A DNA stretch of 64,000 nucleotides. It comes from Desulfosudis oleivorans. Its GTDB lineage: Bacteria > Desulfobacterota > Desulfobacteria > Desulfobacterales > SURF-7. The translations under genes were made by a program, and so were the position numbers. Shown here one piece after another: positions 1 to 64,000 of the stretch. The DNA lies in the NCBI GenBank assembly GCA_020723325.1, contig DYJD01000018.1, positions 62,001 to 126,000 on the forward strand. The letters run 5' to 3'. Position 1 is the stretch's first letter. Each line of letters opens with the position of its first letter. The notes below the pieces were generated by a model. It was not told the origin of the DNA and did no database searches. It saw only the letters and a list, made by a program, of their open reading frames with translations.

Positions 1-1557
1 ATCGTCCACGATGAGGATTTTCTTGTGTTCCACGGGCCTTATGGCCGGAAAAGAGAGGGTGAAGACCGTGCCCTGGTTTTCCCGGGTGGCCACAGTGATG
101 GTTCCGTGGTGGCGTTCGATGATGTTGCGGGTCACGGCCAGGCCCAGGCCGGTGCCGCCCATGCTGCGCTTGGTAGTGAAGAAGGGGTCCATGATTTGAT
201 TGAGTTTGTTTTCAGGTATGCCGATGCCCTGGTCGCGAACCTCGATGGTCACACGATTTTCCGACGGGTTATAGGAGGTTTTCAGGGAAACGCCCTTGCT
301 GCGGTCGGGCAGGGCTTCCAGGGCGTTCTGGATCAGATTGATGATCACCTGCTCCAGTTTACGGAAATCGGCGTTGATTTTCGGCAGGTTTTCATCAAAA
401 TCCGTATGGAAGTGATCGGTGGTATGTTTGATTTTATGGTTCAGCAGGGCTGCGGCTTTATCGATAATTCGGTTGACGTTCTCCGGCCGGAAGCGGGTGG
501 TGCTTTCCTTGACGGAATATTCCCGCAAATCCTGAACAATGCGTTTGATGCGTTTGGCGCCGTCTTCGATACCTTTGATGAGGGCCGGAATTTCCTGCCG
601 GATTTCCGGGAAGGGCAGGCCGGCCACGCTGAAATCGCCATGGGCCTTATGATATTCCTCCAGCACCGGCGAAATGCTTTGCCAGGCTTCGGCCAGGATG
701 GGGGCATTGAGCATGATGTAGTTGTTGGGATTATTGACTTCATGGGCCACCCCGGCCACCAGAGTGCCCAGGGCGATGAGCTTGTCGGCCTGGATCAGTT
801 CCTCCTGAAACTTGATTTCCGAACTCATATCGTGGATGCGCAGGATGGCGACCCCATCGGTATCCTTTGTTCCTTCCAGGGGATAGACAAAGATTCGCTC
901 GGTCCATTCCGGATCCACAGGGCTTTCCTGTTCATAATGTGTATGGGTTTTCCAGGAAACCGCTTCAGACATTCTGCGATGGTGGGCCGGGAATCTGCCT
1001 GGATCAAGGCAATTCATTCCGATGCTCAAGCCGCCCAAGGGCTTGAAATAGTCCCAGGCCGCCTTATTGAACATGACCACCCGCAAATTCCCATCCACCA
1101 GGAGTAAAGGCTCCAGGATGCCGTCAAACACGGAGGTCAGCAGGGTGCTGCTTGTTTTCAGCTTTTCCTCGTTCCGCTTACGTTCGGATATATCCCGGAT
1201 GATCTCCAGGTGGAATTTTTTCCCCTTCACCGATAGGGTGCTGGCGCTGACTTCAACCGGCAGTAAACCGCCGTTCCTACATTGCTGGCAGGTCTCGTAA
1301 ACCGCCTTGTTTTCAGGATCCAATTTAAATACAGTTTTGATAATCTCTTCTTTTTTTTCAGGGGCGCGCAGATCGGCTGCGTTCATGGCCAAAAGCTCCG
1401 CACGGGAATAACCGTAGGTTTGGACGGCACGCTCGTTGACTTCCACGATATTCAGGTTCTCATCCGCAAGAATGATGATATCGTTGGCGTAGCGGGTGAT
1501 GGCTTCATAATGAAGATATTCATGGATTTGATAAATCATTTCGAGATTATCCGCCAT
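1..1557 (-). CDS. PAS-PAS hybrid histidine kinase (3' end off the left edge)
   Basis: Sensor kinase read leftward from an ATG at 1557; the frame stays open to base 1, so 519 residues are visible and the end is missing. In order: a PAS domain (about residues 10-125), a second PAS-like domain (about 130-245), a HisKA H-box (AGVAHEVNNP, phospho-acceptor His about 270), a HATPase_c domain with DQGIGIPENK and GTGLGLAV boxes, and the first residues of a C-terminal receiver (KKILIVDD) at the window edge. No membrane segment is seen, so it is probably cytosolic. The signal is unknown. Upstream bases 1558-1825 hold a dispersed repeat shared with 4424-4560. It is divergent from the next kinase. Kinase identity is certain; the receiver is inferred from eight residues. 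Confidence 0.93.
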   Translation of the reverse strand, partial: MADNLEMIYQIHEYLHYEAITRYANDIIILADENLNIVEVNERAVQTYGYSRAELLAMNAADLRAPEKKEEIIKTVFKLDPENKAVYETCQQCRNGGLLPVEVSASTLSVKGKKFHLEIIRDISERKRNEEKLKTSSTLLTSVFDGILEPLLLVDGNLRVVMFNKAAWDYFKPLGGLSIGMNCLDPGRFPAHHRRMSEAVSWKTHTHYEQESPVDPEWTERIFVYPLEGTKDTDGVAILRIHDMSSEIKFQEELIQADKLIALGTLVAGVAHEVNNPNNYIMLNAPILAEAWQSISPVLEEYHKAHGDFSVAGLPFPEIRQEIPALIKGIEDGAKRIKRIVQDLREYSVKESTTRFRPENVNRIIDKAAALLNHKIKHTTDHFHTDFDENLPKINADFRKLEQVIINLIQNALEALPDRSKGVSLKTSYNPSENRVTIEVRDQGIGIPENKLNQIMDPFFTTKRSMGGTGLGLAVTRNIIERHHGTITVATRENQGTVFTLSFPAIRPVEHKKILIVDD

Positions 1558-1678
1558 GGTAATCAACGGTGATTATATTCTGTAAGGGATGGAAATGGTA
1601 ATGATAAAGATAGCCCGCAATATACCTTGGTCCCGCTCTTTTTACAAGTCCCAGTTTGACTTATTAATATTTCCCATC

Positions 1679-1822
1679 CCATGGGACACGGTCCGAATTT
1701 TTCGAACGCGCCGGCTCCAAGGGGCCCGGACAAAGCAGGCATGGTTTGGATAACTATTTTGAAATTCAAAGTATTCATGAAATATCCAAAGAAAGAGGCT
1801 GGTGGCATGGATTTTGAAATAC
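1679..1822. repeat. Dispersed repeat F, copy 1
   Basis: About 145 bases that align, with divergence, to 4424-4560. Shared landmarks in order: CATRGGACACRGTCCGA, a TTTTTCGAAC palindrome, an AAGCAGGCATGGTT/GCAAGCATGGTT block, ATAACTATTT, and a terminal GTGGCATG-N4-TTG motif. It fills the gap between two divergent kinases and has no coding potential. The two copies have the same orientation. Confidence 0.7.
1803..1818 (+). promoter_or_regulatory. Possible sigma-54 type -24/-12 promoter
   Basis: TGGCATG-GATT-TTGAA matches the spacing of the sigma-54 consensus (TGGCAYR-N4-TTGCW), but the -12 GC is GA. It lies about 53 bases before the ATG of the hybrid kinase at 1871 and sits at the end of repeat F. 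Copy 2 of the repeat has TGGCATG-AAAT-TTGGA, also off at -12. Weak; it could be only part of the repeat. Confidence 0.3.
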
Positions 1823-1870
1823 ATTTAATATTTGAGATTTGAGACTGAATGCGAACAACGAAGGTGTGGT

Positions 1871-3850
1871 ATGAAGCTCGATAAAGCGGATGCCGGCGGA
1901 TCTGAAAAAGCGCGGATGGCCGAGAAACTGCTGGAAAGCGAGGCGCGGCTTCAATTTTTTTCAGCAGCCACTTCCGAAGGCATCATCATTCACGAGGGCG
2001 GCCGCATCGTCGACGTGAATCAACGGGGCCTTGAGATCTACGGCTACCAATTGGAAGAGATGATCGGCATGGATGTGGCGGAGACCTGGGCTCCGGAGGA
2101 TCGGGATAAAATCCAGGCCCATATCCTGGCTAAAACCGAAACGCTCTATGAAGCCGCCGGAGTGCGCAAGGACGGATCGCGGATTCATTGCGAAGTCATC
2201 GCCCGCAATCTGAAATGGAACGGCAAACATGTCCGCATCGCCTTGATCCGGGACATGACCGATCGAAAAAAGCGGGAAACCGAACTGCGCCGGGCCGAGA
2301 AGGAACGTTCCTTGTTGATTTCGGCGGTGGAGCAATCGGCCGAGGTCATTATCATCACTGATACCAAAGGCATTATCGAATATGTCAACTCCGCCTTCAG
2401 CAAAATCACCGGATATTGGAAGAATGAAGCCCTGGGCCGGGACATCCGGTTCTTGCGCAGCGACCGGCAGGAGCGCGGTTTTCACCGCCGGATTTGGCAG
2501 ATGCTGGCCGAAGGCAATGCGTGGAAAGGGCGGTTGATCTGCCAAAAGAAGGATGGCGGCTATTTCACTTCAGAGACCTCCATCTCACCCATTTTTGATC
2601 CGGATGGGGTGATCGTGAACTATATCGGCGGAATGCATGATGTCAGCGCCATGGTGAAACTGGAGGAGCAGTACCAGCAGTCCCAGAAGATGGAGACCAT
2701 CGGCACCTTGGCCGGGGGCATCGCCCATGATTTCAACAATATTTTATATGCCGCCATGGGTTTCACGGAACTGGCTTACAATGATGTGCCCAAAGGCTCC
2801 AGGGCCGCCGTCTGCCTGGAAAGCATCATGGCTTCCCACAAGCGCGCCTCGGATCTGATCAACCAGATACTGACCTTCAGCCGCCAGAACAAACAGGACC
2901 GCAAACCCATCCGGATTCAGCCGGCCCTGAAGGAAGCGGTGAAGCTGATCCGCAAAATCATCCCGACCAATATTGAGATTAGGCAGAAGATCAACGCGGA
3001 TTGCGGTCCGATTCTGGCCGATGCCATCCAGATTCACCAGATCGTCATGAACCTTTGTACCAACGCCTTCCACGCCATGCAGGAAAAGGGTGGAGTCATG
3101 ACCATTCGCCTGGATTCCATTCGGGTTGGGCCGGAAAGGAGTCACCTGGGGGTTAGCCTTGAGCCGGGGTATTATATCGTCCTGGAGGTGGCGGACACGG
3201 GCGTCGGCATGGACGCGGCGGTGCTGAAACGTATTTTCGAGCCGTTTTTCACCACCAAGGAAGTGGGCAAGGGCACGGGCCTGGGATTGGCCACGGTTCA
3301 TGGAATCGTGAAAGAGTACGACGGCGTGATCCATGTCACCAGTGAACCCGGCCGGGGTTCAAGCTTTTTCGTTTTCTTCCCGGCCTGCCCCCAGGAAGAG
3401 GTCGTCAACCTCAAGGCCGAAGACCTGGCCGACCTGAAGGGCACGGAAAGAATCTTGTTTGTGGACGATGATGAAATGATCGTGCGTTTTGCCGAGCGAT
3501 CCTTGAAAAGCAAAGGCTATGATATCCATTCGCGTTCCAATGGCATGGAGGCGCTGGAGGCTTTCCGTGCCGATCCCCATCGTTACGACGTGGTGGTGAC
3601 CGACATGAACATGCCGCGCATGACCGGCACGGAATTGGCTGAAAAAATATTGCAAATCCGGCCGGAAATGCCCATCATTCTCTGCACCGGCTTTAGTGAA
3701 GCCATTTCCAAGGAAAAAATGCAGGCCATGGGAATCGTCGAGCTTCTATACAAGCCGGTGATAACCAAAAAACTGTTGAAAGCCATACGCACGGCAATGG
3801 ATAAAGAGCAACAAAAGGAGCTGAACCATGAAGCGAATTCTGGTGATTGA
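1871..3850 (+). CDS. PAS-PAS hybrid histidine kinase with C-terminal receiver
   Basis: Cytosolic two-component sensor of 659 residues. The ATG at 1871 is chosen over one at 1832 because AAGGTG precedes it at good spacing. Two PAS domains (about 20-135 and 145-265), HisKA with the H-box [19 protein letters not shown] (His286), HATPase_c with DTGVGM and [11 protein letters not shown], then a receiver (about 530-645) with phospho-acceptor Asp578 in [12 protein letters not shown]. This HDFNN kinase class usually works with short receivers, and the next gene, overlapping by 23 bases, is one. The phosphate path (kinase, own receiver, partner receiver) is inferred. There are no membrane segments; the ligand is unknown. 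Confidence 0.95.
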
Positions 3851-4196
3851 TGATGAACAACTGGTCCGCACCATGCTGCGCATGACCCTGGAGGAAGCGG
3901 GCTATGCAGTGGCGGAGGCGGCCGACGGCGATGAAGGCATCCGGCTGTACAACGAAAAAGGGGCGGACGTGATCATCACCGATTTGGTCATGCCCGAGAA
4001 AGAAGGTATTGAAACCATCCTGGAGTTGAAAAAGAAACATCCCGATGTGAAGATCATCGCCATTTCCGGTGGCGGCCGGGTGAAGCCGGAGAACTATCTC
4101 ACCGTTGCCAAATCCATGGGGGTGCGCCACGCCTTTGCCAAGCCGGTGGAGAAGGAGGTGTTGTTGAGGGCGGTGGCGGAGCTTTGCGGGGAGTAG
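3828..4196 (+). CDS. Single-domain response regulator (CheY-like)
   Basis: A stand-alone receiver of 122 residues with all key positions: acidic pair Asp9-Asp10, phospho-acceptor Asp52 (ITDLVMPEKEG), Ser80 in the Thr/Ser position and Lys105 (FAKPVEKE). There is no output domain. It overlaps the end of the preceding hybrid kinase by 23 bases, so the two are translationally coupled and probably partners. It could relay phosphate to an HPt protein or act by protein contact; the target is not visible. A hexamer inverted-repeat element follows directly. Confidence 0.93.
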   Translation: MKRILVIDDEQLVRTMLRMTLEEAGYAVAEAADGDEGIRLYNEKGADVIITDLVMPEKEGIETILELKKKHPDVKIIAISGGGRVKPENYLTVAKSMGVRHAFAKPVEKEVLLRAVAELCGE

Positions 4197-4227
4197 GATG
4201 CGGGATGCGGGGCGAAAGTAAAGGCAT

Positions 4228-4319
4228 ATCGGGGTCGGGGTTGGGGTCGGTATCGGGGTCGAAAAAAAATCGAAAAGACCTAAAGACGATACCGATTCCG
4301 ATACCGACCCCGACCCCGA
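4228..4319. repeat. Hexamer inverted-repeat element (GGTATC/GGGGTC type), copy 1
   Basis: The left arm 4228-4261 is a run of TCGGGG/TCGGTA hexamers; the right arm 4287-4319 is its near-exact reverse complement (CGATACCGATTCCGATACC followed by GACCCC units). A short A-rich spacer separates them, so the RNA or single strand could fold into a long hairpin. Related copies are at 40533-40670 and 58219-58252. It lies just after a receiver gene and may also act as a terminator (inferred). Confidence 0.85.
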
Positions 4320-4423
4320 GAGATTGGAAGTTTGAGAAGAACTGAAATCGCAACATCTCGATGTCTCTTGAATGATTAAGACCCATCTATAACTTTGGTT
4401 GGTTCTGATCTTTTTTTCCTCCG

Positions 4424-4560
4424 GCATAGGACACAGTCCGATTTTTTCGAACAAGGTTTTTTCCCTGTTTGCTCTGCAAGCATGGTTATTTTTCTATAAC
4501 TATTTAATAAAAAATAAAATTTTAAGGCCATCAGATTTGTGGCATGAAATTTGGATTCCA
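4424..4560. repeat. Dispersed repeat F, copy 2
   Basis: Diverged second copy of the element at 1679-1822, in the same orientation, with the TTTTTTCGAAC palindrome, GCAAGCATGGTT block and the terminal GTGGCATG-AAAT-TTGGA motif. No gene is seen between it and the next repeats. Confidence 0.7.
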
Positions 4561-4661
4561 AAACAATGGTTGAGGATTATACAAGGCTGAGGATTGCCCA
4601 AAGATGGGGGGCGCCCATCATTTCAGGTTCTACCAACGGAAGCGGCATATGGTAATATGCC

Positions 4662-4776
4662 GCCCGTGGGAGCGGCTTCTATCCGCGATTCGATATCTCC
4701 ACCCGTGGGAGCGGTTTCCAGCCGCGATTTGATATCTCCCACCCGTGGGAGCAGCTTCCAGCCGCGATTTGATTGG
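4662..4776. repeat. Three tandem REP-like units
   Basis: Three units at about 39-40 base spacing, starting near 4666, 4705 and 4745, each containing GTGGGAGCGGYTTCCAGCCGCG followed by ATTYGATATCTCCCA. GCGGCT and AGCCGC form a short stem with a TTCC-type loop, as in bacterial REP elements. Single or degenerate copies occur at 20536-20592 and 57996-58020. The open frame running through them is not a gene. Confidence 0.85.
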
Positions 4777-4912
4777 GGTGATCCTCGGCTGCCGGTTTTT
4801 TGACTCAGTGAAGGATTCCGGCAACAACCGGCATTTCTTTTCAGCAGGGAAGCATCGGCTGATCATCCGGCTGCCTGGGCGGTCCGGGACACTCTTCATA
4901 GGATAGGTTTCA

Positions 4913-5287
4913 ATGGAGATTCTTCTGTACGGCGGAACCGGCCGGACCGGCCGGCGCATAAAACAAGCAATTGAAGCCTGCATCCCCGGCTGCGCCATCG
5001 CGGCCTACGATTCCCAGCCCCTGTTCACGGAAAGGCTGCGCCAATCTGTTTCCGATGTGCTGGTGAGCGTAATCCTGGCATCCAGCCGGCAGGAACTTGC
5101 GGAACTCCTGGAGCTGAAAAGCATCATCGCCGAGATGCGCACCATATTAATCCTGCCGGACAGGACAAAAAAAACCATGGCCATGGCCCTGCAATTCTAT
5201 CCGCGTTTTGTGGGCTATGGCGGTGATGTGCAGGAGCTGACAGCGGTATTGAGGAAAATGGGAAAGAACATGCCGAACGCGGAATAA
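4913..5287 (+). CDS. Receiver-like alpha/beta protein of unknown function, first gene of the chemotaxis cluster
   Basis: Not recognised as a named family. The 124 residues begin with a beta strand and a glycine-rich turn (MEILLYGGTGRTGRR) and continue as alternating strands and helices (VLVSVILAS, RTILILPDR, FVGYGGDV), resembling a degenerate receiver or Rossmann-like fold without an obvious phospho-acceptor Asp. An AGGATAGG precedes the ATG. It lies 72 bases before cheW, on the same strand. Its last codons and stop (PNAE, stop) fall in the AACGCGG part of the junction repeat, so the C-terminus may have been reshaped by it. A role in the cluster is inferred from position only. Confidence 0.7.
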   Translation: MEILLYGGTGRTGRRIKQAIEACIPGCAIAAYDSQPLFTERLRQSVSDVLVSVILASSRQELAELLELKSIIAEMRTILILPDRTKKTMAMALQFYPRFVGYGGDVQELTAVLRKMGKNMPNAE

Positions 5288-5344
5288 AATAATGATGGAA
5301 CACCACAATTCATAATTCGTAATTCCTAATTCCTAATTGCTTTT
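5275..5344. repeat. Heptamer junction repeat before cheW
   Basis: AACGCGG unit, then AATAAAATAATGATGGAACACC, then a 7-base periodic run (AATTCAT, AATTCGT, AATTCCT, AATTCCT) ending in AATTGCTTTT. The cheW ribosome site AAGGAG follows at once. It supplies the stop codon of the upstream gene. Confidence 0.85.
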
Positions 5345-5359
5345 AAGGAGACTCAGATC

Positions 5360-5851
5360 ATGGATCAAGCCATAAAAGCCGCCGGCAACCGGGAGGGCAA
5401 GTATTTGACTTTCAGCATGGCCGGGGAGGAGTACGGCATCGGTATTCTCAAGATCAAGGAGATCATCGGCCTGATGCCCATCACCTCCGTGCCGCGTACG
5501 CCGGCCTTTGTCAAAGGGGTAGTCAACCTGCGGGGCAAGGTCATTCCGGTGATCGACCTGCGCCTGCGCTTCGGCTTGGTCTCCGTGGACTACACCGAGC
5601 GCACCTGCATCATCGTGGTGGAGATCCAGGGCGCTTCCGGCACCATCATCATCGGTATTGTGGTGGATTCCGTGTCGGAAGTCCTCAATATCAAGGCCGA
5701 GGACATCGAGGACACCCCGGCCTTCGGCACCCGCCTGAACACGGATTACATCCTGGGTATGGCTAAAATGCAGGGCGGAGTGAAGATCCTGCTGGACATC
5801 GACCGGGTCCTGACCGCCGAGGAATTGGTGCTTATCGACAAAGCCGCATAG
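5360..5851 (+). CDS. cheW: CheW coupling protein
   Basis: Adaptor of 163 residues that links chemoreceptors to CheA in the cytoplasmic array. One CheW domain fills the protein: YLTFSMAGEEYGIGILKIKEII at the start, SVPRTPAFVKGVVNLRGKVIPVIDLRLRFG in the middle (the typical NLRG-VIPVIDLR signature), and GIVVDSVSEVLNI near the end. AAGGAG lies 10 bases before the ATG. A heptamer repeat precedes it and another separates it from the receptor gene downstream. Confidence 0.96.
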   Translation: MDQAIKAAGNREGKYLTFSMAGEEYGIGILKIKEIIGLMPITSVPRTPAFVKGVVNLRGKVIPVIDLRLRFGLVSVDYTERTCIIVVEIQGASGTIIIGIVVDSVSEVLNIKAEDIEDTPAFGTRLNTDYILGMAKMQGGVKILLDIDRVLTAEELVLIDKAA

Positions 5852-5854
5852 GTC

Positions 5855-5938
5855 AACGCGGAACGCGGAACGCGGAATAAAAAAAGGATGGAACACCTTG
5901 ATTTATAATTCGTAATTCATAATTCCTAATTGTTTTTT
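5855..5938. repeat. Heptamer junction repeat between cheW and the receptor gene
   Basis: Three AACGCGG-type units, AATAAAAAAAGGATGGAACACC, then AATTCGT/AATTCAT/AATTCCT heptamers ending AATTGTTTTTTC. Same organisation and orientation as at 5275-5344 and 7976-8044. Confidence 0.85.
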
Positions 5939-5950
5939 CAGGGGGAGTAA

Positions 5951-7930
5951 ATGTTTCAAAACATGAAATTGGGCACCAAGATCATTCTAGGGTTCGGCAT
6001 CCTGTTGGGCATAGTGTGTATTTTGGGAGGGCTCGCAGTTTGGAATATGAACAGCGTAGGCAGGATTGCAACGCTCCTGTTCAAGGAAAACTTGCCGGAA
6101 GTAACGGTGGCCAACAATGTGGAGCGCTGGTCCTTGAAGACCATGTTTGAAATGCGGGGCTTTGCCTATACCGAAGACCAGGAGTTTTATGACAAAGCCG
6201 CCAAAAACCTCACGGAAGTCAAAAAGTTTATAAACCAGGCCAAAAACCACGGCGCAAGCTCGGAAAGGTTGGCCAAGCTCAAGGAGGCAGCGGAAAAAGC
6301 AGAGGCTGAAGTTCTTGAATATGAAAGATTGGCGGAAGAAGGTCGCAAGCTCACCAAAGGATTGGAGGAAGAACGCCGGAGCGCAGAGTCCTCCGCCAAA
6401 AAATACATGGAGCTTTGCTATGATTTTCTGGGTGAGCAAAAGTTGAATCTGGATGCGGATCTGGCCGCCGGCAAGGATGTCAACGCCATCCGGGAACGGG
6501 TGCGAAAAATGGAAATGGTCAGCGAGATCGTCGATCTGGGCAACTGGATCATCATCGGAACCTGGAAATCCCAATTCCGGCGGGATCCCAAGCTGCTCCA
6601 AGAAACCGGGAAGTTTTTCGACCAGGTGAACATGAAATTGGACGAACTTAAAGCCATCACCAAACAAACCTCCCTGCAAAAGATGATCGAGGACTGCCGG
6701 ACTGCCGGCAAAGCCTATCGGGGTAATATGGATAAATTCCTGATCGACTGGCAGGAGCGCGAGAATTTAACCCAAAAACGCGTGGAGGTGAGCAGAAAGG
6801 TGTTGGAATTGGCCCAGTCCACGGCGGAAATGAGCATGGACAATACGTCCAAGGCTTCTGAGAAGGCCGCTTCGGCCCTGGGAACAGCTTCAACCATCAT
6901 ATTGGCGGGTCTGATTCTGGCCATCATCACCGGCGTATTTGCGACGATTTTTATCACTCGCAGCATCACCTTGCCGATCAGTCGGATCATTGCCGATCTA
7001 TCCGAGGCTTCAGAGCAAATTTCCTCAGCCTCGAGCCAGATTTCCTCGGCCGGCCAATCCCTGGCCGAAGGGTCCAGCCAGCAAGCCGCCTCCATTGAGG
7101 AAAGTTCCTCATCCCTGGAGGAGATGTCCTCCATGACCAAGCAGAATGCGGACAACGCCAATCAGGCCAATACCCTCATGTCCGAAACCCGCAAAGTTGT
7201 GGATACGGCCAATGCATCCATGACGCGCCTGACCGAGTCCATGAAGGAGATCACCAGGGCCAGCGAAGAGACCTCCAAGATCATCAAGACCATTGACGAG
7301 ATCGCCTTCCAGACCAACCTGCTGGCTTTGAACGCGGCCGTGGAAGCGGCCCGGGCCGGCGAAGCCGGGGCCGGTTTCGCCGTGGTGGCTGATGAAGTTC
7401 GCAATCTGGCCATGCGCGCCTCGGCGGCAGCCAAGAACACCGCCGATCTCATCGAAGGTACGGTGAAAAAAGTGAAAGACGGCTCGGCATTGGTGGACAG
7501 CACCAATGAAGCTTTCCAGCAGGTGGCGGAAAGGAGCACCAAAGTGGGCCAACTGGTGAGTGAAATCGCCGCCTCCTCCAATGAGCAGGCCCAGGGCATC
7601 GAGCAGATCAACAAGGCTGTCACTGAAATGGATAAAGTAACCCAGCAGAATGCCGCCAATGCCGAAGAGTCCGCATCCGCTTCCGAGGAGATGAGCGCCC
7701 AGTCCGGGCAGTTGCAGGACATGGTGGGTGAGCTGACGGCCATGGTGGGGGCGGCGGCCGAACGCGGAACGCGGAACCCGGAACGCGGAATGATAAGGAA
7801 TAAAACCGGGCAAACCGGGAAGGCTGAAGTCGGAATAAAACCGGCAAGAAATGCTTCGGCTAAAATCGCCAAGGAGCAACGCCGGCCGGAGGAAGTCATT
7901 CCCATGGAAGAGGATTTTAAAGACTTCTGA
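5951..7930 (+). CDS. Methyl-accepting chemotaxis protein
   Basis: Inner-membrane receptor of 659 residues. TM1 is about residues 8-30, a helical periplasmic ligand domain spans about 31-310, TM2 about 313-337 ([18 protein letters not shown]), followed by a short HAMP-like stretch and the signalling hairpin with the conserved tip [18 protein letters not shown] and [19 protein letters not shown] stands 3 bases before the ATG. After the hairpin, residues about 603-614 ([10 protein letters not shown]) are encoded by AACGCGG repeat units inserted into a flexible linker. The protein ends in DFKDF, an acidic aromatic tail resembling the CheR/CheB docking pentapeptide (inferred). The ligand is unknown. 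Confidence 0.95.
7760..7792. repeat. AACGCGG repeat units inside the receptor coding region
   Basis: Four AACGCGG/AACCCGG-like units in frame within the receptor gene, the same unit that begins the junction repeats at 5275, 5855 and 7976. They encode [10 protein letters not shown] in the linker before the C-terminal tail. Confidence 0.85.
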
Positions 7931-7932
7931 AT

Positions 7933-7960
7933 GTAAGGGCGGTTCGCGAACCGCCCCTAC
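7933..7960. repeat. REP-like palindrome E, copy 1
   Basis: GTAAGGGCGGTTCGCGAACCGCCCCTAC is a nearly perfect palindrome just after the receptor stop codon. Copies are at 30668-30692 and 43355-43382, also just after gene ends. It can fold as a strong hairpin and may stabilise or end transcripts (inferred). Confidence 0.85.
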
Positions 7961-7975
7961 CCGCGGAAATTGCCC

Positions 7976-8044
7976 AACGCGGAATATAAAATGATGGAAC
8001 ACATTAATTCATAATTCGTAATTCCTAATTCATAATTGTTTTTT
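7976..8044. repeat. Heptamer junction repeat before cheR
   Basis: AACGCGGAATATAAAATGATGGAACAC, then AATTCAT/AATTCGT/AATTCCT/AATTCAT heptamers and AATTGTTTTTT. The cheR ATG begins three bases later with no Shine-Dalgarno sequence between. Confidence 0.85.
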
Positions 8045-8046
8045 CT

Positions 8047-8892
8047 ATGCTTCAGTCTTTCGAGATAAATGAAAATGAATTCCACAAATTAAAAGAGCTT
8101 GTCTATCAGAAATGCGGGATCAATCTGAATGACAACAAGAAGGAATTGCTGCGGGCGCGTTTGGGCAAACGTCTGCGCAAGCTGGGCATGGACAGCTTCA
8201 AGGAATACCATCGCTTTTTGATTGAGGAGGATGACGGTGGGGAACTGACCCAGATGCTGGACAGCATTTCCACCAACCTCACCCGTTTTTTCCGGGAGGA
8301 GAAGCATTTTGAATTTCTGGGCAAGGAAGTGCTGCCGGCCGGCTTGGCTGGTCTGCGGAAGGGGGAGCGGTTGAAATTGAGGGCGTGGAGCGCGGGTTGC
8401 TCCAGTGGTGAGGAACCCTATTCCCTGGCCATGTGGATTCTGGAATCCTGCGGCAACGGTCTGGGGATGGATCTGCGAATACTGGCCACGGACATCTCCA
8501 CCAAGGTACTGAAAGGAGCCATGCAGGGGGTTTACCATGAATCCCGCACCCGCATTGTGCCCACGGAGCTGCAGCGCAAATATTTTCAAAAGGGCTGCGG
8601 CAAATGGGAAGGGCATTTGCGGGTCAAAGCCGAAGTGCGGCGTCTGATCGATTTCCGGCGGCTGAACCTGATGGAGCCGTTCACCTTCAGCGAGCCCTTT
8701 GACTTCATCTTCTGCCGCAATGTCATGATTTACTTTGACCGGGCCATGCAGGAGAGCCTGATCAACCGGTTTTATAATTGTCTGAAAGAGGGTGGTCATC
8801 TGTTTGTGGGACATTCCGAAAGCCTCATGACCCTGTCCCACGCTTACCGCTATGTCCGCCCGGCGGTGTATCGGAAAGAAAAGAAAGACTGA
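8047..8892 (+). CDS. cheR: CheR chemoreceptor methyltransferase
   Basis: Uses S-adenosylmethionine to methylate receptor glutamates, working against CheB. 281 residues, full length. The N-terminal CheR helical domain is about 1-75 (TNLTRFFREEKHFEFL follows it); the methyltransferase fold contains the SAM motif SAGCSSGEEPYSLA, LATDIS and the catalytic-region FDFIFCRNVMIYFD. The ATG is the only sensible start, yet there is no purine-rich ribosome site: the start abuts a heptamer repeat, so translation may be coupled or leader-dependent. 23 bases separate it from cheA. Confidence 0.96.
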   Translation: MLQSFEINENEFHKLKELVYQKCGINLNDNKKELLRARLGKRLRKLGMDSFKEYHRFLIEEDDGGELTQMLDSISTNLTRFFREEKHFEFLGKEVLPAGLAGLRKGERLKLRAWSAGCSSGEEPYSLAMWILESCGNGLGMDLRILATDISTKVLKGAMQGVYHESRTRIVPTELQRKYFQKGCGKWEGHLRVKAEVRRLIDFRRLNLMEPFTFSEPFDFIFCRNVMIYFDRAMQESLINRFYNCLKEGGHLFVGHSESLMTLSHAYRYVRPAVYRKEKKD

Positions 8893-8915
8893 ATCCCTAG
8901 TAGAGGAACACGCAA

Positions 8916-11084
8916 ATGCAAGAGATCACCCAACACCTGGATCGGATTGCCTTGAAGGCCGTCACCTTGGAAAGCGGCGATATCCCGGCCATGGGCGAAT
9001 TGCTGAACGCCCTGGATGAGCTTGCCAAACCCGTCAACACCCTTTCCAACCCCCTGCCGGGCATGATCGTTCACGGATTGCATGGTTTTGTGGAACGTCT
9101 GATCCTAAATGAGGAAAACGATCTGGAGTTTCTGGGGAAAAGTGTCGGGGAGCTTCAGGAAGTTTTTCGGGCCATTCAGGTGGATGAAAACTACATGGGG
9201 GATCACCTGGATTTGTTGCGCAGATTGGATGGCGGCAAGGCAGCCGAAGAAGTTCCGGAGGACTCCCAGACCATCGGAACCTGGCAAACCAGACCGCCCA
9301 AGGAAGAGGGGTTTCTTTCCGACGAAGACGCCATGATCATGCGCGATTTTGCCATGGAAGCCATTGAGAACCTTGATAAAATCGAATTGGATCTCATGGA
9401 CCTGGCCCAGAATCCGGATTCCACGGACATCATCAACGATATTTTCAGGCCTTTTCATACCATCAAAGGGGTTTCGGGCTTTCTGAATCTGACCCGCATC
9501 AACCGCCTTTCCCATTGCACGGAAAATTTGTTGGACAGCGCCCGCAAAGGGGAATTCACACTCACCGAGGACCATACGGATATCATCCTGGAAGCCGTGG
9601 ATGTGCTCAAGGAAATGATCCGGCATATTCAAAATGCTCTGGTGGCCAAAGACCCGAATCTGGAAGGGAGCATGGCCATCGAGCCCATGCTCGCCAAAAT
9701 CGAGGCGGTCATCGCCGGCGCCACATCGGCCGGACCGCCCCGTTTGGGAGATATTCTGGTGGATTCCGGATATATTTCCAAGGAGAACCTGCAAAAGGGC
9801 CTGGAAATTCAGAAGCAGAACCCCTCGGAGAAGATCGGCAAGATTCTGGTGGAGGAAAAGCTGGTGCAACCCCGGCAGGTGGCGGCGGCCCTGGATACCC
9901 AGCGAAAAGCCGCCAAGGCCGTGGATCTGCAGGTGAAGGTGGATACGGTCAAACTGGACAACCTCATCGATCTCACCGGTGAATTGGTCATCACCCAGTC
10001 CATGCTGCGGCAAAACGAGGTGATCTGCTCCTCCAAAGATCCGCGCCTGTATCAGAACATCAATCAACTTTCCAAGATCGTTTCCGACCTGCAAAAGACC
10101 GCCATGTTCATGCGCATGATCCCCATCAAGAACACTTTCCAGAAAATGGTGCGCCTGGTGCGGGATCTGGCCCGTTCTTCCGGCAAGAAAGTGGATCTGG
10201 AAATGCAGGGGGAGGACACCGAGATCGACCGCAATGTGGTGGAGGAGATTTATGAGCCGTTGGTGCACATGGTGCGCAATGCGGTGGATCACGGGCTGGA
10301 AACACCCGCGGAACGCCTTGCCGCCGGCAAATCCGAGACCGGAAAAGTAATCCTCAGGGCCTATCACAAGGGCAGCAGCATCATGATCGAGATCCGGGAC
10401 GACGGTCGGGGGCTAAACAAGGAACGAATTCTAGAAAAGGCCCTGGCGGCTAATTTGATTCATTCCGCCACCGGCCTGACCAATGAGCAGATTTTTGATT
10501 TCATCTTCCACCCCGGCTTTTCCACCGCCAGCCAAGTGACCGATGTTTCCGGCCGGGGGGTGGGCATGGATGTGGTGAAGAAACGCATTGAAAAGCTGAA
10601 AGGCCATGTGGCCATCAGCTCCGAGCCCGGCAAAGGGACGGTTTTCAGTATCGCTCTGCCCCTGACCCTGGCCATTATCGAGGGCATGGTGGTGCGGGTG
10701 GGGGAGGAACGCTATATTCTGCCCACCCTGGCCATTGTGGAAAGCGTGCGGCCAGAACAAAGCAACTGCTTTACCGTGGCCGGCAAGGGCGAGATGATCA
10801 AGTTTCGCGGGGAATTGCTCCCCATGATGCGTTTAAGCGGGACATTCGCTGTGGCCGGGCAGTATCAGAATCCATGGGAAGGCCTGGTGGTGGCTGTGGA
10901 GCACAAAGGCCGCAAACTGGGTCTGTTCCTGGACGAGCTCTTGGGCAAGGAGGAAGTGGTCATCAAAGGCCTGGGGGAAACCTTCAGCAAGGTCAAGGGC
11001 ATCAGCGGCGGGGCCATTCTCGGCGACGGCCGCATCGGGTTGATATTGGATATGGAGGGGTTGTTTGAACTCGCGGAAGAATAA
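8916..11084 (+). CDS. cheA: CheA histidine kinase with an embedded MshEN-like module
   Basis: Core kinase of the chemosensory array, 722 residues. After an N-terminal helical region comes the HPt domain with phospho-His181 (FHTIKGVSGFL). Where a P2 domain is often found, residues 276-329 hold two 24-residue motifs, RLGDILVDSGYISKENLQ... and KIGKILVEEKLVQPRQVA..., which fit the MshEN (T2SSE N-terminal) pattern. Then follow the dimerisation helices (LDNLIDLTGELVITQS), the ATPase domain (HMVRNAVDHGLE, DDGRGLN, SGRGVGMDVV) and a C-terminal CheW-like domain (LTLAIIEGMVVRVGEERY). AGAGGAA precedes the ATG. MshEN domains of MshE bind c-di-GMP; binding here is inferred, and motif 2 has Lys in place of the first Arg. 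Confidence 0.96.
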   Translation: MQEITQHLDRIALKAVTLESGDIPAMGELLNALDELAKPVNTLSNPLPGMIVHGLHGFVERLILNEENDLEFLGKSVGELQEVFRAIQVDENYMGDHLDLLRRLDGGKAAEEVPEDSQTIGTWQTRPPKEEGFLSDEDAMIMRDFAMEAIENLDKIELDLMDLAQNPDSTDIINDIFRPFHTIKGVSGFLNLTRINRLSHCTENLLDSARKGEFTLTEDHTDIILEAVDVLKEMIRHIQNALVAKDPNLEGSMAIEPMLAKIEAVIAGATSAGPPRLGDILVDSGYISKENLQKGLEIQKQNPSEKIGKILVEEKLVQPRQVAAALDTQRKAAKAVDLQVKVDTVKLDNLIDLTGELVITQSMLRQNEVICSSKDPRLYQNINQLSKIVSDLQKTAMFMRMIPIKNTFQKMVRLVRDLARSSGKKVDLEMQGEDTEIDRNVVEEIYEPLVHMVRNAVDHGLETPAERLAAGKSETGKVILRAYHKGSSIMIEIRDDGRGLNKERILEKALAANLIHSATGLTNEQIFDFIFHPGFSTASQVTDVSGRGVGMDVVKKRIEKLKGHVAISSEPGKGTVFSIALPLTLAIIEGMVVRVGEERYILPTLAIVESVRPEQSNCFTVAGKGEMIKFRGELLPMMRLSGTFAVAGQYQNPWEGLVVAVEHKGRKLGLFLDELLGKEEVVIKGLGETFSKVKGISGGAILGDGRIGLILDMEGLFELAEE

Positions 11085-11093
11085 AAAAAACAA

Positions 11094-11126
11094 CAATTAT
11101 GAATTATGAATTACGAATTATGAATC
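11094..11126. repeat. Heptamer repeat arm after cheA
   Basis: CAATTATGAATTATGAATTACGAATTATGAATC, the reverse-complement type of arm, followed by TGGATCAGGGCGG. It stands ten bases after the cheA stop and is repeated in the next element. Confidence 0.85.
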
Positions 11127-11153
11127 ATGGATCAGGGCGGTAAATATATACAA

Positions 11154-11330
11154 CAATTATGAATTATGAATTATGAATCACGGATCAGGGCGGCAAACAT
11201 ACCGGATATAAATGACGTTCCTGGGCGATAGCCCGGACGTGGTGAAATTATACGGATAATATCGAAGGAAAAATAAAATGGACAGAATACCACAATTCCT
11301 AATTCGTAATTCCTAATTCCTAATTGCTTT
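11154..11330. repeat. Inverted-repeat (MITE-like) element E1
   Basis: Left arm CAATTATGAATTATGAATTATGAATC at 11154, then CGGATCAGGGCGGCAAACAT, an interior, AAAAATAAAATGGACAGAATACC, and a right arm of AATTCCT/AATTCGT heptamers ending AATTGCTTTT. The two arms are inverted copies. E2 (11696-11881) shares both ends and part of the interior. It has no coding capacity. Confidence 0.8.
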
Positions 11331-11342
11331 TCGAGGTTGTTT

Positions 11343-11396
11343 ATGGAGTTGATGTTCATGCTCATGCTGCTGACAATGGTTTTGATCTTGTCATAA
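11343..11396 (+). CDS. Possible short hydrophobic peptide
   Basis: ATG-start frame of 17 residues rich in Met and Leu (MELMFMLMLLTMVLILS), directly after element E1. There is no clear ribosome site (CGAGG lies 11 bases upstream). The same frame reopens after the stop for about 40 codons, so this could also be the broken start of a longer small membrane protein. Low confidence; listed because it sits in a 450-base gap of the operon. Confidence 0.25.
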   Translation: MELMFMLMLLTMVLILS

Positions 11397-11533
11397 TCGG
11401 ATTGCCGGATCATTGGGTTTGCCAAGGTAGTGAAGATTATGGAGAAGGGGGAGGGGTTTTGTTTGCCGATTCAGGCCGGTGGCGGCCTGGCAAATGTGAG
11501 TCAACAGCAGCCGGATTAAGGGGGGTAGTCATC

Positions 11534-11704
11534 ATGATGAAAAACGGGAATAACCATGAATACATTGAATTCAGCCGCTGGGAAGGCTTGGAGGAACAGA
11601 TTCAAGAGCAAAACCGTTTGTTTGAAGAAATACGGGAAAGAATCGCCGCCATGGAACGGTTCGTTAGCGAAGTGCCGGAACATACATTTAAAAAACAATT
11701 ATGA
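11534..11704 (+). CDS. Small coiled-coil protein in the chemotaxis operon
   Basis: 56 residues, not recognised. A good AAGGGGGG site lies upstream of ATGATG; the second ATG is an equal candidate start. The centre (residues about 16-48, RWEGLEEQIQEQNRLFEEIR and on) is a heptad-like charged coiled coil with no membrane segment. The last residues KKQL and the TGA stop come from the left arm of repeat E2. It lies between cheA and cheD. An array-accessory role is only a guess from position. Confidence 0.6.
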   Translation: MMKNGNNHEYIEFSRWEGLEEQIQEQNRLFEEIRERIAAMERFVSEVPEHTFKKQL

Positions 11705-11881
11705 ATTATGAATTACGAATTATGAATCGTGGATCAGGGAGGCGAACATGCTTGATGATATATGCGTTCCGCGGGATAAGCCCGGACAGGGTAGTAATTG
11801 CGGTAAAAGTACCGCATGAAAAATAAAATGGACAGAATACCACAATTCCTAATTCGTAATTCATAATTCATAATTGCTTTT
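11696..11881. repeat. Inverted-repeat (MITE-like) element E2
   Basis: Left arm CAATTATGAATTATGAATTACG, then GTGGATCAGGGAGGCGAACAT, interior, AAAATAAAATGGACAGAATACC, and a right arm of AATTCCT/AATTCGT/AATTCAT heptamers ending AATTGCTTTT. Same plan and similar ends as E1. It provides the stop of the coiled-coil gene and ends 16 bases before the cheD ribosome site. Confidence 0.8.
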
Positions 11882-11906
11882 CCAAATTGTTTTTCCGGAG
11901 TTACTT

Positions 11907-12386
11907 GTGAATATAATCGTAGGCGTATCAGATATGAAAGTAAGCAACAATCCCGGGGATATGATAATTACGTATTCCCTGGGGTCGTGCATCGGTGTGG
12001 CGGTCTATGACCGGGAAGCGCGGGTGGGGGGCTTGTTGCATTATATGCTGCCGGAATCGGAGTTGGACAAGGAAAAAGCCGGGAGGAATCCATTCATGTT
12101 TGCGGATACGGGTATCCCGGCCCTTTTCAAAGCCGCCTATCAACTCGGTGCCAAAAAGCAGCGCATGAAGGTGGTGGCCGCCGGCGGTTCCCAGGTCCTG
12201 GATCAGAACGGTTTTTTCAACATCGGCAAACGCAATCACACGGCCATGCGCAAGATTTTTTTCCGCAACAACGTCCTTTTGGATCATGAAAATATCGGCG
12301 GGGTGGTCAACCGTACAGTGAGGATTTGCATGGATACGGGTGAGATTAATATCAAGATTTCAGGGCAGGGGGAAATCAGCATATGA
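11907..12386 (+). CDS. cheD: CheD chemoreceptor glutamine deamidase
   Basis: Deamidates receptor glutamines and can dock with CheC/CheX-type phosphatases. 159 residues from a GTG at 11907, chosen because CCGGAG precedes it by six bases. The catalytic pair is Cys28 (LGSCIGVAVYD) and His45 (GGLLHYMLPES), with a conserved Thr68 (FADTGIPAL); GGSQVLDQ and IGKRN also fit the family. It overlaps the HDOD gene by four bases (ATGA), so the two are translationally coupled. Confidence 0.95.
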   Translation: MNIIVGVSDMKVSNNPGDMIITYSLGSCIGVAVYDREARVGGLLHYMLPESELDKEKAGRNPFMFADTGIPALFKAAYQLGAKKQRMKVVAAGGSQVLDQNGFFNIGKRNHTAMRKIFFRNNVLLDHENIGGVVNRTVRICMDTGEINIKISGQGEISI

Positions 12387-13246
12387 AACCGGTCCAGGAA
12401 ATCCTGTCCGAAATCAAGCATTTTGATCCCATCCCGCAGATTGCCGTCCAATGCATGGAGCTGATTGAATCCGACAAGGCCTCCCTGCAAGGCATTGCCG
12501 ATCTTGTGGCCTATGACCCGATGATTTCGGCGGATTTGCTGCGGTTATGCAATTCGGCCTACATCGGCCTCGCCCGCCATGTGGAGTCGGTGCGGGAGGC
12601 CGTCAATTATCTGGGTTTGAACCGGGTGGTGGAACTGCTCATGGTGCAATGCGGCCGTTCCCATCTTGAAAAGGCCCAGGCAGGTTACGATCTGGCCAGG
12701 GGGGAATTGTGGCGTCATTCGGCCGCCGGAGCTTTTATTGCCAGGATGCTGGCCGAGAAGCGCCAGGCCGAGAAGCGGCATTTGATCTTCACCGCCGCCC
12801 TGCTCAAGGACATGGGCAAGGTGCTGATGGACCATCATGTACATGACGATTTCATCCGCATCCAAAGGTTGGTGGCGGAGGCCGGTCACAGTTTCAGGGA
12901 GGCGGAAAAGGCGGTGATCGGCATGGATCACGCCGAATTGGGCGGTCTTTTGGCCCGGCAATGGAATTTTTCACCCCAGATGGCCGCCATCATCAGCCAT
13001 CATCATCAACCTCTTGCCGCCGGTGAAATGGAACTGGAGACCATGCTGGTGTATGTGGCCGACACCATTTGCATGATGATGGGCATCGGCGTGGGGGCCG
13101 ACGGCCTGGCCTACCGGTTTTACCGGGAAGTGTTGGAAAAGCTGAGCCTGACCGCCAGGGATGTACAGCTCATCATCGCCGAATTCGGCGTGCATCTGAA
13201 TGAAATCGATAAAATGCTGGGGATTTCACCGTCCCCGGCAGCATGA
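12383..13246 (+). CDS. HDOD-domain protein
   Basis: 287 residues. The HDOD domain (about residues 10-205) starts with FDPIPQIAVQCMELIESDK and has LVAYDPMISADLLRLCNSA, YLGLNRVVELLM, LKDMGKVLMD and ISHHHQP; this is an HD-related fold that typically lacks the full metal site and acts in signalling rather than hydrolysis. It starts inside the cheD stop and ends nine bases before the cheY ATG. HDOD proteins are often found in chemotaxis and c-di-GMP clusters; the exact role is not known. Confidence 0.93.
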   Translation: MKPVQEILSEIKHFDPIPQIAVQCMELIESDKASLQGIADLVAYDPMISADLLRLCNSAYIGLARHVESVREAVNYLGLNRVVELLMVQCGRSHLEKAQAGYDLARGELWRHSAAGAFIARMLAEKRQAEKRHLIFTAALLKDMGKVLMDHHVHDDFIRIQRLVAEAGHSFREAEKAVIGMDHAELGGLLARQWNFSPQMAAIISHHHQPLAAGEMELETMLVYVADTICMMMGIGVGADGLAYRFYREVLEKLSLTARDVQLIIAEFGVHLNEIDKMLGISPSPAA

Positions 13247-13634
13247 GGAAACGCCATGGCTCATACCATACTCATCGTGGATGATTCGCCGCCCATGCGG
13301 ACGGTGATCCGGAAAACCATCAAGGCTTCCGGTTTCAGCAGCAGCAGTTTTTACGAGGCCGGTGACGGCCGCGAAGCCTTGGAGATCTTGAAGAAGAGCT
13401 GGATGGACCTGGTGGTGACGGATTACAACATGCCGGACATGAACGGCATAGAGCTGATCACTGCCATGAAGACGGATGACATTTTACAGGCCGTACCGGT
13501 TTTGATGATCACCACCGAAGGCAGTCACCAGAGAGTGGCGGAATTTCTTGCCGCCGGCGCCGCCGGATATGTGAAGAAACCCTTCACACCGGAGGAAATC
13601 CGTGCCAAAATCATCGAAATATTGGGAGAAAGCC

Positions 13635-15306
<1,672 letters not shown>

Positions 15307-15330
15307 TGCAGTCGGCATGGAAAAATTCGG

Positions 15331-18090
15331 ATGAAAACTGTTTTTTGGGGTGCGGTGGCGGGTTGGACGGTGTTGACGGCGGTTTTGTTGGGAATCGGCT
15401 ACCGCCAGGCGCATTCCGGCGCCCTTGAGCTGGCTTTGGCCCAGGCCCGGGAGACGTATAACAAGGATCTGATCTATCGTCGCTGGGCCGCCGGATATGG
15501 GGGCGTGTATGTGCCCATGGATCCGCAGACCCCTCCCAATCCTTATCTTGCCGGGTTTCCGGAAAGGGACATCCGCACGCCTTCCGGGAAGCAGTTGACC
15601 CTGGTGAATCCGGCTTACATGACCCGCAGGGTTCATGAGTTGGGGGACGAATGGTACGGCTTCAAGGGGCATATCACCAGCCTCAAACCCATCCGGCCGG
15701 AAAATGCGGCCGATGCCTGGGAAAAGGCCGCTTTGGAGGCCTTTGAAAAAGGGGTGATGGAAATGTCCGGGCCGGGGATGCTGGGCAATGAAAATTTTTT
15801 CCGTTTCATGCGGCCCTTGGTCACGGAGGCCGCTTGTTTGAAATGCCATGAGGCCCAGGGCTACCAGGTGGGGGATATCCGCGGCGGGATCAGCGTGGCC
15901 GTGCCCTGGAAGGGATATCAAACCGTCTTGCGCAAACATTTTCTGAATGATCTTATGAGATACGGCGCTGTCTGGTGGATGGGATTTTTCGGACTGTGGT
16001 TTTACAGCAAAAAGATCGCCCTGCATTTATCCGAGCGCAAGCAGGCCGAGCAGCGGTTGCTGGAAGCCAACCGCCGGCTGGAACAGGAAAGCCTGCGGGC
16101 CGAAGAGGCCAGCAAAGCCAAAAGCGAATTTTTGGCCAACATGAGCCACGAGATTCGTACCCCCCTCAACGGGGTCATGGGCATGACCAGTCTTTTATTG
16201 AATACCAAACTCGGGCCGGAACAGCGCGAGTATCTTCGGATCCTACGAACCAGCGGTGACGGCTTGCTGAATATTGTCAATGATGTTTTAGATTTTTCCA
16301 AGATCGAGGCCCGCAAGCTTGAACTGGAAAGCCTGGATTTTGATTTGCGCCTGACCGTGGAAGATGCCCTGGTGGTGATGAGCGGCCGGGCACATGCCAA
16401 AGGGCTGGAACTGATCTGCCTCATGGAACCGGGGGTGCCGGCGCGCTTGCAAGGTGATCCGGGCCGTTTGCGACAGGTGCTCCTGAATCTTATCGGCAAT
16501 GCGGTGAAATTTACCCATGCCGGGGAGGTTTCCTTGGGTGTCCACCTGGAATCCAAAGAAACCGACGGGGTGCAATTACGGTTTGAGATCAAGGATACCG
16601 GTATCGGCATTCCGGAAGATAAAATTGCCGGGCTTTTCGCCCCCTTTACCCAGGCGGATGGTTCCACCAGCCGGAAATACGGCGGAACCGGACTGGGACT
16701 GGCCATCTGCCACCAACTGGTGGAATTGATGGGCGGCCGAATGGGGGTTGAGAGCACGGAAGGCCGGGGCAGTGTTTTCTGGTTTACAGCCCGTTTTCAA
16801 TGCCCGGCCCAAGCCGAAGCCGGTTTGGCGATTCCCGCTGATGACCTGAAAGGGATGAAAGTGCTGGTGGTGGACGATAATGGCACCAACCGCTTGTTGA
16901 TCACCAGGCTTTTGCAGTCCTGGGGCTGTCATTTCAGCGAGGCGGAGAGCGGCGAAAAAGCCCTTGCGCTCCTGCAACAGGCGGCGGCGGCCGGCGATCC
17001 CTTCCAGATTGCTTTGCTGGACAAACGTATGCCGGGTATGGACGGCGAAACACTGGGCCGGGTAATCAAGGGCGAGTCCATGCTGGCCGGCACCCGTCTG
17101 ATTCTCATGACATCCTTGGGAGAAAAAGGGGATGCGGGCTTTTTCCAGCAACTTGGTTTCAGCGGGTATTTGACCAAGCCCATCCGGGTGGCCCAATTCC
17201 GGGAGGGCCTGGCCATGGCCATGGGTCGGCCCCCGGCTTTGAATGGGGCGACCGAGCCCATCATCACCCGCCATGCCGCTGCCGAATCTCTCAAACGTCG
17301 GGCCCGTATTCTGCTGGTGGAGGATGACGTTACTAACCGCCTGGTGGCCCTGGCCATGCTCAAGCAGGCAGGCTATGGGGCCCAGGCAGTGGAAAACGGC
17401 CGGGAAGCCCTGGCGGCCCTGGAAAGGGTCCCCTATGATCTGGTGCTGATGGACTGCCAGATGCCGGAAATGGACGGGTATGAAGCCAGCCGACGCATCC
17501 GGCAAACCCGCCGGCCGGGTTTTGATCCGGAGGTGCCCATCATTGCCATGACCGCCCACGTGGGCAAAGCCGACCGGGAGAAATGTCTGGCGGCAGGCAT
17601 GGATGACTATCTGACCAAGCCGGTGTCGCCGGCGGATCTGGAAAAGGTCTTAACCCGCTGGTTGAACAAGGACCGCATGGGCGCCGGCCCGGGGGCGGGA
17701 ACCATGGTCGCGCTGCCGGAATCGGAAGGGCCGGGCAGCAACACCGCTATGGACGAAACCTTTGAAGTTTTTGATCAGGCCGCCTTTATGGGTCGGATCA
17801 TGGGGGATGCGGAACTGGCCCGGAGGATCATTTCCGGATTTTTGGCGGATGTTCAACGGCAAATCAGTGGTATGCGCGCGGGCTTGATGCAAAACGATCT
17901 TTCCCAAGCCGTGTTTTATTGCCACAAAATCAAGGGCGCCGCAGCCTATGTGGGGGCCAAAGCCCTGAGCAGCCTGGCGGCCCGCATGGAACAAAGCGGC
18001 CGGGCGGGCCAAGGGGATGAAATCAGGCGATTGCTCCCGGAGCTTGAGAACCGGTTTGAAGCCTTTCAGGAAAAACAGAGGGTGTTGTAA
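15331..18090 (+). CDS. DUF3365 (haem-type) hybrid histidine kinase with two receivers and HPt
   Basis: BarA-like membrane phosphorelay kinase, 919 residues. TM1 is about 5-24; a periplasmic DUF3365/Tll0287-like domain follows with a c-type haem motif Cys169-Leu-Lys-Cys172-His173; TM2 is about 210-228. Then a coiled coil, HisKA (His273 in [12 protein letters not shown]), HATPase, receiver 1 (Asp564, [12 protein letters not shown]), receiver 2 (Asp708, [11 protein letters not shown]) and a C-terminal HPt (His865, [12 protein letters not shown]). It probably senses redox state or a small ligand at a haem (inferred). It lies 135 bases after cheB, with element E3 between, suggesting input into the same cluster. 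Confidence 0.94.
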
Positions 18091-18144
18091 TTGCTTTTAT
18101 GTGGAACTCGGAATGATTTTAAGTAGCACAATATAAAATTATAA

Positions 18145-18190
18145 TTGATAGAATTCCACAATTCCTAATTCGTAATTCATAATTGCTTTT
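18145..18190. repeat. Heptamer junction repeat before the HPt-receiver gene
   Basis: ATTGATAGAATTCCACAATTCC, then AATTCGT/AATTCAT heptamers and AATTGCTTTT; a right arm only, about 30 bases before the next ATG. A short TAATTGCTTTT also overlaps the preceding stop codon at 18088. Confidence 0.8.
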
Positions 18191-18218
18191 ATAAGGTCGT
18201 ATCCAAGAAAGGAATCCC

Positions 18219-19079
18219 ATGAACAGCAATGACCAAATCAAAGCAGCCCGGTCCTATTCCTTCCCGGACCCGCTTGGAACCAAGCCGCCCCAGGATATCA
18301 AGGGGGAATACATTCAGGATTTTGTTTTGTCCTGGCAGGATCTCTTGGATAATCTTGAAATCACGGCCCTGCAAATGGAATCCGGCAAGGTCGAAGCAGA
18401 TACCCTGGCAAAGGTGAAACGCATGCTGCACACCATCAAGGGCGATGCGGCCGTGATCGGCTTTCCGGCGGTTTCCGATGTGTTTCACCGGGCCGAGGAT
18501 GTGCTTTCAGAACAAATCGACAAGGGCGAATGCCCCACCGAATATTTGCTGGCCCTCAAGGACTGGCTGCAGCAAGTCATTCCCAATCTGTTGGCCGTGA
18601 TCACCGGGCCCCAAACCAAGCCGCCCGCACCGAAATCAGCCGACCCGGCCCCCCAGGCAAATCAAACCGGTAAACAGCGCCTGAAAGTTCTTATTGTTGA
18701 GGATGATTTCACCGGCAGGCTGGTGCTGCAGAAAATGCTGGCGGAGTATGCCGAAAGCGACCTGGCCGTTGACGGCAAGGAAGCGCTCATTACTTTCAGC
18801 CGCGCCCTGGCCCAAGGAAAGCGCTATGACCTTATTTTTCTGGACATCATGATGCCGGAAATGAGCGGGCAGGATGTGCTCAAGGAAATCCGGCGCATGG
18901 AAGCGGAAGCCGGCATCCTGGGCCTGGACGGCGCCAAGATCGTCATGACCACGGCCCTGGGGGACCGGGTCAATGTCATGCAGGCCTTCCGCGAGCAATG
19001 CGACGGCTATCTGGTGAAGCCCATCGAGCGGGAAAAACTGTTCACCTTGCTGGGAAAGGAACTGGGATTTAGGGTGTAG
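18219..19079 (+). CDS. HPt-receiver phosphorelay protein
   Basis: Cytosolic relay protein of 286 residues. The HPt domain is about 30-130 with His71 (MLHTIKGDAAVIGF); a proline-rich linker follows (about 131-148); the receiver is about 153-285 with Asp209 (IFLDIMMPEMSG), Thr in VMTTALGD and Lys in YLVKPIERE. AAGGAA lies upstream of the ATG. It is the last + strand gene of the chemotaxis cluster and its domains complement the preceding hybrid kinase, so a kinase-receiver-HPt-receiver chain is likely but not shown. Confidence 0.92.
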   Translation: MNSNDQIKAARSYSFPDPLGTKPPQDIKGEYIQDFVLSWQDLLDNLEITALQMESGKVEADTLAKVKRMLHTIKGDAAVIGFPAVSDVFHRAEDVLSEQIDKGECPTEYLLALKDWLQQVIPNLLAVITGPQTKPPAPKSADPAPQANQTGKQRLKVLIVEDDFTGRLVLQKMLAEYAESDLAVDGKEALITFSRALAQGKRYDLIFLDIMMPEMSGQDVLKEIRRMEAEAGILGLDGAKIVMTTALGDRVNVMQAFREQCDGYLVKPIEREKLFTLLGKELGFRV

Positions 19080-19094
19080 AAACGAACATGCGTT

Positions 19095-19451
19095 TCAAAT
19101 GAGTTTTTGGTCCTGCAAAACCACCATAGCCTGCTGGGCAATGGTGGTGACCTTACTCAAAGCTTGTGTGAGGTGAAAGCCGGCTTCCTGGATCACGCCT
19201 GATTTGGCCATAACCACGGCCAGGTCCAAGCTTTTGCCGGCTTCCTGCCAGGCCGGATGCGGCGCCAGGCGGGCCGCCAGATGGATCTCATGGGCCAGCA
19301 TGTTCAGCAGGGACTGAATTATCAGCTCAGCCCCGCGCTGCTCGGCATAGTCCAAGCCCCCAGCCTGCTCCACCACCTGGGAAATCCAGATGATCCCCGC
19401 CTTGATTTTATCCCCCTGGGCGAACCCCATTACCGCCTTGTCTGTCTCCAT
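19095..19451 (-). CDS. Helical protein of unknown function
   Basis: Not recognised. 118 residues from the ATG at 19451, preceded by AGGAG. Predicted almost all helical (AELIIQSLLNMLAHEIHLAAR and on), no membrane segment, no metal motif. Convergent with the HPt-receiver gene, only 15 bases apart, and downstream of another unknown minus-strand gene; a heptamer repeat lies between the two. Possibly a two-gene unit attached to the signalling cluster. Confidence 0.65.
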   Translation of the reverse strand: METDKAVMGFAQGDKIKAGIIWISQVVEQAGGLDYAEQRGAELIIQSLLNMLAHEIHLAARLAPHPAWQEAGKSLDLAVVMAKSGVIQEAGFHLTQALSKVTTIAQQAMVVLQDQKLI

Positions 19452-19468
19452 CAACCTGTCTCCTTAGA

Positions 19469-19520
19469 ATATAATTGACAGCATACCACGATTCATAATT
19501 CGTAATTCGTAATTCAAAAT
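19469..19520. repeat. Heptamer repeat between two minus-strand unknown genes
   Basis: AATTGACAGCATACCACGATTC, then AATTCGT heptamers ending AAAATTG. It contains the stop codon of the gene to its right (final residues QQF). Confidence 0.8.
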
Positions 19521-20461
19521 TGCTGGTAAGGCACCCGAGATCCTTCCACCCGGCAGGTAGTGATTCCACTGGACAAAAGCAGCAATTCCACGGCATCCAC
19601 TGCCAGTTCCGGCTGGGGGGTGGGTGCCATGATCAGCCGTGTCAGGGGAAAAGGCTGATCCGGTCGGCCGGGGAGATCGATGGCCAGCCACGGCGTGAGC
19701 CTGCCGTTGAGCTCATGGAATTGCAGATGGGTGTCGGTGGGCTCGATAAGCGGCGGCATACAGAACAGGCTCCAGTGCTCGCCCTGGTAATGGGCCGGAT
19801 GTTTGAACAAGGCGCTCAGTTGAATGCAAAGCCCCAGGAAATCATCGGCGATGTTGTTGAGATGCAGCCGGAAATCCGGACTTTCCAGGGAATGGGCGCT
19901 GAGCCGGCGTTGGGCTTCGGCCAGCAGGTCCTGGATGATTTTTTGTTGCTTGGCTTCATTGAAAATGCATTTGTGCAGTTTAAACCCCAGGGGCTCCGCG
20001 TGTTGGCTGAGCAGGCGGCTGTCGAATCCAAGGCTGAGGCTTTTGGAGTGGAAATCTTGGGTGCCGCGGCCGGCCCAATGGTCGCCTTCCTGGGCCAGAT
20101 GCCGGGCAAAAAGATGATAACGGGGCGGGGCGGTGAGCCGTTCAGCGATCTCATCCAGCAGCAGCTCAAAGCAGAGCTCGTCTTGGGTGGGCTCAAGTCG
20201 GGCCGGCCGGCCGGCTGGTTCCGGACTTTCCAGGGGAGGGGCGGCAAGGGCCGCGGCAGACCTGGCTTCCAGAATCCGTGCCGACTCCCGGGCCACCAGC
20301 TCGGCCAGATAGGCGATTTCGATGTTCTCGTTGACAAAACGGATATCCGGCACCGGCAGGGCCCGGCCCTGGATGATCCGCATAAATCCTTGGATGGTTT
20401 CATAAGCGTACAAAACCTGCGGCGGAGATTCGAATTGAATGAGCGCTTCCAGATTTTCCAC
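19514..20461 (-). CDS. Conserved-looking protein of unknown function
   Basis: Not recognised. 315 residues from a GTG at 20461 with GGAAG seven bases upstream. It begins MENLEALIQFESPPQVLYAYE; residues about 60-100 form an Ala/Pro/Glu-rich linker; the rest is soluble and mixed (FRLHLNNIADDFLGLCIQL, RLTPWLAIDLPG, AVELLLLSSGITTCRVEG). No signal peptide or TM. The stop lies in a heptamer repeat. The opposite strand also has a long open frame, but this one has the ribosome site and more natural protein-like composition. Function unknown. Confidence 0.7.
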   Translation of the reverse strand: MENLEALIQFESPPQVLYAYETIQGFMRIIQGRALPVPDIRFVNENIEIAYLAELVARESARILEARSAAALAAPPLESPEPAGRPARLEPTQDELCFELLLDEIAERLTAPPRYHLFARHLAQEGDHWAGRGTQDFHSKSLSLGFDSRLLSQHAEPLGFKLHKCIFNEAKQQKIIQDLLAEAQRRLSAHSLESPDFRLHLNNIADDFLGLCIQLSALFKHPAHYQGEHWSLFCMPPLIEPTDTHLQFHELNGRLTPWLAIDLPGRPDQPFPLTRLIMAPTPQPELAVDAVELLLLSSGITTCRVEGSRVPYQQF

Positions 20462-20535
20462 GATGGTTCTTCCTGCCCCTTTCTTTTGTGAGAGTTTTTA
20501 TTTATGGATGCGACTTCCTGCCGTAACCATTTTTT

Positions 20536-20592
20536 GTGGGAACGGCTTCCTGTCGCTTCCTTTTTTTTGTGGGAGCGGCTTCCAGCCGCGAT
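20536..20592. repeat. REP-like units (one degenerate, one full)
   Basis: GTGGGAACGGCTTCCTGTCGC at 20536 is degenerate; GTGGGAGCGGCTTCCAGCCGCGAT at 20569 is complete. Same family as 4662-4776 and 57996-58020. The rest of 20462-20865 is non-coding: a duplicated TCATGATCAG near 20630 and an AT-rich stretch near 20790-20860 that may hold the promoter of the DUF551 gene. Confidence 0.8.
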
Positions 20593-20865
20593 CCGGTCAA
20601 GATGTCGGCTGAACACTTTGCCGCTGTCATGATCAGAGTCATGATCAGCGGACAGCCTACGGGATAATATCGCAAACATCAAGAAGGAAAATGCTTTTAG
20701 AAAGCAATGGACTTTGATTGTGACCCAGAAAAAAACCGCACGGGATTTTTCCGGGATGATATTTGCTGTTTTACGGGAAGACATGGAAAAATTCTTGAAT
20801 CTCACGATATATACTGATATCAATACGGCAATTTTGTTAATATTGATATAATTAATTGATTTTGC

Positions 20866-21153
20866 ATGGTCTATCCTATGATCTCGGAAACCGACATAAG
20901 CCCCAAAGGGGCGGATGCCTTGATGGATTATTTCATCATGGAATGGATCGCTATCAAAGCCAAACAGCCGCCTTTGCATGAGAATGTGCTGGTCTTTTTC
21001 GGCGGTAATGATATGGAGGCGGTTCAAATCAAAGCCCTGGGAGAAAGCTGGGACGGCCGCCGTCGGGCCTGGTATCCCGGGGGCCAGGACTATGAAAATG
21101 CCACCCATTGGATGCCGCTGCCGCCGGCACCGCCCAAGACGCCGCCGCCTTGA
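20866..21153 (+). CDS. DUF551-like protein
   Basis: 95 residues. The core MEWIAIKAKQPPLHENVLVFF ... THWMPLPPAPPK matches the DUF551 pattern (W-I-x-V start, VLV strand, THWMPLP-P end), a small domain common in prophages and plasmids. No good ribosome site precedes the ATG at 20866; an ATG at 20923, after AAAGGGG, would leave just the domain (76 residues). It ends 18 bases before the next kinase and may share its transcript. Molecular function unknown. Confidence 0.65.
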   Translation: MVYPMISETDISPKGADALMDYFIMEWIAIKAKQPPLHENVLVFFGGNDMEAVQIKALGESWDGRRRAWYPGGQDYENATHWMPLPPAPPKTPPP

Positions 21154-21171
21154 TGAGAGGAAGCCCAAACC

Positions 21172-22350
21172 TTGACACGCGCTAAAAAACAAAGTCTTTT
21201 TGTGGTGGACGACAGTCCGGTAAACATCAAAGTGCTGGGGGAGACGCTGCAGGAAAGATATGAAGTCCGTTTTGCCCTGAACGGACCAGAGGCCCTGGAT
21301 TTGATCCGGGCCGATGTTCCGGATTTGATTCTCCTGGATGTCATGATGCCGGATATGGACGGTTACGAGGTCTGTCGCAAACTGAAGGCTGCGGAAGCCA
21401 CCCGCAATATCCCGGTGATTTTCATTACCAGCATGGACGAGAGTAAGGACGAGGCCAAGGGCTTTGCCGTGGGTGCCGTGGACTATATCATCAAGCCCTT
21501 CAATCCCCAAATCGTTCAGGCCCGGGTGGCGACCCACCTGGAGTTGAAAAATCACCGAGAATATCTGGAGGAGATGGTGCGGGAGCGCACGGCTGAACTG
21601 GAAAGGGCCAAGATCGCGGCGGAAGCGGCCAGCGAGGCCAAAAGCCGCTTTCTTTCCAATGTCAGCCATGAACTGAAAACCCCCATGAACGGCATTGTGG
21701 GCATGAACAGCCTGCTGCTGGAAACCCAGTTGTCCGCCGAGCAGCGCGAATATGCCGAAATCATCGCCAGATCCGCCAAGGCCCAGCTCGTCATCATCGA
21801 TGATATCCTCACCTTTTGCCAATTGGAGACAGGACGCCTGTCACTGAATCCCGCAAAAGTCCATCCCCGCACCCTGGTCAAGGAAGTCTATGACAGTATT
21901 GCGGCCCAGGCCGATGCCAAGCAACTGAATCTCTCCTACGACATTGCCGAGGGAACACCGTCGGAAGTCTGGGGCTATCCCCGTGAGCTGCGCCAGGTTC
22001 TGATTTACCTTTCCCAGAATGCCGTGAAGTTCACCGCCGGCGGTGCAGTGAAAATCCATGTGGCCGGCAGCCATCAGGGGCAGGGCCGCATTCGCTTCCA
22101 TTTCACCGTCAGCGACAGCGGCATCGGCATTCCGGCGCAAAAGATGGATCGCCTTTTCACACCTTTTTTCCAGGCGGACGACTCCTATACCCGGGTCCAT
22201 GGCGGCCTTGGTTTGGGCCTGGCCAACGCCGCCCGCCTGGTTGAAATGATGGGCGGGGGCATGGAGGTCGCCAGCGAAGAAGGCAAGGGCTCGACGTTTC
22301 GGTTTTATGTGGATATGACCGGAACCGGACCAGGGAGGGCAACAGAATGA
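21172..22350 (+). CDS. Receiver-linked histidine kinase
   Basis: 392 residues from a TTG at 21172, with GAGAGGAAG upstream; no ATG exists before the first receiver strand. N-terminal receiver about 8-122 (Asp56 in [13 protein letters not shown], Lys in IIKPFNPQ), a coiled coil (about 130-155), HisKA with His166 ([12 protein letters not shown]), and HATPase_c with DSGIGIPAQ and GGLGLGLAN. No sensor or membrane domain: the kinase is likely controlled by phosphorylation of its own N-terminal receiver, for example from another kinase in this region. Confidence 0.93.
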
Positions 22351-22353
22351 GTT

Positions 22354-22452
22354 GATCGTGCTCGTGCTCAGCGCAGTGCTGCTCGTAATCGTAATCGAAA
22401 AAAATGATCACCGGAAACAAGCAGCCGATTACGATTACGAGCACGAGCACGA
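22354..22452. repeat. Hexamer inverted-repeat element (GTGCTC/GTAATC type)
   Basis: Left part has TCGTGC and TCGTAA hexamers (22356-22369 and 22382-22397, split by AGCGCAGTGCTG); the right arm 22426-22452 (CGATTACGATTACGAGCACG...) is the reverse complement. Same architecture as 4228-4319 and 40533-40670 but with different hexamers. It lies between the kinase and ppdK and could end the kinase transcript (inferred). Confidence 0.85.
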
Positions 22453-22518
22453 ACAATGGAAACGGGCCGCCAGCGGCCCTTTGCCGGAAGATAATAACAT
22501 TAGAAAGGTTGCATTGTT

Positions 22519-25244
<2,726 letters not shown>

Positions 25245-25248
<4 letters not shown>

Positions 25249-25280
25249 ATTATGAATTTCGAATTACGAATTAGGAATGG
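25245..25280. repeat. Heptamer repeat after ppdK
   Basis: ATGAATTATGAATTTCGAATTACGAATTAGGAATGG, left-arm type. It contains the ppdK stop. No paired right arm is seen before the next gene. Confidence 0.8.
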
Positions 25281-25341
25281 AGGATTCGATCATATTTAAT
25301 AAATCAATTGTCTAAACCCATTATTGTGATTTAGGAGCAGC

Positions 25342-28300
25342 ATGGTGAATTTCGGGCTGGATGAGCGCTTGACGGAAGAGGCCATTGCCCTGGCGGAGAA
25401 GTGGCAGGAGCGGGCCAATGACTTGCTGACCTTTGAGGAACGGGGGATTCAGGAGCAGATGCTGCGGCTCCTGACCCACCCCCTGGACAAAGTGGTCCTG
25501 ACCCGCCTGATCGACCAGAGCTTCCGCTCGGCCAACCCGGCCCGGGTGGCGGATCAGATCAGCAACCTGCTCCACGAATACGGGGTGCCGGATTTCTTTT
25601 CCTCAGTGGAAAAGCTCTTGGCCCAGATGTTCCTCAGCATCGGCCGGCATATCCCCAGTTTTTCCGTGCCGCGCATGATCGGCAAGATGCGCCATGACAG
25701 CAGCCGCGCCATCATTCCCGGGGAAGCGGAGGTGCTGCACGCCCATTTGCGCAAGCGCAAGAAGCAGGGTGTGCGCATGAACATCAACCATCTGGGCGAG
25801 GCCGTGTTGGGGGAGGCGGAAGCCGAGGCCCGGCTCATGACCTACGTGGACGACCTGCGCAATCCGGAAATCGAGTATATTTCGGTTAAAATCTCCACCA
25901 TCTATTCCCAGATCCAGCCCCTGGCTTTTGAGCATACCATCGCTGTTTTAAAAGAAAGACTGGGCCTGCTGTTTCAGACCGCGGCGGAAAACCGTTTTGT
26001 CCGGGAGGACGGCACGGTGGTGCCCAAATTCGTCAATCTGGACATGGAGGAATACCGGGACCTGGCCATCACGGCCCAGGTCTTTCAGACAACTTTGGAT
26101 GAACCCCGCTTTCAGCAGCATTCCGCCGGCATCGTGCTTCAGGCCTATTTACCGGACTCCTTTCCCATGCAGCAGGCAATCACCGCCTGGGCTAAAAAGC
26201 GCTTGGAAAAGGGCGGCAGCCCCATCAAGATCCGCATTGTCAAGGGCGCCAACATGGAGATGGAGATGCTGGAGGCCGCCCTGCAGAACTGGCCCCTTGC
26301 GGTTTATGACCGCAAATTGTTCGTGGACGCCAACTACAAGCGCATGGTGACCTTCGGCCTTAAACCGGAAAACTGCGCCGCGGTGCATCTGGGCATTGCC
26401 TCCCACAATTTGTTCGAACTGGCCTATGCGGCGGTGCTGGCCCGCCGCGACAACGTCACGGCAGGGTTCAGTTTTGAAATGCTGGAGGGCATGGCTGATC
26501 ATATCCGGCGGGCCATTTGCGAAGCCGGCGGGGAAATGGTCATGTATGCGCCGGTGGCCACCCGCGAGCAGTTCATCAGCGCCATTGCCTACCTGATCCG
26601 CAGATTGGATGAAAATACGGCCCCGGAGAATTATCTGCGTTACGCCCCGGGCCTCACGGTGGATTCCCAAGCCTGGGACTTTCTCAAGGAACGCTTTCGG
26701 GAATCCTGCGCTTATATTAATCAACCCAAGACCGGCCCCCATCGCATCCAAAACCGGCTCACGGAAACCTTTCCGGAAAAAATGGGTACCTATCATTATC
26801 GCCGTTTCGTGAACGAAGCGGATACGGATTTTTGCCTTGGGGCCAACCGGGAATGGGCCCAGGGGATCAGGGACAAGTGGAAAAAGGGGCCGGGGGATGA
26901 GCCGCCCGTGATTCCCCTGGTGATCGCGGGCCGGGAAATCAGCGCCGGCCGGGACCAGCGGGATTGTCTGGACCCTTCCCAGTTGCCCCGCAAAATCGCT
27001 GTGGCCCGCTATGTGAAAGCCGAGGCAACGGATATTGAACAGGCCGTGGCAACCGCCCAGGCTGATCCCGACGGCTGGCGCCGCCAAAGCCTTGCGCAGC
27101 GCCACCTGCTGCTTTCCGGTGTGGCCCGGCAATTGCGCCAGCGGCGCGGCGATCTCATAGGCGCGGCCATGGCCTGCACCGGCAAACTGCTCACGGAAGC
27201 CGACGTGGAAGTATCCGAAGCCGTGGATTTTGCCGAGTACTATCCCTATTCGGCCGCTGCTTTTGACAGTCGGCCGGGTCTTGAAAGTCGCGGCAGAGGC
27301 GTGGGGCTGATCCTGTCTCCCTGGAATTTTCCCATTGCTATTCCCTGCGGCGGCATCATGACGGCCCTTGCGGCCGGTAATACCGTGCTGTTCAAGCCCT
27401 CGTCCGAGGCGGTGCCGGTCGCCCATGAATTATGTCGTTGTTTCTGGGAGGCGGGGATTTCCCCCAATGTGCTCCAGTTCCTGCCCTGTGACGGATCCGT
27501 AGCCGGCGCGGCCCTGATTGCCAGCCGCGACATCGACTTCGTCATCCTCACCGGCGGCACGGAAACCGGCCTCGCTATTTTGCAGCAGCGGCCGGATTTG
27601 TTGCTGGCGGCGGAAACCGGCGGCAAGAACAGCACCATCGTTACGGCCATGTCCGACCGGGACCAGGCCATTAAAAACGTGGTGTACTCAGCCTTCGGCA
27701 ACAGCGGCCAGAAATGCTCGGCCACCTCCCTGTTGATCCTGGAAAGGGAAGTCTACGAGGATGAGGCCTTTGCGGCCCAGTTGGCCGATGCGGCCCGCAG
27801 CCTGCGGGTGGGGTCCGCCTGGCAATTTGAAACCAGGGTGGGGCCCCTGATCCGTCCGCCGGGCCAGGACCTGCTGCGGGCCTTGACCACCTTGGCAGAA
27901 GGGGAATCCTGGTTGCTCCAGCCCCAAAACATCCATGACAATCCCAATTTATGGACCCCCGGAATCAAATGGGGGGTGCGGCCGGGCTCGGACACCCACC
28001 TCACTGAATTTTTCGGACCTGTTTTAGGGGTCATGGCAGTCGACGACCTGGACCAGGCCATTGCGCTGGCCAACCAGAACGGTTACGGCTTGACAGCCGC
28101 CTTGGAGAGTCTGGACAAGCGCGAACAGGAAGGCTGGAAAAAAGGAATCCAGGTCGGCAACCTGTATATCAACCGGGGCACCACCGGCGCCATCGTGTTG
28201 CGCCAACCCTTTGGCGGCATGAAAAAATCCGCCCTGGGGGCCGGCATCAAGGCCGGCGGCCCCAACTATGTATCCCAGTTCATGGATTTCAACACCACAG

Positions 28301-28989
28301 GCTATCCTGTGACCGGCGCTCTTTTACAGGAAAGTCCCTTGTTGGGCCTGATTCAGGAATGGCGCAGAAAATTGGCCTGGGGCGATTTCGGCGAGGTGCG
28401 CGCGGATCTGCACAAAACCATTCATGCCATTGAGAATTATCTATATTGGATGGAACAGGAATTCGGGATAGTCAAAGACTATTTCCACCTGCGCGGTCAG
28501 GATAATCTTCTGAAATATCTACCGGTGGGTCGGGTGCTGGTGTGCCTGCACCCCCAAGACAGCCTGTTCGAGACCCTGGCCCGCATGGCCGCCGTGCGCA
28601 TCAGCGGCTGCGCGCTTTCCATCAGCGCGCCGCCGGGGCTGGAAAATGGGGTTGTGCGCTTCCTTGCTGGTTACGATGGTTCCAGATTGACGGGCGGAAC
28701 AGTTCTGACCTTTCAGAGTGATGCGGAAATCGCGGCTTCCCTCGCGGATTACCAGCGTATCCGCTATGCCGGGCCGGAAAGAGTTCCCGCGGAAGTATAT
28801 TCCGCCGCTGCCCGCACCGGTTTTTATATTGCGCGCACCCCGGTGCTGATGGATGGCCGGCTGGAATTGCTGCAATACTTCAGGGAGCAGAGTATTTGCG
28901 ACAACTACCATCGTTATGGCAATCTGGGGGAAAGAAGCTTGGAAAAGAAAGTTACTTTTTCGGGGAATTATTATGGATCAGACTTCTGA
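25342..28989 (+). CDS. putA: Bifunctional proline dehydrogenase / P5C dehydrogenase (PutA type)
   Basis: Oxidises proline to glutamate in two steps, the first on FAD and the second with NAD. 1215 residues. The N-terminal proline dehydrogenase barrel (about 1-480) has MNINHLGEAVLGE, VSVK-like ISVKISTIYSQ, IVKGANMEMEM and LGIASHN. The aldehyde dehydrogenase half (about 520-1010) has LSPWNFPIAIPCG, catalytic Glu in AETGGKNS and catalytic Cys in GNSGQKCSAT. About 200 C-terminal residues follow. There is no N-terminal DNA-binding domain, so it is not its own repressor. It overlaps the PilZ gene by 17 bases. Confidence 0.96.
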   Translation: MVNFGLDERLTEEAIALAEKWQERANDLLTFEERGIQEQMLRLLTHPLDKVVLTRLIDQSFRSANPARVADQISNLLHEYGVPDFFSSVEKLLAQMFLSIGRHIPSFSVPRMIGKMRHDSSRAIIPGEAEVLHAHLRKRKKQGVRMNINHLGEAVLGEAEAEARLMTYVDDLRNPEIEYISVKISTIYSQIQPLAFEHTIAVLKERLGLLFQTAAENRFVREDGTVVPKFVNLDMEEYRDLAITAQVFQTTLDEPRFQQHSAGIVLQAYLPDSFPMQQAITAWAKKRLEKGGSPIKIRIVKGANMEMEMLEAALQNWPLAVYDRKLFVDANYKRMVTFGLKPENCAAVHLGIASHNLFELAYAAVLARRDNVTAGFSFEMLEGMADHIRRAICEAGGEMVMYAPVATREQFISAIAYLIRRLDENTAPENYLRYAPGLTVDSQAWDFLKERFRESCAYINQPKTGPHRIQNRLTETFPEKMGTYHYRRFVNEADTDFCLGANREWAQGIRDKWKKGPGDEPPVIPLVIAGREISAGRDQRDCLDPSQLPRKIAVARYVKAEATDIEQAVATAQADPDGWRRQSLAQRHLLLSGVARQLRQRRGDLIGAAMACTGKLLTEADVEVSEAVDFAEYYPYSAAAFDSRPGLESRGRGVGLILSPWNFPIAIPCGGIMTALAAGNTVLFKPSSEAVPVAHELCRCFWEAGISPNVLQFLPCDGSVAGAALIASRDIDFVILTGGTETGLAILQQRPDLLLAAETGGKNSTIVTAMSDRDQAIKNVVYSAFGNSGQKCSATSLLILEREVYEDEAFAAQLADAARSLRVGSAWQFETRVGPLIRPPGQDLLRALTTLAEGESWLLQPQNIHDNPNLWTPGIKWGVRPGSDTHLTEFFGPVLGVMAVDDLDQAIALANQNGYGLTAALESLDKREQEGWKKGIQVGNLYINRGTTGAIVLRQPFGGMKKSALGAGIKAGGPNYVSQFMDFNTTGYPVTGALLQESPLLGLIQEWRRKLAWGDFGEVRADLHKTIHAIENYLYWMEQEFGIVKDYFHLRGQDNLLKYLPVGRVLVCLHPQDSLFETLARMAAVRISGCALSISAPPGLENGVVRFLAGYDGSRLTGGTVLTFQSDAEIAASLADYQRIRYAGPERVPAEVYSAAARTGFYIARTPVLMDGRLELLQYFREQSICDNYHRYGNLGERSLEKKVTFSGNYYGSDF

Positions 28990-30649
28990 ACGCCGTCTTT
29001 ATCCTCGCTCCAATGGCCAGGGGCCGCTTTTATTCGCGGATTACGGTACGGAAAGGTATCAGGATGCCCAGCTTGTGGACTTCGGCATCGGCGGGTTGGC
29101 TTTCGCGACGGACAAGGCCCTTGAACCCGGCGGGGATGTCTGTGTGCGGACAGAAGGGCGCCTGGCCGCGGGTTATGGGGCCAAACTGGCGGGCGGCCTG
29201 CGGGCCGAAGTGGTCTGGTGCCGGCGGCTGGCGGACTCCTTGTCGGACCAGTACCGGGTGGGCGTGGAGTATTACGAGCCGGCCCTGAAATACCAGGATC
29301 GTCCCTGGCGGCGTGCTTACAGCGAGGCTGTTCCCAGACGCCTGACCTATGAAAATACATATATTCCGGAATATCTGGCCCGGACCGCCGGCCGCTTTCC
29401 CCATCGCATGGCCATTTCCTGCGGCCGGGCCGCATTGACCTACGCCGAGCTGGAAGACGGGGTGGGAAGGCTGGCCACCTGTTTGACGGCTTTCGGCATT
29501 CAAAAAGGCGATCATGTGGCCGTGTGCCTGGCGCGCCTGATTCCGGCCGCGACAGCGTATTCAGCCATATTGAAAATCGGTGCCGTGGCGGTTTTGACCG
29601 ATCCCGGGTGCTCCAATCAGACCCTGGCAGGTCAGTTCCGCGATGTGGGCGTGCGGGTGCTGATTTGTCAGGAAGAAGATTACGGGCGGATGCTGGAAAT
29701 CCGGCGCGATTCCGGCATCCGCCAGATCATTTTAAGCGCGGAAAAAGACTATGCCGGCCTTGGGGACCGCATATGGTTGACCCTATCCAAAAAAAAACCG
29801 GGTGGCCGGCCCTGGGGCCGCACTGCGGAAAATATCTATTGCTGGAAAAGGGTCATGGGGGCTTATTCGGTTAATCCGCCCAATACCCGTTTGACTTTTC
29901 AGGACCAGGCCCTTTGTCTTTTCACCCCGGACGCAAAGGGGCGGAAAAGGCGCATTCACTGGGTTTCCCACGGCCTGCTGAGCCGCCAAATCCAGCAATT
30001 GGCAGCCTGGTTTTCCGGTGAAAACGAAAAAATTCTTTCCACCTTTGCCCTGTATGAAGTCCATGGGCTTATCTTTGCCCTTTTCCTGCCCCTTGCCCGG
30101 GGCTGGCAAACGATTATGGCACCGATGAATGTCAAGGAGGGACGCCCATTGCCGGCCGCCATCACGCGCATGAATTTGACCCTGGCATATTTATCGGCCC
30201 ATGACTATGCCGATTTGCTGCATCATCCGGATTTTGACGACGGCTGCGCTGCCGGCATCAAGATTTTCATGACCGGGCAAAGGCCGCTGCCCATGGAGTT
30301 TATCCGGGCCTTTGCCGCCAAAACCGGTCGCAACATCATCAGCGTCTTTGGCTTGGATCATCTGTACCCGGTGACCCACCTGCAGCCCTTGCACGAAGGT
30401 TTGTTCAAAGCCTACAGTATCGGCATCCCGGTGCCGGACTTGGAGTGCCGCATCGTGGACCCGGAAAACGGCAAATCCGACGTGCCGGTGGGAAAAACAG
30501 GCGAGCTGGTGGTTAAAAGCCGGGTTGTCTCGGACAGAGAGTCGGGCGGGTTCAGAGCCGGCCGGCCGGGACGTTTTGCCGGAACGGCCTGGCTGCGCAG
30601 CGGAAGGATGGCCAGGATGGACGAGGACGGCTTCTTTTACCTGGTGTAA
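28973..30649 (+). CDS. PilZ domain fused to a degenerate adenylate-forming domain
   Basis: 558 residues from the ATG at 28973 (GGGGAA upstream). Residues about 5-105 are a PilZ-like domain: R8-x3-R12 (RRLYPRSN) and D36-x4-G41 (VDFGIGGLAF), with Gly where Ser is usual in the second c-di-GMP motif. From about 120 an AMP-binding fold begins (FPHRMAISCGRAALTYAELE). Its catalytic motifs are broken: the P-loop is LFTPDAKGRKRR, the YGxTE motif is FGLDH, and the RTGD motif is LRSGR. It stops at DEDGFFYLV, without the C-terminal lid domain. Probably a sensor or scaffold rather than a ligase (inferred). Confidence 0.85.
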   Translation: MDQTSERRLYPRSNGQGPLLFADYGTERYQDAQLVDFGIGGLAFATDKALEPGGDVCVRTEGRLAAGYGAKLAGGLRAEVVWCRRLADSLSDQYRVGVEYYEPALKYQDRPWRRAYSEAVPRRLTYENTYIPEYLARTAGRFPHRMAISCGRAALTYAELEDGVGRLATCLTAFGIQKGDHVAVCLARLIPAATAYSAILKIGAVAVLTDPGCSNQTLAGQFRDVGVRVLICQEEDYGRMLEIRRDSGIRQIILSAEKDYAGLGDRIWLTLSKKKPGGRPWGRTAENIYCWKRVMGAYSVNPPNTRLTFQDQALCLFTPDAKGRKRRIHWVSHGLLSRQIQQLAAWFSGENEKILSTFALYEVHGLIFALFLPLARGWQTIMAPMNVKEGRPLPAAITRMNLTLAYLSAHDYADLLHHPDFDDGCAAGIKIFMTGQRPLPMEFIRAFAAKTGRNIISVFGLDHLYPVTHLQPLHEGLFKAYSIGIPVPDLECRIVDPENGKSDVPVGKTGELVVKSRVVSDRESGGFRAGRPGRFAGTAWLRSGRMARMDEDGFFYLV

Positions 30650-30667
30650 AACCGGTTCCACGGCGCC

Positions 30668-30692
30668 TAGGGCGGTTCGCGCACCGCCCCTA
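30668..30692. repeat. REP-like palindrome E, copy 2
   Basis: TAGGGCGGTTCGCGCACCGCCCCTA lies between two convergent genes and can form a hairpin in both transcripts, so it may serve as a shared terminator. Its CTA gives the stop of the minus-strand gene. Confidence 0.8.
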
Positions 30693-30983
30693 CCGTTTAG
30701 CCCTTGCCCGGAAATGATACTTCAGGGCCGCCCTGAAGTGGCCAGAGGCCAGGAGGGCGGCGGCGATGCCCTGCCGGGATGCGGCGGTGGAACAAAGGCG
30801 GTCGGCCTTGTAAAACAATTTCAAGGCCTCCAGGGCTTGACCGTCCTGCAACAAGGCGGCCGCTTCTGCCCGCATGGCCCCGGCCTTTGCCGAAAGCGCG
30901 CGCAAGTCGTCCACTTCCGTTCCGCAACGGGGGCAGGAAGCTTCTTCTGCTTCGATTTTTTTCCGGCAGGTGGGGCAGTTCAT
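30690..30983 (-). CDS. Zinc-ribbon plus helical (TPR-like) small protein
   Basis: 97 residues. The N-terminus is a zinc ribbon with two CxxC pairs (MNCPTCRKK and ASCPRCGTE). After that, helical pairs with TPR-like spacing (AAALLQDGQALEALKLFYKA, GIAAALLASGHFRAALKYHF). No membrane segment. It is convergent with the PilZ fusion gene and unlinked to the kinase upstream. Probably a protein-protein adaptor; the partner is not evident. Confidence 0.7.
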   Translation of the reverse strand: MNCPTCRKKIEAEEASCPRCGTEVDDLRALSAKAGAMRAEAAALLQDGQALEALKLFYKADRLCSTAASRQGIAAALLASGHFRAALKYHFRARAKR

Positions 30984-31096
30984 TTGGCTTCCACATAAAA
31001 CAACAGATCATCGATGGAGGAATTCTATCAATATATTTTTTAATTGCCGGAGCGTAGCGACTCCACAACTTTAGCTCACTTTAGTCACTCGCAACT

Positions 31097-33403
31097 TTAG
31101 TCACTTTTTTCCAAAACTTCCCTCACTTTGGCAGTCAGGGCATGGATGGAAAAAGGCTTTTCCAGAAAGTCCACGCCGTCATCCAGGACCCCGTGGCGGG
31201 CGATGACGTCGGCGGTGTAGCCGGACATGAACAAGGTGCGGATTTCCGGATACCGGGATTTGATTAGTTCCTGGAGATCCCGGCCGTTCATTTGGGGCAA
31301 GATCACATCGGTGATTAGAAGGTGCAGGGGGCCTTGGTTACTTTCGGAAATGGCCAGGGCCTCTTCCGGGCTTTTGGCAGCCAGCACGGTGTAGCCGTAG
31401 CGGGTAAGAATCGTCATGCTGAGCTCCAGAATCGGATCCTCATCTTCCACCAGCAGAATGGTTTCAGAGCCGCCGGTGGGTTTGGCGGTAGTGGCTGGCA
31501 CAGCCCTGACCGGGTTTTCAACAGCCACTCGGGGCAGGTAAATGGAAAAAACCGTTCCCTTTCCGGCTTGGCTTTGAACATGGATGAAGCCGTCATTCTG
31601 TTTGACAATGCCGTAGACCGTGGCCAGGCCGAGGCCTGTGCCTTTGCCCACTTCCTTGGTGGTATAGAAGGGCTCGAACAGACGTTCCAGGCTTTCGGCA
31701 CTCATGCCGCAACCGGTATCGCTCACGCTGAGCAGCACATATTCGCCGGGGACAAATTCGGAATGGGGCCGGCGCTCGTCAACCACAACTCGATTTTCCG
31801 TGCGAATGGTGAGATGGCCCACACCGGTGATGGCGTCCCGGGCATTGACCGCGAGATTGGCCAGGATCTGGTCGATCTGGGTGGGGTCCATGCGCACCGG
31901 CCAGAGCCCGGCCCCCGGGTGCCAGGCCAGCTCGATGTCCTCGCCGATGAGGCGGCGCAGCATGCTGAGCATGCCGCTGATCAGTTCATTCAGATCCAGC
32001 ACCTTGGGGCTGATGGTTTGCTTGCGGGCAAAAGCCAGGAGCTGGCGGGTGAGTTCGGCGGAGCGCCGGGCGGACTTGATGATTTCCAGGAGATGGGGCC
32101 GGAGCGGGTCCGCCGGTCCCATAACCTCCTGCATGATCTCGGCATGGCCGATGATCACGCCCAGTTTGTTGTTGAAATCATGGGCCACGCCACCGGCCAG
32201 GCGGCCGATGGACTCGATCTTCTGGGCCTGGTGCAATTGTTCCCGCAGTTTTTCCCGCTCCTCTTCCGAGCGTCTGCGGGCGGTGATGTCGGAGATGACG
32301 CCGATAATGCCTTCGATGCGATCATGGTGGAGAATGGTGGCTTTGTTGAAAATCACATGACGGAGCTCGCCGGAGCGGCCCTCCACCTGGCGTTCATAGG
32401 TCTGCTTGCCGGGGGCGGCCAGCAACTCCAAATCCATCTGATGGAGCTGGTCGGCTCTTTCCGGGGTGGCAAGCGCATACACGGTTTTACCGATAATCTC
32501 CACACGGGAACGCCCGACAAATTCCTCAAAGGCTTTGTTGCAGCCCATGTACTTGCCTGCCGCATCCTTGTAATAAATCGGTCGGGGGATGGTCTCCAGC
32601 AACACCGCAAGGAATTCGCTCTGCTTGCGCAAGGCCTCCTCGGCCTGCTTGCGGGCGGTTATGTCCATTGCCAGGATTAAAAAACCTTGGATGGTCCCAT
32701 CCGCATATGCATCCGGCACAAAACTTACCAGGCCGTATTCCATCTCGCCGGTGGGTTTTTTGATCGGACTTTCAAAGGTGACCTGTTCGCCGGCAAGGGC
32801 TCTGTGGGCATAGGCTTCAATCTGTTTGAAGGTTTCCGGGCCGATGATTTCCGCCATGGTCCGTCCGATTACATCCTGGGGCCGGAAGCCGAAAACCCGT
32901 TCATACCCCTTGCTGGCAAAGCGATAGCGCAGATCGCGATCCACCCGGGATACAAGTCCGGGCAGGTTGTCCACCACGGCGGACAGGTCTCGTTCCCGTT
33001 CAATGAGCATTTCCTTGGCGCGTTTTGTGGCGCTGATATCGCTCATTACATGGACAAAGCCGATGACCTTTCCGGCTTTGTCGAAAATCGGGTGGGCCAT
33101 TACCCGAAACCATTTTCCCAGGAATTTCATTTCCAGGGTCTCGCGCTGCAAGCTGGTCCGCGCTCGGGTGACCGGGCAATTTTCAATGAAACTTTCTGTC
33201 TGGTGAACAAGGCGGTGGCAAAAATTACCGATGATTTCCTCAGCGTTTTTTGCGATGAGATCTCCAAAGGAGCTGTTGTACTTCAATATCCGGCCTTCAT
33301 GGTCGAGGATGGCGATGGCATCGTTGATGGCATCGAAAGCCGTATGCCACAGCCGTATCCCTTCGGTTGCGATGAAGGTCATGGAATTCAGCTCATGGTT
33401 CAT
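31097..33403 (-). CDS. Multi-PAS hybrid histidine kinase with receiver
   Basis: 768 residues, soluble. Three PAS domains (about 15-130, 138-255 and 265-385) with interspersed coiled coils, HisKA with His408 (LAGGVAHDFNNKLGVI), HATPase_c ([17 protein letters not shown]), and a C-terminal receiver with Asp699 (LLITDVILPQMNG). It belongs to the same HDFNN class as the kinase at 1871. The ATG at 33403 lies four bases after the upstream lipoprotein stop, suggesting coupling; no clear ribosome site precedes it. Signal unknown. Confidence 0.94.
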   Translation of the reverse strand: MNHELNSMTFIATEGIRLWHTAFDAINDAIAILDHEGRILKYNSSFGDLIAKNAEEIIGNFCHRLVHQTESFIENCPVTRARTSLQRETLEMKFLGKWFRVMAHPIFDKAGKVIGFVHVMSDISATKRAKEMLIERERDLSAVVDNLPGLVSRVDRDLRYRFASKGYERVFGFRPQDVIGRTMAEIIGPETFKQIEAYAHRALAGEQVTFESPIKKPTGEMEYGLVSFVPDAYADGTIQGFLILAMDITARKQAEEALRKQSEFLAVLLETIPRPIYYKDAAGKYMGCNKAFEEFVGRSRVEIIGKTVYALATPERADQLHQMDLELLAAPGKQTYERQVEGRSGELRHVIFNKATILHHDRIEGIIGVISDITARRRSEEEREKLREQLHQAQKIESIGRLAGGVAHDFNNKLGVIIGHAEIMQEVMGPADPLRPHLLEIIKSARRSAELTRQLLAFARKQTISPKVLDLNELISGMLSMLRRLIGEDIELAWHPGAGLWPVRMDPTQIDQILANLAVNARDAITGVGHLTIRTENRVVVDERRPHSEFVPGEYVLLSVSDTGCGMSAESLERLFEPFYTTKEVGKGTGLGLATVYGIVKQNDGFIHVQSQAGKGTVFSIYLPRVAVENPVRAVPATTAKPTGGSETILLVEDEDPILELSMTILTRYGYTVLAAKSPEEALAISESNQGPLHLLITDVILPQMNGRDLQELIKSRYPEIRTLFMSGYTADVIARHGVLDDGVDFLEKPFSIHALTAKVREVLEKSD

Positions 33404-33407
33404 ATTT

Positions 33408-34337
33408 TCAAGAAGCCTGAATGATCATGGTGGCCATTTCCCCCAAATCATAGGTATGGGTCTCGCCGTCCAGGGTATAGGTGACGGTCTCGTTTTCGCA
33501 GGTGGTATTACTGAAATCAAAGACCACCTCCTTGCCGTCGGCGCCTTTGATGGTCAGGGTCCCGTCCGTCGGGACCCCGCAGGTCTTGTCGATGATGATG
33601 CCGGAGGCCACGCATTGATAGGTTTGGCCGTTGATGTTCACCGTGGCATTGCCGCTGATGCCGGATTCCTCGCTGTAATCGATGTCCGTGTCCACGCTGA
33701 TGGAGCCGGATTGATAATCATATTCCTCGGAATAAAGTTCATAGGTGATTTCCCCGGTTTCCGGATTCAGGGTGAGGGTGACGCTGCCGTTGTAATCCTC
33801 ATCGCAGATGTTCATGTCTTCGATATTATAAGTCCAAACCAGCAGATCATTCTCCAGTTCAAAGGCGGTGTTGACATTACCGTTGATGGTGCAGTCTTCG
33901 TAGGTTACCTCCGTAAAGGTCAGGTCATGGGCCCTTTGTCCGGTTTCCCCGGAAAAGGCATAGGAAACCGTGCCGGTGATGTTTTCGCACGAGCCGTTGA
34001 AAACAAGGCTGATGGTGCCTTGGTCGATGCGCAAGTCGCCGCAAACAAACGGTATGGAATCATTGTCGGTATCGTCCGCCAGGGCAGAGCGAAGACTATT
34101 GGCGGAACGGTTCTGATCCGGGTCGATGTTGCTGTTGACCGTATGCAGTTTTTTAATATCAGCGGCATCGCCGGCTTTGTCGCTCATGGCGGCCATGGAA
34201 TATTTGGCCGCATTTTGTACATCACCCTGGGTGGTGGCGGCCGGGGTTTGGGTGGAGGGTGTATTGTCGCTGCTGGTGCAGGACAGGCAAAGCAGGCAAA
34301 AATAACAGGCAACCAGGCTGGTGATGATGTTTTTCAT
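33408..34337 (-). CDS. Secreted acidic protein, probable lipoprotein
   Basis: 309 residues from the ATG at 34337, which has AAGGAG at proper spacing. The N-terminus MKNIITSLVACYFCLLCLSC is a signal peptide ending at Cys20 with an imperfect lipobox. The mature part is acidic and rich in Thr, Asn, Asp and beta-strand patterns (ISLVFNGSCENITGTVSYAF, SVTLTLNPETGEITYELY), with Cys residues that could pair outside the cytoplasm. Not assigned to a family. It precedes the PAS kinase on the same strand, four bases apart, so a link to sensing is possible but unproven. Confidence 0.75.
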   Translation of the reverse strand: MKNIITSLVACYFCLLCLSCTSSDNTPSTQTPAATTQGDVQNAAKYSMAAMSDKAGDAADIKKLHTVNSNIDPDQNRSANSLRSALADDTDNDSIPFVCGDLRIDQGTISLVFNGSCENITGTVSYAFSGETGQRAHDLTFTEVTYEDCTINGNVNTAFELENDLLVWTYNIEDMNICDEDYNGSVTLTLNPETGEITYELYSEEYDYQSGSISVDTDIDYSEESGISGNATVNINGQTYQCVASGIIIDKTCGVPTDGTLTIKGADGKEVVFDFSNTTCENETVTYTLDGETHTYDLGEMATMIIQAS

Positions 34338-34363
34338 GACTAACTCCTTAGACGATTTTAATA

Positions 34364-34392
34364 TTGACATCATTAATTAAATAAAATATTTA
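34364..34392 (+). promoter_or_regulatory. Possible sigma-70 promoter for the AI-2E-family permease
   Basis: TTGACA (34364-34369), a 17-base spacer, then TATTTA (34387-34392), about 120 bases before the permease ATG. The region is AT-rich, so a chance match is possible. Confidence 0.4.
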
Positions 34393-34509
34393 GGCCAATA
34401 AAAGGCCGGCTTGCGGAAATGATTCAGATAGGCCGAGTTTAGCAAAGCGCGTTGGGCAAATCAAGCTCCATGATTTCTTCAAAAGATTCGAATTTTCAAG
34501 GAGAAAAAA

Positions 34510-35583
34510 ATGAATGGGAAAGGCGCCAAGGATTTCGGCGGTATTTTTTTGATCGTGTGCTTGTTGGGGGCGCTGATTTTCGCTTATATCGTCATGCAAT
34601 CCTTTTTGACGATTTTTCTGCTTGCGGCCGTCCTTTCCATCATCGCCTATCCGGTTTATGGCCGCATTCTTGCCGCCACCCGCCAGCGCCGGTCCCTGTC
34701 CGCTTTTCTCACCTGTTGCTTGGTGATATTAATGGTGATTCTGCCGGCCCTGGCCCTGTTGACCATCACGGCCCATGAGTCTGTCCAGATTTACGGTTTT
34801 CTCAATGAGAAAGTCCGCTCCGGCGTCATCACCCAGTCCCTCATGCCGCAGGTGCTGGCCTTGCAGCAAAAATACGTCCCACAACTGGATATTACCAGCC
34901 TGGATCCGGGTAAAACCGTCACGGATCTGGCCGGCAATCTCAGCAAACAACTCATCGGCATGAGCACAAAGGCTTTGGCAGCGGTCACTTCCACGGTCTG
35001 GGAGTTTTTTTTAATGCTTTTTGCCCTGTATTACATGCTCAAAGAGGGCCGGGAATTCCTGGAATGGGTGGCCCATATGCTGCCCCTGTCGTCCAGCCTG
35101 GAAAAGGAGATCAGCCGCCAGTTCCAGGAGGTGAGCAAATCCGCTTTTTACGGCACCTTTCTGACCGCCATCCTCCAGGGGATCCTGGGCGGCATGGGAT
35201 TTTGGATCGCCGGGCTGCCGGCTCTGGTGTGGGGAACAGCCATGGCTTTTTTCAGCCTGATCCCCATGGTGGGCACGGCCATCATTTGGCTGCCGGCGGC
35301 TCTCTGGCTGCTGCTGACCGCCAAAACCGGCTGGGGGATCTTCCTGATTGTGTGGGGCGTTGTGGTGGTGGGCATGAGCGACAATCTGATCCGGCCCCTG
35401 TTGATGAAAGGCAAAAACCCCCTGCATCCGAGTTTTATCTTTTTTTCCCTCATCGGCGGACTGGCCTCCTTTGGGTTATTGGGAATTTTATTGGGGCCGC
35501 TTTCCCTGGTTTTGCTGCTGGTGATCCTGGAGGCCTACGAGAGTGCGGCCCGGCCGGTGTTGGATGAACTGGATCGATCTTAG
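34510..35583 (+). CDS. AI-2E family transporter (PerM-like permease)
   Basis: 357-residue inner-membrane protein of the PerM/AI-2E exporter-like superfamily; substrates of this family are mostly unknown. About eight membrane segments: two near the N-terminus (LIVCLLGALIFAYIVMQSF, IFLLAAVLSIIAYPVYGR), one at LTCCLVILMVILPALALLTI, then a soluble part, and a C-terminal block including MAFFSLIPMVGTAIIWLPAA and LIGGLASFGLLGILLGP, which are family hallmarks. AAGGAG precedes the ATG by seven bases. Stands alone. Confidence 0.93.
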   Translation: MNGKGAKDFGGIFLIVCLLGALIFAYIVMQSFLTIFLLAAVLSIIAYPVYGRILAATRQRRSLSAFLTCCLVILMVILPALALLTITAHESVQIYGFLNEKVRSGVITQSLMPQVLALQQKYVPQLDITSLDPGKTVTDLAGNLSKQLIGMSTKALAAVTSTVWEFFLMLFALYYMLKEGREFLEWVAHMLPLSSSLEKEISRQFQEVSKSAFYGTFLTAILQGILGGMGFWIAGLPALVWGTAMAFFSLIPMVGTAIIWLPAALWLLLTAKTGWGIFLIVWGVVVVGMSDNLIRPLLMKGKNPLHPSFIFFSLIGGLASFGLLGILLGPLSLVLLLVILEAYESAARPVLDELDRS

Positions 35584-35718
35584 AGATCGCCAGTTTGAGC
35601 TTGACTTACCGTCATGGCGAATTGTATCATAGTGAAAATTCCGACAATCCATTTAGCTGTTTTATAGACGATTTCCAATCAGCAATTCAATTCATTACAA
35701 ATCGCATCAGGAGGACCC

Positions 35719-36333
35719 ATGGGCCGCACGAATTCGCATTATTCTTATGGGAAGATCATCATCGCAATATTATGCCTGAGCATTTTGGTCGCAGGCGGCA
35801 TCCCAGGGGTTCGGGCCGAGGAATCCAAGAGTGAGACCGCTCAAATCTCCGAACGTATGAAATCAATCATTGGCCGTCATGAATCGACCATCAAGGAATG
35901 GGCTGCCGATTCGATATTGGTGGCGGCTGTAACCGCCCAAAACACGAAGAAAATGAGCCTGGAGGAAATCAAAAGGATCGACGATGAATGGATGAAAGGC
36001 AAGCAGGAAAATTTTGCTTCTGAATTGCAGGAAAACGAATCCGGCAAATTCCTGAAGAATAAAATCCGCAGCAATGAATTGCTGTATACCGAAGCCTTCC
36101 TGTGCGACAATCAGGGGGCAGTGGTGGGAGAGTATCCCAAGACCTCGGATTACTGGCAGGGGGATGAGGATAAATTCATCCAGTGCTTCAATAACGGCAG
36201 CGGCAAAACCTTTACTGGACCGGCAGCATTCGACGACAGCACCAAAACCATCAGCGTGCAGATCTCCGTGCCGGTGCTGGACAAGGGGCAAACCATCGGC
36301 GTGCTGATCGTCGGGTTGAAGAATGTGAAATAA
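35719..36333 (+). CDS. Free-standing periplasmic PDC/Cache sensor-like protein
   Basis: 204 residues. AGGAGG precedes the ATG. A signal peptide (KIIIAILCLSILVAGGIPGVRA) is probably cleaved near residue 34. The rest resembles the ligand-binding PDC (Cache) fold found outside receptors: a long N-terminal helix, LLYTEAFLCDNQGAVVGEYP, DYWQGDEDKFIQCF, and the closing strands ISVQISVPVLDKGQTIGVLIVG. There is no second TM and no signalling domain, so it would have to act with a partner or as a binding protein (inferred). Its stop abuts a heptamer repeat. Confidence 0.8.
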   Translation: MGRTNSHYSYGKIIIAILCLSILVAGGIPGVRAEESKSETAQISERMKSIIGRHESTIKEWAADSILVAAVTAQNTKKMSLEEIKRIDDEWMKGKQENFASELQENESGKFLKNKIRSNELLYTEAFLCDNQGAVVGEYPKTSDYWQGDEDKFIQCFNNGSGKTFTGPAAFDDSTKTISVQISVPVLDKGQTIGVLIVGLKNVK

Positions 36334-36382
36334 ATGGATAGAATACCACAATTCCTAATTCGTAATTCCTAATTCCTAATTG
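36333..36382. repeat. Heptamer repeat between convergent genes
   Basis: AATGGATAGAATACCACAATTCC, then AATTCGT/AATTCCT heptamers ending AATTGC. On the minus strand it supplies the last codons (IRN) and stop of the activase gene. Confidence 0.85.
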
Positions 36383-39300
36383 CACTACGTTTAAGATAGA
36401 ACATATGCGGCCCGATGATCTTGTTGGGTTTGTTGGTGCCGTCGTAAAACAGATCGATGATTGGAAGACTATACTTCTCCTGGATTTTTCGGAACAGGGA
36501 GGAGGAAATCACCCCCGGGCAGCAGAAGACCGGGTTGACATGGATCACTGCCTCCACAAGGCGATGCTTGATGTAGTATAGCAGCCGGCCCAGGCTCACG
36601 GCGGTTTCACCCACAATGAAATTTTCAATGCCGAATTCCTGGATCAACTCCCGGCATTCCACGAGGGATGGTTCCCCGGCATCATCCAGCAGGCCTGCAA
36701 AAATCTCCTCGAATTTTTGTTCATAGCCCACCATGGTATTGAACAGTTTGTCGTCCGTAAGGTTTTCCACCACATCCGCGTGCATGGTATGCAGAACCAA
36801 TTCATTGTAGGAGGGCGGCAGGATCTCACCCCCCAGGGATTGGGCGTATTCGCAAACCGCATCGTTCAGAACCGAATTGAATTTGGCGTACAGGTCGCCG
36901 AGGATGCCGATGCGCGGTTTGCGCTTTGCCGGCCGGGGCAGGGGTTCAAACAGGCCGCGGATTTCCTTGGCGGCACTCTGGAGGGATTTTTTATTCAGGA
37001 TATGCTGCCGGATGATTTCCTCGGAGCGATTCACCAGGGCCATGACGCTGCCCGGCACGCTTTCATAGGGCTCATAGCGGAAGCGCAACTTGTTCAGGAT
37101 CGAACACAGAATCGTTACCGCGAGCAACAGGGCATTGGCCCGGGCCGGAAGACCCGGCACAGCCGCAAGGCCGTTGGTGTTCATGACCCGCACCAGGCCC
37201 AAGCCGGCCTGGCGGCAGGCCAGTTTCACCAGGTTGGCGTATTGGTTGAAATTGCAGGAAAGGCAAATGCCGGGAAGATGCAGCAGGACTTTGGAAGGGT
37301 CCAAAGCCTCCTTGCGGATGGTATCGATCAGGGAGCCCACAATGGCCACGTTGGGCAGGCATTCACCGCCGGTGGCATGGCGGTAACCCTGGTTGAGGGT
37401 TTCCCGGGTAAAGGGGATCACCCGCGCGTCAAAGCCCGCGACTTCAAACACGGCCTGCTGGAGCCGGTTGATGCGTTCTTCCACCAGGGGAATCAAAATC
37501 GTATCCCCCGGCCGGGGTGTGTCCGGGGAGTAGTCCTGTCCGGTCGATTTCGCCGCGTGTTCGGTCCAGGCGGCCCGGTCTTGAAAGTCAGCGACAAAGG
37601 TGTCCACGGCGGCTTCGATGCGGGTCAGGTAGCCCACGTCGCTGCTGTGCTCATCGAGCTGGAGGATCAGATAGGGCTTGTGGATTTTCGCCATAAAGTC
37701 CTTGAAATAGTTCATGAGGTAGGCGTCCGGACTGCACCGGAAACAAGTCAGGAAAATGGGATACACATTGGGCTGCTCTTTCAGGGCTGAAAGGGCCAGG
37801 AGCAGTTGCTGGCCGAAATACCAGTGCATGTTGGGCAGATGGTCGGAGGAAGCCGCGTCCGCCCTTTGCAGGAGCATGGTCTGGTTGAGCAGCTCAAACC
37901 CCATGGTTTCGAGTTTGGCCGGAATCCCCAGGTTGATGCGTTTGTCAAAAAGGGTATAGGGCCGGCCTAGGAGTAGGATTTTCATGCGGTCCTTTTCCGT
38001 GGCAAGGATTTTTTCACCAACAGCGGCCCAGGTTTGTTGCTTTGCTTGAAAATGCCGGCGGGCCTGGATAAAAGCCGCGGCAATCCTTTCCCGGGGCAGG
38101 TTCAAGCGTTCCGAAAAATAGTCGGCCAGGTCCCCGGCGATTTTGGCTGCCGGGATATTGTTGAATTTGATCCTGGGGGACAGCAATTTCCCGCCGAAGT
38201 CCAGGTCCGGCAGGTTGTTGATGATGGTGGCGGCATAGGAGGAGTAGTAGCAGAAATAGGCATCGGTCAGCTTTTCGGCAAAGGGTTCCTCCTTGTCAAG
38301 TTGCTTCACATAGCTTTGCTCGTTGATCAAGGTGGGTAAAAAGATATAATCCACCTTCTGTTGTAACAGGGCCGCGGTCATGCCGTGGGACAGGGCCATG
38401 GGCGCGCAGAAATCGGCGTTGATCATCTTCATGCCCGCGGCTAGTTTTTTGTCCGAGCTTTTTTCAATCACCACATTGCAGCCCAGACCCTGAAAAAAGT
38501 CCGCAAATAAATGCACATATTCCATCATGAAAAGGGTTTCGGGAATGCCCACCACGGGTGCGCCTGGGTGCCGCACCAAGGGCGTATGGAAAACCGCTTC
38601 AAAGCGCTTTTCAAATTCAGAGGATGTTTCCCGCACGCCGGCCTTGCGATCCTCATAATCCCGGCCGCATTTCAGGCCCCAGGCGGTTTTGGCAGCGCCC
38701 ACCGTATAGATGCGCAGGTCGCACTGGTTGGCGCAGAGCATGCAGATCTCGGAAACGGTTTCACAGGAGAAATCCATGCCGGCAAAACCGGATTGTTGCC
38801 AGTTTTTTTCCTTCAGGGCAATGCAGCAGCCCAGGGCCCCGGTCAAATGGCAGAATTTGGACACATGCACCGGTTGCTGCAATTCATTTTCAAACACGGC
38901 CACCAGGGCCTTGTTGCGGGCCGTGGCCCCCTGAAAATAGATCTTGCGGCCTGGGGCGCTTTTGCCCATGACTTTGGAGAGGTAGTTGTCCCGCACGCTG
39001 TACAGCACCGCCGCCATGATCTGCTCCCTTTGCCAGCCCTCGGACAGGAAGATGTTCAGATCCCGTTCCATATAGACCGTGCAGCGATCCGAGGTATAGG
39101 GGGCGGATTGTCCCGGCACGACTTGGGAAATCTCCGAAAGGCTCATGGACAGGCGCTTGGCCTGCTCTTCAATGAAGGAACCGGTGCCGGCGGCGCACAC
39201 GTAGTTCATGACCGCATGGGTGACCATGCCGTTTTGCAGCCGGGTGAATTTGGAATCCTGGCCGCCGATCTCGATGATGGTGTCTGTTTCCGGATCCAGG

Positions 39301-40496
39301 AATGCGGCGCCCTTGGCATGGGCCGTGATTTCATTGATGGCCAGGTCCGCGGAAATGACTTCCCGGATCAGGGCCCGGCCGGAGCCGGTGACGGCCACGC
39401 CGCTAATCGACAGGCTTCGGTCGGGGAAAAGCAGTGCTACCTGACGCAACAGGTTGGTAACCGCCTGAACCGGGTCACCCTGGGTGCGGGTATACAGGCC
39501 GGCCAGGATCACGCCCCCGACTTCCAGCACCACCGCCTTGGTGCTGGTGCTGCCCACATCAATGCCGATATAGACCGGGCAGACCCCCTGGGAAGGAGCA
39601 TGGTAACGGGTGATCTCCACCCCGTTCTTTTCCCTATAGTCGTCGGCGCTGAAATCCGGATAATCGCCCAGATTGATCATGAGCGCGGAACGGATTTCCC
39701 GGGGCCTGCGGATGATGTTCACCAGGCCCTTGCTCTGGGACCAAGGCAGTTCGCCCAGGGCCGCGGCGCCCAGGGCGTTGAAATGCAGACTATCCTCCGG
39801 AACGATCACTCGGCGCTTAATGGCGGCCTGGATTTCCGCCACGATCTTGCGGTTCCGGCTCATGCCGCCGATGAACAGAAAGTCGCCGGGAAGTTTCCGG
39901 CCCTTGAGGGTGCCGGCCAGCACGCTGCGGGTGACCCCCAGGCAAAGTCCGGCGGCAATGGCTTCCCTGGAAAAGCCCTGGGCCTGGGCATGGATGATGT
40001 CGGATTTGGCAAAGACCGCGCAGCGGGTGGCAATGGAAGGGGTTTTACCATCAAAGGCAAAGGCCTTTTCCGCCAGTTGGGCGGTGGAGAAACCCAGGCG
40101 CTCGGCCTGCTGGTCCATGAAACTGCCGGTGCCCGAGGCGCAGTCGGAATTGACAAAATGCTCGACATAGTTGCCATCCTGGTCCAGGCGCACCAGGAAA
40201 AAACTCTCGCAGCCGATGGAAAGAATATTCCGGCAGCCGGTCTTCAGCAGGCGCCCGGCCTCCACCGCCGTGATCACCGGGTCCAAGACCGGCAGGCCCG
40301 GCAGGTCGATGTTGCCGGTGATTCCCAGGGTCGCTATGGATCCGCCGTTGCCGGCCGTGTTGATTTCCCGGAGCAGTTCTTCATAAGCCCCGGCAATATC
40401 GCCGTTGTGTTCCCGGCTGCCTTTCCAGACCGGTCCGCCCTGGTCCAGTAGTACTGCCCGGATATTTTTAGAGCCGAAATCAAAGCCTGCTTTCAT
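36369..40496 (-). CDS. Acyl-CoA dehydratase activase-related protein with two BcrAD/BadFG domains
   Basis: 1375 residues from an ATG at 40496 (AAGGG upstream); an earlier in-frame start at 40685 is rejected because it runs through a hexamer repeat. Two ASKHA activase domains, starting AGFDFGSKNIRAVLL and YIGIDVGSTSTKAVVL. Each has the Cys motifs typical of HgdC-type [4Fe-4S] ATPases (DCASGTGSF and RCAVF; VCAAGTGSF and RCTVY). A DUF2229-type half follows with ICMLCANQC, LTCFRCSPDAY and GICLSCNFNQ. Such proteins are proposed to drive ATP-dependent low-potential electron transfer. No dehydratase subunits are nearby; the substrate is unknown. Confidence 0.9.
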   Translation of the reverse strand: MKAGFDFGSKNIRAVLLDQGGPVWKGSREHNGDIAGAYEELLREINTAGNGGSIATLGITGNIDLPGLPVLDPVITAVEAGRLLKTGCRNILSIGCESFFLVRLDQDGNYVEHFVNSDCASGTGSFMDQQAERLGFSTAQLAEKAFAFDGKTPSIATRCAVFAKSDIIHAQAQGFSREAIAAGLCLGVTRSVLAGTLKGRKLPGDFLFIGGMSRNRKIVAEIQAAIKRRVIVPEDSLHFNALGAAALGELPWSQSKGLVNIIRRPREIRSALMINLGDYPDFSADDYREKNGVEITRYHAPSQGVCPVYIGIDVGSTSTKAVVLEVGGVILAGLYTRTQGDPVQAVTNLLRQVALLFPDRSLSISGVAVTGSGRALIREVISADLAINEITAHAKGAAFLDPETDTIIEIGGQDSKFTRLQNGMVTHAVMNYVCAAGTGSFIEEQAKRLSMSLSEISQVVPGQSAPYTSDRCTVYMERDLNIFLSEGWQREQIMAAVLYSVRDNYLSKVMGKSAPGRKIYFQGATARNKALVAVFENELQQPVHVSKFCHLTGALGCCIALKEKNWQQSGFAGMDFSCETVSEICMLCANQCDLRIYTVGAAKTAWGLKCGRDYEDRKAGVRETSSEFEKRFEAVFHTPLVRHPGAPVVGIPETLFMMEYVHLFADFFQGLGCNVVIEKSSDKKLAAGMKMINADFCAPMALSHGMTAALLQQKVDYIFLPTLINEQSYVKQLDKEEPFAEKLTDAYFCYYSSYAATIINNLPDLDFGGKLLSPRIKFNNIPAAKIAGDLADYFSERLNLPRERIAAAFIQARRHFQAKQQTWAAVGEKILATEKDRMKILLLGRPYTLFDKRINLGIPAKLETMGFELLNQTMLLQRADAASSDHLPNMHWYFGQQLLLALSALKEQPNVYPIFLTCFRCSPDAYLMNYFKDFMAKIHKPYLILQLDEHSSDVGYLTRIEAAVDTFVADFQDRAAWTEHAAKSTGQDYSPDTPRPGDTILIPLVEERINRLQQAVFEVAGFDARVIPFTRETLNQGYRHATGGECLPNVAIVGSLIDTIRKEALDPSKVLLHLPGICLSCNFNQYANLVKLACRQAGLGLVRVMNTNGLAAVPGLPARANALLLAVTILCSILNKLRFRYEPYESVPGSVMALVNRSEEIIRQHILNKKSLQSAAKEIRGLFEPLPRPAKRKPRIGILGDLYAKFNSVLNDAVCEYAQSLGGEILPPSYNELVLHTMHADVVENLTDDKLFNTMVGYEQKFEEIFAGLLDDAGEPSLVECRELIQEFGIENFIVGETAVSLGRLLYYIKHRLVEAVIHVNPVFCCPGVISSSLFRKIQEKYSLPIIDLFYDGTNKPNKIIGPHMFYLKRSAIRN

Positions 40497-40532
40497 GTTT
40501 TTTTCCCTTGTTGAAATTTGCCATACTTCTTC

Positions 40533-40670
40533 TCGGGGTCGGTATCGGTATCGGAATCGGTATCGAAAAAATATTTCAAAACTTCGATATGGTTGTCCGG
40601 CATGTACGAGGATTGTCAGTTCGATAAAATACGCTTTCGACCCCGATACCGATACCGACCCCGACCCCGA
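40533..40670. repeat. Hexamer inverted-repeat element, copy 2
   Basis: Left arm 40533-40565 (TCGGGGTCGGTATCGGTATC...) and right arm 40638-40670, reverse complements built of TCGGTA and TCGGGG hexamers, with a 72-base loop. It sits in the 5' leader of the activase gene. Confidence 0.88.
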
Positions 40671-40777
40671 AACAACATCCCGCATCCCGCATCCCGCATC
40701 TCAAATTTCAAATCTCAAATCCGATTTCCCCCTCGCATATAGGCCACCCGCAATCCGATTTCAACCGGAAAAAATTC

Positions 40778-40806
40778 TTGACAATCCTTTCCAAGTTAAT
40801 TTATCT
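40778..40806 (+). promoter_or_regulatory. Sigma-70-like promoter of the XRE-cupin gene
   Basis: TTGACA (40778-40783), 17-base spacer, TTATCT (40801-40806); AAGGAG follows near 40812 and the start codon is at 40830. A perfect -35 and canonical spacing. Confidence 0.6.
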
Positions 40807-40829
40807 ATACTGAAGGAGATTAAGTATAA

Positions 40830-41414
40830 TTGAAGATGGCTCTGCAACATAAATTCGGCGACAAACTCCGGCGGGTACGGGAGCGCAAGGGGATAACCCT
40901 CAAAGCCGTGGCCCGGAGCGCTCAGGTGAGCGAAAGCCTGGTTTCCCAGATTGAGTGCAACAAGGTCTCGCCTTCCATTGACACCTTGATGGCCATTGCC
41001 GATGTCCTGGACCTGGATCCGGAATATTTGTTCCGGGATTTCAAGAAGAACAAAAAAGTGGAAATCCTGCGCCGGGCCGAACGGGAAAGCGTTGTCCAGG
41101 CTGAAGTCACCTATCAGCAGCTTTCCCGGTCGCCGGAGCCCACGGATAAATTCGCCGTGGAAGCCTTTTTGCTGGAAATCCCGCCGGGGGCCGAGAAAGG
41201 GGACAGGGAATACGGGCATCCGGGCAAGGAACTGGGAATCCTGCTGGAGGGGCAGGGGGAACTGGTCTATGGTACCCAGACTTTTGATTTGGATACCGGC
41301 GACAGCGTTTCCTTCCAGTCCGACATTCCCCATATTCTGCGCAATACCGGCCGGAAAATGTTGCGGGCCATTTGGATCATCACGCCGCCGCGGATGTTGT
41401 TCGCCCGGCGCTGA
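40830..41414 (+). CDS. XRE-cupin transcriptional regulator
   Basis: 194 residues. The N-terminal XRE helix-turn-helix (about 8-65) has LRRVRERKGITLKAVARSAQ and SESLVSQIECNKVSPSIDTL; the C-terminal cupin (about 115-190) has EYGHPGKELGILLEGQGELV and GDSVSFQSDIPHILRN. The start is TTG 40830 or ATG 40836; the spacing from AAGGAG favours the TTG. This class binds DNA and senses a small effector through the cupin. It lies 54 bases before leuC on the same strand, so it may control the leuCD genes or itself (inferred). Confidence 0.92.
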   Translation: MKMALQHKFGDKLRRVRERKGITLKAVARSAQVSESLVSQIECNKVSPSIDTLMAIADVLDLDPEYLFRDFKKNKKVEILRRAERESVVQAEVTYQQLSRSPEPTDKFAVEAFLLEIPPGAEKGDREYGHPGKELGILLEGQGELVYGTQTFDLDTGDSVSFQSDIPHILRNTGRKMLRAIWIITPPRMLFARR

Positions 41415-41468
41415 GTTGATATTTGCGGTTCCGGATTTTTGCAATGAACTAAAAGATCAGGAGAAATC

Positions 41469-42761
41469 ATGGGAAAAACAATTGCTGAAAAAATTTTCGA
41501 TGCCCACCAGGTGGACAATCCGGCCGGCGACATCCATGTGATCCGCCTGGACGCGGTTTTCTGTCATGAAATCACCACGCCGGTGGCCATCAACGATTTA
41601 TTGCTGCGGGGCAAGGACCGGGTGTTTGATCCGGCCAAAATCAAGGCTGTCATCGATCATGTCACCCCGGCCAAGGATTCCAAGACCGCCGCCCAAGGCA
41701 AAATCCTGCGGGATTGGGCCCGGCGCAATCAGATCAAGGACTTTTTCGACATCGGCCGCAACGGCGTTTGCCATGCCCTTTTTCCGGAAAAGGGCTTTGT
41801 CCGGCCCGGCTACACGGTCATCATGGGGGATTCCCACACCTGCACCCACGGCGCCTTTGGGGCCTTTGCCGCCGGCGTGGGCACCACGGATCTGGAAGTC
41901 GGGATTCTGAAGGGGGTGTGCGCCTTTCAATACCCCCGCAGTATGAAAATCGAGCTTAGCGGGAACCTGCCGGCCGGAGTCTATGCCAAGGACGTGATTC
42001 TGGCCGTCATCGGGCGGATCGGCGTGAACGGGGCCACCAACCGGGTGATGGAATTCGTGGGCCCGGTGGTTACGGCCATGAGCATGGAAGCGCGCATGAC
42101 CCTCTGCAACATGGCCGTGGAAGCCGGGGCCACCTGCGGCATCTGTTATCCGGATATGACCACAGTGGAATATTTGTGGCCGTTCATTCAGACGGAGTAT
42201 CAGAGCAAAGACGCGGCCCTTACGGCATTTCAGGCCTGGAATTCCGATCCGGATGCGGTATACGACGGGGTTGTGCAAATGGATGTGAGCACCCTCAGTC
42301 CCATGGTTACCTACGGATACAAACCGGATCAAGTCAAGCCGGTTGCGGCCATGGCAGGCACACCGGTGGATCAGGTCTATATCGGTTCTTGCACCAACGG
42401 CCGGATAGAAGATCTGCGGGTGGCCGCGGTGGTGCTGAAAGATAAAAAAATCAAGGATTCAGTGCGGGGCATCGTCTCACCGGCCACGCCGGATATTTAC
42501 AAACAGGCCCTGGCCGAAGGTATTCTCCAGGTTTTCATGGAGGCGGGTTTCTGCGTGACCAACCCCACCTGCGGCGCCTGCCTGGGCATGAGCAACGGTG
42601 TGCTGGCCGATGGTGAGGTTTGCGCCGCCACCACCAACCGCAATTTCAACGGCCGCATGGGCAAGGGCGGGATGGTGCACCTGATGAGTCCGGCCACAGC
42701 CGCGGCCAGCGCCCTGGCCGGGCATATCACCAATTCACCCTTGTATCATGGGAAGGAGTAA
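41469..42761 (+). CDS. leuC: 3-isopropylmalate dehydratase, large subunit
   Basis: Aconitase-fold enzyme of leucine synthesis, working with LeuD. 430 residues, the short LeuC/HacA form. Iron-sulfur ligands: Cys in IGSCTNGRIEDL and two Cys in NPTCGACLGMSNG. Other family blocks are MGDSHTCTHGAFGAFAAGVG and AATTNRNFNGRMGKG. AGGAG precedes the ATG. LeuD begins five bases after the stop. Homoaconitase and dimethylmalate dehydratase share this fold, so the exact substrate is not proven. Confidence 0.92.
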   Translation: MGKTIAEKIFDAHQVDNPAGDIHVIRLDAVFCHEITTPVAINDLLLRGKDRVFDPAKIKAVIDHVTPAKDSKTAAQGKILRDWARRNQIKDFFDIGRNGVCHALFPEKGFVRPGYTVIMGDSHTCTHGAFGAFAAGVGTTDLEVGILKGVCAFQYPRSMKIELSGNLPAGVYAKDVILAVIGRIGVNGATNRVMEFVGPVVTAMSMEARMTLCNMAVEAGATCGICYPDMTTVEYLWPFIQTEYQSKDAALTAFQAWNSDPDAVYDGVVQMDVSTLSPMVTYGYKPDQVKPVAAMAGTPVDQVYIGSCTNGRIEDLRVAAVVLKDKKIKDSVRGIVSPATPDIYKQALAEGILQVFMEAGFCVTNPTCGACLGMSNGVLADGEVCAATTNRNFNGRMGKGGMVHLMSPATAAASALAGHITNSPLYHGKE

Positions 42762-42766
42762 AGGGC

Positions 42767-43291
42767 ATGAAACGCTTTGACGGCAACGTTCTTTTTTTGG
42801 ACCGGGCGGACATCAACACGGATGAGATCATTCCAGCCAAATACCTTACGGAAATTTCCAAAGAGGCCCTAAAACCCTATTTGCTGGAGGATCTGAAATT
42901 AAAAGGTTTCAATCCAGCCACGGATCTCATGGATAAACAGGTGGTCCTCACCCGGGCCAATTTCGGCTGCGGTTCTTCCAGGGAGCACGCCCCCTGGGCC
43001 TTTGAAGTCAACGGCATTCATTTGATAATCGCGGAAAGCTTTGCCCGCATTTTCCGGCAGAACATGTTCAATTGCGGCATGTTGGCCATTGAACTGCCCC
43101 GGGAGACCATCGATGGCCTGTTCACCCGGTTCAGCGGTAAAAAGACTTCTGTCCGGGCAGATCTTGCAAGTAATCTGCTGCTTTTTGAAGCCGAGGGCGG
43201 ACGCGCAGAAATTTCCTTCACCCTGGGGGAATATGACCGCCGCCTCATCCAGGCCGGCGGGTGGCTGGAGTATGCCGATGCTCATTATTAA
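42767..43291 (+). CDS. leuD: 3-isopropylmalate dehydratase, small subunit
   Basis: The swivelling subunit that completes the LeuC active site. 174 residues from the ATG at 42767, with AAGGAG in the end of leuC. Family blocks: DRADINTDEIIPAKYL at the N-terminus, the loop FGCGSSREHAPWAF that fixes substrate preference, and AESFARIFRQNMFNCGML. Full length. A REP-like palindrome follows and may end the transcript. Confidence 0.94.
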   Translation: MKRFDGNVLFLDRADINTDEIIPAKYLTEISKEALKPYLLEDLKLKGFNPATDLMDKQVVLTRANFGCGSSREHAPWAFEVNGIHLIIAESFARIFRQNMFNCGMLAIELPRETIDGLFTRFSGKKTSVRADLASNLLLFEAEGGRAEISFTLGEYDRRLIQAGGWLEYADAHY

Positions 43292-43354
43292 TGGATTTGA
43301 TCAACGAAGACGTGCTTTTTTTGGTTATTGATCATTTGTTGTGCACCACGGCCC

Positions 43355-43382
43355 GTAGGGGCGGTTCGCGAACTGCCCCTAC
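43355..43382. repeat. REP-like palindrome E, copy 3
   Basis: GTAGGGGCGGTTCGCGAACTGCCCCTAC, one mismatch from a perfect palindrome. Lies between leuD and the convergent thioesterase gene, at the edge of the cassette array. Confidence 0.85.
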
Positions 43383-43443
43383 ACACCCCAAAAAAGATAA
43401 TAATTGGAATCCTGGCACAGTCGTCTTAAAAAAGATGACTTTA

Positions 43444-43806
43444 TTAGATATTTATAGATGTTGGTAATATTTTTGTCGCCTGTGAGCCATTGGGTGTCCG
43501 ACTTCTCGCAAAATCTGCTGTAATCTCTCCGGCTCTTTGGTTGCCTAAAAGATTCGTATGAATATCTATAGCGAGAGGGAAGCCTTTTCCGTCGTCCTCA
43601 ATTGTTCGCCCTTCAAGTGCAAGGATAGAAGCGGTTACATCAGCCAGCCATATCATTGCGCCAGCTTGTACCATACCATAAGGATTTAGAACACCAGGGG
43701 TAACTGGCATGCGATTAATAACGCAATCAGTACTCCGTTCTTCAATGGAAAACTCGATATTACCGGTTCTTTTGGCTGAGTTAATAAGATCTTTTAAATT
43801 ACTCAT
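43444..43806 (-). CDS. PaaI-like hotdog thioesterase, C-terminus truncated
   Basis: 120 residues from the ATG at 43806 (GGAG upstream). Hotdog features: NPYGMVQAGAMIWLADVTAS (the helix entry with G-x-x-x-x-G-A-x-x-x-x-A-D) and FPLAIDIHTNLLGNQRAGEI. A normal PaaI domain has another 25-35 residues of beta strands; here the frame passes into unrelated sequence (SRTPNGSQATKILPTSINI), so it was probably cut at the array border. Acyl-CoA hydrolysis is the family role; activity is doubtful. An attC-like site lies just upstream. Confidence 0.75.
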   Translation of the reverse strand: MSNLKDLINSAKRTGNIEFSIEERSTDCVINRMPVTPGVLNPYGMVQAGAMIWLADVTASILALEGRTIEDDGKGFPLAIDIHTNLLGNQRAGEITADFARSRTPNGSQATKILPTSINI

Positions 43807-43822
43807 CATATACTCCACGGAA

Positions 43823-43912
43823 AAATAACGTGCGACTCACCGGTTGCCAGGGCCATACTGGGCTGTCAAGTCTGCACTCAGGTGCGGCCCTGGCAATCCG
43901 GTGGAGCTGCTG
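43823..43912 (-). other. attC-like recombination site a
   Basis: Inverted arms CACCGGTTGCCAGGGCC (43838-43854) and GGCCCTGGCAATCCGGTG (43886-43903) pair except for one bulged base, with AAATAAC (minus strand GTTATTT) at the gene-proximal end. The bulged stem plus a GTT-type core is the attC plan. The outer R'' box is not clear. Confidence 0.65.
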
Positions 43913-43953
43913 GTGATTTTTCGGAATTTAATAAATTCGACATTGGTCTTGCA

Positions 43954-44520
43954 TTAAAGCCATCTTCTTACTCGCTTTTTATATTGCACGTATTCGTCAC
44001 CTAATAATTTCTCCAGATATTTTTCTTCTCCCGGTACAATAATAAGTCCGATAATCATGAAGTGTATCAGGATAAGGATAAGAGCGATAACAGACCTGTA
44101 AGGCAGTGAGAATCCAATAAGTAATAAATGCCAGGCTATATATTGTGGGTTTCTTGAAAACCTGTAAACACCAGTCGTAATAACTTTATCGGCCTTAAGA
44201 TAAGTAAGACTGGTTACTTTTTTAAACGATCTAAACTCAACTAAAGCTTCAGCAATGATTATTAACCCAGTCAACATGAATATGTATCCGAAGATTTTGC
44301 AAAGTATATTGTCAGGCGCAAACACCCAAATTGGGTGCAGGGTTGCATTTATAATAGTCATACAAAACAAAGATAAAAATATGTAAGCAAATACAACTCC
44401 AAGTTTTGATAGTTCGGCCTTCGTTTTATAGTCCGAATAGATTTTTATCAAAAGAAACGGACATACAACTATCAATAACCCAATCAGAAGAGGAATCCAC
44501 ATTTCACCAAATATTCTCAT
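43954..44520 (-). CDS. Isoprenylcysteine carboxyl methyltransferase-like membrane protein
   Basis: 188 residues with about four to five membrane segments. The C-terminal block VYRFSRNPQYIAWHLLLIG and EEKYLEKLLGDEYVQYKKRV is the signature of the ICMT/phospholipid methyltransferase family, which methylates a lipid or membrane-linked substrate with S-adenosylmethionine. AAGAAG precedes the ATG; the core of attC-like site b is 39 bases upstream, as expected for a cassette gene. Low G+C compared with the flanking chromosome. Confidence 0.88.
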   Translation of the reverse strand: MRIFGEMWIPLLIGLLIVVCPFLLIKIYSDYKTKAELSKLGVVFAYIFLSLFCMTIINATLHPIWVFAPDNILCKIFGYIFMLTGLIIIAEALVEFRSFKKVTSLTYLKADKVITTGVYRFSRNPQYIAWHLLLIGFSLPYRSVIALILILIHFMIIGLIIVPGEEKYLEKLLGDEYVQYKKRVRRWL

Positions 44521-44556
44521 AAGATATCTTCTTTAAATTTCTGACTTATCATACTT

Positions 44557-44610
44557 GCGCGCTAACGTTGGCAGTCAGTGAGCAGCAAGGGCTTCCACTG
44601 ACCTTTTTGA
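44557..44610 (-). other. attC-like recombination site b
   Basis: Minus-strand core CGTTAGCGC (complement of GCGCTAACG at 44559-44567), followed inward by imperfect arms GTCAGTGAGC and CCACTGAC. Lies between two minus-strand cassette genes. Confidence 0.55.
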
Positions 44611-44713
44611 AAAAAGATTAAATCCAATTTCAGACGTGCTCTCAAAAATGCACCGGCCCAGGATGTCCACTGAACTGCTTGGTTCGACAGCTTCTTTTGG
44701 CACATGTTGCCAA

Positions 44714-45121
44714 TCACTTACTGAAAGATATTGCGCCAGTGATCGTACATGCACCGAAGAGCAGTGCTAGAGTGAGCCAGTACTGCCACGCTTTGAAGTA
44801 ACCGACCATGATCGTAGTGCCATTCTTAAGTGGCAGAATGAAAATACAGTCCAGGATAATGCCAGTTGCAATCATCAGTGCGCCCAATGCAGCACCGCGT
44901 GCTGCGGTCACCATAACAGAGCCTTTAGCAAAGTACCAGGCTGTGCCAATAACCGCCAGCAAAGGTGCACTCACCATGGCTACGAGCCAAATTGACCACG
45001 GCAGTTCCGCCGGAAGCGCAACTGCGAGATTCACGCCGATTATACGACCGGCTATGGCGTTTATTACGAGAGATATCATAAACAAGGTGGTGGTAACACC
45101 CACAGCTCTCAAGATTTCCAC
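44714..45121 (-). CDS. Four-TM membrane protein (DUF5367-like)
   Basis: 135 residues from a GTG at 45121 with GGAGG upstream. Four hydrophobic segments: about 8-27 (VTTTLFMISLVINAIAGRII), 42-63, 73-96 and 110-132. The pattern of a small four-helix integral protein with a WYF motif after TM2 resembles DUF5367/DUF1772-type proteins; the family assignment is tentative. No function is known. Part of the cassette array. Confidence 0.65.
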   Translation of the reverse strand: MEILRAVGVTTTLFMISLVINAIAGRIIGVNLAVALPAELPWSIWLVAMVSAPLLAVIGTAWYFAKGSVMVTAARGAALGALMIATGIILDCIFILPLKNGTTIMVGYFKAWQYWLTLALLFGACTITGAISFSK

Positions 45122-45198
45122 ATTGCCTCCATCCAGCTATTCTTCATGATATATGTTTGTCGAACGACTCTGGTTCGGCCCTTCCCGGGCAATCGATC

Positions 45199-45537
45199 TT
45201 AATCAACTCTACAAAATTCAAATACAAGTATGTTGGTCAGAGCAAAAACACCAGCTAAATCAAGATGAAAATATGACCTGTCATCTATTCCGATTACTGC
45301 TCTGGCAGGAATCTCCTGATCTCCTCGCCAATATAAAATGTATAGCGGTACGTATGGTAACCCTGGCAAGCGAATCGCAATATCAGCCCCCTCGATCCTT
45401 TCACCGCCCATTTCAAGGGCTCGATTGACCAACTGATCCGAAGCTTTTTCAAACCGTTTAGCCAAAGGGCCAGTAGCAGCGGCATGCGCTCCAGTAAAAA
45501 ACATCCGTCCACCGGGAAGTTCTTGTGGTACAGTCAT
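45199..45537 (-). CDS. DUF3786-like protein fragment
   Basis: 112 residues. The stretch LPGLPYVPLYILYWRGDQEI ... AVIGIDDRSYFHLDLAGVFAL matches the C-terminal half of DUF3786 proteins, which are about 190-210 residues and common in anaerobes. The N-terminal half is missing and no convincing ribosome site precedes the ATG. Probably a cut-down cassette gene or one that starts at an internal codon. Confidence 0.55.
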   Translation of the reverse strand: MTVPQELPGGRMFFTGAHAAATGPLAKRFEKASDQLVNRALEMGGERIEGADIAIRLPGLPYVPLYILYWRGDQEIPARAVIGIDDRSYFHLDLAGVFALTNILVFEFCRVD

Positions 45538-45684
45538 TCGCCCACTAGGGGCACCCCTTTAGAAACAGATAAGGTGGTAAGCAGTATATTCCAGCCTGAT
45601 AACTGACCGGATGATCGGTATTGTTTGCCATTTTGATTCGCTGATTAGCGGGATCAACTGTATATTGGACACTAGGGCGGCTGG

Positions 45685-45993
45685 TTAGCGCCTATTCCCT
45701 ATTTGCTCTGCAATCCATGCTGGATCTCGGCGCATTGGCAAAACAGCGACAATATATGCAAAATCTTCTACGATTTCATAATAAATGGCATAAGGGAATC
45801 GTTTGGCAAACATCTTATACAAGCCAAATTTCTTTTTATGTACACCGGCATAAATGATCAATGATTCAATGTCGGAAATCAATGAGTCCCAAAAATATTA
45901 TCCAACTCCTAACTCTCTGAGGTTATAAAAGGCTTTCCCTTCATCCAAATCATCGACGGCTTCTTCTAGAATAAAGACATCTTTGATTTTCAT
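45685..45993 (-). pseudogene. RelE/ParE-type toxin gene with an in-frame stop
   Basis: Reading from the ATG at 45993 gives MKIKDVFILEEAVDDLDEGK ... LRELGVG, then TAA at 45898-45900 (codon 32), then the same frame continues YFWDSLISDIESLIIYAG ... FAKRFPYAIYYEIVEDFAYI to RRDPAWIAEQ. The whole is a typical ParE/RelE toxin of about 102 residues broken by one nonsense codon. It overlaps the antitoxin by four bases. The remaining 65-residue piece lacks the N-terminal strand and helix. Confidence 0.8.
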
Positions 45994-46172
45994 TGCTTTC
46001 GGCTCGCTTTAAGCTCTGATAAAGAGATAAATTTTGCCTTTCCGCTTTTAATTTTCGCTTTTCTTTCTTCGAGTATTTTTTCATGCCATTTCGGACTCTC
46101 AATTTCTCCATTTTCATATAAAAGAGAATCCCAGAGTGCCTCCATAGTTTGCAAACGATCAGCAGTACTCAT
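45990..46172 (-). CDS. Addiction-module antitoxin (TIGR02574-like), frameshifted 5' end
   Basis: 60 residues, STADRLQTMEALWDSLL ... SPKWHEKILEERKAKIKSG, typical of the small antitoxins paired with RelE/ParE toxins. The expected start is an ATG at 46197 with a good GGAG, giving MNIADIKK; a run of nine A residues then puts the frame out by one. Eight A residues would join MNIADIKK to MSTADRL in frame. The visible ORF starts at the internal ATG, 46172, which has no ribosome site. It may be weakly made, made by slippage, or dead. Confidence 0.75.
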   Translation of the reverse strand: MSTADRLQTMEALWDSLLYENGEIESPKWHEKILEERKAKIKSGKAKFISLSELKASRKQ

Positions 46173-46230
46173 TTTTTTTTATATCAGCTATGTTCATTTT
46201 TTTTTTCTCCTTTATACGATACGGTAACGG

Positions 46231-46788
46231 TCAGCTTACCGATAACGGCTCGCCCCTGACTCCCCAATTGCTAAGCGGCTCCGCCGGGCCGCCATTCGGT
46301 GCAGCGCCTGGTTCGCTCCTGCAGCTTCGGAACATGACGACAGAGTCTTTATCGCCAACTTCGCGCTCAAGTATCGTCCATCCACTTCTTTCGTATACGG
46401 GTGCTGTCTTCACGTGGCAATCTATGTAAAGACCTTGCACCGGTACTCGCGCTGCAATTCTGGCTGCCTCCTGGAGCAGCGCTGAGGCAACTCCCTGTCT
46501 ACGCAACTCGGGCTTGACGTAAACCGCAGCCACCCATGGAGCATACTGGGGCCTGTGAGCACAATCGCTCTCAATGACACAGCAGCTGCCCACCGGCCGG
46601 CCAGCGGCAAGAGCTATGACCGTAAACGGAACTCTGTCCTTTTCTGTGTGGGTCCTGAGTAACCTCAGCACAACCTCGGAAGTGTTGTTTGGCCTATTCC
46701 ACCACTCCTCGTAAATCCATGTCCCGACAGCCAGAAGGTGTTCCGGGCATTCAGACAGTTGCTGCACTTCGATGTGAGTGAGACCCAT
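46231..46788 (-). CDS. GNAT-family acetyltransferase
   Basis: 185 residues. Acetyl-CoA binding motif A is APWVAAVYVKPELRRQGVAS (R-R-x-G-x-A), followed by VPVQGLYIDC and YERSGWTILERE, as in small-molecule or protein N-acetyltransferases. The last 28 residues (EPGAAPNGGPAEPLSNWG and on) look like read-through of repeat or att-site DNA rather than a folded domain. The ATG directly follows the core of attC-like site c, so the gene has no ordinary leader. Substrate unknown. Confidence 0.88.
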   Translation of the reverse strand: MGLTHIEVQQLSECPEHLLAVGTWIYEEWWNRPNNTSEVVLRLLRTHTEKDRVPFTVIALAAGRPVGSCCVIESDCAHRPQYAPWVAAVYVKPELRRQGVASALLQEAARIAARVPVQGLYIDCHVKTAPVYERSGWTILEREVGDKDSVVMFRSCRSEPGAAPNGGPAEPLSNWGVRGEPLSVS

Positions 46789-46858
46789 AGCGAACGTCCC
46801 AAATCAGCGGTGCGGGCGTTCAGCCCGCATCCGCTGCATTTGGCTGATTAGAAATTTA
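46789..46858 (-). other. attC-like recombination site c
   Basis: Arms CCAAAT-CAGCGG-TGCGGGC (46799-46817) and GCCCGCA-t-CCGCTG-c-ATTTGG (46823-46843) pair with two single-base bulges, an attC hallmark. The gene-proximal core is AGCGAAC (minus strand GTTCGCT). It separates the GNAT and DUF3592 genes. Confidence 0.75.
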
Positions 46859-46918
46859 GTATCATGTAACCAAACCACCGAAATTAAATATTGTACAATT
46901 TATTCCCCATTTTTTGCT

Positions 46919-47506
46919 TTATGTAATATAATACATATTTGAGTTTGTATCAAAACATGCATTTTTCACTCTTCGATAGTCCCAATAACTTACAAATGTC
47001 AGTGACAAAAAAACACAGCAAAACATTATAATAGCACCAATTGTTTCAGTTATGCCTTTAAAGCTGCCGCCCGGTTCCAATACTGAAATCTGAGGTTCAC
47101 TATGATAATAAAACACATCAACTGTCTTACTTATTGGATATTCCCCAACTTTTTTCATAGCCCATTCCTTCCCGGCGCCTGATTGAATAAAATACAATCT
47201 TGTTCCGATATAATCCGTATCGTGAACCCTATAAGAATAATGGATTTTCGGCCAATAACGGTAGCTTCCGGCTGTACTACCCAACGCCCAACCAATTTCT
47301 GATTTTACTATTTCTCCTTTAACAGTGGGCCATTTCGGTGAATGGATTCCAAACTTTACTTGATTATAACCAACCAATACCAAACCAATACTTATGATGA
47401 AAAGAATTGAGCATAGTATTTTACAAAGCATCATCCGGATCTTTCGATCTTTTGGAGAAAGTCCGATTTTTTTCTTTTTTTCATTATTTAACATTTTTTC
47501 AAGCAT
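46919..47506 (-). CDS. DUF3592 membrane protein
   Basis: 195 residues. TM1 is about 27-49 (MLCKILCSILFIISIGLVLV), TM2 about 155-177. Between them the extracytoplasmic DUF3592 pattern: WPTVKGEIVKSEIGWALGST, YWPKIHYSYRVHDTDYIG, VDVFYYHSEPQISVLEPG. Very low G+C. No clear ribosome site before ATG 47506; ATG 47494 is possible. Function unknown. Bases 47507-47788 upstream hold no gene that I can see. Confidence 0.8.
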   Translation of the reverse strand: MLEKMLNNEKKKKIGLSPKDRKIRMMLCKILCSILFIISIGLVLVGYNQVKFGIHSPKWPTVKGEIVKSEIGWALGSTAGSYRYWPKIHYSYRVHDTDYIGTRLYFIQSGAGKEWAMKKVGEYPISKTVDVFYYHSEPQISVLEPGGSFKGITETIGAIIMFCCVFLSLTFVSYWDYRRVKNACFDTNSNMYYIT

Positions 47507-47788
47507 TTTGCAGCAGATACCCTTCCAGATTATGGTTTTCGCTACGCTACCGCGTCCGGGGTCGAACCAAGATCAGATTATAAAAATTAAAAATAAAATT
47601 TGATAAAGTAAAGAACACCCTTTCAAAGCCTTAGAGGCCAAATTTAAAGATAAAAATAGGTGTTTTAAAACAAAAACATGACCCAGCGACAAAGCTATTT
47701 TCGGTCTATTTCTTATTTTCTCACTTTTATCACTTCATCTGTTATTCATTCTGTTGGCCACTAAAGTTGGTGTAATTAATTTTTCAGC

Positions 47789-47848
47789 GCCTAACGTCGC
47801 TAATCAGCCGCGCTGCTTTTTGCGTCGGCTGAATTAGCCTTGTTATGC
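47789..47848 (-). other. attC site d
   Basis: GCCTAAC at one end and GTTATGC at the other (60 bases), with imperfect inverted arms CTAATCAGCCG and CGGCTGaATTAG (one bulged base) around GCTTTTTGC. Read on the minus strand: GCATAAC ... GTTAGGC. This is the best attC in the window. It follows the stop of the lipoprotein gene at 47853. Confidence 0.88.
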
Positions 47849-47852
47849 ATTT

Positions 47853-49157
47853 TTACCCAAAAATTGGATCTGAAATTTCGATAATTAGTTGCTTAAAACT
47901 TGAATTTTGATCACTATCAACGTATGCTCTTATGCCTTTTTCTTGAAGTTTCTGAGGATGTAAAGTGATTTTCCTGCCATTAAAGTAGTTAATAATGATT
48001 GTCCATGATTGGTTATTGCTGTTTAAACGAGCAAAATGTGTATCGTAAGTAAGAAGGTTTTTCTTGTTTTTATCACTTTCAAACCAAATATCTTGAGAGT
48101 CATCGTCATAAGTTAGCTCTTGATATGAAACCTCAACCCACCCATTTCTTGTACAATCGTGACATTGATTTGCGCAACTAACAGAAATTTTTCGATTCGC
48201 ATCACTAAATACTGGATTTTTACACCATGAATGACTTCCATCTGTGCCTATCCCAACAACCTTGACGAATTTTTGCGTGTTTCTATCGCTTACTGAACCC
48301 TCTAATGTATGCCTATGCCATACACCGTTTTTTCCTGTTGGTCCCATTGCACGATAAAACCTCATGGTTTTATTTGCCGGACCCCATTTCTCTTTTTTAT
48401 ATTTTTCTGCAACTCGATATTTAACAGGGAACTTCGGAAGAAGGAGTATATTGCCATTAAAGTTACTAAATTGTTCCCCTGTTGCTTTGAATGAGGAAAT
48501 TTGTAGTGTTAACCTTTTTAAATCTCCTTCTAAGAATTTATCATTAATTGCTGCAACCGGTATTGTGAAAATAATTGTATTGGCAATAGGAGAGTGAATA
48601 TTGCCGATATCTACATCAATATCGTCTATTTTAATTTTATAATTATATTCAGGCTGAAATGCATTCCCAACTACCTCAAAATCATATTCACCCGACTCTC
48701 TATATTGGACGCCGTACCCCTTTATTCTTCTAACTATGAATAAATCTTTTTTCAACGGAATCTGGTTGATAAACCCCTGAGTATCGAGCACAACAAAATC
48801 TTCGATTTCTAATATTCCGCCTTGAGCTTGTTCAACAAGTTCGTTGAGACGGGTTACAGATTCAGATAGTTTTTCAGAAACAAATTCTCTATTTTTTGCC
48901 GTTTCTTCAGCAAACTGATGGGCAATGCCGTTTGATATTACTTCTAATGTTCTTAGGTTTTTTTCCAGCAAATAGTCTGAATTTGCAGCGGCACGATCTA
49001 TAGACCATCCAATTTTATCTGCTGTCTCTTTTAATGATTTAGCGACAATTGTAGAGCTAACCGTAGATTCTCCTGGGACAGGTGAGCATCCCATTATCGA
49101 AAATATGCAGCACGAGATCAATATAGTTGTAATGCTAATAGTTTTCATATATTGCAT
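47853..49157 (-). CDS. Lipoprotein of unknown function
   Basis: 434 residues from the ATG at 49157, preceded by AAAGGAGG. Signal peptide with lipobox IMGC (Cys24). Residues about 40-115 are a coiled coil (LKETADKIGWSIDRAAANSD ... SESVTRLNELVEQAQ); the rest is beta-rich and ends with a Cys-rich stretch (VSCANQCHDCTRNGWVEVSY). Not recognised. Strongly AT-rich codon use against the host average suggests recent transfer. Flanked by attC sites d and e. Confidence 0.75.
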   Translation of the reverse strand: MQYMKTISITTILISCCIFSIMGCSPVPGESTVSSTIVAKSLKETADKIGWSIDRAAANSDYLLEKNLRTLEVISNGIAHQFAEETAKNREFVSEKLSESVTRLNELVEQAQGGILEIEDFVVLDTQGFINQIPLKKDLFIVRRIKGYGVQYRESGEYDFEVVGNAFQPEYNYKIKIDDIDVDIGNIHSPIANTIIFTIPVAAINDKFLEGDLKRLTLQISSFKATGEQFSNFNGNILLLPKFPVKYRVAEKYKKEKWGPANKTMRFYRAMGPTGKNGVWHRHTLEGSVSDRNTQKFVKVVGIGTDGSHSWCKNPVFSDANRKISVSCANQCHDCTRNGWVEVSYQELTYDDDSQDIWFESDKNKKNLLTYDTHFARLNSNNQSWTIIINYFNGRKITLHPQKLQEKGIRAYVDSDQNSSFKQLIIEISDPIFG

Positions 49158-49200
49158 TTTAAAACCTCCTTTCATATACATCAAAGCGCAGGGAATGCAT

Positions 49201-49256
49201 GCATAACGAAAAAATCAGCCGGAGCGCAGCGATCGGCTGGATTGCTTTTGTTAGGA
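49201..49256 (-). other. attC site e
   Basis: GCATAAC ... GTTAGGA, 56 bases, with arms ATCAGCCG and CGGCTGGAT around GAGCGCAGCGAT. On the minus strand TCCTAAC contains the TAA stop of the upstream cassette gene, and GTTATGC lies 44 bases before the next gene's ATG. Confidence 0.85.
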
Positions 49257-50051
49257 ACCGAATTTTCCATAACGCTGATAATCAGAGAAATACAAAACTA
49301 CTCTCTTTCCATCTAATAGAGCTGGAAAATACAATTCGTAATTCCCTTTACTGTAAGAGAATTTATAATTATTTTCCTGACCGGTAAACACTTTTTCCAA
49401 ATATAAGCGCTCTTCAATAGATGCTGAGTAAATGAACATATGTTTTTCAATCTCTTCGTCTTTTTCGCGATATTCATGACCGCCAAAACCGAGAAAGACT
49501 TTTTTATTTTCAACAACGTCGGGCACAATTAGAACGACTTCAGGGAAGTATTTGTCTATTTTCTTTATTACGGTTAATGTATTTTCTGCCTTTTTGACAT
49601 ATTCTTTTGAAAATTGATAGTTGGCTAGAATGGCAAGCTGCGTATGGTTTTCGGATACCAGCGACTTGGCCGAAGATATAAGCATGTTTTTCTTTTTCTC
49701 AGCAGATAGCCAATTCCCAGCAAATAAAATTCCACAAACCAAGAGAAATGATACGCCGATGGCAATCATTGTTTTTCTAGACAACTTCTTAATTGGGGTA
49801 TTGCTTCCTCGACCTTCTGAGATTGCTGATGATATTTTTGATAGATTTGACATAACATTCAGAACAATCGCACCGGATAAAATTGCAAAAATAGCAAGAA
49901 TACTTAAGTAGAATATTTCGGTAATATGCTCTCTAAATATCTTCAAATCAAATGTTGTGATAATGAGGAAAATAAAAACCCAATAAAACAACGCAATCGT
50001 GGCGAAAATCGCCACCTTGTTGGTGAATTTAATTAAGCGATCATAGTTCAT
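49251..50051 (-). CDS. Membrane protein of unknown function
   Basis: 266 residues from the ATG at 50051 (AGGAG upstream). Three TM segments (about residues 13-35, 45-67 and 96-115), then a soluble domain of about 140 residues (SYSKGNYELYFPALLDGKRV, VVLIVPDVVENKKVFLGF). Not recognised. The stop codon lies in attC site e, typical of cassette genes. Low G+C. Confidence 0.75.
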   Translation of the reverse strand: MNYDRLIKFTNKVAIFATIALFYWVFIFLIITTFDLKIFREHITEIFYLSILAIFAILSGAIVLNVMSNLSKISSAISEGRGSNTPIKKLSRKTMIAIGVSFLLVCGILFAGNWLSAEKKKNMLISSAKSLVSENHTQLAILANYQFSKEYVKKAENTLTVIKKIDKYFPEVVLIVPDVVENKKVFLGFGGHEYREKDEEIEKHMFIYSASIEERLYLEKVFTGQENNYKFSYSKGNYELYFPALLDGKRVVLYFSDYQRYGKFGS

Positions 50052-50421
50052 ATATTTTCTCCTATTCAATTCCTAACATTTAGATATGCAGCGAACCGGG
50101 TTTGTCGGGAAGCAGCGCATATAAATACAGCAATGCAGACTCCAAGGTCGTGGACCGGTCAAGGCAACCAGGTTCGTCTGTATAATCGTTTGGTTGGACA
50201 GAGCCGCCGCTCGGTCTTGGTGCTATGGGAATTCAATACACTCCGATCCGGGGTAAAGCGGGTCCCTTTGCGTGACAATGCTTTTTCTCGGATACCGGGT
50301 TCCAGGCTTTTCCGATTCCGGTGGCGTCCTGTCCCAAAAAATTTACAATCTCCACAATTTAAAGCTGAATTTAGCAACAGCTCGCCGCCGGCGTCAAGCG
50401 AATATATTCCGAATGACGAGA

Positions 50422-51591
50422 TCATGCGGCCAACCGCGCGGCGAAATGGGGGATTGGCGGATCGCTTGTATGCGCAACTTTGATGGGGCTGAGGATGGTG
50501 GAGCAAACCAGGTGTTTGCCGCAAATCGGGCAGAGTTCAGGATGATCCTTGCTGTCTTTGAAACAATCCTGCCATTTGATTTTCTGCGGGAGATTTATCG
50601 GCCCTTGACCCAAAAGCAGCCGACATTGCAGCAAGGCTTCTTTTTTGACGGGCGAATACAGGCCATAGGAGCGTACAAGCACGGCGTTCGGTAGGGGCAC
50701 ATGCTGCAGGAAGCGCTCGATGAATTCCGGAATTGGCAGGGACATCACTTCCCGTTTCTTACGGCCGTAATGGAAAAAGACTTGATTGTCCTTAATACCG
50801 ATGATTCTTCTGTTTGAAATCGGTCCGCCGCGCAGGTAACGGCCAAGATAGATTAAAACGCCCCGGCCGTGAGTATACTTCTCACAGATTCGGACATTCC
50901 ATTTTTTTCGACCTATTTTGTTCATAAGGTTGATGACCTGCTGCGGTCGTTTTCCATCCGGTAAAAGCAACTCGCCGTTAGCAAGCGCCTTGAGAACGGC
51001 GCTGCGCACATGTTTGCGGTAAACATCGCGGATGACACCATACGGCAGCAGAAAGTCTTTCCGGGCCGTTTTCCAGGTCCCGTCCTTGGCAAGCCCGCCG
51101 CCGGTGACGAGACAATGGATGTGGGGATGGATCAGCAGGGTTTTGGTCCAGGTGTGCAGGGCAGCGATAATGCCGGGCTCGGCGCCCATGTATTTGTCAT
51201 CCCCGAGCAGTTCAAACAGGGTGTCGCGCGCGCCGTGGAAAAGAATTTCGGTCATGACGGCTACATTGAAGTGCAATAGAAAACGCAGCTCTTCCGGAAT
51301 CGTAAAAATGACATGGTAGTGATCGCAACGCAGAATGCGCGCCTTTTGTTTTTCAAGCCATTGCTGAACCCGCAGAAAAGCGCACTGGGGGCACATCCGG
51401 TGTTTACAGGAATTATACCAGATCCGGTGAAAATGGCCGTCCGGGCAGGATTGTTTGTGCCCGCCGAGAACGGCCGTGCGGCAGACCACCAGGCAGTGGG
51501 CCGCTTCCCGGATATGACCTGCCAGTGGTCGTAGTTGCTCGAAAGCGGCATAACCGATTAGGAATATCGTTTGGATGGTGGCGGACCCCAT
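50422..51591 (-). CDS. IS91-family (IS801/ISCR-like) transposase
   Basis: 389 residues, nearly full length. N-terminal zinc ribbon (CPDGH ... NSCKHRMCPQCAF), HUH motif in LIHPHIHCLVTGGG, and a catalytic Tyr region GRYLRGGPISNRRI: a single-strand rolling-circle transposase. The upstream DNA (51592-51776) is AT-rich and may hold its promoter; no other gene is there. Bases 50052-50421 downstream show no gene and may contain the element's terminal end. It sits between attC site f and the cassette at 49251, so it entered the array. Confidence 0.92.
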   Translation of the reverse strand: MGSATIQTIFLIGYAAFEQLRPLAGHIREAAHCLVVCRTAVLGGHKQSCPDGHFHRIWYNSCKHRMCPQCAFLRVQQWLEKQKARILRCDHYHVIFTIPEELRFLLHFNVAVMTEILFHGARDTLFELLGDDKYMGAEPGIIAALHTWTKTLLIHPHIHCLVTGGGLAKDGTWKTARKDFLLPYGVIRDVYRKHVRSAVLKALANGELLLPDGKRPQQVINLMNKIGRKKWNVRICEKYTHGRGVLIYLGRYLRGGPISNRRIIGIKDNQVFFHYGRKKREVMSLPIPEFIERFLQHVPLPNAVLVRSYGLYSPVKKEALLQCRLLLGQGPINLPQKIKWQDCFKDSKDHPELCPICGKHLVCSTILSPIKVAHTSDPPIPHFAARLAA

Positions 51592-51776
51592 TAGAATTTA
51601 TATAAACACATATGTTCATATAAATCAACAAATAAATTAATTTGATTTGCCGATTTTATATAATGCCATATTTTTATTGATAAATATCGAAACTATTATG
51701 GGGTCTTGCGTTTATTGATATGTATCCGACTGGTGTTTTTTCGGCCGTTCGATAGCCTCCCCCGCGCAGCGGGTCT
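50422..51776 (-). mobile_element. IS91-like insertion, ends not defined
   Basis: Minimal extent: transposase gene plus its AT-rich upstream region up to the core of attC site f. IS91 elements lack terminal inverted repeats, so the exact ends cannot be read by eye; the left end may lie as far as about 50100. Confidence 0.6.
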
Positions 51777-51835
51777 GTCCAACGCCCGGCATAAGGCGCG
51801 GCGGCTTCTTGCCGTCGCCCTTAATGCCGTTGTTC
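51777..51835 (-). other. attC-like recombination site f
   Basis: GTCCAAC (minus strand GTTGGAC, a full GTTRRRY core) at 51777-51783; arms GGCATAAGGCG and CGCCCTTAATGCC; GTTGTTC at the far end. The stop codon of the WGR gene is inside it, as in other cassettes. Confidence 0.75.
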
Positions 51836-52321
51836 GCCTATCTCGGCATTTTCGTCATAGATACGAGTAAAATTCGAAAACTCAGTACCTGAAAGATCTT
51901 CTTCAATCACATTCTTTGCGATTTCGAAATCAACCACAAAATTACAAACTTCCATTGTTCCACTGCCAATGCTTCCGCCATCACAATGACCCAAGCCAGT
52001 CCATCCGAGAGTTTCATTCATTCTCTCTTGAAGCCTATGCCGTTTATCAAGATCAGCGGTATCTCCCATGCCATCAATTGCATACTCAATAAGCAGTGTA
52101 TAATGTTGTTCAAAGTCGATCTGTCTGAAACCATCTGAAACCTTGGAATTTATTTCAGCTTGTATTGTTTTGACGGCTTTCTTGAACAGTGAATCTTTCA
52201 CAGTCTTCGAATTACCTTTTGTCCCAAGCTTTCCCCAATGAACAGTATGTGATCCATCTTCATTGTCCCACGTTTCCCAATATTCTTTTACATCATCAGT
52301 GAACTTATATAGCTTTAACAT
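51821..52321 (-). CDS. WGR-domain protein
   Basis: 166 residues. The N-terminal half is a WGR domain (KLYKFTDDVKEYWETWD ... SHTVHWGKLGTKG), a nucleic-acid-binding module of PARP and MolR-type proteins, here standing alone. The C-terminal part (LQERMNETLGWTGLGHCDGG and VVDFEIAKNVIEED) is a separate, unrecognised domain. AGGAA precedes the ATG, and the core of attC site g is 17 bases upstream. A stand-alone cassette gene; role unknown. Confidence 0.85.
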   Translation of the reverse strand: MLKLYKFTDDVKEYWETWDNEDGSHTVHWGKLGTKGNSKTVKDSLFKKAVKTIQAEINSKVSDGFRQIDFEQHYTLLIEYAIDGMGDTADLDKRHRLQERMNETLGWTGLGHCDGGSIGSGTMEVCNFVVDFEIAKNVIEEDLSGTEFSNFTRIYDENAEIGEQRH

Positions 52322-52338
52322 ATAGAATTCCTATGAAG

Positions 52339-52400
52339 GCGAACGTGCTGCTGTGGGGCGCGCAGCTTTTTGCGCGTCACTCACAAGCGGATGGTTATGC
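52339..52400 (-). other. attC site g
   Basis: GGCGAAC (minus strand GTTCGCC) to GTTATGC, 62 bases, with a central stem GCGCGCAGC-TTTTT-GCGCG. It lies between two minus-strand cassette genes, four bases after the lipoprotein gene's stop. Confidence 0.75.
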
Positions 52401-52404
52401 TTTT

Positions 52405-52761
52405 TTATTTTGAACAATTTCCATTCTCAACCGAAATAGTTTTATTCACAATGAGTATTCCATCAACATGATAACCAGGAGAAAAAGTAACTTTGTCTTT
52501 GCTAAGCTCTCCATTGAACTCGGCTATTATGTCTTGGTGTCCTACACCAGAAAGTTCTTTAACCTTTTGTGTGAGCAAGAAATTTGGATTTGACGCAAGA
52601 ACTCTTACCCAATAAATCTCTTCTGAACCACATGGCTTGATCGTTTGCTGATTATTATTCCAGACAAGTGCTCCTCGAATATGGGTATCTGTTCCTGTGG
52701 ATGCACATCCGAACATGAATAAGAGAGAAACCAAATAAAATGTTTTTTTAAATAGCTTCAT
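52405..52761 (-). CDS. Small lipoprotein
   Basis: 118 residues from the ATG at 52761. Signal peptide with Cys19 in LLFMFGCAS; the mature part has CGSEEIYWVRVLASNPNFLL and two further Cys. Not recognised. A GTTATGC lies just before the start, as if a cassette boundary passed here. Last recognisable gene at the right edge of the array. AT-rich. Confidence 0.65.
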   Translation of the reverse strand: MKLFKKTFYLVSLLFMFGCASTGTDTHIRGALVWNNNQQTIKPCGSEEIYWVRVLASNPNFLLTQKVKELSGVGHQDIIAEFNGELSKDKVTFSPGYHVDGILIVNKTISVENGNCSK

Positions 52762-53006
52762 ATTAGAGGAGCATAACATATATTATTGAGTAATTTCACT
52801 CCATATCAAAATATCGTCTATTCTATAACACGATAATATTACAATTGAAAACAATTATTTTGTGGCCATATTGAAAGAAAAATTGAGGGAAATCGCTCAA
52901 TAACACGGAGAGTATAAGAATCGGGTCGCGCTATGCTTTCTTAAAATATCAGGCTGTTTCAAACAACCTGATGCTGAAAATGGGTCCTACTTTTCTCTTC
53001 CTTCTC

Positions 53007-53186
53007 CCTAAACAGCTCTGAGACAGCGCAGCTTGGCAAGGTCCTCGGCATAGCCGTACAGATGGAGGCCCTTGCTTTCCACAATCATCTCGCCGTCGTT
53101 TACCCCGATTTCAGTCGCCATGTATTCCTTGAGGTTTTGAATGCCGGCCAGGTTGGCCGGCAGACCGCTCCATAGGTCCCATAGCC
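53007..53186 (-). pseudogene. 3' fragment of a second thymidylate-synthase-like gene
   Basis: About 175 bases aligning with the last 175 bases of the gene at 57090-57884, same orientation, roughly 90-95% identical. The reading frame is intact to its own stop (DLWSGLPANLAGIQNLKEYM ... LAKLRCLRAV) and many differences are silent. The homology ends abruptly in GGTCCCA near 53182. 52780-53006 upstream has no gene that I can see. Confidence 0.88.
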
Positions 53187-53212
53187 TATGATATGAAATT
53201 GTTATTAAATTT

Positions 53213-55318
53213 TTAAGGATGTGACCCTTCGGAAAGCGGCGGAAACCAACGGGTTTCGCGGGCTTTTTTGCCGAGCTCGGTCTTGTCGCAACGCTGAACC
53301 AGGGCTTTATAAAAGCGATCGGCGGCTTTGCTGTCGATATTTTTCAGCCATGTACCGGAAATGGTCAAGACCAGGGCGGTCTCGTCCGTATTATCCGGCA
53401 TCAGTCGGGAGGCTTCCCACCCGAGATCGGCAGCCACATAACGGTAGTGAAAGCGCTTGTCCGGTTTGGGGCGGTTGCGGGCGGAGCGCTTCAGTTCTTC
53501 TCCATTAGCTTTGATGACCCCGGCCCGGGGCCGGTCTTTGGCCATGCTGCCGAGATCGTATTCCCCGGCCAGGTCCAGCCAATCCGGGTCGACCTCGGTT
53601 CCGAGAAGCTCCAAGCCCTGGCTTTTTGCCAGTTGGGCCGTCTGCCATAGGGCCTCCGCTCGTTTCGCACCGGGAATGGTTTCATCCCTGCCCAGTTGCA
53701 ATCCTTGGGCATAACCTTCCATACTCGCGCGCCACATGACCGGACAATAGGGGATGGCTTCCTGCAAGCGCCCTTCCCGGGCCAGGCGACGGGACAGCAG
53801 ATAACGCATACGCTCACCAGGTGACAATTTTTTCTCATCAGGGGTGGATTGGCTCGATTGCGGCCAACGGGCATCGACAAATGCCTTAAGTTCCTCCAGG
53901 AACAATACTTGTTCGGCAACGTAAGCGGCATCTTGCCAATGCCGCACATCCCCGTATTCTGAAAATTCCGAGCTCTGCACTAGAGAGTCCAGGGCGGCGA
54001 TGTAATCATTCCGGGCCAGGCTAAGAGTGCCGATTTCAGCCATGGCGCGCAAGGAATCAAAAACCTCCTGATCCTCCACCGTATCGCGACTGATGGTGAA
54101 ATGGTCGTTCCGGGGAAAGCGGGCCACCACTTCCGAGATGAGGGGCAAAGCTTCCTTTATCTTGCCGTCGCGCAGCAGCAGTTTGGCCCGCAACCACTGG
54201 GCAATGGTTGCAGTTTTCGGAGCCTTTTCGAGCCAGGCCCGGCTCATTTCGATCCGTCCGCTTTGGTAGGCTGCCCAGGCTAGACGTTCTGCTTCTTCCG
54301 TGGGGGTCTCGATCCCCTTGAAATTTTCAAGCCATGCTAAGACCTTGGGATCGCCGGCAAAGGAACTGGCTGAAAGGAGGTAGGCGGTGAGCAGGCGACG
54401 GGCGGTCTCATTACGGGCGCAAGCGGTCCGGGCCGCGACACTGCCTTCCTTGAACGCCCGCCGAGCGGTAAAAAGCAGGGAGTTCATGGCCGACGGTTCG
54501 CCGGCCTCGAGCTGCACCCGATATAACTCAAAGGCCTTTATAAAATGCTCCTGTTTCAACTCGGCCCGGGCTTCCCAGCCAAGAGTAGCGGATGCCAGTC
54601 CCAGACTGTCGGCATACCCTGCACCCGCCAGATCCCGGACTTTTTGAAACCATTTGCAGGCCTCGTTGGGGTCGGCCTCCATCAGGCTGCGGCCGGTCAT
54701 AAAGGCCGCCCAGGTGGAACGGAAATGCCTTTCATCGGCAGGCCGCGCCAGAAGGGTGCTCCAGGCCAGGCGCGCCGCTTCGAACTCCTTGCGATGGTAG
54801 GCGATGGCGCCGCGCAGATAGTCGGCAAACTCACCCGGCAGGTGTTCCGGAACCTTCACATCGGCTTCAAAGGGTGGTTCGGGGATGGGCGTCTCTTCCC
54901 AGAGTTGTTGCTCCTTCCAAGCGACCAGGGCTTCGTTATGTTTGGTTAGAATTTGGCGCACGTTGCTGTAACTGCCGACAACCTGTTGCCTTTTATCCGG
55001 ATCAATAGGGATTTTCGTCAGGGCCTTGCCGAGTTCTTCCAAATCCATTTGCTCCGTTTGCCGGGCTTTAGCATATCCGTGCCAGCCGTTATCACCAGGT
55101 ATCATGGGCGGCACCACCGGTTTGAATTGTGGAATCTCGGGGGCTGGAACCCGCTGGGCTTCATAGGCAAAGGTTGAATAGGGTAGCTCCAAAAAGGATT
55201 TTTCATCTTCCATCAGAATGCGGTGCGGGAAAAAAGGCCCGCAAGCATAAAGAGGAGCGGGCAGTCCAACCAGAAGAACACCGATCACCAGAAATTTATG
55301 GATATGACGTAGCCACAT
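53213..55318 (-). CDS. Secreted helical-repeat (TPR-like) protein
   Basis: 701 residues from the ATG at 55318 with CGGAGG nine bases upstream; the longer open frame to 55486 is rejected. Signal peptide FLVIGVLLVGLPAPLYA followed by CGPFFPHRILMEDEKSFLEL. The rest is helical, with TPR-like pairs (GEFADYLRGAIAYHRKEFEA, LLRDGKIKEALPLISEV). It overlaps the DUF3142 gene by 23 bases, so the two are probably co-translated and function together outside the cytoplasm. Role unknown. Confidence 0.85.
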   Translation of the reverse strand: MWLRHIHKFLVIGVLLVGLPAPLYACGPFFPHRILMEDEKSFLELPYSTFAYEAQRVPAPEIPQFKPVVPPMIPGDNGWHGYAKARQTEQMDLEELGKALTKIPIDPDKRQQVVGSYSNVRQILTKHNEALVAWKEQQLWEETPIPEPPFEADVKVPEHLPGEFADYLRGAIAYHRKEFEAARLAWSTLLARPADERHFRSTWAAFMTGRSLMEADPNEACKWFQKVRDLAGAGYADSLGLASATLGWEARAELKQEHFIKAFELYRVQLEAGEPSAMNSLLFTARRAFKEGSVAARTACARNETARRLLTAYLLSASSFAGDPKVLAWLENFKGIETPTEEAERLAWAAYQSGRIEMSRAWLEKAPKTATIAQWLRAKLLLRDGKIKEALPLISEVVARFPRNDHFTISRDTVEDQEVFDSLRAMAEIGTLSLARNDYIAALDSLVQSSEFSEYGDVRHWQDAAYVAEQVLFLEELKAFVDARWPQSSQSTPDEKKLSPGERMRYLLSRRLAREGRLQEAIPYCPVMWRASMEGYAQGLQLGRDETIPGAKRAEALWQTAQLAKSQGLELLGTEVDPDWLDLAGEYDLGSMAKDRPRAGVIKANGEELKRSARNRPKPDKRFHYRYVAADLGWEASRLMPDNTDETALVLTISGTWLKNIDSKAADRFYKALVQRCDKTELGKKARETRWFPPLSEGSHP

Positions 55319-56612
55319 GTGCAGAAACCTCCGTGTGTTGCGCAAAGCGAAGCCAGCCGATGGGCCGGAGCCGGCCCGGGGCAAGATGCAATGGGGCGCC
55401 GCCCTGGTAGGAAAACCGCAGGGATGCCGGACTTGCCCGCTCTGGGGTGAAGCCGGCCAAGCCGTCGGCGGCCAGCAGAGCTCCATTTTCCCATTTCAAC
55501 GTAACCGCTTCTTCAAAAACGCTGTCCATTTCGCCGGTGGCGGCCAGGCTTACTTCCACCAGGCCGGGTTGCGATCCATCCAGCAGGACCTCGGTTGTCG
55601 CCCGCGGTTCACGGCCAGCCATGACGGTCTGCAAGGTCGTCAGAGACCAGTTGAACTGGTCAGCGGGATCGGGAAAACGATACCAGATAATCCCCTGCAT
55701 GCCGGGCGGGCGCAGAGCGGTAAAACGGCGCACCAATCCGGCCATTGCCGCCGGATCAGCCCGAAGTTCGCGACTTTGAACCCGATTTCCCTTGGCAATG
55801 GTTTCACCTTCCCCTTCCAGTAAGAGGATCTTGCCCGCTTTATCGAACCATGCCCGGTAGCCATAGGTGGGCAAGGCCACCCAGAAGGGACGTCCCAGCC
55901 TGGTAGCGTGCAGCACGGCGGCCTCCGCCTGTTTCGGATCACACAAGGCCGGGAGATTGTCGGCCGTGAGTTTGGCATCCAGGGAGTGCACCTGAAGCAC
56001 ATAGGCATCTGCTGCCTGGATAAGCTCGGGAAAAGTAGAAGCTTCCATCCAGGCAGGCAGGACGGTTATCACCAGGGGAGTAGGGGCGAGTTCCTTGCGG
56101 AGAACCTCGATCCATTGTCTGTAGCCGTCTATCTTGGAAGTGGCCGCATCAAAATCGATCTGGATCATGGAGGGTTCGAGGCCGTTACGCCGGGCTTGGT
56201 CGCGGATCTTTTTCGCCAGGTCTACCAGAAAAAGGGTTTCCGCCTGCTCAGGACCAAAAGGTCCGGTAAAGGGGTTGATCCGGAGGGCAAAACCAACAGG
56301 ACGACCCGCCGCCCGAAGTGCCGCATAATCAATCTCCACCCTTGCCACCCGGGGCGGCAGCCCCCTGGGAAAATCCAATTCACCTGCCAAAACCACCCAG
56401 CCCGACAGGGATTCCTTTCCTGCCAGGATTGCCCGGCGGAGTCCGTCCTGCCACTGGCGCTGCCAGATATAGGCACTGTGAACCAAGGGCTGTGGCGAAC
56501 TAGTCCAAAGTTTCCAGACAGCCAGAGGAGACAAGGAAATCAGCAAGAGCAACAGGGCCCAAAGGCTTCTTCGGTTGTTTCTTTTGCAAGGGCCTGTGCG
56601 TTTTGGCGGCAT
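55296..56612 (-). CDS. DUF3142 protein
   Basis: 438 residues. An N-terminal signal anchor (SLWALLLLLISLSPLAVWKL, about 16-35) precedes a glycosidase-like TIM-barrel region of the DUF3142 type: FALRINPFTGPFGPEQ, IQIDFDAATSKIDGYRQW, PLVITVLPAWME and PFWVALPTYGYRAWF. The IDFDAATSK stretch has the acidic residues expected of a barrel active site, but no activity is established. It precedes and overlaps the helical-repeat gene. A VanZ-like gene lies 12 bases upstream. Confidence 0.88.
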   Translation of the reverse strand: MPPKRTGPCKRNNRRSLWALLLLLISLSPLAVWKLWTSSPQPLVHSAYIWQRQWQDGLRRAILAGKESLSGWVVLAGELDFPRGLPPRVARVEIDYAALRAAGRPVGFALRINPFTGPFGPEQAETLFLVDLAKKIRDQARRNGLEPSMIQIDFDAATSKIDGYRQWIEVLRKELAPTPLVITVLPAWMEASTFPELIQAADAYVLQVHSLDAKLTADNLPALCDPKQAEAAVLHATRLGRPFWVALPTYGYRAWFDKAGKILLLEGEGETIAKGNRVQSRELRADPAAMAGLVRRFTALRPPGMQGIIWYRFPDPADQFNWSLTTLQTVMAGREPRATTEVLLDGSQPGLVEVSLAATGEMDSVFEEAVTLKWENGALLAADGLAGFTPERASPASLRFSYQGGAPLHLAPGRLRPIGWLRFAQHTEVSAHVATSYP

Positions 56613-56624
56613 AGTGAATTATAT

Positions 56625-57065
56625 TTAACTGGATATCGGCCTTCTTAAACAGCCGCTAATCATTGCGAATAAAAAAATTCCGATGACCACGCCGGTTGAA
56701 TCAACGGCGAGATCTATCAGGCGCAGATGTCGGCCCGGCACAAAGTATTGATGAACCTCATCGGAGATTGCGTACAGGGCGCCTGTGATGATTGAGTTCG
56801 TGATGGTCTGCCGAGGACGTCCCGGTTCAAAGAATCCTAAGAAAAGAAGGCTTCCGAGCACCAGATATTCAAAAAAATGCGCGGTTTCTCTGACCATGCC
56901 GTCGGTGATCACAATGATGCCAGGTCTGATTTTATCGGCAATCCAATGGTTGAAAACTCTGACAAAGAACATGCTTTCCTGTCGTGATTCACATCCGGGT
57001 AGGCTCGATTGATAAAATATCCCGCCGCACCATATGATAATGGCAAGCCAGTGAACTATTTTCAT
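56625..57065 (-). CDS. VanZ-like membrane protein
   Basis: 146 residues from the ATG at 57065 (a TTG three codons earlier is possible). Four membrane segments, with the VanZ core RETAHFFEYLVLGSLLFLGF and YAISDEVHQYFVPGRHLRLI, where the second motif (S-D-E-x-H-Q-x-F-V-P-G-R) is diagnostic. The family's biochemical role outside teicoplanin resistance is unclear. It heads the three-gene islet between the two thymidylate-synthase 3' ends. Confidence 0.9.
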   Translation of the reverse strand: MKIVHWLAIIIWCGGIFYQSSLPGCESRQESMFFVRVFNHWIADKIRPGIIVITDGMVRETAHFFEYLVLGSLLFLGFFEPGRPRQTITNSIITGALYAISDEVHQYFVPGRHLRLIDLAVDSTGVVIGIFLFAMISGCLRRPISS

Positions 57066-57089
57066 CTTGTTCAAGGCTCTTGGTCTGCC

Positions 57090-57884
57090 CTAATTGGCTT
57101 TAAGACAGCGCAGCTTGGCCAGGTCCTCGGCATAGCCGTACAGGTGGAGGCCCTTGCTTTCCACAATCATCTCGCCGTCATCTACCCCGATTTCAGCCGC
57201 CATGTATTCCTTGAGGTTTTGAATGCCGGCCAGGTTAGCCGGCAGACCGCTCCACAGGTCCCAAGAGCGAAAATAAACAAAAAAGTTCAATTTTCCATCC
57301 TGAATACGGGTATCGATGGAGCGCAGGCAAGGCGGATCAACAAGGGTGATGTCCGATGGGTGGGCGATCTGCAGGACCATCTGATTGTTGCGGAAGCCGA
57401 ATTTCTTATAAGTGTCGATCACCCATTCAATCTGGTTCAGATAGAGCACCCCGTTTTCCTCAAACAGGATCTTACCGTCCACCGGGCGTTTATCGATGAT
57501 TTCATGGTTGTCGGCCTGCCACCAGGTCAGCTTGTCGCCGGTGATGGGGGTGCGGGTCAAGCGCTCGCCGTAGGTATAGGATTCCCCGGGCTCTTTGTGA
57601 CCGGTCATGAGGTATTCAATATAGGAACGATCATATCCCGCGCCGCCGTAAATATAGGCTTCCTCCACCGGATTGGGAATGCCGCAGGCCGGGGGAATGT
57701 CGGGTATCAGCGGCTTTGTTCCTGGAAATTTGACCTGGCCGGTAAAATAATCATATTCCAACCGTGTTTGCCCGGCATAGGAGCCGCGGTCAATAATGAA
57801 GCGCCGGCCTTTGTCCAGAATGTCGTGCACAGCCTGAAACCACAGATCCGGTAAATCCCTTGCCACGATTCCATGAATATTCAT
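57090..57884 (-). CDS. thyA: Thymidylate synthase (archaeal-like ThyA)
   Basis: 264 residues. AGGA lies seven bases before the ATG. The catalytic region is DPPCLRSIDTRIQDGKLNFF with the nucleophilic Cys, followed by YFRSWDLWSGLPANLAGIQN (the R-S-x-D-x-x-x-G-x-P-x-N motif) and GLHLYGYAEDL; this order matches ThyA, but the protein is more like the divergent archaeal form. It would make dTMP from dUMP with methylene-THF. Its last 175 bases are duplicated at 53007-53186. The upstream leader is a purine-rich hexamer run. Confidence 0.8.
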   Translation of the reverse strand: MNIHGIVARDLPDLWFQAVHDILDKGRRFIIDRGSYAGQTRLEYDYFTGQVKFPGTKPLIPDIPPACGIPNPVEEAYIYGGAGYDRSYIEYLMTGHKEPGESYTYGERLTRTPITGDKLTWWQADNHEIIDKRPVDGKILFEENGVLYLNQIEWVIDTYKKFGFRNNQMVLQIAHPSDITLVDPPCLRSIDTRIQDGKLNFFVYFRSWDLWSGLPANLAGIQNLKEYMAAEIGVDDGEMIVESKGLHLYGYAEDLAKLRCLKAN

Positions 57885-57892
57885 TCTAAGTT

Positions 57893-57977
57893 CCTACTCT
57901 TTCTCGCTCTTGCTCATGCTTTTACTCTTAATCTTAAATCTTGCTCTTTCTCTTAATCTTACGCTTAATCATCGACT
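57893..57977. repeat. Hexamer run (CTCTTA/ATCTTA type), single arm
   Basis: A six-base periodic pyrimidine-rich tract (TACTCTTTCTCGCTCTTGCTC ... CTTAATCTTACGCTTAATC) with no inverted partner seen. On the minus strand it is the purine-rich leader of the thymidylate synthase gene. Confidence 0.75.
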
Positions 57978-57995
57978 CTAATTCCCCTCCCACCA

Positions 57996-58020
57996 GTGGG
58001 AGCGGCTTCCAGCCGCGATT
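57996..58020. repeat. REP-like unit
   Basis: GTGGGAGCGGCTTCCAGCCGCGATT, a perfect copy of the unit at 4662-4776 and 20569. Between it and 58218 I see no gene. Confidence 0.85.
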
Positions 58021-58218
58021 GGCCCAATGCAGGAGTCATATATCCCATGAGAGGATGCTTTGTCAAAATATCCGTGGATTGGGATCAGGGGAATCGCATG
58101 TAGACTTGGCGCGGAATGTGCTGCCAATAATTACCAGCTTTTTATCCAGCGAATACCATTGCCCGCCAAGACAAAGCGATTCGTGGGTGCTTGGGTTTTG
58201 TCTCTGCCATCCAACCTC

Positions 58219-58252
58219 TCGGGGTCGGGGTCGGTATCGGAATCGGTATCGG
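58219..58252. repeat. Hexamer element (GGGGTC/GGTATC type), single arm
   Basis: CGGGGTCGGGGTCGGTATCGG and on, identical in type to the left arms at 4228 and 40533, but no complementary right arm follows. Lies just past the helicase stop. Confidence 0.85.
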
Positions 58253-58286
58253 ATTTTTTCCATGGGGGTGTGGTTGCTTTATAAAA

Positions 58287-59660
58287 TTAAAGCTTATGAT
58301 GCTGCCCGGCGTAAACTCGTTTGCGGGCATTGGCCGAGGCTGCGAGCACGTCCACATTCACATCCACATAATCAAAAACCTTGGCGCTTTTTTTGCCGGG
58401 GGCCGAGCGCAGGACCCGGCCCATATACTGCTGGACCCGGCCGCTGAATTTGATGGGGGTGGCGAGAAAAAGGCTGGAAAGGTTCGGACAGTCAAAACCT
58501 TCGCCGATCAATTGGCCGGTGGCGATCAGGATGCCCACCTCGCCGCGGTTGAGCCTTTGCACGATCTGCTTGCGCGCATCCATGGGCACGGCGCCGGTGA
58601 GCAACTCCGCCTCCTTTTTAAAGCGGTATTTCAAGAGGGCTTTGAGATTTTCACAATGGGCCTTGCGGTCGGACAAGATCAAACAGACCCCCTGGTTTTG
58701 TTCCGATTCAAGGGCCACATCCGCGGCAATGAGAAGGTTCCGCCCCTGATCCGTGGTCAATTCCGAAAGCATTTTGCTGTATTCGTTCACCGGGTCGAAA
58801 TGGGTCTTGAAATCGGTTTCCCGGTGGATGATTTCCGCTTGGATCATTTTGCCGCTGCCCACCAGAAATTTTTGGTCCACCGTATGATGGAGATCGCCCA
58901 GGTGCCAGAAAATCAGTTTGGACAGGTTGTCCCGCCGGAAAGGGGTGGCGCTCAAGCCCAGCATGTAACGGGAGTTGAAGGCGCTGACGGCTTCAGTAAA
59001 CGTGCGGCTCGGACAACGGTGACTTTCGTCCACGATAAGGAAGCCGGTTTGCCGGGAGGCTTCTTCGGCGCATTTATACACGGATTGCACCAGGGCCACG
59101 GTGACTTTTTTTCCAATCTGGTTCCGGCCGCCGCCGATCATGCCGATCTGGTCCTCGGGCAATCCCAAAAAGGTCTGAATCCGCGCCAGCCATTGGGCGG
59201 CAAGCTCTTTGGTATGGACGATGATCAGGGAAGGTTGCCGGCGTTGGGCGATCATGTACAAGGCCACCACGGTTTTGCCGGAGCCGGTGGGCGCGCACAA
59301 CACGCCGAATTCCTTGGTCAGCATTGCGGCGGCGGCCTGGGATTGGAAAGGCTGCAAGACCCCGCTGAAGGTCAGTTGGACAGGGGGCAGCTCGCGGCGT
59401 TGATCGCTGATTTCATATGGAACGTTCTGTTCCCGGCAGAGTCGGATCAGATGGCGGATATACCCCCTTGGCAGCGAAAGCCCACCGTCCCGGATTTTTG
59501 AATAAAAATGCAGATGTTGGGGAACACCCCGGTTCCAGCGGCCCATGCGGGTGTTTTCCAGCCACTTGGGATTTGGAAAACACAGGGCCTCCATTAGATT
59601 TTCTTTAAGCTGAGGCGGAATGGCCGACAGCCGCAACTGGTTGTTCAAGATAATTTTCAC
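58287..59660 (-). CDS. SF2 DNA helicase (XPB/Ssl2-like)
   Basis: 457 residues from a GTG at 59660 with AAGGA upstream. After a 90-residue N-terminal part, RecA-like domain 1 carries Walker A (CAPTGSGKTVVALY), Walker B (LIVDESHRC) and motif III (GLSATPFRRD); domain 2 has LILSDRKAHCENL, VGILIATGQLIGEGFD and QYMGRVLRS (motif VI). ATP-dependent DNA translocase of unknown pathway. No nuclease or other defence gene is adjacent, so a defence role is not supported. Confidence 0.93.
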   Translation of the reverse strand: MKIILNNQLRLSAIPPQLKENLMEALCFPNPKWLENTRMGRWNRGVPQHLHFYSKIRDGGLSLPRGYIRHLIRLCREQNVPYEISDQRRELPPVQLTFSGVLQPFQSQAAAAMLTKEFGVLCAPTGSGKTVVALYMIAQRRQPSLIIVHTKELAAQWLARIQTFLGLPEDQIGMIGGGRNQIGKKVTVALVQSVYKCAEEASRQTGFLIVDESHRCPSRTFTEAVSAFNSRYMLGLSATPFRRDNLSKLIFWHLGDLHHTVDQKFLVGSGKMIQAEIIHRETDFKTHFDPVNEYSKMLSELTTDQGRNLLIAADVALESEQNQGVCLILSDRKAHCENLKALLKYRFKKEAELLTGAVPMDARKQIVQRLNRGEVGILIATGQLIGEGFDCPNLSSLFLATPIKFSGRVQQYMGRVLRSAPGKKSAKVFDYVDVNVDVLAASANARKRVYAGQHHKL

Positions 59661-59832
59661 TTGTGTTCCTTTTTAAAATTCCCATGACAAACCAGGCTGC
59701 CGAAGACTGTACTCCAGGCCTGTTTTAAGTGCAAGTCATGGAAAACTTGATTGAGGAATTGACGGTCTCTTTTTTTTTGCGTATTAAAAGACGGATACGA
59801 CTCCCATAAACGGCAAAAAGGATTCCGGCAGC

Positions 59833-62283
59833 ATGATACAGAAGCTTTTATTTGTGGATATGGATACGACCACGCAGAATACCTTTTCCAAAATGCTCAT
59901 GGCTTATCCGGATAAATTTGAAATTCTGACGGTTGGTAATGCCAGAGAAGTCCCCAATGTCGTCAGCGGCGTCAAAATCAGCATGATCATCATCGATTTG
60001 AAAATGCCGGATGTGGATGATCTGGAATTTCTGGGGTATATGAGCAAAAATTACCCCAAAATCCCCATGATTGTCCTGACCGCCTTTGGTGGGTCCGAAA
60101 TCGAGGAAAAAATCAAATCCTTCGGAACCTGCCGATATTATGAAAAGCCGGTGGACATCGACCAGCTTATGGAGAAAATTCTGGATGAACTGGGGTCCAG
60201 CGTCAGCGGTCAGATTCACGGCATCAGTCTGTCTTCCTTTTTACAGATGTCCGAAATGGAAAAAACAACCTGTAAGCTGAAGGTCAGACATGACAATGAA
60301 ACAGGCTTTTTATATCTGGTTAAAGGGCAGTTGATCGATGCCCAACTGGGAGCAAAGGAGGGGCTTGAGGCCGCTTTTGAGATCATCAGTTGGGATAATA
60401 CCGCCATTGAAATTGAAAAATCCGGAGACAAACGTAAAAAAGCCATCACCATGCCGCTCATGAACATCCTGATGGAAGGCCTGCGCATTAAGGATGAGCG
60501 GGATGCTCTGAAAAAAAAGGCGCAAAAGGATACCCTGCGATCAACAGCCGGGGTCCGGAAAAAAACCGCTGAATCGAAACTGGAATCAGGGGGAACTGAA
60601 AAGCCGGGCCAACCAGCTCCTGCTGTTGACGGCAAGCAACCACCGGTCGTAAAAGCCAAACCAGAGACAGCTTCCGAAAAGGAAGTCCTGCTGGCGGAAA
60701 AAGAAAAAATTATTGCCGGCGCCACTGCCAAGCTGAAACGCAAAAGAATCCTGGCAGTGGCCGTCAGTCTGGCAGTAACACTGGTATTGGCCGCGGCAGG
60801 CGGATATATCTGGAAAATAATCATCAAACCCGGGATGGTTGAAAAAGAATACAAGGCGCTACTTGCGGATGTGGGCAAACTCGGCACCTTGGAGGAAAAG
60901 GAATTGTTGCTGCAAACCTATGTGGATGCATATCCCGCCAGCCCCTATATTCCTGAGGTACAGACTAAAATTGCCGAGATCCGTAACTTGTTCCAGGAAC
61001 GGGATTTTCAGGAAGTCGTCGCCAAGGTCGGAAAACTGCCCCTGGACAAGGAATATAAAAGAGCGGCAACCAATCTGTATTCAACCTATCTTGAAAAATA
61101 TCCCAAGGGACCCCATGGGGATGAAGTCAAACAGCTTTTGGAACAGGCCCGCTCCAGCCTGGATGACCACGAGTTCGAGGCCTTGAAGAAGATACCCCAG
61201 GACAGTTTTGAACAAAAACTTTCAGCGTGCCAGACTTACCTGAATGAATTTCCCGAAGGCCGGCATCGCGAGGAAGTGGGCCGAATCATGAAGACCAGCG
61301 GTCAGGCTTATTATGATTTTCTAAAAAGGGAGGCCGTGGAATGCGGACAGAGAAGGGAATGGGACAGTTGCCTCAAAAGACTCGACGGGTTCATCGCCAA
61401 ATTCAAGAATTATGAACGCCTTCGGGATTTCACGGCGCTGCAAATCGAAGTCCGTGCCGAGCAGGTGATGTGGGGCTTGCGCACCAAGGCTGAAAAGGCC
61501 GGGGTGGGGTATCAGGATGCCCGTAAAATATACATGGAATATGTGGAAAAGAATCCCAATTCACCGCTGGCTGATCGAATCAGGGCCGAGGTCGGCATTC
61601 TGGATAAAAAAATAAAAGAAGAGGAAAAATGGCAGGAGATGCAGCGTCTCGCGCGAAACCCGGAAATCGATGTTTTCGAGCGCATCGATCTTTTTGAGGC
61701 CTATATGGCGGAAAGCGCCGCCATGCGTTATCGCAAAGAAGCCGCCGGCGTCCTCAAATATTTGGAAAAAGAGAAAGAACGGGAAATCAAGCAGCGCAAA
61801 TTGAAAGTGGTGGAGGAATTGCGCGAAAAAGAGCGGGCGGCCAATCTGCAGAAGGAAAGAGAGCGGCTCGAAAAGGCCACACGGGAGTTCAGCGCGGAAC
61901 TCAGCCGGTCCGGCGGGCGCTATGTGGTCAATAATGACGGAACTGTGAACGACACCCAAACCGGGCTGATGTGGTACATCCTCGACTCCCAAACAGAGTT
62001 GAATGCTTGCCTGGATTATGAGTCGGCCCAGGCCTATGTAAAGAACCTGGATGCCGGCGGGCATCAGGACTGGCGTTTGCCCACCAGCAACGACCTTTTG
62101 GTCATTCTGAACAACAAACCCTATTTCCCGGAAACCGGGGCCAAATGGTACTGGACTTCGGAATCCTACTGGAAAGGGTATAGCGCGGCCGTTAAAACCG
62201 TTGTCCAAACAAGGAAAAACAATTGGGTGCGGGAAGAGGAGGCCATGGATAAATGCGGCGCCGCAAGGGCCGTGCGTCCATAA
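59833..62283 (+). CDS. Receiver-PATAN (DUF4388)-TM-DUF1566 protein
   Basis: 816 residues. The cytoplasmic N-terminus has a receiver (about 1-122; IIIDLKMPDVDD with the acceptor Asp, YYEKPVDID with the Lys) and a PATAN/DUF4388 domain (about 125-220; ISLSSFLQMSEMEKTTCKLK, LYLVKGQLIDAQLG). A charged linker leads to one TM (about 303-327, LAVAVSLAVTLVLAAAGGYI), then a long helical, TPR-like periplasmic region, and a C-terminal DUF1566 domain (GLMWYILDSQTELNA, WRLPTSNDLLVIL, WYWTSESYW). An unusual inside-to-outside signalling layout. 36 bases before the aromatic operon. Confidence 0.88.
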   Translation: MIQKLLFVDMDTTTQNTFSKMLMAYPDKFEILTVGNAREVPNVVSGVKISMIIIDLKMPDVDDLEFLGYMSKNYPKIPMIVLTAFGGSEIEEKIKSFGTCRYYEKPVDIDQLMEKILDELGSSVSGQIHGISLSSFLQMSEMEKTTCKLKVRHDNETGFLYLVKGQLIDAQLGAKEGLEAAFEIISWDNTAIEIEKSGDKRKKAITMPLMNILMEGLRIKDERDALKKKAQKDTLRSTAGVRKKTAESKLESGGTEKPGQPAPAVDGKQPPVVKAKPETASEKEVLLAEKEKIIAGATAKLKRKRILAVAVSLAVTLVLAAAGGYIWKIIIKPGMVEKEYKALLADVGKLGTLEEKELLLQTYVDAYPASPYIPEVQTKIAEIRNLFQERDFQEVVAKVGKLPLDKEYKRAATNLYSTYLEKYPKGPHGDEVKQLLEQARSSLDDHEFEALKKIPQDSFEQKLSACQTYLNEFPEGRHREEVGRIMKTSGQAYYDFLKREAVECGQRREWDSCLKRLDGFIAKFKNYERLRDFTALQIEVRAEQVMWGLRTKAEKAGVGYQDARKIYMEYVEKNPNSPLADRIRAEVGILDKKIKEEEKWQEMQRLARNPEIDVFERIDLFEAYMAESAAMRYRKEAAGVLKYLEKEKEREIKQRKLKVVEELREKERAANLQKERERLEKATREFSAELSRSGGRYVVNNDGTVNDTQTGLMWYILDSQTELNACLDYESAQAYVKNLDAGGHQDWRLPTSNDLLVILNNKPYFPETGAKWYWTSESYWKGYSAAVKTVVQTRKNNWVREEEAMDKCGAARAVRP

Positions 62284-62319
62284 CAAGGAATTCACAAGCG
62301 GATATAGTGAGGAGGGAAA

Positions 62320-63129
62320 ATGCATCTTGGAAAGTCGGTGAGACTGGAACGAATCTTTAATCGTAACACCAGAAGGACCATCATTGTGCCTTTGGATCAT
62401 GGTGTGAGCGTGGGACCCATCCATGGCGTGGTGGATTTGCGTGATACGGTGGATAAGGTGGCCGAGGGCGGCGCCAATGCCGTGCTGATGCACAAGGGAC
62501 TGCCCCGGCGCACCCACCGGGGTCATGGCCGTGATATCGGGCTGATTATTCACCTTTCCGCCAGTACGGATTTATCGCCTTTTCCCAATGCCAAGACCCT
62601 GGTGGGAGACGTGGAAGACGCCATCAGGCTGGGGGCCGACGCGGTCTCGGTGCATATCAATCTGGGAGATGAGACCGAACGTAACATGCTGGGGGAGCTT
62701 GGGCAAATCACTTCCCGGGCCGACCATTGGGGCATGCCGGTGCTGGCCATGGTCTATGCCCGCGGACCGAAAATCAAGAACGGCTTTGATCCGGAAGTGG
62801 TCAAACACTGCGCCCGCCTGGGGGAGGAGTTGGGGGCGGATGTGGTCAAGGTGCCTTATACCGGTGACAAGGATACTTTCAGCAGAGTGGTGGAGGGGTG
62901 CGAAATTCCCGTGGTGATCGCCGGCGGGCCCAAAATGGATAATCTGCAGGAAATCGTGGAAATGGCCTATGATTCCATTCAGGCCGGCGGCGCCGGCTTG
63001 TCAGTGGGCCGGAATATTTTTCAGGCGGATAATCCCAGCAGACTCGTGAGAGCCCTGCACGGCATCGTGCATGAAGGTTGGAATGTGGAAAAGGCCATGG
63101 GGGTATTGGAGGAGCTGGAAGTCAAATGA
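62320..63129 (+). CDS. 2-amino-3,7-dideoxy-D-threo-hept-6-ulosonate (ADH) synthase family aldolase
   Basis: 269 residues, DhnA-type class I aldolase. GAGGAGG precedes the ATG. Motifs: [15 protein letters not shown] near the N-terminus, the Schiff-base Lys in [14 protein letters not shown], and [10 protein letters not shown] and [14 protein letters not shown] at the phosphate site. ADH synthase starts the alternative route to 3-dehydroquinate known from methanogens and some anaerobes. The next gene, overlapping by four bases, is chorismate mutase-prephenate dehydratase, which supports an aromatic role over fructose-bisphosphate aldolase. Confidence 0.88.
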
Positions 63130-64000
63130 ATCTTGACCGGCTCATGGCCATCCGTAAGGAATTGGATAGTTTGGATGAGGAGATTCTCGGTCTGCTGAAC
63201 CAGCGCGCGGCCCTGTGCCGGGAGGTGGGACGAATTAAATCCGCGTCCAAGGACAGTGTATTCAAGCCTTTTCGGGAAAAGGAAGTGCTGCGCGAACTGA
63301 TCCGCAAGAATAAAGGCCAACTGCCCGATGACCATTTGCTGGCCATTTACCGGGAGATCCTGTCCTCTTCCCGGCGGTTGCAGCAGCCCCAGACCATTGT
63401 GTATCTTGGACCGGAAGGGACCTTTTCCTATTTCGCCGGGGTTGAATATCTGGGTCGCAGCGCCGAATTCAGGCCCTGTCTGACCCTGCGGGAGGTTTTC
63501 AAGGCGGTGAATACCCGCGAGGCTCAGCTCGGCATCATTCCCCTTGAAAACTCATTGCAGGGAACCGTGGGGCAATGCCTGGATCTGTTTCTCGAACATG
63601 ATGTCTATATCCAGGCGGAAGTGTTCTGCAAAATCAGTCATGCCTTGCTGAGCTCTCAAAAATCATTGACAGCCGTGCGCATGGTGTATTCCCACCCCCA
63701 GGCTTTGGAACAGTGTTCCAATTGGCTGCAAGTGCATCTGCCGGAAGCCCGCATCGTGCCTTCGGAAAGTACCGCCGCCGCCGCGCGTAAGGTGATCGAC
63801 GCCGACGGCAGCGCGGCCATCGGTCATGAGAAACTGGCGGAAATGCTCGGTCTGAACATCCTTTCCAGACAGATTGAGGATTTGCCGGACAACTGGACCC
63901 GCTTCATGATCATCGGTGCTACTCCGCCGGAAGGCGGCAATCAGGATAAAACCTCGTTGCTGTTCACCCTGCCGGATAAGTCCGGCGCCCTGGTTCAGGT
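63126..64000 (+). CDS. pheA: Chorismate mutase/prephenate dehydratase (P-protein), 3' end off the right edge
   Basis: Makes phenylpyruvate from chorismate in phenylalanine synthesis. 291 residues are visible. Chorismate mutase domain about 1-90 ([20 protein letters not shown], catalytic Arg and Lys at [10 protein letters not shown]), then prephenate dehydratase from about 95 ([34 protein letters not shown], and TRFMIIG), and the beginning of an ACT domain ([17 protein letters not shown]) at the edge. The ATG overlaps the previous TGA (ATGA), so the two are coupled. Feedback by phenylalanine at the ACT domain is the family norm. Confidence 0.95.

Follow-up and report, generated by a model that had tools for sequence, protein, structure and literature searches.

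What does a gene make when it joins a PilZ domain to a ligase-like protein stripped of its catalytic motifs? The question is raised by a gene in a stretch of 64,000 nucleotides from Desulfosudis oleivorans, here called the window. On balance, we lean toward a product that is a regulator rather than an enzyme, in which a PilZ receiver would be coupled to the ATP-dead N-domain of an acyl-CoA ligase of the group that we call clade A. That the gene has this fused anatomy, and that its ligase part has lost both the motifs and the lid of its relatives, is confirmed.

The fusion gene and its neighbors

25342..28989, plus strand: putA-type gene (proline dehydrogenase and aldehyde dehydrogenase domains)
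28973..30649, plus strand: PilZ/pseudo-acyl-CoA-ligase fusion gene, an open reading frame of 558 amino acids plus stop

A reading made from the sequence alone (the sequence-only reading) had placed the start of the fusion inside putA. The start does lie there: the ATG is within the 3' end of putA, and the two genes overlap by 17 bp. A start at 28973 fits because stand-alone relatives of the PilZ domain start at the same place, and a stretch judged by eye to be G-rich lies immediately upstream of the ATG. The GC content of the fusion by codon position (0.61/0.47/0.69) resembles that of neighboring genes, and the fusion is probably translated together with putA. A conserved placement beside putA is unsupported, as among 30 putA loci, tblastn found relatives of the PilZ or ligase part at one, namely, the window's own.

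Two further elements follow the fusion. A dispersed palindrome, GGGCGGTTCGCGNACCGCCC, has a copy 21 bp past the stop codon (30670-30689) and two others in the window (7937-7956 and 43359-43378); exact matches in the genome number 58 on the forward and 57 on the reverse strand, and a reversed control gave 0. A small gene of 97 amino acids (30690-30983, minus strand) is convergent with the fusion. It matches the zinc ribbon model PF13240 at an E value of 1.1e-4, under the cut-off of that model, and has a weak TPR-like part.

The ligase fold is kept, and its motifs and lid are lost

29378..30526, plus strand: AMP-binding (ANL N-domain) match, residues 136-518
29924..29953, plus strand: P-loop position by alignment, residues 318-327, TPDAKGRKRR, with the catalytic residues gone
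30347..30361, plus strand: place of (Y/F)GxTE by alignment, residues 459-463, FGLDH
30599..30607, plus strand: place of TGD by alignment, residues 543-545, SGR
30635..30649, plus strand: C-terminal end, FYLV plus stop, one residue short of the hinge Asp that precedes the lid in relatives

The outline of the AMP-binding fold is retained, as the sequence-only reading had held. PF00501 matches at an E value of 3.7e-43, the best Foldseek match of the fusion model is MatB (E 2.9e-30), and structure prediction gave a confident ANL N-domain with pLDDT mostly above 90, a score informative on the N-domain only since the underlying alignment was without relatives for the PilZ part. The known ATP chemistry of ANL enzymes needs both the residues of the ATP-site motifs and the C-terminal lid. 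When the fusion was aligned with 56 clade A ligases and 17 ligases of a second group, clade B (20 of the 73 being listed), the losses claimed by that reading were all found. The P-loop, YTGGTTGxxKG in relatives, is FTPDAKGRKRR in the window protein, (Y/F)GxTE has become FGLDH, TGD has become SGR, and PFFH has become ALYE. The window protein ends in FFYLV, whereas relatives read FFYIVDRKKD and continue into the lid, and a search downstream for a remnant of the lid gave short, weak matches, the best on the other strand at an E value of 0.075 and none of them convincing. Thus, of the features that define an ANL enzyme, the N-domain fold is present and the P-loop, YGxTE, TGD, and a lid after the hinge are absent. 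Losses are concentrated in the motifs: among columns near-invariant in both clades, the window protein has lost 15 of 19 in the ATP-site motifs versus 26 of the 56 outside them (Fisher p 0.017, with textbook motifs as the motif columns, picked after the alignment was seen).

Matches to the window protein at an E value of 0.001 or better are found in 58 of 59 genomes, and at 1e-60 or better in 190 of 389 genomes of the class, its own genome being included in each count. Among the matches listed from those 389 genomes, all but the window's own start no earlier than query residue 69. The ligase part is at most 40% identical to the clade A acyl-CoA ligases of the same order, which resemble the fusion in their N-domain fold and in an N-terminal PW..Y start. 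Unlike the fusion, the clade A proteins aligned have an intact P-loop, TE, and TGD, keep the lid, and carry no PilZ domain. A further clade A ligase is absent from the window's genome, where the next best match has 28% identity and scores 141 bits, while clade A matches in relatives score at least 218 bits. The nearest NCBIfam model, PRK05605.1 (long-chain-fatty-acid--CoA ligase), gives 167.9 bits versus a cut-off of 766. No relative of the fusion was found on viral contigs. Plasmids gave 623 matching records, and of the 5 listed, 4 are annotated as ordinary ligases and 1 is unannotated.

A second fusion of probably separate origin

2193-3863 of locus L181 (G050:C48), minus strand: PilZ-ligase fusion, 556 amino acids from the ATG at L181 3863

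A second fusion is encoded by G050, a genome of another family in the same order. Like the window protein, it has the PilZ domain first, has lost the P-loop (PPHNTDQPLG in its place) and the Asp of TGD (now TGI), and ends without a lid at the same hinge (YIKSLD), within one residue of the window's end point. The two are 27% identical overall. Unlike the window protein, the G050 fusion has a clade B ligase part (identity to clade B at most 44%), retains TE in the adenine-side motif, which reads LTE, and has different neighbors, an alpha/beta hydrolase-like open reading frame following it as judged by eye. Its losses too fall mainly in the ATP-site motifs (10 of 19 near-invariant columns versus 11 of 57 others, p 0.008, with the same choice of motif columns).

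Three overlapping draws of genomes were searched with the N-terminal profile or at stricter thresholds: 389 genomes of the class (N-terminal profile, E of 1e-9 or better, matches listed to about 3.5e-26), 395 of the phylum (1e-32 or better, G050 not among the matches), and 388 of the order (1e-100 or better, the window's genome not among the matches). Among the matches listed, no PilZ-ligase fusion was found beyond these two, in searches that a fusion with a very divergent PilZ or ligase part could escape. Each is the sole fusion in its genus among the genomes examined, and G050's family has no other genome.

In a tree of 61 rows, including 22 of the 56 clade A ligases, all 17 of clade B, and 20 of 93 other ligases, the window protein nests in clade A and the G050 protein in clade B, both with 100% SH-aLRT support. 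A tree constrained to unite the two is worse by 87 log-likelihood units (p-AU 0.0073), and each holds its position when the other is removed. A single common ancestor of the fusions is therefore rejected. The terminal branches are very long (2.27 for the window and 1.65 for G050, versus a median of 0.23), which calls for caution, but long-branch attraction would be expected to unite the fusions and not to separate them. The tree suggests that the architecture arose twice by independent fusion or that the ligase part was replaced inside one old fusion.

The body might instead carry out some other chemistry under c-di-GMP control, for instance as a hydrolase or transferase acting on a bound CoA ester or adenylate. 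In favor of this, a good fold is predicted for the domain, and G050 retains the TE. We consider this highly improbable, however, as the window protein is without the Lys and Gly residues of the P-loop, the Asp of TGD, PFFH, and the entire lid, and no new set of conserved residues is discernible in the two sequences.

The PilZ domain

28973..29287, plus strand: PilZ domain, residues 1-105, from the PF07238 score and an alignment with 7 relatives

Residues 1-111 of the fusion, taken alone, score 26.2 bits against PF07238, over the Pfam gathering cut-off of 22.5, which bears out a PilZ-like domain in front. A scan with the full-length fusion reported no PilZ domain at an E value of 1 or better, and a genome-wide PF07238 search returned 28 PilZ places, none at the fusion locus. 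Modeled from its single sequence, the domain alone gave an uninformative pLDDT of 42. Residues common to the window domain and seven relatives of the same order include R8, R12, G41, W82, C83, and G97. Stand-alone PilZ proteins of that order (e.g., L183 3506-3940) are 27 to 35% identical to it over the domain and have the same start and the same AEVxWC and YxVGV stretches; unlike the fusion, they have no ligase part, and their second motif mostly has Ser. A PilZ-like open reading frame recognized by eye, with DIGLGG (also Gly for Ser), lies near the stand-alone relative in the window's own genome (L183 2561-3112, contig C110).

PilZ receptors of c-di-GMP are marked by two motifs, RxxxR and [D/N]xSxxG. 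The window domain keeps RxxxR (R8 and R12) and reads DFGIGG at the second, where Gly replaces Ser, such that binding of c-di-GMP by the window protein may be weak or lost. Moreover, the G050 domain scores 16.1 bits against PF07238, under the Pfam cut-off. Perhaps PilZ, too, is degenerate and serves for protein contact only, the ligase-like body being a scaffold that acts independently of c-di-GMP. We regard this as distinctly unlikely, as RxxxR is kept in both fusions and the G050 domain has the whole of DxSxxG, Ser included. Signaling by c-di-GMP is likely in the window's host, given the 28 other PilZ places in its genome.

Probable selection on the reading frame

The gene might instead be a decaying chimera. 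A PilZ domain and a truncated ligase may have been joined by chance, the body drifting without function and at most the PilZ domain remaining useful. Clade A relatives are intact and free of PilZ, the window's terminal branch is about 10 times the median, and the window protein keeps only 73 of the 163 columns near-invariant in clade A. The sequence-only reading had proposed that close homologues with intact motifs would mark a local pseudogene, and such homologues exist. The inference drawn from them is opposed, however, by the independent G050 fusion, with the same cut and similar motif loss, and by a frame still open on so long a branch, which together make a mere local pseudogene unlikely. 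The G050 protein, moreover, retains 58 of the 82 columns that are near-invariant across clade B.

The open frames were compared with neutral simulations of clade A or B genes, run without indels and under a simple mutation model. At 40 to 44% identity, all 720 simulated genes (120 plus 600) had at least 2 stops, including all 320 from clade A (minimum, 2). At 55 to 60% identity, 719 of 720 had at least 1 stop, and at 70% some of 120 runs were stop free. Both real frames are open, which argues that the frame has been under selection for most of the divergence and is compatible with a decay begun recently. We therefore consider a decaying chimera unlikely.

Proposed role

Our best reading is a recurrent, selected regulator made of a PilZ domain and a pseudo-ligase that would bind or dock and not catalyze. 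It draws on the concentration of losses in the motifs, the second case in G050, the open frames, a PilZ score over the cut-off, a confidently predicted N-domain, a codon-position GC content close to that of the neighbors, and the other PilZ places in the genome. Counted against it are the lone occurrence of each fusion in its genus among the genomes examined, the 26 near-invariant columns lost outside the motifs in the window protein, the change of Ser to Gly in PilZ, and the differing neighborhoods. The sequence-only reading had likewise proposed a c-di-GMP-linked regulator on a dead ligase fold; the dead fold behind PilZ remains the best explanation, and the link to c-di-GMP is one that we infer.

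How such a protein would have arisen and worked can be outlined. In a clade A acyl-CoA ligase, the lid would have been removed from the hinge onward, a PilZ domain would have been added at the N terminus, and the ATP chemistry would have disappeared, with the fold of the N-domain retained. The PilZ domain would most likely read c-di-GMP and thereby change what the ligase-like body binds, which could be another protein, for example, an active ligase, or else a residual acyl ligand. Since the residues and lid for ATP chemistry are absent, a docking or ligand-holding role is simplest. Cotranslation with putA would link the fusion to the use of proline, but only in this genome, because the neighbors differ in G050. 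We speculate, with somewhat less than even confidence, that lidless, ATP-dead N-domains were recruited at least twice independently as PilZ outputs in one order, giving a convergent class of pseudo-ligases that respond to c-di-GMP and either sense fatty acid metabolism or dock to it.

The PilZ effectors BcsA and YcgR likewise couple a PilZ receiver to an attached output domain, but the output of the fusion differs from theirs in being a catalytically stripped ANL N-domain. Among the titles and opening lines of abstracts retrieved, we found no description of PilZ joined to an acyl-CoA ligase. If the proposed role is correct, c-di-GMP signaling would gain an output domain undescribed in those sources, and the ANL fold would have been kept without its chemistry. 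Two independent origins, both truncated at one hinge, would also offer a natural experiment in what a ligase N-domain can do unaided, and both proteins are of a size suited to purification and direct testing.

We note, separately, another PilZ fusion. In genome G008 (L180 1505-2593), one protein of 362 amino acids combines PilZ (32.7 bits) with a zinc ribbon and a nucleotide cyclase domain of class III (PF00211, E 4.9e-21), which may connect c-di-GMP directly to another cyclic nucleotide.

Follow-up and report, generated by a model that had tools for sequence, protein, structure and literature searches.

Integrons are usually described as one integrase gene (intI), one attI site and one cassette array. 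The stretch of 64,000 nucleotides analyzed here, which we call the window, carries a run of small genes that the original prediction read as an integron cassette array without a visible integrase. Such a locus raises two linked questions: whether the run is an integron array at all and, if so, whether it is a relic of an integron that has lost its integrase or could still be served by an enzyme encoded elsewhere in the genome. Clusters of attC sites without an integron integrase are known as CALINs (IntegronFinder 2.0, PMC9024848).

Results

A low-G+C run of unrelated genes

Substantial open reading frames between 43444 and 52779 all lie on the minus strand, and G+C measured in 1-kb windows is 36-50% across the array versus 54-62% in the nearest flanks, in keeping with the single orientation and lowered G+C for which the run had been picked out. 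The genes are as varied as predicted, with Pfam matches to PEMT/ICMT, DUF3786, an addiction-module antitoxin, GNAT, DUF3592, WGR and an IS91-type transposase; a ParE match stays below threshold. Ten genes or remnants had been proposed, and while the description as mixed small genes stands, the count is now refined to about 12 cassettes. The attI-proximal end of the array is its right-hand end, and the features are given from there (R2 and R3 are the covariance models introduced below; "cognate" refers to the cassette ends).

52774..52906, minus strand: attI-like leader of family A, 133 bp, with inverted TTATTGAGYGATTTC-type units at both ends, ending in ATATAT followed by GTT
52345..52777, minus strand: cassette W1; small lipoprotein-like gene 52405-52779; attC 52338-52400, R2 38.7 bits; cognate GTTATGCT
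51784..52344, minus strand: cassette W2; WGR-domain gene 51821-52321; attC 51777-51838, R2 49.0 bits; cognate GTTCGCCT
50078..51783, minus strand: cassette W3; IS91-family transposase gene 50422-51591; long attC at about 50071-50199; cognate GTTGGACA
49208..50077, minus strand: cassette W4; membrane-type protein 49251-50069; attC 49201-49256, R2 26.9 bits; cognate GTTAGGAA
47796..49207, minus strand: cassette W5; lipoprotein-like gene 47853-49184; attC 47789-47848, R2 77.6 bits; cognate GTTATGCA
46796..47795, minus strand: cassette W6; DUF3592 gene 46919-47506; attC 46789-46853 with a poor R'' box, R2 34.7 bits
46247..46795, minus strand: cassette W7; GNAT acetyltransferase; attC at about 46237-46317; 7-base cognate GTTCGCT/AGCGAAC found by eye
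45166..46246, minus strand: cassettes W8-W9; toxin-antitoxin-like pair and DUF3786 remnant (Pfam); boundaries degraded, no attC above threshold
44567..45165, minus strand: cassette W10; membrane-type protein 44714-45121; long attC 44560-44688, R3 118.2 bits; cognate GTTCGACA
43830..44566, minus strand: cassette W11; PEMT/ICMT-type methyltransferase (Pfam); imperfect palindrome 43820-43927, by folding only
43440..43829, minus strand: cassette W12; open reading frame 43444-43818; last recognized unit before leuD, bordering W11 (right) at GTT

The boundaries of W8, W9, W11 and W12 went unrecognized by the attC models and are degraded in appearance, and a distal attC for W12 was not found with R2. 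The transposase gene of W3 (50422-51591) encodes Y2_Tnp and Zn_Tnp_IS91 domains; either it inserted into the cassette or the cassette carries it as cargo.

The surroundings hold a few features of their own. Beyond the leader, 52907-53213 is a 3' gene fragment, and on this side of the array 53006-53181 is a 176-bp direct copy, 93% identical, of 57088-57263, the 3' end of gene 57090-57884. A short REP-like palindrome, TAGGGGCGGTTCGCGAACTGCCCC, occurs at 43355-43383, 7932-7960 and 30658-30693. Scans of the window with Rfam and for tRNA gave no matches, nor did a megablast comparison with plasmids.

attC sites and cassette ends

We searched for attC sites with covariance models of our own making, whose E-values are rough. 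R1 started from one site of the window and three of relatives. R2 was built from 13 sites at other loci only, three of them in this genome (one in the intI-bearing array and two in a further array), and R3 from long attC sites of the relative G009 only; neither holds any window sequence. R2 finds five sites on the minus strand (46789-46853, 47789-47848, 49201-49256, 51777-51838 and 52338-52400) at E-values of 1e-18 to 1e-4, and nothing better than E 0.4 outside the array within the 64-kb window. Four of the five are the palindromes that had been put forward as the best attC candidates (77.6, 49.0, 38.7 and 26.9 bits), to which the site at 46789-46853 is an addition. The long site of W10 at 44560-44688 matches R2 weakly and R3 at 118 bits, and is homologous to five repeated sites in an array of G009, a member of the same family. 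A CALIN is recognized by at least two clustered attC sites; here five R2 matches and one R3 match fall within 8 kb. Across the genome, attC matches occur at ten or more loci. A regular-expression scan gave too many chance matches, and covariance models were used instead; our first MAFFT alignments of attC sites had R' or L boxes out of register and were excluded from the models.

A test that is independent of any consensus compares the first bases of a cassette with the R'' box of its own attC. W1 to W5 have exact 8-base cognate ends and thus form an unbroken chain of five successive cassettes, with W10 separately cognate, while the longest such chain in 300 dinucleotide shuffles was three. 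At 7 bases a chain is not significant, because 11 of the 300 shuffles reach five or more.

A plain genomic island low in G+C, with unrelated genes and palindromes due to chance, would account for the base composition and the assortment of genes taken by themselves, but that account is refuted by the independent attC models, by the chain of cognate ends and by the copy of a single cassette described below, and we regard it as having a negligible chance of being right. The original prediction had proposed a covariance search as its check and had named two outcomes that would speak against it, no attC match above threshold or a gene order shared with distant relatives. The search gave matches far above background with models free of window sequence, and no cassette gene was found in the leuD flanks (up to 1.5 kb) of family relatives. 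The locus is an integron cassette array.

One intact integrase, on another contig

A complete integron has intI beside attI, and the window is without an intI match. Neither PF00589 nor TIGR02249 matches anywhere on the contig that contains the window (C100), so that the absence of a tyrosine integrase noted earlier for the window extends to the whole contig for PF00589 and the label CALIN is correct. The genome-wide search that had also been suggested finds one intact integron integrase, on contig C104 (C104:91544-92485), with an open frame of 345 amino acids and a TIGR02249 score of 451.1 bits against a cut-off of 265, which bears out the proposal that this organism or an ancestor carried an active integron. 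Its array (locus L018) runs rightward and has at least 6 cassettes. A C-terminal fragment of a second integron integrase lies at C109:57606-57827 (L039), with an attC match about 1.8 kb off.

An attI-like leader heads the array

The leader at 52774-52906 is 91% identical to L018:694-826, which is located between the C104 intI and its first cassette. In both places the homology stops exactly at the GTT of the first cassette, and the cassettes that follow differ. These 133 bp are the only shared part of the C104 attI region. We call this sequence family A; it recurs on C110 and C65, while C98 has the upstream part only. A 19-base unit, TTATKGAGYGATTTYNYTC, is found in the family-A copies at five loci only (counting 0-1 mismatch or recognized copies); at 0-1 mismatch it is absent outside them, and a reversed control gave 0 matches. 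A second family, B, has 12 matches in the genome, several of them short, including two at cassette starts in C84 and one in C85 that precedes a duplicate of a cassette also present in the intI array. Counting at least two families, leaders stand at about 15-16 further places in the genome, all without intI. The assembly is a draft of 113 contigs, interrupted by repeats, with some leaders located at contig ends.

From its position in C104 and its border at the cassette GTT, we think it very probable that the leader derives from attI. It might instead be an unrelated dispersed repeat, such as a small inverted-repeat element, that neighbors cassettes by chance; the terminal inverted units and the dispersal would suit such an element, as would the C110 copy, which stands alone with no recognizable cassette. 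The copy between intI and cassette 1 in C104, the copies that end at a cassette GTT, and the attC matches of relatives, all downstream and on the same strand (see below), make it a very improbable account. A promoter scan of the window leader gave weak consensus matches only, and in 20 of 29 cases the gene preceding a leader points the same way as the leader does, a bias too weak to use. A BLAST search of 80 database relatives found neither leader A nor leader B beside intI; attI therefore appears to diverge fast, with sequence families that are local.

How did the leader come to stand here? One possibility is that integrase moved the 133-bp leader itself from GTT to GTT, as a unit of promoter and landing site that seeded this array and others. 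What invites this reading is the shared left border: in the window and on C110 the copy sets in abruptly at one and the same GTT inside the C104 attI region (L018:694), where identity falls from 0.9-1.0 to 0.5 or less, and a cassette copy on C98 is joined at that same GTT. The C65 copy, for its part, starts near the GTT of the upstream repeat unit. Set against this, the copies are few and all come from one genome, and the left ends in the relatives G009, G010 and G023 are variable and continue into intI remnants, as plain decay would have it. We consider movement of the leader as a unit unlikely.

Leaders in relatives

The attI region of G009 has 17 matches in G009 itself, 24 in G010, 5 in G002 and 2 in G011, some of them split or short. 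We examined 20 leader loci of relatives, of the G009/G010 type. Most of these leaders end at GTT with different cassettes after it, and the sequence before the GTT border is mostly AATAATATG or AATCAATG, close to the CAATAATATAT of the window. An attC follows the leader at 12 of the 20 loci, and all R2 matches (20/20) are downstream of the leader and on its strand. Upstream of many G009/G010 leaders lies a truncated 5' end of intI, covering the first 20-80 codons and carrying stops and frameshifts. G023, from another family, adds one leader that is 95% identical, again with a truncated intI and with one attC. Judged by these sequences, leaders that lack a working intI are a general feature of this group, and in the relatives, at any rate, they arise via decay of intI. 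Beside the window leader, unlike the G009 leaders, no intI remnant was found.

Cassette copies between arrays

The first cassette of the window array, W1, is the same as cassette 6 of the C104 intI array (L018:3462-3897), with 1 mismatch in 436 bp, and the similarity covers one exact unit bounded by GTT on both sides. On C98 (L038:2003-2377) there is a copy of cassette 1 of the intI array, with 1 mismatch in 374 bp, whose left joint falls on the GTT inside the leader. Divergence is 9-20% between leaders but less than 0.5% between copied cassettes, which puts the movement or arrival of the cassettes long after the leaders had separated; on this sequence comparison the copying of W1 is far more recent than that of the leader. 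W1 may have reached both arrays separately, from outside.

These copies bear on the reading that the array is dead, the remnant of an integron in which recombination ceased after intI was lost. CALINs are commonly taken as degraded integrons (PMC9024848), the distal attC sites are degraded here, and truncated intI ends adjoin leaders in G009, G010 and G023. But a first-position cassette that differs from its counterpart in the intI array by a single mismatch and abuts the leader exactly at the GTT is not what a dead array would lead one to expect, nor are five proximal attC sites that retain exact cognate ends. We consider this reading possible, though rather doubtful.

Two smaller observations concern copied cassettes. 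Similarity in the C98 copy ends on the right at the R'' box instead of R', as though crossing over had taken place at R''. A cassette lacking a clear gene, about 316 bp long, is present both in the intI array (L018:1276-1592) and in the C84 array (L065:10167-10483), the two being 93% identical.

Discussion

We consider it likely that the locus is a CALIN headed by attI, with about 12 cassettes and no integrase in cis, and that it is one of many such arrays in this genome that are served in trans. The earlier reading as a lone array is supported but was incomplete, in that an attI-like leader heads it. Whether the C104 integrase still uses this leader in trans is a closer call, and we lean slightly towards thinking that it does. 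If so, the leader would act as attI and as promoter for the first cassettes, the C104 integrase would work on it in trans, incoming cassettes would join at its GTT (52775-52777), and the distal sites, being older, would decay. The array itself could have been founded by loss of intI or by movement of a leader, and leaders in relatives visibly descend from integrons with truncated intI. A more speculative extension is that the one integrase not only serves attI-headed arrays genome-wide but itself moves an attI/promoter module between GTT cores, founding arrays with their own landing site and promoter; we think this improbable as a whole.

The locus resembles known systems in part. Like other CALINs it has a cluster of attC sites (at least two), small genes of unrelated kinds that all point the same way, and no nearby intI (PMC9024848), but its array is headed by a recognizable attI-like leader. 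IntegronFinder restricts its attI search to class 1 (PMC9024848), and because of this, attI-headed arrays would go unreported. CALINs of Xanthomonas away from ilvD, likewise cassette clusters at other chromosomal loci, are described as mobilizable in trans by a functional IntI; in the available part of that report, what is described are attC clusters and not heading attI copies (PMC12444791). Delta-attI gene cassettes of class 1 and 2 integrons are also attI pieces away from intI, and they recombine with IntI1, but there the attI piece replaces the attC of a cassette inside a mobile integron, whereas here leaders head separate chromosomal arrays (PMC12901181). In Treponema phagedenis, too, attC sites and cassettes persist without a local intI after its loss, but that genome has no intI left, while this one has an intact copy and many leaders (PMC3607928). 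In the open-licence literature on multiple or orphan attI sites, we found no account of many arrays headed by attI alongside a single intI.

If intI-less arrays headed by attI copies prove common, a single enzyme could have numerous expressed capture points within one genome, and CALINs now filed as dead may go on gaining cassettes at a first position that is expressed. Relatives, with their truncated intI ends, also offer a testable route from integron to CALIN.

There may be a third leader family in this genome. A repeat of about 130 bp stands before small genes near attC matches on C41 (L080:1487, 2330, 3443, 5975 and 7063), C72 (L066:4813 and 5539), C21 (L082:642) and C69 (L084:13205), and some copies end like CCTGATAATTAATT followed by GTTCGGC, close to the attI border of G009.
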